Shown in pieces: positions 1 to 23,098 of a stretch of 23,098 nt of DNA. Location of the stretch: positions 1 through 23,098 of the IMG/VR virus record IMGVR_UViG_3300028392_000299. One strand, given 5' to 3'. Source of the DNA: a virus. The position numbers and the translations under genes were made by a program. The notes beneath the pieces were generated by a model. That model worked only from the letters and a program-made list of their open reading frames with translations, ran no database searches and was not told where the DNA came from. Within the stretch, counting starts at the first letter, position 1, and every line of letters starts with the position of its first letter.

Positions 1-125
1 TTGCCAACAACTTCAAAATCAGGACCACGGATGGTCACAAACTCATTCATATTTTTAGCAAGATTCATTGCTTCTGCAAGTGTAAGAACCTTAAACGATT
101 CTTCTTTTCCTATCACTTTAAACAT
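1..125 (-). CDS. Unknown protein, N-terminal 41 residues only (runs off the left edge)
   Basis: An open reading frame starts with ATG at 125 and is still open at base 1. The visible residues begin MFKVIGKEESFKVLTLAEA and continue with a mixed helix/strand-like stretch and no recognisable motif. AAGGA lies a few bases upstream of the ATG, which supports the start. The gene begins 13 bases after the encoded CCA of the tRNA at 139-230, so it is probably co-transcribed with the tRNA array and released by tRNA processing. I do not recognise the family and the C-terminal part is missing. Confidence 0.6.
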   Translation of the reverse strand, partial: MFKVIGKEESFKVLTLAEAMNLAKNMNEFVTIRGPDFEVVG

Positions 126-138
126 ATTTTCCTTAACT

Positions 139-230
139 TGGTACCTCGACTGAGAATCGAACTCAGATGAACCAATTATCTGTTGCTTACGGGATATAAA
201 TCCGCCGTTTTACCATTAAACTACCGAGGT
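139..230 (-). tRNA. Class II-like tRNA, apparent anticodon UAU, identity uncertain
   Basis: Read on the minus strand this folds as a 92-nt tRNA. The acceptor ACCTCGG pairs with TCGAGGT, followed by discriminator A and an encoded CCA. The D stem is GTTT/AAAC with a loop containing GG, and the T arm is CTGAG-TTCGATT-CTCAG. The anticodon stem GCGGA/CCCGT has an A.C mismatch at 31-39 and leaves the 7-nt loop TTTATAT, so positions 34-36 read UAU (Ile codon AUA). The variable region is about 22 nt, a long arm normally seen only in Leu, Ser and Tyr tRNAs. The A73 discriminator and an anticodon arm close to Leu(UAA) make a Leu-derived tRNA possible. That this is a tRNA is clear; its amino acid is not. 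Confidence 0.8.
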
Positions 231-231
231 A

Positions 232-319
232 TGGCGGAAGGTAACGGATTCGAACCGTTGCGCCGATTTCTCAACGACAGTTTAGCAAACTGCTGGTTTA
301 ACCACTCACCCAACCTTCC
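232..319 (-). tRNA. tRNA-Ser(GCU)
   Basis: Minus-strand cloverleaf of 88 nt with encoded CCA. The acceptor GGAAGGT pairs perfectly with ACCTTCC, and the discriminator is G as in serine tRNAs. The anticodon stem GCAGT/ACTGT encloses the loop TTGCTAA, giving anticodon GCU for AGC/AGU codons. A long variable arm marks it as class II, as expected for Ser. The T loop is TTCGAAT. It ends one base before the next tRNA (139-230) and starts three bases after the metallophosphatase stop, so it must be cut out of a longer transcript. Confidence 0.93.
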
Positions 320-322
320 ATG

Positions 323-886
323 TTACATTGTAGGACCGTTACCGTTCCTAAAACCTACTTCACCACCTTCTTCTTTGATTCGTTTGATAACATCCTCAAA
401 AAGAATTGGCCTAAAATCTGTTTGCTCTACACATACACAATGATACCGTGGATCAACAACACCGTTCTTCATCACACGATTTGCATGAAGATGACCATGA
501 ATGTTAACACCGAAACGTCCTAGACTTTCTTCATGGATAGGAATATGTGACAGAATCATTCCGTTCATTACATGGTATGCACGTAGTTCACGGAAGTGAA
601 GTCTATATTCATCATCACGAAAAATGTCGTGGTTACCTCGGATAAGAACCTTGTCGCCGTTCAGCCTGTGCATAATGCTCATTGCTTTGCGGTTAATAAC
701 AACGTCACCTAGATGATAAACTTTATCAGTAGGTTTTACTGTTTCGTTCCATGCTTTGACCATTGCTTCATCCATATCTTCTGGATTATCCCATGGCCTT
801 AGTTTCGTAACACCATCGTTACGTGTGAAGCGGCATACACCAGCATGACCAAAGTGTGTGTCACTTACAAGAAATACTGCTGGCAT
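323..886 (-). CDS. Calcineurin-like metallophosphoesterase, 187 aa
   Basis: Likely a two-metal-ion phosphoesterase of the MPP superfamily; substrate unknown. The blocks appear in canonical order: DTH (D9, H11), GD (60-61), GNHD (84-87), SHIP (around 113-116) and GHLH (131-134). The length (187 aa) is that of the small single-domain members often found in phages. The start at 886 is preceded by a strong ribosome site, AAGGAGG. The gene sits inside the tRNA array, between tRNA-Ser(UGA) and tRNA-Ser(GCU), with spacers of 17 and 3 bases, so it is part of the tRNA transcript. A role on RNA ends, nucleotides or another phosphodiester is possible but not shown. A second, different MPP lies at 3575-4456. 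Confidence 0.9.
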   Translation of the reverse strand: MPAVFLVSDTHFGHAGVCRFTRNDGVTKLRPWDNPEDMDEAMVKAWNETVKPTDKVYHLGDVVINRKAMSIMHRLNGDKVLIRGNHDIFRDDEYRLHFRELRAYHVMNGMILSHIPIHEESLGRFGVNIHGHLHANRVMKNGVVDPRYHCVCVEQTDFRPILFEDVIKRIKEEGGEVGFRNGNGPTM

Positions 887-903
887 ATTGCCTCCTTATA
901 AAT

Positions 904-995
904 TGGCGGAGAGCAGAGGAGTCGAACCCCATCCCATTTCTGAGAACCCAGTTTTCAAGGCTGGTCGGCGCACCAACGCACCTGCATTACTCTCC
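904..995 (-). tRNA. tRNA-Ser(UGA)
   Basis: Minus-strand class II tRNA of 92 nt with encoded CCA and discriminator G. The acceptor GGAGAGT pairs with GCTCTCC (last pair T-G). The anticodon stem CCAGC/ACTGG has a C.A mismatch at 31-39 around the loop CTTGAAA, so the anticodon is UGA (UCA codon). A long variable arm and a T loop TTCGACT follow. Together with tRNA-Ser(GCU) it gives two serine tRNAs in one array. Confidence 0.92.
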
Positions 996-1001
996 ATATA
1001 G

Positions 1002-1048
1002 AAACACATTATGCCACGCTCTGAACCTGGACTCTTAGTAATGTGTTT
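1002..1048 (-). repeat. 10-bp inverted repeat in the tRNA spacer
   Basis: AAACACATTA (1002-1011) and TAATGTGTTT (1039-1048) are perfect inverted copies separated by 27 bases. They fill the spacer between tRNA-Gln and tRNA-Ser(UGA). In the transcript this makes a long stem between the two tRNAs. It may be a processing signal, or a small stable RNA released when the flanking tRNAs are cut out. Confidence 0.6.
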
Positions 1049-1053
1049 TTATA

Positions 1054-1127
1054 TGGCACCCGAGGTAGGAATCGAACCTACAATATCAGAGTCAAAGTCT
1101 GGTGTGTTACCACTACACTACTCGGGA
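1054..1127 (-). tRNA. tRNA-Gln(UUG)
   Basis: Minus-strand class I tRNA of 74 nt with encoded CCA and discriminator G. The acceptor has six pairs (CCCGAG/CTCGGG) plus an open U1.U72; a weak or open first pair is typical of glutamine tRNAs. The anticodon loop CTTTGAC gives UUG (CAA codon) and the T loop is TTCGATT. It is the first tRNA after the promoter at 1186-1213. Confidence 0.92.
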
Positions 1128-1185
1128 ATAAAATTACACTTAACTTTTTAAAGAACATTTGATTGATTTCTCAATCTATGCATAG

Positions 1186-1213
1186 AGTATAACAGAACCA
1201 ATCTGTTTGTCAA
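1186..1213 (-). promoter_or_regulatory. Sigma-70-type promoter of the tRNA array
   Basis: TTGACA at 1213-1208 and TATACT at 1191-1186 are separated by 16 bases on the minus strand. The predicted start is around 1178-1180, about 50 bases before tRNA-Gln. The box lies just downstream of the terminator at 1243-1278, so the tRNA array has its own transcription start. Confidence 0.75.
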
Positions 1214-1220
1214 CCATGCT

Positions 1221-1236
1221 GTTGTAAGATTACAAC
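1221..1236. promoter_or_regulatory. 16-bp palindrome just upstream of the tRNA promoter
   Basis: GTTGTAA-GA-TTACAAC is a perfect 7+7 inverted repeat eight bases upstream of the -35 box of the tRNA promoter and downstream of the preceding terminator. Its placement suits a protein-binding site, but no binding protein is identified. Confidence 0.4.
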
Positions 1237-1242
1237 ACTTCC

Positions 1243-1278
1243 AAACAAAAACCCTCAGATTTTTTAGGTCTGAGGGTT
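1243..1278 (-). terminator. Intrinsic terminator of the candidate ncRNA
   Basis: On the minus strand a 9-10 bp stem (1251-1259 with 1269-1277, extended by 1250-1278) is followed by TTTT-G-TTT. There is no T run on the other side, so it acts on leftward transcripts. It separates the 1429-1457 promoter unit from the tRNA promoter. Confidence 0.85.
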
Positions 1279-1422
1279 GTGAAACTTTGGTTTTACTTTT
1301 ACGATTTACCTTGTTACACTACCCCCTAAATGACCCCATGATTGATTATCACTACCAATAAACGGTGTGCGATACTCTGCTGTCAAGCAGGATTTCGAGA
1401 GGGTTGAAGGTATTTTGTTCAT
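1243..1422 (-). ncRNA. Candidate structured small RNA, about 180 nt
   Basis: A consensus promoter (1429-1457) and an intrinsic terminator (1243-1278) bracket about 180 bases with no normal gene. The predicted start falls at about 1422. Nested pairings are visible: 1407-1412 (UACCUU) with 1307-1312 (AAGGUA), and 1399-1404 (ACCCUC) with 1321-1326 (GGGGGU). Inside are a CUGC/GCAG hairpin (1377-1390) and a six-pair hairpin with one bulge (1350-1369); the terminator stem comes last. An ATG at 1422 opens 38 codons to a TAA at 1306-1308, but it coincides with the predicted start and has no ribosome site, so it would have to be leaderless. T4 also encodes stable RNAs of unknown function (RNA C and RNA D) beside its tRNA genes; this may be an analogue. 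Confidence 0.6.
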
Positions 1423-1428
1423 AGTGAT

Positions 1429-1457
1429 ATTATATAGGACTTTTTATGTCTTGGCAA
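1429..1457 (-). promoter_or_regulatory. Strong sigma-70-type promoter before the candidate ncRNA
   Basis: TTGCCA (1457-1452) and a perfect TATAAT (1434-1429) are separated by 17 bases, with an AT-rich tract upstream resembling an UP element. It lies 20 bases after the stop of the gene at 1478-2203. Confidence 0.8.
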
Positions 1458-1477
1458 CAATTTTTTGAAAAATAATT

Positions 1478-2203
1478 TTAAATATTTCCCCATTTACCAT
1501 GTTCAATTGGAACATAGTGTGCAGGGTCACGGACAATTTCAAACGTGGTTTCTGGCCATGTGACACCGTGACTTGCAAGGTGTGTTTGTATCAAATATTC
1601 GGGATTGTATTTGATACCTTGATTGTACATCTGGTCAAAATGATCCACTGCATCGGCATAAATGGACATTACATGTGGAAGTCCAATGGCAAATTGGTCA
1701 TTAAAGTTTGGTTCATAACCAAGCCGTTGATTGTTTGGAGTGTATATTGTATTTGGTGATTCCAACAAACATCTATGTGCTAACTTCAAATCAATCGGCT
1801 CAGATAAACCTAAGTCTGTGCGAGAACGAATCACCAAATCATATGCATCAAGTTCCCTACGCCACATATCACAATACTGTAAGCATTTATATTGTTGCCA
1901 AACATTTGCTGGTGTGCTGTTATATGACTCATACTCTTTAGGTAAATCTTCTATAGCAGAAGGATCAAGAACCTCAATGAATTTGATTTTGTACCAAGGT
2001 GGGAGATGTGCTTGTAGTTTATCTCTGACTTGGCCAGCCAATTTTAAATCGCACCAATTCTCCGAGATTTTAGGGTCCCATCCAAATTCTCTACGCCAGA
2101 ATACGATGTATAAATCAATTGCTGATTTAGTTAGATTTTGTAACTGTGAATCAAAGTCTATTGAGAATCGAGGATTACCCGTTAGAAGAAGTGCGGTTTT
2201 CAT
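1478..2203 (-). CDS. Putative glycosyltransferase-like protein, 241 aa
   Basis: The N-terminus MKTALLLTGNPRF looks like the first beta strand and loop of a GT-A type nucleotide-sugar fold. Later come DLYIVFWR, then YDLVIRSRTDLGL (about 120-132), a plausible acidic sugar-nucleotide or metal site, and NDQFAIG (about 168-174), a block seen in sugar-processing families of this type. I infer a GT-A-like domain but cannot name the sugar or target. Modification of DNA bases, virion or host surface are all possible. The start ATG at 2203 lies inside the end of the protease gene (29-base overlap in another frame) with only a weak ribosome site. It is kept because the first strand needs these residues. 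The ncRNA promoter follows its stop. Confidence 0.6.
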   Translation of the reverse strand: MKTALLLTGNPRFSIDFDSQLQNLTKSAIDLYIVFWRREFGWDPKISENWCDLKLAGQVRDKLQAHLPPWYKIKFIEVLDPSAIEDLPKEYESYNSTPANVWQQYKCLQYCDMWRRELDAYDLVIRSRTDLGLSEPIDLKLAHRCLLESPNTIYTPNNQRLGYEPNFNDQFAIGLPHVMSIYADAVDHFDQMYNQGIKYNPEYLIQTHLASHGVTWPETTFEIVRDPAHYVPIEHGKWGNI

Positions 2204-2714
2204 CTGTCAAATATTTCCATTTTATATCTTCTTTTTTTATTGGTGCATCGGGATTAGAGATACCCTCAAATACATCCCATAATTCTTCTTTAACTGCAAA
2301 CTTAGTCCATAGTCCAGTTTCAAGACTATATGCTTCGAGTTCCCACGGATGTAGATAGTAATCTATAGCATCAGAATCTATTGAAATTCCTTTCCATTTG
2401 GAAAGTGTTTCGTTTGTTTCACCGTTAGCAAATTGTTTTATATGCACCATTTCATGTGCAAGTGTTTTTAATATTTCTGCGGCACCGAGCCATGGATGTA
2501 TTTCAATTAAAAATTCTCTTGCTTTGTTTGAAGCATTGTATTCTTCTATCGAAGCGAGTGCCCAAACAGTTAATTTTGTATTGAACTTTATTGTGAGTTG
2601 TATATTGTCTCTAAGTCTTTTGGACTTTATTAAATTTTGAGCGTAAAACTCTACGGCCCTTTCAATAAAGGGTTTGAAATCTTTGTCTGGACAGTTAATT
2701 ATTCTGACCTTCAT
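2175..2714 (-). CDS. SprT-like zinc metalloprotease, 179 aa
   Basis: The protein carries LAHEMVHIKQ with the zinc-binding HEMVH at residues 87-91, followed by HPWELEA (122-128), whose acidic residues fit the third-ligand region. This HExxH arrangement in a small protein matches the SprT/Spartan-like domain, whose cellular members cleave DNA-protein crosslinks. A phage role is not established. ATG at 2714 is chosen over an upstream in-frame ATG at 2735 because GGAG sits just before it. In the leader, CCAGT and ACTGG form an inverted repeat that includes part of the ribosome site, and a late-promoter-like CTAAATA lies at 2736-2742. Its end overlaps the next gene by 29 bases. Confidence 0.75.
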   Translation of the reverse strand: MKVRIINCPDKDFKPFIERAVEFYAQNLIKSKRLRDNIQLTIKFNTKLTVWALASIEEYNASNKAREFLIEIHPWLGAAEILKTLAHEMVHIKQFANGETNETLSKWKGISIDSDAIDYYLHPWELEAYSLETGLWTKFAVKEELWDVFEGISNPDAPIKKEDIKWKYLTDENRTSSNG

Positions 2715-2735
2715 TTTATCTCCAGTTACTATCAA

Positions 2736-2742
2736 TATTTAG
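2736..2742 (-). promoter_or_regulatory. Late-promoter-like box CTAAATA
   Basis: Minus-strand CTAAATA lies 21 bases before the metalloprotease ATG. It resembles the T4 late consensus TATAAATA read by gp55 polymerase, and the same seven bases occur before the tail-tube gene at 20305-20311. A short AT-rich match can occur by chance. Confidence 0.35.
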
Positions 2743-2768
2743 GTACTGGAAGATTTCGTATGGTGAAA

Positions 2769-3200
2769 TTAAACTTGAGTTATTTGAACGCCTGATTTTT
2801 CGAGAAACGTAACGCCATCAGTATTCCGATAAGAGTTCCGATATAGAACACTGTTAATACCACTTTGGTAGATAAGTTTGGCACAGTCAAGACATGGAGC
2901 GTGGGTAATGAACATAGTAGCGCCAAGACCAGATTCTGTAGATTTAGCCAATTTGGCAATCGCATTTGTTTCAGCATGAAGTACCTCAGGTTTGGTGACT
3001 AAAGTTGGATTACTTTTTAAATCTAATCCATAATAGTCCTCGCAGTTGTTATCCCAACCGGAAGGCATTCCATTGTAACCAATAGAAATGATGCGGTCAT
3101 CTTTTACGACAATCGCACCAACATGGAGTCTACGTGCTGAGGATAGTTCTGCGAAAACCTCAGCCGTTTTCATATATGCATCAATGAATTTTGGTTTCAT
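2769..3200 (-). CDS. cd: dCMP deaminase, 143 aa
   Basis: Converts dCMP to dUMP for thymidylate synthesis. The zinc cytidine/deoxycytidylate deaminase signature is complete: HAE at 75-77 (zinc His and catalytic Glu) and PCLDC with cysteines 103 and 106. The GYNG segment near residue 41-44 is also typical. It is shorter than T4 Cd (193 aa), lacking part of the insertion that carries allosteric and extra zinc sites. ATG at 3200 starts only seven bases after the CCA of tRNA-Arg. No free ribosome site exists in that gap; the best purine match (GGA) is inside the tRNA acceptor 3' strand. Confidence 0.93.
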   Translation of the reverse strand: MKPKFIDAYMKTAEVFAELSSARRLHVGAIVVKDDRIISIGYNGMPSGWDNNCEDYYGLDLKSNPTLVTKPEVLHAETNAIAKLAKSTESGLGATMFITHAPCLDCAKLIYQSGINSVLYRNSYRNTDGVTFLEKSGVQITQV

Positions 3201-3207
3201 AATTAAA

Positions 3208-3282
3208 TGGTCCGGCGTGCAGGAATCGAACCCACGTTTAGGGAGTAGAAATCCCCTGTATTTTCCACTATACGAACGCCAG
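3208..3282 (-). tRNA. tRNA-Arg(UCU)
   Basis: Minus-strand class I tRNA of 75 nt with encoded CCA and discriminator A. The acceptor CTGGCGT pairs with ACGCCGG (one T-G). The anticodon stem GGGGA/TCCCT holds the loop TTTCTAC, anticodon UCU (AGA codon). The T loop is TTCGATT. It lies away from the other tRNAs, inside the hsp20 operon between the 94-aa gene (5 bases away) and dCMP deaminase (7 bases away). Confidence 0.93.
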
Positions 3283-3287
3283 ATAAA

Positions 3288-3572
3288 TTATTTAGTGTAA
3301 TCAATCTTATGTATGAGTTTATCAACATCCATCCAATAAGAACAGAATTCAGACTTATCATCTTTTAGACGATTAATCGTATCCGTCACACCTTCAGGTG
3401 TGGTTTCACGACCCTCGATGATTAGTTCACCGAGGAACTTTTGTGTTACTTCATCAAACTCACGATTATGTTCAGTCATCACCAACTCATCATAAGCATG
3501 TTCAAGCGTTTCCGCCTCAATAACATACTTGTTGCGGAAAGTAGTGAGAACGTCAATTTCAAATAATGGCAT
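3288..3572 (-). CDS. Conserved-looking hypothetical protein, 94 aa
   Basis: Starts MPLFEIDVLTTFRNKYVIEAE, an alternating beta pattern followed by a helix (about 22-32), then a charged middle and a C-terminal YWMDVDKL. This looks like a small soluble alpha/beta protein; no catalytic motif is seen and I do not know its function. ATG at 3572 follows GAGGT at good spacing, and the gene starts two bases after the metallophosphatase stop. It ends five bases before the 5' end of tRNA-Arg. Confidence 0.75.
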   Translation of the reverse strand: MPLFEIDVLTTFRNKYVIEAETLEHAYDELVMTEHNREFDEVTQKFLGELIIEGRETTPEGVTDTINRLKDDKSEFCSYWMDVDKLIHKIDYTK

Positions 3573-3574
3573 AA

Positions 3575-4456
3575 TTAAACCTCAATGTATTGTAGTTGAA
3601 AATTGTCAGCACGGTCTTCGTAACCGTCATAACCCCGTGGATTGCAAACAATCCGAGTAGAACCAATTCTATAGTCAAACGTATCATGTGTGTGACCGTG
3701 TGTCCATACTTTAATCTGAGGACGATCCAAGATAAACTCGGAAAGATCAGAACTGTATGCACCATTTACCATTACATCACCTTGATACTTTGGCTTTGTG
3801 GAAAGTTTTGAAGGTGCATGGTGTCCAACAACAACAATCTTTTCGGACCCCATATACTTTGTTACTTCATCAATCAACTTCAACATCGCCTTGTGTTCAA
3901 TTACAGAAACTTCTGGAGTAAATTTACTTGGTCGTGTATGAAATTCCTGACTCACCACATTTTGATAGTCGGTTGAACCATCTTCTTTGGTGCCATATAC
4001 AGGAGACTTGAAACTCACCATCTCATTACTGTTTTCAATAATGCGGTAGTCATTCATGTAACCTTTGATACCATACAGAGTATTAGGGTCTTCCTTGTTC
4101 ATATCAGTCCAAAGAGTGCCGCAGATAAAGGTCACATCACCAAAGGTAATGAATTCTTTTTCCATCACATGTATGTTAGGTAATCCAGACAAAGCACCAC
4201 GTAGTTGGTCATAAGACTTAGCAATGTCTCCGTGGTAATGTTCATGATTACCCATAATGTAGATTACGTCTTTGAACTGCTCTGAGCAGTGTGTAAAGAA
4301 CTTCATCCATTTTTCAGAACGAATACTTTCTGTAAAAGCCAAATCTTTGACAACGCAAATATCACCGGACAGGACTAATACATCAGCACCTTCGGTGTTA
4401 TTCAATTCAATTGTCTCAAACTCCAAATGGAGATCGGATGCAAGTGCAAATTTCAT
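3575..4456 (-). CDS. Calcineurin-like metallophosphoesterase, 293 aa
   Basis: Second MPP-superfamily enzyme in the window, not closely similar to the one at 323-886. Motifs in order: DLH (D8, H10), GD (31-32), GNHE (69-72, with Glu in place of the usual Asp), VVVGHHAP (about 206-213) and THGHTHD near residue 250. The layout resembles bacterial Icc/YfcE-type phosphoesterases, so a phosphodiester or phosphomonoester substrate is likely but unspecified. The start at 4456 is one base after the stop of the 51-aa membrane protein, showing tight operon packing. Confidence 0.88.
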   Translation of the reverse strand: MKFALASDLHLEFETIELNNTEGADVLVLSGDICVVKDLAFTESIRSEKWMKFFTHCSEQFKDVIYIMGNHEHYHGDIAKSYDQLRGALSGLPNIHVMEKEFITFGDVTFICGTLWTDMNKEDPNTLYGIKGYMNDYRIIENSNEMVSFKSPVYGTKEDGSTDYQNVVSQEFHTRPSKFTPEVSVIEHKAMLKLIDEVTKYMGSEKIVVVGHHAPSKLSTKPKYQGDVMVNGAYSSDLSEFILDRPQIKVWTHGHTHDTFDYRIGSTRIVCNPRGYDGYEDRADNFQLQYIEV

Positions 4457-4457
4457 T

Positions 4458-4613
4458 TTAATCTTCTTTCGCTTTAAAATTTAACAAACAGATAACCGAC
4501 ACCAGGAACCACCAAGGAGACCAATCATAAAATTGAACAACACACACAGTGCCGGCAAGTATGGCTAAATTATAACACAAAACCATAGCAATGTCAAGTG
4601 AATGTTTGTTCAT
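4458..4613 (-). CDS. Small membrane protein, 51 aa
   Basis: ATG at 4613 overlaps the stop of the preceding gene (TAATG), and the frame runs to TAA at 4458-4460, one base before the metallophosphatase ATG. The product begins MNKHSLDIAMVLCYNLAIL. It has two hydrophobic stretches (about 8-27 and 34-46) around a short polar turn containing QFYDWSPWW, so it is probably a two-pass inner-membrane peptide. It ends in a charged KAKED tail. Function unknown. Junctions exact to a base on both sides are the main evidence that it is real. Confidence 0.7.
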   Translation of the reverse strand: MNKHSLDIAMVLCYNLAILAGTVCVVQFYDWSPWWFLVSVICLLNFKAKED

Positions 4614-4807
4614 TATGCCTTAACCTTTTCCAAGGAATCTTTACGCATATAGTGAATGGTTTGTGTGTTTGAGTGTGAGGGTACTTGTTTTACGACCGAC
4701 AAAAATTCAACACCATCAATGTCTTTAGATGGCCAATGAGAATATGTGTAATACACTTCTGATAGAGAAATTTTATTACGGAGTTTAATTGGGTTATACA
4801 TTTTCAT
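4613..4807 (-). CDS. Conserved-looking small protein, 64 aa, unknown function
   Basis: Begins MKMYNPIKLRNKISLSEVYY, with a later YSHWPSKDIDG and VKQVPSHSNTQTIHYMRKDS. It is soluble and basic, with no membrane segment and no known catalytic motif. My impression is that similar short proteins occur in other T4-type phages, but I cannot verify that here. The start overlaps the previous stop by four bases (ATGA) and its own stop overlaps the next start by one, which implies translational coupling. Confidence 0.75.
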   Translation of the reverse strand: MKMYNPIKLRNKISLSEVYYTYSHWPSKDIDGVEFLSVVKQVPSHSNTQTIHYMRKDSLEKVKA

Positions 4808-4929
4808 AATCTAATCAACATAATTAAAAAACAAACAGCAAGGATTCCAAAAGTAAATGTCCGACCCAACAGTGCGCCTAGGAATGCACCTAAGACAAAA
4901 AGACTATATGAGGATAAGAAGATTTCCAT
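4804..4929 (-). CDS. Very small membrane protein, 41 aa
   Basis: ATG at 4929, TGA at 4804-4806 overlapping the next ATG. The product begins MEIFLSSYSLFVLGAFLGALL. It is almost entirely hydrophobic, with two likely transmembrane helices (about 6-22 and 27-40) joined by a GRTF turn. The small-residue pattern (LGAFLGALLG) would allow helix packing. The region just before the start is a 9-bp inverted repeat (4931-4961) that takes in the only purine-rich ribosome-site candidate. Function unknown; holin-like, toxin-like or host-membrane roles are all guesses. Confidence 0.6.
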   Translation of the reverse strand: MEIFLSSYSLFVLGAFLGALLGRTFTFGILAVCFLIMLIRL

Positions 4930-4930
4930 G

Positions 4931-4961
4931 TTAGAATCCGAGTTACTTACAAGGATTCTAA
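4931..4961 (-). promoter_or_regulatory. Perfect 9-bp hairpin between hsp20 and the 41-aa membrane gene
   Basis: TTAGAATCC (4931-4939) and GGATTCTAA (4953-4961) pair with a 13-base loop. There is no T run on either side, so this is not a classical terminator. In the leftward mRNA it ends one base before the ATG at 4929 and traps the GGA that could serve as ribosome site. It may limit translation of the membrane peptide or protect the hsp20 3' end. Confidence 0.5.
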
Positions 4962-4971
4962 CAGACTTACA

Positions 4972-5439
4972 TTATTTTGTCAAGTCTTTTGTTGTATTTT
5001 TGCTACAACCAATCTCAATTTTACGTGGTTTCTTTTCTTCTGGAATGATGTTTACCAGACTGATAACCAATAGACCGTCAGAGATATCGGCATCTTTTAC
5101 CACAATGGTTTCAGAAAGTACAAATTTGTGGGAAAAATCCCTTGTACCGATGCCACGGTGTAGATACTTATCGGAAGTCCTTGCAGTCTTGATTGATCCA
5201 TTCACATAAAGTTTTCCACCTTCTGAAGTGATTTCAATTTCATCACGTTTGAAACCCGAAACGGCAATTTCAATCGTGTAGTTTTCATCATCTTCTTTAA
5301 GAATGTTGTATGGTGGATAAGATTGTATTTTAGCACCTGTTGGAAGAAGGTCGAATTCTTCAAAGGTACTTAGTAGTCGGTCGAAACCAACAGTGGATGG
5401 AAGCAAAGATTTGCCGTATGGCAATGATAGATGTGTCAT
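4972..5439 (-). CDS. hsp20: Small heat-shock protein Hsp20, 155 aa
   Basis: ATP-independent holdase chaperone of the alpha-crystallin family, which in phages probably stabilises virion or replication proteins during infection. The alpha-crystallin domain spans about residues 40-143, with an NYTIEIAVSGFKRDEIEI block and the late ISDGLLVISL block. A C-terminal KIEI segment resembles the IXI oligomerisation motif. Hsp20 genes are common in T4-type cyanophages and other aquatic phages and rare in the T4 coliphage group. ATG at 5439 has AGGAG six bases upstream, and a sigma-70 promoter lies at 5489-5518, so it heads its own operon. Confidence 0.93.
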   Translation of the reverse strand: MTHLSLPYGKSLLPSTVGFDRLLSTFEEFDLLPTGAKIQSYPPYNILKEDDENYTIEIAVSGFKRDEIEITSEGGKLYVNGSIKTARTSDKYLHRGIGTRDFSHKFVLSETIVVKDADISDGLLVISLVNIIPEEKKPRKIEIGCSKNTTKDLTK

Positions 5440-5488
5440 AGTTTTCTCCTAAAAGCGAGTTAATTAAAATTACTACCCCGAAGGCATA

Positions 5489-5518
5489 GTATACCTGCTT
5501 ACTTAATACAGGGTCAAC
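5489..5518 (-). promoter_or_regulatory. Sigma-70-type promoter of the hsp20 operon
   Basis: TTGACC (5518-5513) and TATACT (5494-5489) lie 18 bases apart, about 50 bases before the Hsp20 start. It lies between the regA stop and hsp20, so the downstream operon can be transcribed independently of regA. Confidence 0.7.
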
Positions 5519-5568
5519 TAACGGGTGACAGTGCAATTGCCCGGACGCCTTTTACCGTAGCATCAAAC

Positions 5569-5594
5569 AGCCCTAAGGTGGGCTCTTTTTATTT
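5569..5594 (+). terminator. Hairpin with a T run on the plus strand, at the end of regA
   Basis: AGCCC (5569-5573) and GGGCT (5580-5584) form a five-pair GC-rich stem with a six-base loop. It is followed on the plus strand by C, TTTTT (5586-5590) and ATTT. On the minus strand, the direction of regA, the stem is followed only by GTTTGA, a poor U tract. It may work in both directions weakly, or stop antisense transcripts entering regA. Confidence 0.45.
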
Positions 5595-5999
5595 ATCCAC
5601 CGGTTGTGGTTTTTTACCTATGTTATACTTTGGTACTAACTGCCAATCATTTTTTTCTTTATGTGAAATAATCTTTACCTGAGACAAAGACACAGTTGGC
5701 TCCTTGGTCTTTTCAGCATTGACAATCTTAATAAGTTCCCAATCTCCCAATAAATTGGTAACAGTATTTCTCCGAGCGATATCATTCTCGGTTAGGTCTG
5801 TTGGCTTACCATCCAATGAGAATAGTTCTTTGAAGTGTACAATATAATATTTGCCTTGCTTATGCAGGATGTGGCAAGATTGGTACAAAATTTTTTCTTT
5901 TTTTGATGCTACACCAATGCGGGTGAGTGTTTCTCTTACCTTTAGGAAATCATCTCTTTCATTCAAGGTCACCTCTACCATGTCTTCTATTTTAATCAT
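5589..5999 (-). CDS. regA: RegA translational repressor, 136 aa
   Basis: RegA binds AU-rich sequences over the start codons of phage early mRNAs (in T4 including 44, 45 and 62) and represses translation. The N-terminal IEDMVEVTLNERDDFLKVRETLTR block and the segment HILHKQGKYYIVHFKELF match the T4 RegA family. The length is 136 aa versus 122 in T4, with a basic, proline-containing C-terminal extension. It sits directly after 62 with a one-base TAATG overlap, the classic 44-62-regA order. GGAG lies about ten bases before the start. Confidence 0.93.
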   Translation of the reverse strand: MIKIEDMVEVTLNERDDFLKVRETLTRIGVASKKEKILYQSCHILHKQGKYYIVHFKELFSLDGKPTDLTENDIARRNTVTNLLGDWELIKIVNAEKTKEPTVSLSQVKIISHKEKNDWQLVPKYNIGKKPQPVDK

Positions 6000-6379
6000 T
6001 ATTTCTTCACTCCGCCTTTATCTAGTTTTTCTTTTATCAAAGCGATATGTTCTTCTGATAGAATGCGTAATGCTTCTTTAGCTTTTTCATTTGAATAGCC
6101 AAAATATTCTTTCACACAATCCAAGTCCTTAACCACGACCTGTTTTTGCCAGGCCTGAAACTTTCGTTTTATAGGTCTGATGGTATTTAGAAGATATTGA
6201 TATTGAAGTTTTTTAGGTAAATTGTGATTCATATTCATCTGGTTCGCATATAAAATGCAATCCATGTGATATGAGAGTGAGCGGTTTACTATGAATGGTG
6301 CATAGTCACTTTCGTTCTCAAGTACATCTTTCTTAGACAGTAAAATACTTGGAACAATGTCTTTGAATAAATCGGCCAT
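5999..6379 (-). CDS. 62: Clamp loader small subunit gp62, 126 aa
   Basis: Partner of gp44 in the ATP-driven loader that places the gp45 clamp on primed DNA. The protein has no ATPase motifs, as expected. It starts MADLFKDIVPSILL and contains DYAPFIVNRSLSYHMDCI and a KKLQYQYLLNTIRP block, recognisable from gp62 of divergent T4-type phages. At 126 aa it is much shorter than T4 gp62 (187 aa), the short form seen in the cyanophage-like branch. Its position between 44 and regA confirms the call. It overlaps both neighbours by one base. Confidence 0.88.
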   Translation of the reverse strand: MADLFKDIVPSILLSKKDVLENESDYAPFIVNRSLSYHMDCILYANQMNMNHNLPKKLQYQYLLNTIRPIKRKFQAWQKQVVVKDLDCVKEYFGYSNEKAKEALRILSEEHIALIKEKLDKGGVKK

Positions 6380-6843
6380 TATTTGTAATCTGTATGGCTA
6401 TATTTCATCAGTTCGACGATTTCTTCTTCGGACATTTTATACACAGGAATACATGCTTCCTGTTTGATAGGAATACCAATCATTTTAGTACCAAATTTGG
6501 TTGTGTATTCAATTGTCCTAAATTCTTTTGGAGATAGACGGTAAACCCAACCGTCCGAGAAGTGTTTGAATTTAATATGTGGAACTGAAACAATATAAAG
6601 AACGTCAACTTTCCTACACTTGTTCAACTGGTTCGGCCGAAAGGAAAAACAGTTGGCAAAAACGTAAGGTGATTCGGTTTTAACTTCAACTTTTTTACCG
6701 TCAACGAGCATATCTTTTTCATGGTCATACTTGTTGATAGAATGTTCAATCACAAGACCCGGATGAAGTCGATTTAACATATTCGTTACAACCTTTTCAC
6801 CAGTCAAACCCAGTTCTCCCATTTTTTCTTCACGTGTCATCAT
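6379..6843 (-). CDS. PD-(D/E)XK nuclease-like protein, 154 aa
   Basis: The pattern fits the restriction-endonuclease-like fold: an N-terminal helix with GLTGEKVV (E16), a short segment, then D44 and the strand with E53-x-K55 (KKVEVKTE). These are the metal-binding and catalytic positions of the PD-(D/E)XK superfamily. The later FRPNQLNK and VDVLYIVSVP segments match the usual core helix and following strand. Possible roles are Holliday-junction or flap cleavage, or host DNA attack; the substrate is unknown. ATG at 6843 is preferred over an upstream GTG in frame at 6855. Inserted between clamp-loader genes 44 and 62, it would be made together with them. Confidence 0.7.
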   Translation of the reverse strand: MMTREEKMGELGLTGEKVVTNMLNRLHPGLVIEHSINKYDHEKDMLVDGKKVEVKTESPYVFANCFSFRPNQLNKCRKVDVLYIVSVPHIKFKHFSDGWVYRLSPKEFRTIEYTTKFGTKMIGIPIKQEACIPVYKMSEEEIVELMKYSHTDYK

Positions 6844-6851
6844 AATATATC

Positions 6852-7793
6852 TCACTTAAATCCACATTCAACCATCAATTCAGTCAAGCAAGCAACTAAA
6901 TTAATTTCTTGGTCTGCAACAAAGGCCGCCTGATATTGATATTTTGCAAGGACCAGAACAGCAATAGGAATACTATCCGGTAACAAATATTCGTACATGT
7001 TATCATAGATTTTACGTATGATAGTTGCACTATCTGAATCAAGATTATTAGTTACCCACTTACGTGACGTACCAAAATCTTTAGCTTTTAATGCTTTAAC
7101 AAGTTCTGTAATATTAATATCAGAAACAATGCCAAGAATACCTTTGTCGATACTTTTATCTGAGTTGGAAGAATATCTTTGAAGTTCATTTAAGACACGA
7201 CGATTATCTGGAAAGTGTTTAGTAATAACAGCGGCAACCACTTGCTTATCATAAGTTACACCTTCTTCAGAAAGAATCCATTCTAGACGCTTAAAGAATT
7301 GTGAGGCCATTTTAGCTTTTTGGCCATTTTGTAATTTGAATTCAACAACAGAACAACGGGAATGCAGTGCTTCCATAATCTTATGTTTGAAGTTGCAAGT
7401 AAAAATGAAAGAACAATTAATTGCGAATTCTTCAATAGAGCCACGAAGTGCGGCTTGGGCATTGTGAGACAAGTAATCAGCCTCATCAATAATGATGACC
7501 TTTCGGCCACCAGAAAGACTCATTGATGATGCATAATTCTTGACTTTGATTCTGATGTCGTCAACGCCATTTTCGTCCGATCCGTTGATGACAATATAAT
7601 CGCAGCCAACTTCTTCACAGAGGGCTTTTGCAATCGTTGTTTTACCGACCCCTGCGGATCCAGTAAGTAGCAAATTTGGGATTTCTTTTCTGTCAACATA
7701 TTCCTGAAAGGTAGATTTAATAGACTCCGGAAGAATACAGTCCTCAATTTTATGAGGACGATACTTTTCCACCCACAACATTTGTTTGCTCAT
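6852..7793 (-). CDS. 44: Clamp loader ATPase gp44, 313 aa
   Basis: AAA+ ATPase that, with gp62, opens and loads the gp45 sliding clamp. Walker A is GSAGVGKT (45-52), Walker B IIIDEAD (100-106), sensor 1 is in FTCN (131-134) and the arginine-finger motif SRC is at 145-147. The N-terminal LWVEKYRPH is the universal clamp-loader start. The length is close to T4 gp44 (319 aa). GGAG lies seven bases upstream of the ATG. Confidence 0.97.
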   Translation of the reverse strand: MSKQMLWVEKYRPHKIEDCILPESIKSTFQEYVDRKEIPNLLLTGSAGVGKTTIAKALCEEVGCDYIVINGSDENGVDDIRIKVKNYASSMSLSGGRKVIIIDEADYLSHNAQAALRGSIEEFAINCSFIFTCNFKHKIMEALHSRCSVVEFKLQNGQKAKMASQFFKRLEWILSEEGVTYDKQVVAAVITKHFPDNRRVLNELQRYSSNSDKSIDKGILGIVSDINITELVKALKAKDFGTSRKWVTNNLDSDSATIIRKIYDNMYEYLLPDSIPIAVLVLAKYQYQAAFVADQEINLVACLTELMVECGFK

Positions 7794-7825
7794 TCAAATT
7801 CTCCATAATATAAAACATCATTGTA

Positions 7826-8185
7826 TCACATTCTACGCCAAGTGTCATTCTCTTTGACATAAAGTTTACCATCAGGACCTGGTACAATTTTCACTGCAAC
7901 ATATTTTTCTGTTCCAGGTTTGTATGTTGGTCCAAGTCCTCCAAGTCCTACAATGTACATGTCATTTGTACCATATACTTTTGCAGGAGGTAATTCTTCA
8001 CCATATATTGCTTGTAGTTGCAACACTGGTTTTCCTTCAAGTTGTTTCTCTAACTCCGCGGTTGGTAGTTCATCTTGCTTATATACAATACGTTCTTTGA
8101 CTTGTTTATAACCTTCAACACCAACTGCGAGTAGACCAACCAGCCCTAGGCTTTTTGCAAAGTTTCTACGGCCGACTGGGTTCAT
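7826..8185 (-). CDS. Twin-arginine signal protein of unknown function, 119 aa
   Basis: The N-terminus is MNPVGRRNFAKSLGLVGLLA. It carries R6-R7-x-F-x-K followed by a hydrophobic stretch of about 12 residues, matching the Tat signal consensus (S/T-R-R-x-F-L-K). After this comes a charged helix, a glycine/proline-rich middle (GLGGLGPTY) and a beta-like C-terminus ending NDTWRRM. No cysteine-based or metal motif is visible. There is no clear Ala-x-Ala cleavage site, so it may stay as an N-terminal anchor. The start overlaps the dsbA-like stop (ATGA), so the two are translationally coupled. I do not recognise the mature domain. Confidence 0.65.
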   Translation of the reverse strand: MNPVGRRNFAKSLGLVGLLAVGVEGYKQVKERIVYKQDELPTAELEKQLEGKPVLQLQAIYGEELPPAKVYGTNDMYIVGLGGLGPTYKPGTEKYVAVKIVPGPDGKLYVKENDTWRRM

Positions 8186-8457
8186 TTTGTTTCAGTCATA
8201 CCAATGTAGAGTGCTTCGAATTCATTATCTTCAGTCACTTCTTCTTGGAAAGATTGCTTGTGGTGAGTTTTTGCCATGCGGCGGAGAACTTTTTTAGGAA
8301 TCTTGAAGTTATCATAGAGTGCATCAATAACATCTTTGATAGCTTCTTTGTGAGAATCAATTACCGTCATTTCATTAGAAATTTCAGAGAGTGCATCACG
8401 AATCGATTTGAGTTGGTTCTCATCGAAAGAACCATATAGAGTATTCACAGTAGTCAT
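8182..8457 (-). CDS. dsbA: DsbA-like dsDNA-binding late transcription protein, 91 aa
   Basis: T4 DsbA (89 aa) binds double-stranded DNA at late promoters and modulates late transcription. This protein has the same size and build: an N-terminal helical region with an IKDVIDAL segment, then a KVLRRMAKTHHKQSF block and an acidic tail, paralleling T4 DsbA's middle and C-terminus. Its place directly after 45 (clamp, itself the late-transcription activator) supports the call. The ribosome site GGAG is seven bases before ATG. It is unrelated to the host thiol oxidase DsbA. Alternative: another small late-transcription factor. Confidence 0.62.
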   Translation of the reverse strand: MTTVNTLYGSFDENQLKSIRDALSEISNEMTVIDSHKEAIKDVIDALYDNFKIPKKVLRRMAKTHHKQSFQEEVTEDNEFEALYIGMTETK

Positions 8458-8459
8458 AA

Positions 8460-9143
8460 TTATTCTCCGTACTTGGAACCAGTTTCAGTAGTCACCCAAT
8501 ATTCAACCGGTACAGTTGTATTCTTAAAGTGACCAATGCCTTTAGAAGCAATAGAAACTTCATATGCACCAGGAACAAAACGCAGATTTTCTGTAGCAAA
8601 GACCATACGATACTTTGTACCTGTACCATTTACATTCAAAGTTGTTGAATTAACGTGTGATGCATCATCTTTTGCATCAAAAGTTTCGATTGTGCAAGAT
8701 TCACCGTCAGAAACAAAGGCGATGTTTGGTGAACCAAGTGCTGATGCAACTCTAAAAATCCATTCTAGGTCTTGTGCGTCAAGTGGAAACTTGATTTCCG
8801 CGTTTTCCATAGAAATGGTTTTATCGGGTGGAACAAGAATAGTCTCTTTGGCCGCTTTACGATACTTGGTACTAGAACGACCACCAAGGCCTTTGATGAT
8901 GATGTTCTTTTCTTCAATCTCAATTTCAGGTTGTGCATCACGTGAAAGTGTGATGTTACCCAAGAAATTATTCAAGTCGTGAATACCAAATTCAGCTTCG
9001 AACGTGTCGGCTAATTCTGCTCTCGCAAGAATGTTTTTTTGTTTAGAGATAGTTTCAATAACATTGCCGGGTTTAATAAAGATACCCTCATTAATTGATG
9101 CAAAGTTTTTCAAAATACTCATCGTATTTGTGGAAAGTTTCAT
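8460..9143 (-). CDS. 45: DNA polymerase sliding clamp gp45, 227 aa
   Basis: Trimeric ring that tethers the replicative polymerase and also couples gp55/gp33 RNA polymerase to replication for late transcription. The N-terminal MKLSTNTMSILKNFASIN and the following IKPGNVIETIS closely match the T4 gp45 family, and the length (227 vs 228 aa) is the same. The ribosome site AAGGAG precedes the ATG. The gene is 11 bases downstream of the dNMP kinase. Confidence 0.96.
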   Translation of the reverse strand: MKLSTNTMSILKNFASINEGIFIKPGNVIETISKQKNILARAELADTFEAEFGIHDLNNFLGNITLSRDAQPEIEIEEKNIIIKGLGGRSSTKYRKAAKETILVPPDKTISMENAEIKFPLDAQDLEWIFRVASALGSPNIAFVSDGESCTIETFDAKDDASHVNSTTLNVNGTGTKYRMVFATENLRFVPGAYEVSIASKGIGHFKNTTVPVEYWVTTETGSKYGE

Positions 9144-9154
9144 AATAATACTCC

Positions 9155-9805
9155 TTAAGTAGGTTCACGGATTATATCAGTTCCGAAGGAACTAATCAAG
9201 CATTTCTTCAATTTTTTCTTCAAGTCTTCCAGACTTCCAACGTTGTCGATAGTGTGGTCAATATCTTGACCAACCCATCTCCATTCAGATTCATGCACAT
9301 CACTGCGTTCTTGCATCCAAAGTTCAGCGTGTGTATCACCACGATTTGCTTTTGCCGCAATTTCATACCAATGTGGTGTGATGCCACGTTTAATTTCAAT
9401 TAATGTGCCACCGTGTTTATTGATAAAAGAAATTTCATTCTGAAATCTAACATCAGTGATAACATAATTTTGTTCGGGTGCGTTATCGATATAGTTCTTT
9501 AACTTAATTACCCAAAAATCTTTATGGAACACATCACGACCAACTTCGGTACCCATGAGTTGAAGTGCTAAACGTGGTGTAAATTCTTTTCCGAATTCTA
9601 ATGACCAAAAGCTATCTGGTTTTTCTCGCCATTCACGTGAGTGTTGTGTATCACCCTCCAATAAATGACGAGGCCAACTAAACATTTCTGCGGTAACATC
9701 TTTAACACCTTTTGCAAAGGATATGGGAGTGAATCCCATATCTTTAAGAATGTCACCTGCTGTACCTTTACCTGAACCAATAAATCCAAGTAAACCAACA
9801 AGCAT
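9155..9805 (-). CDS. 1: Deoxynucleoside monophosphate kinase, 216 aa
   Basis: Phosphorylates dNMPs to dNDPs for phage DNA synthesis (T4 gp1 family). P-loop GFIGSGKGT at residues 7-15, and an EFTPRLALQLMGTEVGRD block followed by DVRFQNE, typical of dNMP kinases. ATG at 9805 is chosen because GGAG is seven bases before it; an in-frame upstream ATG at 9898 would add 31 residues inside the previous gene. The start overlaps the stop of the glycosyltransferase-like gene by one base (TGATG). Slightly shorter than T4 gp1 (241 aa). Confidence 0.93.
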   Translation of the reverse strand: MLVGLLGFIGSGKGTAGDILKDMGFTPISFAKGVKDVTAEMFSWPRHLLEGDTQHSREWREKPDSFWSLEFGKEFTPRLALQLMGTEVGRDVFHKDFWVIKLKNYIDNAPEQNYVITDVRFQNEISFINKHGGTLIEIKRGITPHWYEIAAKANRGDTHAELWMQERSDVHESEWRWVGQDIDHTIDNVGSLEDLKKKLKKCLISSFGTDIIREPT

Positions 9806-10602
9806 CACATTTCTCCAACGTAATTCGCTACGGCAGGCATGTCGCCTTGGAAATGATAGGTACCGATGTGTTGTGTACGCATCCATGGGCAGAGCCAAAT
9901 TTGACCACCCATATTACGCCACCATTGGCAGAACATGTAATCTTCTGAAAGATAACGTTCCGACACTGGATCAATAACGGTATCAAAGTATGCATGAATG
10001 TAACGTGAGCCGTCAAAGTGTGCTTGACCAACGTGGTCTGGTTTATATTTTAACTGTGGATAGTGTTCAGCAAATTTAGGGAACACTTCACGTTTAATCA
10101 TCATAAAGCCTGTACCAATTTCCATAACTTCAAGTGGTTCAGAAACAGAGAATTGTGCAGTACCTTTTACTGGATTGAAAACGTAATCACCAGTAAGTTT
10201 TTCTAATGTTCCGGAATCAATATCCGGATGCATCTGTACAGCCTTCTTGATGTTATTCCATTTGATGGCTTTCTTAGGATAAGGACCCCCAATAACATCA
10301 CGATCTAATGCTAACATTGCGATAACATCTTGTGGATTAAAGTTAATGTCCGAATCAATGAAAAGCATATGAGAGCAATCAGAACGATTTAAGAATTCAT
10401 CAGCTAGATAATTCCTTGCACGTGTGATTAAAGATTCGTTGAATAGGAATGAGAATTTAACATCGATTCCATATTGGATGCACATACCTTGAAGGTCGAG
10501 GCAAGCCTTCATGTACAAACCGTGATTTTGTCCACCATACATTGGTGTGGCCACAAATAGTTTATGTTTTCTTAATTCTTCTGTTTTGATTGAAATTTCC
10601 AT
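9805..10602 (-). CDS. GT-A-type glycosyltransferase-like protein, 265 aa
   Basis: The fold signature is FVATPMYGG (16-24), then LITRARNYLADEFL, then MLFIDSDINF with the DxD-type metal/nucleotide-sugar motif DSD at 83-85. VIGGPYPKK follows, and YLSEDYMFCQWW carries the acidic pair expected near the acceptor site. This matches a family-2-like glycosyltransferase. It could sugar-modify DNA, virion or host surface; nothing here decides. The gene follows the terminator at 10612-10654 with a good GGAG site, and no separate promoter is obvious, so expression may rely on read-through. Confidence 0.75.
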   Translation of the reverse strand: MEISIKTEELRKHKLFVATPMYGGQNHGLYMKACLDLQGMCIQYGIDVKFSFLFNESLITRARNYLADEFLNRSDCSHMLFIDSDINFNPQDVIAMLALDRDVIGGPYPKKAIKWNNIKKAVQMHPDIDSGTLEKLTGDYVFNPVKGTAQFSVSEPLEVMEIGTGFMMIKREVFPKFAEHYPQLKYKPDHVGQAHFDGSRYIHAYFDTVIDPVSERYLSEDYMFCQWWRNMGGQIWLCPWMRTQHIGTYHFQGDMPAVANYVGEM

Positions 10603-10611
10603 TTGTACTCC

Positions 10612-10654
10612 AAAAATAAAAAAAAGGAGAGACCATTAAAAAATGGTACCCTCC
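10612..10654 (-). terminator. Intrinsic terminator after the winged-helix-like gene
   Basis: Minus-strand stem GGAG...ACCATT paired with AATGGT...CTCC (10626-10654), followed by a very long T-rich tract (10625-10612). The ribosome site of the next gene begins immediately after the tract. Confidence 0.85.
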
Positions 10655-10669
10655 TATGTCAAACCAGGA

Positions 10670-10942
10670 TTAAACGGCTTGTGGGCGAACACCCATAGCA
10701 CGGCATTGTGCTTTGAAAGACTTGGAAGGAGTTCCAAGACGGTAAACAGCAACCTTAGAGCCATCAGCACGCGACTTAATGTTGGTGTAGATAGCATAGC
10801 CTTCTGTACGCAACTCAGCAATACGTGCGGCAACATTGCTGATACCAAAACGTGTGCGAGCCTGTGCTACGCTGAATGTGTTGTAACCTTCCTTCTTAGT
10901 CAAGGCTTGCAACATTTTTTCTTTAGCGGTTAATTTTTTCAT
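10670..10942 (-). CDS. Small winged-helix-like DNA-binding protein, 90 aa
   Basis: Starts MKKLTAKEKMLQALTKKEG; then FSVAQARTRFGISNVAARIAEL (22-43) reads as a helix-turn-helix, and GYAIYTNIKS...VAVYRLG as the wing hairpin. Such proteins usually bind DNA as regulators; the C-terminus is basic. ATG at 10942 is chosen over an upstream in-frame ATG at 10954 because GGAG is seven bases before it. It forms a separate unit with its own promoter (10992-11020) and terminator (10612-10654), and a TGCTC-TTGT-GAGCA hairpin in its leader (10972-10985). An early, abundantly made regulator is the likely reading. Confidence 0.75.
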   Translation of the reverse strand: MKKLTAKEKMLQALTKKEGYNTFSVAQARTRFGISNVAARIAELRTEGYAIYTNIKSRADGSKVAVYRLGTPSKSFKAQCRAMGVRPQAV

Positions 10943-10991
10943 AATAAACTCCATTTTAAATTTAAGAACACTGCTCTTGTGAGCAAATCAT

Positions 10992-11020
10992 ATTATACAA
11001 TTATGTAGGATAAAAGTCAA
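10992..11020 (-). promoter_or_regulatory. Sigma-70-type promoter of the winged-helix-like gene
   Basis: TTGACT (11020-11015), 17-base spacer, perfect TATAAT (10997-10992). The -35 box is formed by the end of the stem of the preceding terminator. Confidence 0.82.
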
Positions 11021-11040
11021 GTGTTTTTGTGGCACACTTG
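11013..11040 (-). terminator. Terminator hairpin of the uvsY operon, fused to the next promoter
   Basis: Minus-strand CAAGTGT (11040-11034) pairs with ACACTTG (11024-11018), followed by ACTTTT. The U tract is only moderate. The same bases (TTGACT) are the -35 box of the next promoter. Confidence 0.55.
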
Positions 11041-11045
11041 ATGAT

Positions 11046-12401
11046 TTACCGTCCCACTTGCGGCAAATATTTTTGCTTGGTTTCTTCCCAAGACATATAT
11101 ACCAAATCATCATAGAACAGAGTTTCATATGAAACATTGTTCTTCTTTTGTAGTTGACGAATTCGACCTTTGGCATACTTCAATTTCCAAAGTTCCGAAA
11201 GTGCTTCTTCGGATGTATCAAAAGATTTAACGAGTTGGTCCTCCGTAATTTCTCCACGGAGAAACTCATTGGTATTATTGTAGAGTGGTGAAAAATAGAT
11301 ACCACGTTGGTGTGCTGTACGTGTTAACTCTTTTGGAATACCAAGTTTTGGATACAAGAAATGTAATGAACGATTCTTGTGGTCGCGTTTGAACGGCAGA
11401 CCTTTATCATTCTTAGCTTCCCACCATTCAAAGTATTTCTCCGTATGGTTTTCTTTGAGCCAATTCCAAAGCATGTTTAGTGTAGATTTACGAGGTTCGA
11501 AAGCAACCGAACCGGACGAGAAACCCATTTTGTTCCAGTGTTCAAGACCATCATACTGAGATAGACCACCAGACTTAGTATTTCCGTAAAGAGAAGTGGT
11601 TGTAACTCCAGCAAGAACATCACCATACTTTTCTTTCCACAATTTTTGAACTGTGTCAGATAAACAAAGCAACGCAAGTAATTTACCACCCATGTAATTG
11701 AAACCAAGTGGCTGGAGTGGAACAATAGAAGAACCAATTGCAGTGTGGTTAATCATACCACCTTGAGTTTTCTTTTCACGTTCCCAACCAATAGCAGTAT
11801 CACGTGGTGTCAAGTCAAGAAAGTCGGAAGAAATACAGATAACACCAAGATACTTACCAGTAGCATCATCTTTGACAATGAAGTTAAGATTACGACCAAT
11901 GTTTGAGTTGTTCTTCATCGTTGAGATAAAGGTACGTGTCGTGTTCCACAATATAGGAAGGTCTTTGGTACGTTTTTTGTCGCTTTTTATGGTTGTACCG
12001 TCAATTCCTGTCGTGAATTTTGATCCGGAGTCATCAGTAAATTCCATGACAGGACGTAGATTCATGAAGTCATCAGGTGATTCTGGTATCCAGATGTTGC
12101 TCTTGGCAAGGTCGATATACTTACCCTGTTCTCCATCGACAAGAACCTTTTCATCACCCCAAAAGGTGTTGTTTGTTTTTGTAGGAAACTTTTCTTGCAC
12201 TTCACACCACTTCTGGAACAAAGTATATTCTTTAACATCCATACCGGATGCATAAGTCAAATCTTCGGTAAGAACTTTCTTCAGTTCTTCGGTATCAATG
12301 TGTTCAAAGGAACTTTTTGGATTCTTTTCAGACCAATCTTCCCATTGTTTCTGAACATGTGTTGGCCACTTTTCGTTTTCAGTTTCAGAATCGTTTGACA
12401 T
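11046..12401 (-). CDS. DUF4338/DruA-like protein, 451 aa
   Basis: No T4 homologue recognised. Residues 168-302 follow the pattern I know from DUF4338 proteins, the family of DruA of the Druantia anti-phage system. In order: a G-x-x-L-x-F-x-V segment, LGVICISSDFLDL, RDTAIGW (200-206), an LQPLGFNYMGGKLLALLC segment, W..KYGD (255-261), TTTSLYG (267-273) and WNKMGFSSG (289-297). The acidic N-terminal 110 residues and the basic C-terminus are extra. DruA biochemistry is unknown to me. The call rests on remembered motifs, not a search. It overlaps the deformylase by 17 bases and is the last gene of the operon. Confidence 0.55.
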   Translation of the reverse strand: MSNDSETENEKWPTHVQKQWEDWSEKNPKSSFEHIDTEELKKVLTEDLTYASGMDVKEYTLFQKWCEVQEKFPTKTNNTFWGDEKVLVDGEQGKYIDLAKSNIWIPESPDDFMNLRPVMEFTDDSGSKFTTGIDGTTIKSDKKRTKDLPILWNTTRTFISTMKNNSNIGRNLNFIVKDDATGKYLGVICISSDFLDLTPRDTAIGWEREKKTQGGMINHTAIGSSIVPLQPLGFNYMGGKLLALLCLSDTVQKLWKEKYGDVLAGVTTTSLYGNTKSGGLSQYDGLEHWNKMGFSSGSVAFEPRKSTLNMLWNWLKENHTEKYFEWWEAKNDKGLPFKRDHKNRSLHFLYPKLGIPKELTRTAHQRGIYFSPLYNNTNEFLRGEITEDQLVKSFDTSEEALSELWKLKYAKGRIRQLQKKNNVSYETLFYDDLVYMSWEETKQKYLPQVGR

Positions 12402-13023
12402 TAAATTTTTCTTTCACCTTGTTAATCATCATTTTTTGAATCTTGTGCCTTTGTTCGGCAAGTTTAGAACGTTTCTTGATTGCCATTTGCAAAGCCAACG
12501 GCTTCATATGCACAGTATACACTATTCCGTTCATATGGTCAAGTTCATGTTGAAAGCAACGAGCAGTTAATCCGGCAAACTTGGCTGTTTTGGTAACACC
12601 GGTGAAATCTTGGTACTCCACTTCAATTGTGGAGGGACGTTCAATGTTTAGGAATAAATCCATATAAGAAAGACATCCTTCTTCCATTCGTATTGTTTCT
12701 TCTGAAACAGAAATGATTTTTGGATTGAAGAATGCAACATATTCATCACCTGTACCCATTACAAACACACGATAATTATAACCACATTGATTAGCCGAAA
12801 GACCTAAACCATTGTGCTTCTTACAAGTTTCAACTAAAGAACTTGCAAAAGTGTTTGGATCAACTGAGGGATTTTTGAAATCAAATTCTGGCAATGTGGA
12901 TTTTAACGCAGAATGAATTTCTGGAACTAATGGAAATATTTCAACTTTTTTAGAGATTATGGGTAAATCTTTTTTCCACGCATCTGTGTCAATTATTAAA
13001 ACACCATTTTTTATATCACTCAT
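12385..13023 (-). CDS. def: Peptide deformylase, 212 aa
   Basis: Removes the formyl group from nascent N-terminal methionine, a metal (Fe/Zn/Ni) hydrolase. All three motifs are present: GLGLSANQCG (72-81; usual form GxGLAAxQxG), EGCLS (115-119; metal Cys) and HELDH (159-163; two metal His and catalytic Glu). It has an extra N-terminal stretch of about 50 residues before the core and a basic C-terminus. Phage deformylases are best known from cyanophages, where they act on rapidly made proteins. ATG overlaps the 46 stop by four bases. Confidence 0.94.
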   Translation of the reverse strand: MSDIKNGVLIIDTDAWKKDLPIISKKVEIFPLVPEIHSALKSTLPEFDFKNPSVDPNTFASSLVETCKKHNGLGLSANQCGYNYRVFVMGTGDEYVAFFNPKIISVSEETIRMEEGCLSYMDLFLNIERPSTIEVEYQDFTGVTKTAKFAGLTARCFQHELDHMNGIVYTVHMKPLALQMAIKKRSKLAEQRHKIQKMMINKVKEKFNVKRF

Positions 13024-14735
13024 TTTACGACCTGTGAAAAGTTATTTGTTTTTTGGAATTTAATTATAGACCTAAACTTATCAAAAAGTTGGTCACCTTT
13101 ATGGGATATCACAAAAACATTCGTGCTATTATCTAGGCTGTTCAAAAGTTTGAGGAATTCTTCTGTACCAACACCGTCAAGGGAAGAATCAAACACTTCA
13201 TCGAGAACCAATAGATTAGTGTTTACAGAGTTCTTCATCTTGGCAATTTGTCTCCAAGTGAACAATAAAGCAAGGTCGATACGCATCTTTTCACCTTCGG
13301 AGAATGATGCATAGGAGAATTCATCACGATGACGAGACTTAATTATTTCTTCAAACGATTCGTTCAGATTAAAATTGACAAAGAAGTCCATCGAGGTTAA
13401 ATACTTGTTAATCAACTTGTTCATAACAGGGAGATATTGTTTGATAATCTTTGTTTTGATACCTGTATCCCTAAGAAGTGTTGCCGCAAATTCTTGGTAT
13501 TGTTTATCTAAAGAAAGTTTTTCAGCAAGATTTTTTGCTTCTTGTAATTCGGCATTCAAAACCTTTAATTTTTCATCATTATTTTCTGTTGATACTGTAC
13601 GTGTTCTAAGTTCATCAACCTCTCTCAATAGTTTTGCATTGTACGTATTGATGCCTGTTACTTGTGTATTCAGTTTAACAATTTCGGAATTGTGTGAATT
13701 GATGTGATTTTGCACACCTTCAATTTCTTTTAGACGGTCGTAAACGTTCTGTAGTTCTTGTTCCAACTTTGTTGTTGCAGTTGTTATTTCTGTAATCTTG
13801 AGTTGTTTACCTGTTACTTGACTATCTTTTGTTTCCGTTGCAATAGCTTGTTGACATGTTGGACAATTATCATTTGTTTCATAAAATGTAATTTCTTTAT
13901 TTAATTTTCTAACATTGTCTCCAAACTTAGATTGTAGAGTTATCAACTTTGTGTTTCTAGATGATACAGTAGTTTTATCGGAAATTTTATCCGTCAACTG
14001 TTTAATGTGTTTTTGTATTAATTCAATATCTTTTGCAATCTTGTTTAGATATATACCATTGTCTGTAACTTCTTTAACCTTTTTGTTGATTTCAACAAGA
14101 TGGTTTTTCTTATGTTCTTCTAAATTTTGTTTCTGTAAACTTATCTTCTCACCAGCCAACTTGATTGTATAGTCAACCGTTTTCTGTTCATCTTTAATTG
14201 AAGTGATTCTATTCTTAACAATAGAATTCATTGAAGAAAAGATTTGGATGTCCAGAAGGTCTTCGATGATTGTTCTACGGTCAGCAGGTGATAGTTGCAT
14301 GAACGGAACAAAAGATGCTGAGCCTAAAATAACAACTTGTGTGAAAGACTTGTAGTTTAGTTTTAAGATGAACTTCTCAAGATGTTCTTGATAATCTTTT
14401 GCTTTAGCATCTTGGTTTACCAAAGTACCATCACAATAGATTTCAAAGATGTTTGGTTTGATTCCACGAACAATTTTATATTGCTTCTTACCAATATTAA
14501 ACTCAATCTCAACCACACAATCCGAATTATTGATCGTGTTTATCAACTGTGGTTTATTGATTTTACGGAATGACTTACCGAAAAGACCGAACGTGAGTGC
14601 ATCCAGAATCGTGGATTTACCCGCACCGTTGTGACCAACGATAAGTGTGTTCGTTGATCGTGTAAGTTCAATTTCAGTGAATGCGTTGCCGGTTGAAAGA
14701 AAATTCTTCCAACGAACTTTTTCAAAAGTAATCAT
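13020..14735 (-). CDS. 46: Recombination nuclease subunit gp46 (Rad50/SbcC-like), 571 aa
   Basis: SMC-like ATPase that partners gp47 in resecting DNA ends for recombination-dependent replication and host DNA breakdown. Walker A GHNGAGKST is at 34-42. Two coiled-coil arms flank the zinc hook CPTC (291-294). The signature FSEGEKMRIDL and Walker B LLVLDEVFD lie near the C-terminus. The length (571) is near T4 gp46 (560). The start overlaps the oxygenase stop by one base. Separated from 47 by the oxygenase gene. Confidence 0.96.
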   Translation of the reverse strand: MITFEKVRWKNFLSTGNAFTEIELTRSTNTLIVGHNGAGKSTILDALTFGLFGKSFRKINKPQLINTINNSDCVVEIEFNIGKKQYKIVRGIKPNIFEIYCDGTLVNQDAKAKDYQEHLEKFILKLNYKSFTQVVILGSASFVPFMQLSPADRRTIIEDLLDIQIFSSMNSIVKNRITSIKDEQKTVDYTIKLAGEKISLQKQNLEEHKKNHLVEINKKVKEVTDNGIYLNKIAKDIELIQKHIKQLTDKISDKTTVSSRNTKLITLQSKFGDNVRKLNKEITFYETNDNCPTCQQAIATETKDSQVTGKQLKITEITTATTKLEQELQNVYDRLKEIEGVQNHINSHNSEIVKLNTQVTGINTYNAKLLREVDELRTRTVSTENNDEKLKVLNAELQEAKNLAEKLSLDKQYQEFAATLLRDTGIKTKIIKQYLPVMNKLINKYLTSMDFFVNFNLNESFEEIIKSRHRDEFSYASFSEGEKMRIDLALLFTWRQIAKMKNSVNTNLLVLDEVFDSSLDGVGTEEFLKLLNSLDNSTNVFVISHKGDQLFDKFRSIIKFQKTNNFSQVVK

Positions 14736-15352
14736 TATCTAAATTTTGGTCCTAGTATCCAAGTAACAAGGGTTTTTCTAAGTCCGCTAGTCACGGGATT
14801 TACCTGATGTGGTATGAAAGAAGGAAACATTAAAACTTGTCCTTTTTCCAACCTAATTGGAATTCCACGACCTGGTCCTGAAACCTCTAAAGACAAATCT
14901 CCACCTTCATATTCCGATGAATCACTTAACATTACAATGAGGCTGAGTTTACGCATGTGTTCAAAGATGTACTGTCCATCGAATCCATATCTAATGTCTG
15001 CATGAAATTTTTGGTGGCCACCAACATCATATTCCGCATATTGCATATACTTATAACCAATAAGGTCAAAACCAAATATAGTGTCATTATAAAATCCAAC
15101 CAAGGTATTGATTTTATCATAAATCCATCGATTCTGTGAATCTGGTTGTTCTATAAAATGTAGTCTTGCTTTTCTTTCTTCATAATCATGACCATTAAAT
15201 AACTCGCCATCTCGCAACATAAATTGAGAACAATAATTGGAAATTGTATCGATTTCTCCTGGCACAAAAAAACCAGTGTCAATGTAATATTGTGTTGGTG
15301 TTATTAGTCTTTTTTCTGGTTCATTTACCAGTCTTGTGGCGTATCCGTTCAT
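14735..15352 (-). CDS. 2-oxoglutarate/Fe(II) dioxygenase (prolyl 4-hydroxylase type), 205 aa
   Basis: Fe(II)/2OG-dependent hydroxylase. The iron facial triad is visible as H117-x-D119 (FHADIRY) and H182 (PHQVNPV), with R192 in GLRKTLVTW as the 2OG carboxylate ligand. The LSLIVMLSD and EGGDLSLE strands are standard P4H core elements. Such genes are widespread in T4-type cyanophages; the substrate is unknown and could be a protein side chain or a nucleic acid base. It lies exactly between 47 and 46 with one-base overlaps on both sides. Confidence 0.88.
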   Translation of the reverse strand: MNGYATRLVNEPEKRLITPTQYYIDTGFFVPGEIDTISNYCSQFMLRDGELFNGHDYEERKARLHFIEQPDSQNRWIYDKINTLVGFYNDTIFGFDLIGYKYMQYAEYDVGGHQKFHADIRYGFDGQYIFEHMRKLSLIVMLSDSSEYEGGDLSLEVSGPGRGIPIRLEKGQVLMFPSFIPHQVNPVTSGLRKTLVTWILGPKFR

Positions 15353-16416
15353 TATGTTTCCTCATTCAATGCTTCTATATACAGTTCCCTGAGTAGGTTC
15401 TTTATTCTATCTTTTTCCAAATCAGTTGTCAAGTTATCGACATACTTATTTAGAATTGTTGTTGTATCTTCTGCTTGATCTATATCATCATCAGTGAAGT
15501 CTTCAGTTTCAGTGAAGTCTTCGGCAATTGTAATATCAATTGGTACGGCTTGGTAAATATTGTTGATAAAGGTATCAAACAAATATGGATTTGTTTTGTT
15601 CAAAACAACCACTTTGACGTATGCCGTTTTTAAATGTGTTAAGTCCATCGATGTAATGTCTTTAATTTCCACATCCTTATCATCATAAACAACTTTGATA
15701 AACATACGATTAGGATTCTGTATGAATTCCAATTCATGTGTCTTCAAATCAAAGATATGAAATCCACGTGGATCATCATAGTCCTGCCAAGTTAATTCAT
15801 ATGGATTGCCAAGATAATGAATGTTCTTTCTACTTGACTTGTGGTGATAATGTCCAGAAAACACCATATCAAACTTATCAAACATCTTTGGTTCTAGTCC
15901 CTCATGTGAAGGTGCACCACGATACATTTGGAAGCCCTCAATCTCAAAGTGTCCCATGCAGATTGTGGCTTCTGTAAGTTTCAATGTATCCATAGAATCA
16001 GTATAATTCTCGGCACAAATCCATGGCATCATGCAAATTGAAGTTTCACCAATAACAAGATGAGGTGTCGGACCCTTTATGATATTAATGTTATCATATT
16101 CTTCTAGCACAAGTCTAGGTGAATTAACTTCATTTGTGTTCTTGTAATATGTATCATGATTACCCACCAACATATGAACTTTGATACCACGGTCGGCCAA
16201 CTTGTCAAAGAACATCTTCTTTGCACGTTGAAGTGAATAGAAGTTTACATACTTACGTCTATCAAACGTGTCACCAAGAATAAGCAGAGTGTTAATTCCG
16301 GCAGAATCAATAGCAGGAAAAAATGTTTCATCATAAAATGTTTCATAGAAATCCAAAAAGTGGAGAGAGTCATTTCTAGCCCCGAAATGTTGATCTGTTA
16401 TTATTGCTACTTTCAA
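15352..16416 (-). CDS. 47: Recombination nuclease subunit gp47 (Mre11/SbcD-like), 354 aa
   Basis: Metallophosphoesterase-fold nuclease of the 46/47 complex. Motifs: DQHFGAR (D8, H10), GDTFDRR (48-54), GNHDTYY (85-91) and SGHYHH later. The length is close to T4 gp47 (339). The start is TTG at 16416: the first residues (KVAIITDQH) are the conserved first strand, and AAGGA lies six to seven bases upstream. No ATG is available at that place. It overlaps the end of the nucleotidyltransferase gene by 41 bases. Confidence 0.95.
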   Translation of the reverse strand: MKVAIITDQHFGARNDSLHFLDFYETFYDETFFPAIDSAGINTLLILGDTFDRRKYVNFYSLQRAKKMFFDKLADRGIKVHMLVGNHDTYYKNTNEVNSPRLVLEEYDNINIIKGPTPHLVIGETSICMMPWICAENYTDSMDTLKLTEATICMGHFEIEGFQMYRGAPSHEGLEPKMFDKFDMVFSGHYHHKSSRKNIHYLGNPYELTWQDYDDPRGFHIFDLKTHELEFIQNPNRMFIKVVYDDKDVEIKDITSMDLTHLKTAYVKVVVLNKTNPYLFDTFINNIYQAVPIDITIAEDFTETEDFTDDDIDQAEDTTTILNKYVDNLTTDLEKDRIKNLLRELYIEALNEET

Positions 16417-16801
16417 TTCGTTTCCTTAATTCCGTGCTACTATAAGTGTGTGTACGGGTATTATAGTAATACTCTTTGTCAAGATGTTTACCAGTAAAAG
16501 TCTTAGTCCTATACTCCTCGCCAAGTATTCTAACATCATATTTCAATGTTGTCAATAGGTTTAACAGGTCTTCTTCAGTGGAATACGGTATAATTTCATC
16601 AACGTACTTGCAACCTTTGAGTTGCACATATCGTTCGTAAACTGTCTGTACCGGTTTATTTTTATCCGGTCTATCTAATGTTGGATCGGTTTGAAGACCA
16701 ACAATTAGGTAATCACAATGTTGCTTTGCTTCTTCAAGCATCAACACATGACCAGCATGAAATAAATCAAAACACGAACATGTAAAGCCAATTTTTTTCA
16801 T
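16376..16801 (-). CDS. TagD-like cytidylyltransferase family protein, 141 aa
   Basis: Nucleotidyl transfer to a phosphorylated substrate, as in glycerol-3-phosphate cytidylyltransferase. HAGH (15-18) is the HxGH active-site motif in GFTCSCFDLFHAGHV, and RTHTYSSTELR (116-126) is the C-terminal R-x-x-x-x-SST motif. Length (141) is typical for the single-domain family. Related genes are common in aquatic T4-type phages, with unknown purpose there (cell-envelope or virion glycans, or cofactors). It starts two bases after the 55 stop. Confidence 0.9.
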   Translation of the reverse strand: MKKIGFTCSCFDLFHAGHVLMLEEAKQHCDYLIVGLQTDPTLDRPDKNKPVQTVYERYVQLKGCKYVDEIIPYSTEEDLLNLLTTLKYDVRILGEEYRTKTFTGKHLDKEYYYNTRTHTYSSTELRKRIESSNNNRSTFRG

Positions 16802-16802
16802 T

Positions 16803-17375
16803 TTATTCTTCTAAGAACTTTTCAATACCTTTTTCTTTTTTGATTGCCTTTTTTCGTTTCTTAGTTTCTTCAAAGGTTTCAATAAAATCGGAAATGTTAC
16901 TGTATAACTCAAATGGTTTAACCGGCATATCATCATAACCCATCAGTTGATTTTCATCAAGCAAACCAAACTGTTCTGTAGCTTTATACTTAACGTATAG
17001 TTGTTTCTTTTCTTTTTGAATTCTTCTGAGAAACGCAAAGTAAATAATCTGTGTGAAGTAAGCAAAAGCATTTGATGATTTTGTGGTATCAAAGTTTTCA
17101 AAGTACATCAAGCAGTTTTCAATACCATCACCAACCATTTCATCACGGTAAGAATAGTTAATAAAGTTTGGTTTATGTGATAACCCTTCAGCAATCTTCA
17201 TAAAACATTCTCCAATGTAATTTGGAATTCTAGGTTTTGGTTTGCCTTCAGCTTTGGCAACCGCCACCGAATTCTGATAGTCTACCAGTGCTTTACAAAA
17301 ATCTCCATTATTGATGTAATGTCTTTTTGGTTTTGCTGTTGGTATTGGTGTTGTTACGGTATTTAAATCGTTCAT
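16803..17375 (-). CDS. 55: Late-transcription sigma factor gp55, 190 aa
   Basis: Small sigma-70-family protein that directs host RNA polymerase to late promoters (TATAAATA type) with the gp45 clamp and gp33. Residues 73-125 show the sigma region 2 core, including YRDEMVGDGIENCLMYFENF and AFAYFTQIIYFAFLRR, closely similar to T4 gp55. Length 190 versus 185 in T4. ATG at 17375 (MNDLNT) is chosen with AAGG upstream; an in-frame GTG at 17426 would add 17 unconserved-looking residues. A 78-base gap separates it from the LSm-like gene. Confidence 0.94.
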   Translation of the reverse strand: MNDLNTVTTPIPTAKPKRHYINNGDFCKALVDYQNSVAVAKAEGKPKPRIPNYIGECFMKIAEGLSHKPNFINYSYRDEMVGDGIENCLMYFENFDTTKSSNAFAYFTQIIYFAFLRRIQKEKKQLYVKYKATEQFGLLDENQLMGYDDMPVKPFELYSNISDFIETFEETKKRKKAIKKEKGIEKFLEE

Positions 17376-17453
17376 AATAATGTTTACCTTAAAAATGCTT
17401 GACTTTTGCTTGCCAAAGGCGCACACTCCATATGTACCCTCTGCATGTTTATA

Positions 17454-17849
17454 TTAATGTATTAGTTCTGTTGAATCAGGTCCAACCGACTCTAGCATCA
17501 TCAACATTTCTTCCTTAGAGAGGGAGTTTTCTTCTTCGTTAGAAGAAGATGTGTTGAAGTTTTGATACTTTTTCAAGGCATCAACGGAGTTTTCGTAATA
17601 TTCAGAAAATTCAGAAGTTGGTTCGAGCATAGTTATAATTTCACTTTCCATAATAAACGCTTCATTATGGCGAATTAATGGAACAGGTAACCAATGGTTC
17701 ATCATAATAACGTGTTTATCATTTTTATAATCTTGTTTAGTAAGAACCACCATAGGTTCTCTTAAAATAAAATTTATTTTATCCACCTGCTCAATATAAC
17801 AAATAATGTCTTCACCACTTTTAAGACGTACTATTTTTACTGCTTCCAT
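17454..17849 (-). CDS. LSm-like small protein, 131 aa
   Basis: Residues 1-70 have an Sm-fold look: VKIVRLKSGEDIICYIEQV, then a strand INFILREPMVV, and a later short strand pair. This resembles the LSm-like proteins that lie near uvsW/55 in T4-type phages; Sm folds usually bind RNA, sometimes as rings. The C-terminus (from about 95) is acidic and serine-rich, ending ESVGPDSTELIH. ATG at 17849 has AGGA seven bases upstream and lies in another frame inside the last 29 bases of uvsW. The call is by pattern only. Confidence 0.55.
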   Translation of the reverse strand: MEAVKIVRLKSGEDIICYIEQVDKINFILREPMVVLTKQDYKNDKHVIMMNHWLPVPLIRHNEAFIMESEIITMLEPTSEFSEYYENSVDALKKYQNFNTSSSNEEENSLSKEEMLMMLESVGPDSTELIH

Positions 17850-19347
17850 TTTTTAATCCTATCTTATACAGTTTATAATTGAACTTCTCATCATTATATA
17901 TCTTGGTTCGTTCCACGAAATGTTTTAGAGTAAAATTCATATGATTTTTGTATCTTAAATCATCGGCTATATCGTAGAGTACCGCTTCAGTTTTGTTATC
18001 ACCGAGTCGTAGACCACGTCCAATAGATTGGAGATTTCGAACTCTTGATTTGGATGGAGATGCGAATATAACATTATGGAGATTCCTAATATTAATTCCA
18101 GTGCTAAAGGTACCATAACTAGCCACAATAATAGCGTCATTTTCTTTCTCCGTAATACTTCTAACTTCTTCTCTTGTTTCCGTATCTGTTTTACCATATA
18201 CAAAAAACACTTTTCTTTCTCCAATATTTTCCGTCTTACTTATCATATCATACAATATTTTGCCATGTTTGTCAACATATTGGTAAAGGATTAGAGAGTT
18301 TCCATTCAAAGATACCGAAAGATTTTTAATGAATTTATTTCTATTTTCATTGAGAATCAGGTACTCCATTTCTTCTTGGTAAGTCTTACCTTTCATCAAT
18401 TTACAGATTTCATCATCATGTTTTAAAATCAAACATTTGATTAAAAAATCGGCAATTTGTTTGTTGTCCATTAGTTCTTTGGTTGTTGTTACCTTTTCAA
18501 CCGGTCCAAAGAGACCTTCAAGTACCAATTTGTGTGTTTTAGTTCCATCAAGTGTACCTGTTAGACCAATGCGATATTTTGCATTGATACAATTTGACAT
18601 AATAGAAACAAGTGACTGTGCTTTGAATAGGTGTGCTTCATCACCAATCACAAAATCAAATTGGTGAAAATATTCTTTAGGTTGAGTGTATAGAGATTGC
18701 CACGTGGAGATTGTCAACGGCAATTCTGTGTTCTTGTCTCTGCCTTGGTAAATTCTGTGTACATTCTCTTGTACATTCCAGACATTCTTGGTTGAGTAAT
18801 CCGCAAAGTCTGAATAAAGTTGTTCAACAAGTGAAGTAGTCGGAACAATAATGAGTCCTTTTTTACACTTGTATGTGAGTAGCTGACGTATTGCAAGATA
18901 AATGATTAAAGATTTACCTGATGATGTTGGTGATAGAAGAAGGCACCGATTATTTCTCATAGCATGTACGTAGGCATTCTTTTGGTAATCTCTAACTTCT
19001 ATGTCATTATTTCTTGACTGTAACTGCAAGTCTGTGATAAACTTGTCTGCATGATACATAGAATAATCGTCAGTCAAATCAGGTCTTGGGTCACCATATT
19101 CCAAAGTATAATCACGTTCTTCACAGAAATTTTCTATGTAAGGAAGAAGCCCATGGTAAACCTGAAACGTTCTAAGGTCAAACAACCTTATCTTACCGTC
19201 CCAAATTTTATTACGAAATGCTGGAGTGAATTGGTGTCCTGGAACAAAGAAGGTAAAAAAATCAGACAGTTCTTGTGCTGTAGAACGTTCACAATTTACC
19301 TTAACGTATGTTTCGTTCCGTTTTGTTACTATTAGTTTAGTTTCCAC
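17821..19347 (-). CDS. uvsW: UvsW recombination helicase, 508 aa
   Basis: SF2 helicase that reverses forks, branch-migrates junctions and unwinds R-loops, shutting off origin replication late in infection. Walker A SPTSSGKS (139-146), DEAH (236-239), GLTGT (motif III) and QSIGRGLR (motif VI). The N-terminal region of about 110 residues contains the FVPGHQFTPAFRNKIWDGKIRLFD block typical of UvsW. Length is essentially that of T4 UvsW (about 500). It overlaps uvsY by 11 bases. Confidence 0.97.
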   Translation of the reverse strand: METKLIVTKRNETYVKVNCERSTAQELSDFFTFFVPGHQFTPAFRNKIWDGKIRLFDLRTFQVYHGLLPYIENFCEERDYTLEYGDPRPDLTDDYSMYHADKFITDLQLQSRNNDIEVRDYQKNAYVHAMRNNRCLLLSPTSSGKSLIIYLAIRQLLTYKCKKGLIIVPTTSLVEQLYSDFADYSTKNVWNVQENVHRIYQGRDKNTELPLTISTWQSLYTQPKEYFHQFDFVIGDEAHLFKAQSLVSIMSNCINAKYRIGLTGTLDGTKTHKLVLEGLFGPVEKVTTTKELMDNKQIADFLIKCLILKHDDEICKLMKGKTYQEEMEYLILNENRNKFIKNLSVSLNGNSLILYQYVDKHGKILYDMISKTENIGERKVFFVYGKTDTETREEVRSITEKENDAIIVASYGTFSTGINIRNLHNVIFASPSKSRVRNLQSIGRGLRLGDNKTEAVLYDIADDLRYKNHMNFTLKHFVERTKIYNDEKFNYKLYKIGLKNGSSKNSTS

Positions 19348-19777
19348 CGATGAATCTTTCCCATGAAATATAATCTCTCAGTTGGAAAGTTCTACTCTTT
19401 AGTTCTTGCATGATAGACTCACACACAGAAATTGCTTCATCGTGATACATTTTCTTTTCTAACAAACGAATTAGTTCGCTGTCAGATTCCATGTAACGTT
19501 CGACACCTTGTTTTGTTTTCACATTCAAGAGAAAAGGTTCCCAACCATATTCTTCTAGTTCTTCTTTTGATAGTGAACCGTTATAGTATTCTTCTTTGAT
19601 TTTACGCATACGTGCATAGTCAAAGTTTGCCCGCTTCATAGCAAGCCTATGGTTCACAAGAATTTTTAGATACTTATTATGTAGTGTGGGTATTTTTAGA
19701 AGTTCTTTTCCAGGTTCTGTGGAATCAATCACAGAATCTTTTTCCCACTCTTTCAATATTTCTTCAAGTTTACTCAT
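19337..19777 (-). CDS. uvsY: UvsY recombination mediator, 146 aa
   Basis: Loads UvsX recombinase onto gp32-coated single strands. The small helical protein has SKLEEILKEWEKDSVIDSTE at its start (T4 UvsY has a matching LQEELKKDVFIDST) and DEAISVCESIMQELKSRTFQLRDYI near the end, as in the T4 protein. Length 146 versus 137. ATG at 19777 is chosen because GGAG is six bases upstream; another ATG at 19780 is adjacent. Promoter at 19801-19829. Confidence 0.93.
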   Translation of the reverse strand: MSKLEEILKEWEKDSVIDSTEPGKELLKIPTLHNKYLKILVNHRLAMKRANFDYARMRKIKEEYYNGSLSKEELEEYGWEPFLLNVKTKQGVERYMESDSELIRLLEKKMYHDEAISVCESIMQELKSRTFQLRDYISWERFIGGN

Positions 19778-19800
19778 CATAATCTCCATTGCAAAATTAC

Positions 19801-19829
19801 ATTATATCACAAATTACTGTCTATTTCAA
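19801..19829 (-). promoter_or_regulatory. Sigma-70-type promoter of the uvsY operon
   Basis: TTGAAA (19829-19824), 17-base spacer, perfect TATAAT (19806-19801), lying in the last codons of the tail-tube gene. Separates early recombination genes from the late structural gene upstream. Confidence 0.75.
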
Positions 19830-20286
19830 ACCAGTCATATCTAAAAGATGCCGTTGCAACAATGTGTTCTTCGGCAGATAATGTCGTATCTAATTCCAAA
19901 TCACTAACTGAAATTGGAAAAAGGTTAAGATACTTAATACGCACTTTTGGATTGTTTTGATTAGACATTATGGTAAGAATAGCCTGCTTTCTGCCTTCCT
20001 TCCTTTTTGTATATGTGGATTCAACAGAAGAAAGATCCACCATCCAGTTATACAATGTTGTCCATGCAGTTAAGTTTTCATTCACTAGAAATGAAACATC
20101 AAACGTACCATATTCCAATTTAGTACCGGAATGATATAAGTCTAGATTGGGTGTTTGTTGCAACGCTTGACCTAATGATACGCCTGGTATGTTTGCCTTC
20201 TGGCAAAAGTATATCATGTCTGGAACTTCTGGAAAAGTTAGAACAAATTTTGTTGGTTGTAAAAAATTGGTATTTTCGGGTTTCAT
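19807..20286 (-). CDS. Tail-tube-family structural protein (gp19/gp54-like fold), 159 aa
   Basis: Begins MKPENTNFLQPTKFVLTFPE, followed by IYFCQKANIPG, the IPG turn typical of myovirus tube proteins. YGTFDVSFLVNENLTAW follows in the middle. Near the end, FPISVSDLELD and ATASFRYDWFEI match the closing beta strands of the tube fold. The best reading is a tube, baseplate-tube-initiator or tail-completion protein; in cyanophages gene 3 lies at this place, so a gp3 counterpart is an alternative. AGGAG is six bases before ATG, with a late-promoter-like box at 20305-20311. Confidence 0.6.
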   Translation of the reverse strand: MKPENTNFLQPTKFVLTFPEVPDMIYFCQKANIPGVSLGQALQQTPNLDLYHSGTKLEYGTFDVSFLVNENLTAWTTLYNWMVDLSSVESTYTKRKEGRKQAILTIMSNQNNPKVRIKYLNLFPISVSDLELDTTLSAEEHIVATASFRYDWFEIDSNL

Positions 20287-20304
20287 AGAATTCTCCTTAC
20301 ATAC

Positions 20305-20311
20305 TATTTAG
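20305..20311 (-). promoter_or_regulatory. Late-promoter-like box CTAAATA before the tail-tube gene
   Basis: Minus-strand CTAAATA lies between the gp23 terminator and the ATG at 20286, where a late structural gene needs a new start. Same seven bases as at 2736-2742 and close to T4 TATAAATA. Confidence 0.4.
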
Positions 20312-20315
20312 GACC

Positions 20316-20341
20316 AAAAAAAAGGGGTCGATTTCGACCCC
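20316..20341 (-). terminator. Strong intrinsic terminator after the major capsid gene
   Basis: A perfect 8-bp GC-rich stem GGGGTCGA/TCGACCCC (20324-20331 with 20334-20341) is followed on the minus strand by eight Ts (20323-20316). On the other strand only TTTT follows. Confidence 0.93.
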
Positions 20342-20381
20342 TTTTAAAGTACCACTCTACGGTGGCTTTTTTACTTGAGAA

Positions 20382-21728
20382 TTACATCAAGTTAGCTACG
20401 CGGAAAATACGGTAGTACGTATTACGCTTAGAGTACAACTGACCTAGATCAACGTTGTCGCCACCAGCAAACGGATTTGCAACCATACCGTAACGAGTCT
20501 TAAATCCAATTTTTGGTTGGAATGTGAACTGGTCAACTGCACGAACCATTTGTAGAGGAACGTAAGGGCAGTAGAATAGACCGGCGTCATAAGGAGAAGA
20601 ACCCTTATAACCGATTGTTACCAATTCTTGGTTAGAAGTGTAGCCACCGAAATATGGATCGATGTATACTTTGATACGACCATGTAGCAAACCAGCGAAT
20701 GTGTTACCAGTGTCATCAACTTGCAAGTCAGCAGTCAAAGCTGGTGTATATTGTAAAACACCAGACATAGCCATAGCGGAAGCAACGTCAGATGATACAA
20801 TCATCACGTTACCTTTGCCACGACGAGTTTCTTTGGCAATAACGTTAGCATCACGTTCAACTTGGAAAATCAAACCTTTGAAACGTTCAACAGACCAACG
20901 ACCGTTAGAGTCAGTGTCCAAGTCGAATGTACCAGCAGTTGTTGTACCATATTGAGCACCGTTTTTAGCAACAGCGTAGATTGTACGGATAACTTCACGG
21001 TTGATTTCAGCAAGAATTTCTGTAGACAGAATATTAGACAATTCTGTTTCAGCATCAAGACCATGAATTGCTTTCAAGTCTTGTGCAAGTTCTAGAGAAT
21101 ATTCAGCTTTCAACGCACGGCTTTGAGCAGTAACAGTAACCTTCTCGATAGAGAAAGCCATTTGACCGAAAGCTGTGTTTGAATCAGAACCCAAGTTTTC
21201 AGCAGTAGCCGTTGGCATGCCGATACCGGTTGTGAATGTGTTAGCTGTTGTGAAACCGTTGCCAACTGGATTAGTGATTGTATCACCAGTCGTGTTGTTA
21301 GCGAAACCAAAACGGTTTGTGTTTGATGAAATACCAGCAAACTGTGTATTAGCTTCATTAAAGAATGCTTCTTTACCAGACGCTGTATTGTCTTGACCAT
21401 ACTTGGCACGCATTGCAAAAATCAAACCTGTTGGTCCTGTCATTGGCTGAACGCCAGCAACATCATACGCAATTAGGTTAGGTAATGCACGGCGAACCAA
21501 TGAAATCAAGATTGGGTCAAAGTTTTGAACACCAGAGCCAGTAGTCATAGATGGGCCGGTAGCTTCGTTCAACATACCCATTTGGGCACGATCTGACGCC
21601 ATAGCTTGAGATTGGTTTTCTAGAACCATGGCTGTAACAGCCTTCTTGTACGGATCCTTAATGGCTTCTAGTTCTGGATGTTCCAAAATTGGTTTCCATT
21701 TTTGTTTTAGTTCTTCAGATAAAAACAT
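20382..21728 (-). CDS. 23: Major capsid protein gp23, 448 aa
   Basis: Forms the hexamers of the phage head. The N-terminus MFLSEELKQKWKPILEHPEL and the strongly conserved FDPILISLVRRALPNLIAYD and VQPMTGPTGLIFAMRA blocks are characteristic of T4-type gp23. Length 448 versus 521 in T4, the shorter form of divergent T4-types. LNE/A (E55-A56) fits the gp21 prohead-protease cleavage pattern and would remove the N-terminal 55 residues. AAGGAG precedes ATG; a late-promoter-like box lies at 21763-21770 and a strong terminator follows. Confidence 0.97.
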   Translation of the reverse strand: MFLSEELKQKWKPILEHPELEAIKDPYKKAVTAMVLENQSQAMASDRAQMGMLNEATGPSMTTGSGVQNFDPILISLVRRALPNLIAYDVAGVQPMTGPTGLIFAMRAKYGQDNTASGKEAFFNEANTQFAGISSNTNRFGFANNTTGDTITNPVGNGFTTANTFTTGIGMPTATAENLGSDSNTAFGQMAFSIEKVTVTAQSRALKAEYSLELAQDLKAIHGLDAETELSNILSTEILAEINREVIRTIYAVAKNGAQYGTTTAGTFDLDTDSNGRWSVERFKGLIFQVERDANVIAKETRRGKGNVMIVSSDVASAMAMSGVLQYTPALTADLQVDDTGNTFAGLLHGRIKVYIDPYFGGYTSNQELVTIGYKGSSPYDAGLFYCPYVPLQMVRAVDQFTFQPKIGFKTRYGMVANPFAGGDNVDLGQLYSKRNTYYRIFRVANLM

Positions 21729-21762
21729 TTAATAACTCCTTGTTTTAAATTTAATTGTGGTA

Positions 21763-21770
21763 TATTTATT
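21763..21770 (-). promoter_or_regulatory. Late-promoter-like box AATAAATA before gene 23
   Basis: On the minus strand AATAAATA differs from T4 TATAAATA by one base, overlaps the gp22 stop codon and lies 34 bases before the gp23 ATG. Gene 23 is also the classic late gene in T4. Confidence 0.5.
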
Positions 21771-23098
21771 TTGCCACAGATTTTGAGATTGAATTAACAG
21801 CGGCATTAATTAGAGGATCAGAGGATGCGTTTGTTGGCTTATCTTCTGGAACTTCTACGCCTTCTTCTAGAACAGATTTTTCAGCAGCCTTAACACCAGA
21901 AGGGGTATAAGCCTCTTTTAATGTGCTAAGTTTATCTGCGAATTCTTCTTCGGAAGTGAACTCGACACTCTCTGCGAGTGATTTAAGTTTTTCTACCTGA
22001 GTCTGTGTTAGACCTTCGCAAACTGTTTGCAAGGCCTGGATTCTCTTATGTTCATTGATTTCTTTTTTGAATTCAATAGAACGAGAAATTTCTTCGTTCA
22101 ACTTGGCTTCTAGTTCTTCAACCTTGTCAGCCATTTCTTGAACAACATCAACTTTTTCTTCTGGAATGTCGATGTAGTGTTCTGCGAATAAATTCTTTAA
22201 ACCACCAATAAAGTCTTCTACGATTTCGGCACGTAGACCAGACTCGATAGCTAGTTCATTTTCTTTCATCCATTCTTCTACCATATAGTTTAGGTAGTCA
22301 TCGATCTTAGCGGCAAAGTCTTCTTTGAGTTCTTCAACTGCTTGTTCGAATTGTTCGTGAAGTTGTGCTTCTACTTCTTCCGCAAGTTCTTCTACACGTG
22401 ACATAACTGCCGCTTCGAAAATTGTAGTAGCTTTTGAAACGAATTCTTCTGATAGGTCTTCGCCTTGGAGCATAGCATCAATGTCTTCTTTTAGACCTTT
22501 TTTAGCCATCATTTTTTTCATCATTGCTTTGTCCTGTTTAGAGTCTTCATGGCCTTCTTCTTCACCCATTGTATGTTGACCAGAAGGTTTTAATCCTGCC
22601 GTTCTATTTTTTAGTTCAGCTTGATTGCTTGCTCTACCTGCAAGGTCATTTCGTTTATTTGCTTTTGCTTCATCTCCATCACGGCTTGCATCGGAGGCAG
22701 CGCGGACTGCGGCACCACGCACTCTATTTAAAGTATTGACCGACAATTCATCTAATGTTTCAATATCTTCTTCGATTACGTTACCGTCTTCGTCAACTTC
22801 TTCGTTTTGGCCAGCGTAAGATTGGAATGTAGCACCATTGTTCTTAGCAAACATTTGCTTAGACTTAACACCAGATTTACGGTCACGAATAGTTTCGACA
22901 GTATCGTCTGCACCTTGTGTTGTAGCCATACCAGCTTCGCCAGCATCGGCAGCTTTTTCTTGACCAGGTTGCTTTGAAAACATTTTCTTAGGTTCAGAAC
23001 CAACTGGTGGTGTTGCTCCTGGTGGTGTTGCAGTTGGTACGCCTTTAGTGTAATCTGGTAATGCATCTTCTGAGGAATCAGGTGAATCACCAATTTTA
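21766..23098 (-). CDS. 22: Prohead core scaffold gp22, 5' end outside the window
   Basis: Internal scaffold on which the head shell assembles, later cut up by gp21. The visible 443 residues contain a Pro/Thr-rich segment at the edge, a charged middle (about 35-200), a long acidic coiled-coil region rich in Glu/Lys, and a C-terminus ending SISKSVAK. The methionine at 22983 is not taken as the start: the frame stays open through 38 further codons to base 23098 and no ribosome site precedes 22983. It is already much longer than T4 gp22 (269 aa). Placement directly before 23 supports the call. Confidence 0.85.
   Translation of the reverse strand, partial: KIGDSPDSSEDALPDYTKGVPTATPPGATPPVGSEPKKMFSKQPGQEKAADAGEAGMATTQGADDTVETIRDRKSGVKSKQMFAKNNGATFQSYAGQNEEVDEDGNVIEEDIETLDELSVNTLNRVRGAAVRAASDASRDGDEAKANKRNDLAGRASNQAELKNRTAGLKPSGQHTMGEEEGHEDSKQDKAMMKKMMAKKGLKEDIDAMLQGEDLSEEFVSKATTIFEAAVMSRVEELAEEVEAQLHEQFEQAVEELKEDFAAKIDDYLNYMVEEWMKENELAIESGLRAEIVEDFIGGLKNLFAEHYIDIPEEKVDVVQEMADKVEELEAKLNEEISRSIEFKKEINEHKRIQALQTVCEGLTQTQVEKLKSLAESVEFTSEEEFADKLSTLKEAYTPSGVKAAEKSVLEEGVEVPEDKPTNASSDPLINAAVNSISKSVAK

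What the first reader, a model, noticed from the sequence alone, without database searches (positions are those of the whole stretch)
11046..12401. DruA/DUF4338-like protein encoded by the phage
The 168-302 segment matches the order of conserved blocks I associate with DUF4338, the family of the Druantia defence protein DruA. In a phage core operon next to 46 and peptide deformylase it may be an ancient nucleic-acid enzyme, a decoy for Druantia, or an anti-competitor factor.
Basis: partly seen in the sequence, partly recalled or inferred. Interest (0 to 1): 0.6.

Follow-up and report, generated by a model that had tools for sequence, protein, structure and literature searches.

The report
Phage replication-operon relative of defence protein DruA
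A T4-like phage carries, inside its own DNA-replication genes, a virus-specific relative of the bacterial anti-phage protein DruA; its predicted fold and the gene company kept by its cousins suggest that it acts on phage DNA in the way the DNA-modifying enzyme Mom does, rather than tricking the defence system.

Summary
The 451-aa ORF 11046-12401(-) is a member of Pfam PF14236 DruA (75.5 bits, cut-off 27). It is under strong purifying selection (dN/dS about 0.03-0.1) and is co-operonic with gp46 and peptide deformylase. AlphaFold2 gives a GNAT fold, and the best solved match is phage Mu Mom, narrowly ahead of other GNATs. Within PF14236 it falls in the GGK / TTSLYG / SQY branch together with genuine Druantia DruA, but in a separate, mostly viral clade. 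At least 596 viral contigs carry relatives. They form three subfamilies: A beside gp46/def (this window), B between clamp-loader genes gp44 and gp62, and C among clamp, clamp loader and DNA polymerase, often beside Mom genes. Best reading: a replication-coupled, Mom-like DNA-directed (probably acyl-transferring) protein. Fold and operon linkage are shown; the chemistry is inferred, and Mom's signature residues are absent. A Druantia decoy is unlikely. DruA-like proteins in six Synechococcus phages were already reported (PMC12774648), and DUF4338 had been called a GNAT (PMC10853773). The Mom link and replisome synteny appear to be new.

The parts
11046..12401 (-). phage DruA-like protein, subfamily A (451 aa)
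   Evidence: PF14236 75.5 bits; PADLOC DruA1 E 2e-15; AF2 model pLDDT 87.8, pTM 0.83; dN/dS about 0.03-0.1
11217..12071 (-). GNAT-fold domain (residues 111-395) inside the DruA-like protein
   Evidence: VIA-align: Mom 8bv8_A Z 9.2 over model residues 111-384, other GNATs Z 8-8.8; domain modelled alone: Mom 8bv8_B Z 11.6 over 168 residues, SpeG 11.0 over 145
11679..11714 (-). invariant QPxGxNxxGGKL stretch (residues 230-241), at the place of the GNAT/Mom beta4-alpha3 loop
   Evidence: invariant or nearly invariant in 49 viral and mobile-element sequences; GGK also in bacterial Druantia DruA
11583..11600 (-). TTSLYG motif (residues 268-273)
   Evidence: T268 T269 L271 Y272 G273 invariant in A4; TTSLYA in large bacterial DruA
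11544..11561 (-). SQYDGL motif (residues 281-286)
   Evidence: Y283 invariant, S281 and Q282 nearly so; SQY in bacterial DruA
12385..13023 (-). peptide deformylase, overlaps the DruA-like ORF by 17 bases
   Evidence: PF01327 126 bits; def within 1.5 kb upstream in 95 of 130 subfamily-A loci
13020..14735 (-). gp46 (SbcC/Rad50-like recombination endonuclease subunit)
   Evidence: phrog_77 E 2e-175; within 1.5 kb upstream in 114 of 130 subfamily-A loci
15352..16416 (-). gp47 (SbcD/Mre11-like subunit)
   Evidence: phrog_100 E 1e-116
10670..10954 (-). small winged-helix protein just downstream
   Evidence: HTH_39 33.6 bits
8460..9143 (-). gp45 sliding clamp
   Evidence: phrog_223 E 6e-61
6852..7793 (-). 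gp44 clamp-loader large subunit
   Evidence: phrog_168 E 3e-123
5999..6379 (-). gp62 clamp-loader small subunit
   Evidence: phrog_225 E 2e-39

Best explanation
The gene encodes a virus-lineage member of the DruA (DUF4338) family: a GNAT-fold domain (residues about 111-395) with an alpha-helical N-terminal part, made together with the phage replication and recombination proteins. Most likely it acts on phage DNA as it is replicated, either transferring an acyl-type group to a base or backbone site, or serving as the DNA-recognising partner of such a modifier. That would protect phage DNA from nucleases, as Mom does. Shown here: family membership, predicted fold, purifying selection, and replisome synteny in three subfamilies, with Mom genes beside subfamily C. 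Inferred: that it binds DNA, uses an acyl-CoA, modifies DNA and protects it. The chemistry cannot be identical to Mom's, because Mom's signature residues are not kept.
For: PF14236 over cut-off. AF2 model at pLDDT 87.8; Mom is the best PDB match for the whole protein (Z 9.2, 186 residues) and for the domain alone (Z 11.6, 168 residues), narrowly above ordinary GNATs. Profile-profile chain: GGK-type DruA to NLAS-type DUF4338 98.4%, NLAS-type to Mom 97.6%, all 18 unrelated controls at 0.9% or less. Type A: gp46 upstream in 114 of 130 loci; type B: gp44 upstream in 61 of 61 and gp62 downstream in 54 of 65. Type C: clamp and/or clamp loader nearby in 6 of 12 sequence clusters, Mom within 5 kb in 4 of 12, and no Mom in 286 other loci. 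L326 encodes NLAS-type DUF4338, Mom, Mom, GGK-type DruA, DNA polymerase B, clamp and clamp loader in a row. Two further type-C contigs hold 2 and 4 Mom genes, and S-SSM7 (type B) holds one. Strong purifying selection.
Against: Direct profile comparison with Mom fails (2.2%). The protein has no PF25680 match and lacks Mom's HYS, Ser124 (the residue mutated in the inactive 8bv8) and SFAD..YQASNF motifs. The classical GNAT pyrophosphate loop is not recognisable. Fold similarity shows no activity. No Mom was found on the subfamily-A phage contigs and genomes searched, and no thymidylate-synthase-type hydroxymethylase on the six searched. The genomic association with Mom is limited to subfamily C and a few B phages.
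Confidence: 0.42

Rival explanations
1. A non-catalytic DNA-binding accessory of the replication or recombination machinery: the GNAT fold has lost its chemistry and serves as a recognition or scaffold module for the clamp, clamp loader or gp46/47.
For: Replisome adjacency in subfamilies A, B and C. Mom signature residues and a classical acyl-CoA loop are absent. Conserved motifs are peculiar to this branch.
Against: Conserved polar and charged motifs (GGK, TTSLYG, SQYDG) line up with Mom/NLAS active-site segments, which looks like a retained pocket. Beside Mom genes in type C.
Confidence: 0.27
2. A protein acyltransferase for host take-over, modifying for example RNA polymerase or ribosomal proteins, as proposed for other phage GNATs; the deformylase next to it would fit a role in protein N-terminal processing.
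For: GNAT fold, with ordinary GNATs scoring nearly as well as Mom. def recurs near types A and C. Phage GNATs with such roles are reviewed in PMC7824862.
Against: The neighbours are replication and recombination genes rather than early take-over genes. The closest sequence link runs through NLAS-type DUF4338 to the DNA-modifying Mom.
Confidence: 0.14
3. A decoy or inhibitor of host type I Druantia that mimics DruA and titrates its partners.
For: It belongs to the same branch as genuine Druantia DruA, including one beside a PADLOC DruE1 helicase.
Against: Viral and bacterial sequences form separate supported clades with long branches. Two paralogues per phage are common. Fixed position in core operons. 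Structural relatives in giant viruses of eukaryotes. Hosts of the cultured relatives are streamlined Pelagibacter and marine Synechococcus, where Druantia is not known to me (own knowledge, untested here).
Confidence: 0.06
4. A weapon against competing phages or plasmids: a captured defence component used in superinfection exclusion.
For: Family name and defence role of DruA.
Against: No DruE helicase and no DruBCD-like set beside it. The viral clade shows no sign of recent capture from Druantia loci.
Confidence: 0.04

Closest known systems
DruA of type I Druantia (PF14236, DUF4338)
   Same: Same Pfam family and same branch: GGK, TTSLYG/A and SQY motifs; hhalign 99.7% with bacterial DruA including the Druantia-located Meiothermus protein
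   Different: Separate viral clade; no DruE helicase; part of a replication operon
DruA-like proteins of six Synechococcus phages (Phold paper, PMC12774648; subfamily B here, PHROG 19197)
   Same: Homologous (26-29% identity to type-B sequences over the full alignment; phrog_19197 E 1e-28)
   Different: Subfamily B sits between gp44 and gp62; the window protein is subfamily A beside gp46/def, has a longer N-terminal part, and several phages carry both
Phage Mu Mom (PF25680), DNA adenine modification enzyme
   Same: Best structural match (8bv8, Z 9.2 and 11.6); homology through NLAS-type DUF4338; adjacent genes in subfamily C
   Different: No PF25680 match and no Mom signature residues; direct profile comparison negative
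NLAS/ETFVD/YRAANW-type DUF4338 proteins
   Same: Same Pfam family; hhalign 96-98%
   Different: Different motif set close to Mom; two examples lie beside transposase-type genes; in the tree separated by a 100/100 branch
GCN5-related N-acetyltransferases (SpeG, PaiA, AAC(6')-Ib)
   Same: Shared fold, Z about 8.2-8.8 (whole protein) and 10-11 (domain)
   Different: No recognisable sequence similarity; extra helical N-terminal part and long insertions

Membership tests
DruA family (PF14236 / DUF4338) | Profile match above the curated cut-off | tested here: met
   75.5 bits against 27
DruA family (PF14236 / DUF4338) | Motifs shared with bona fide Druantia DruA (GGK, TTSLYG/A, SQY) | tested here: met
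   Alignment with PADLOC-DruA1 proteins L262, L297, L303
Druantia defence system | DruE helicase and DruBCD-type partners beside DruA | tested here: not met
   Neighbours are gp46, gp47, def, HTH, kinase, gp45, gp44, gp62; the only helicase found is UvsW
GNAT superfamily | GNAT fold | tested here: met
   List of PDB matches is nearly all GNATs, Z 8-9 whole, 10-11.6 domain; literature also calls DUF4338 a GNAT (PMC10853773)
GNAT superfamily | R/Q-x-x-G-x-G/A acyl-CoA pyrophosphate loop | tested here: inconclusive
   The invariant QPxGxNxxGGKL occupies this place but only its last glycine position fits (by inspection)
GNAT superfamily | Acyl transfer activity | not testable with these tools
   Needs biochemistry
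Mom family (PF25680) | Profile match to PF25680 | tested here: not met
   No match for the window protein at E 0.001 or for its homologues at E 1; no PF25680 in the window
Mom family (PF25680) | Conserved residues HY(S), E-L-x-R, Ser124, SFAD..YQASNF | tested here: not met
   Mom alignment against GGK-branch alignment and hhalign bridge; Gly238 falls near the place of Ser124
Mom family (PF25680) | Mom fold | tested here: met
   8bv8 is the top-ranked chain in both searches, though within 1 Z unit of other GNATs

The most novel reading that the evidence does not exclude
DruA-type proteins are replication-coupled DNA-modifying acyltransferases. T4-like phages use them, alone or with Mom, to make a so far undescribed modified base, and bacterial type I Druantia would have co-opted the same chemistry to mark or read DNA.
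Probability: 0.27. Interest if true: 0.85.

Novelty: new variant of a known kind. Interest (0 to 1): 0.58.

Why it matters
The papers I could search give no biochemical activity for DruA. A viral clade that sits in the replisome operon of many aquatic T4-like phages, and in one subfamily directly beside Mom genes, gives a concrete, testable hypothesis for what a DruA domain does: act on DNA during replication. It would also show that a 'defence' family name hides a broader nucleic-acid enzyme family shared by phages, mobile elements, bacteria and perhaps giant viruses. Cultured phage-host pairs exist (HTVC008M and Mosig on Pelagibacter HTCC1062, S-SSM7 on Synechococcus WH8109), so virion DNA can be analysed directly.

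Tried and rejected
Sequence search of the PDB: no match. Foldseek against the PDB: only weak GNAT matches, E 0.04 or worse. Direct hhalign against Mom: negative with every GGK-branch alignment tried; only the NLAS bridge links them. Thymidylate-synthase-type hydroxymethylase (PF00303) in this window and five related records: none, so the T4 route to modified cytosine is not supported. Mom in subfamily-A phage contigs and genomes: none. Recent capture from Druantia: rejected by the tree. Genome-collection hits were checked for phage genes: L260 and L261 carry T4-like replication genes, L255 and L256 show none of the window's phage genes, L253 and L254 are undecided. Papers linking DUF4338 to Mom: none found. 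Whether the hosts carry Druantia could not be tested because no named host genome was at hand.

Full report
OBSERVATION. Pfam PF14236 'DruA' (the former DUF4338) matches residues 151-383 at 75.5 bits against a curated cut-off of 27, and PADLOC's DruA1 model matches at E 2e-15. The gene is preceded on the same strand by gp46 and peptide deformylase; the deformylase overlaps it by 17 bases, and gp46 overlaps the deformylase by 4. Pairwise dN/dS with relatives of 70-98% identity is about 0.03-0.1 where dS is measurable.

DISTRIBUTION AND SUBFAMILIES. tblastn against phage records finds Pelagibacter phages Mosig (58%) and HTVC008M (53%) over nearly the full length, and 25 Synechococcus phage records over the core at 31-44%. 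Scans of viral contigs give 348, 343, 117 and at least 596 relatives, depending on the query. Three groups can be told apart by sequence and by place. Type A (this window): gp46 lies within 1.5 kb upstream in 114 of 130 testable loci and def in 95 of 130. Type B (the cyanophage form): gp44 lies upstream in 61 of 61 and gp62 downstream in 54 of 65. Type C lies among clamp, clamp-loader and DNA polymerase B genes in 6 of 12 sequence clusters. Many phages carry both A and B: HTVC008M and the contigs behind L062, L188, L176, L073, L063 and L059 each have two PF14236 matches. L231 encodes an A and a B protein on one 13-kb stretch.

FOLD. AlphaFold2 with 43 viral homologues gave pLDDT 87.8 and pTM 0.83. 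Residues about 111-395 form a GNAT fold; residues 10-110 are mainly helical. Among solved structures re-aligned by VIA-align 2, the first is phage Mu Mom (8bv8, Z 9.2, 186 residues), followed by SpeG-type acetyltransferases (Z 8.8, 145 residues). With the domain folded alone Mom is again first (Z 11.6, 168 residues; next SpeG 11.0, 145 residues). These gaps are under one Z unit, so the fold class is firm and the preference for Mom is only suggestive; it rests mainly on the longer aligned length. PMC10853773 had already called DUF4338 a GCN5-like acetyltransferase domain.

TWO BRANCHES OF PF14236. Bacterial members were collected from 398 genomes of one phylum, of which 17 matched, and from a Meiothermus plasmid where DruA stands beside a DruE1 helicase. 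Alignment shows two kinds. One has GGK, TTSLYG/A and SQY motifs; it holds the large PADLOC DruA1 proteins and all the phage proteins of subfamilies A, B and C. The other has NLAS, ETFVD and YRAANW-like motifs. A PMSF maximum-likelihood tree separates them with 100/100 support, and separates a mostly viral clade (97/94) from the bacterial DruA clade (96/89). Profile comparisons give 98.4% for GGK-type against NLAS-type and 97.6% for NLAS-type against Mom; 18 control pairs with unrelated phage families stay at or below 0.9%; GGK-type against Mom directly is negative at 2.2%. In the NLAS-Mom alignment Mom's N-x-E-S (Ser124) falls on N-x-A-S, and SFAD..YQASNF falls on ETFVD..YRAANW. The GGK branch keeps none of these; it has its own invariant residues: QPxGxNxxGGKL 230-241, TTxLYG 268-273 and Tyr283. 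So the window protein is remotely related to Mom, but it is not a Mom, and if it is an enzyme its active site has been rebuilt.

MOM NEXT DOOR. In subfamily C, genuine Mom genes (PF25680, E about 1e-43) stand close to the DruA-like gene. In L326 the order is NLAS-type DUF4338, Mom, Mom, GGK-type DruA, DNA polymerase B, clamp, clamp loader. In L331 a Mom lies between the DruA-like gene and the clamp loader, and in L337 two Moms precede the polymerase, clamp, DruA-like gene and clamp loader. Mom lies within 5 kb in 4 of 12 type-C clusters and in none of 286 other loci (some of those loci share contigs). Two further type-C contigs hold 2 and 4 Moms elsewhere, and S-SSM7 (type B) and the cyanophage-like contig G004 hold one each. 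Mom relatives are found in only 226 of 50,697 phage records, so the association is not expected by chance. Subfamily-A phages, including the 166-kb contig behind L002 (98% identical protein), showed no Mom.

MECHANISM. What is shown is family, fold, constraint and replisome linkage. What is inferred is that the protein acts on DNA during replication, most probably as an acyl-transferring modifier or as the DNA-recognising partner of one. The conserved loop in the place of the acyl-CoA binding loop, the conserved Thr/Tyr motifs in the place of Mom's active-site segments, and the co-operonic Mom and NLAS proteins all point that way. The lack of Mom's residues leaves room for a non-catalytic DNA-binding role, which I rate as the main rival. 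A protein-directed acetyltransferase is possible, because the deformylase recurs near types A and C and ordinary GNATs score almost as well as Mom. A Druantia decoy is unlikely: the viral clade is deep, the gene sits in conserved core operons, often as two paralogues, and structural relatives occur in giant viruses (Faunusvirus, E 1e-19).

NOVELTY. DruA-like proteins in six Synechococcus phages were noted by PMC12774648, and the GNAT nature of DUF4338 by PMC10853773. I found no earlier report of the Pelagibacter-type and clamp-type subfamilies, of the fixed replisome synteny, of the NLAS bridge to Mom, or of the Mom-DruA operons; subscription papers and bioRxiv were largely not searchable. I call it a new variant of a known kind.

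Noticed in passing
L326:2642-11151 (IMGVR_UViG_3300042566_001028): One phage operon encodes NLAS-type DUF4338, two Mom proteins, GGK-type DruA, DNA polymerase B, sliding clamp and clamp loader: three related GNAT-type families beside the replisome.
   Followed up: partly
G422 (contig of L333), 22737-25762: Four Mom-family matches in about 3 kb of one phage contig that also carries a type-C DruA-like gene.
   Followed up: no
BFVD A0A3G4ZXG3, A0A5K0UAJ3, A0A3G4ZRA1: Predicted proteins of giant viruses (Faunusvirus, Yasminevirus, Dasosvirus) match the DruA-like model strongly; two of them are over 1100 residues long.
   Followed up: no
L288:118-3617: A bacterial GGK-type DruA stands directly after a TniQ gene, which suggests a Tn7-like or related mobile element carrying DruA without Druantia.
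   Followed up: partly
L289:29-2690 and L290:2-2322: NLAS-type DUF4338 proteins lie beside transposase-type genes (UPF0236, Tn5-type) and, in L289, an AAA/ABC-type ATPase N-terminal fragment.
   Followed up: partly
L253 and L254 (MAG contigs named Thermoplasmata archaeon SG225.bin14): Tandem pairs of DruA-like genes, 2 bases apart, on two 7-kb contigs; whether these contigs are phage or cellular is unclear.
   Followed up: partly
L260 (CP070751.1, 'Thermoplasmata archaeon bin33 chromosome'): A T4-like block (type-B DruA, gp62, regA, hsp20) lies inside a 5.2-Mb 'chromosome', which suggests a misjoined or contaminated assembly.
   Followed up: no
6379-6855, - strand: A 158-aa protein without Pfam or PHROG match lies between gp44 and gp62, the slot that type-B DruA occupies in cyanophages.
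   Followed up: partly
12385-13023, - strand; L315:2380-2973; L333:116-697: Peptide deformylase recurs near DruA-like genes of both types A and C; a functional tie is unexplained.
   Followed up: no
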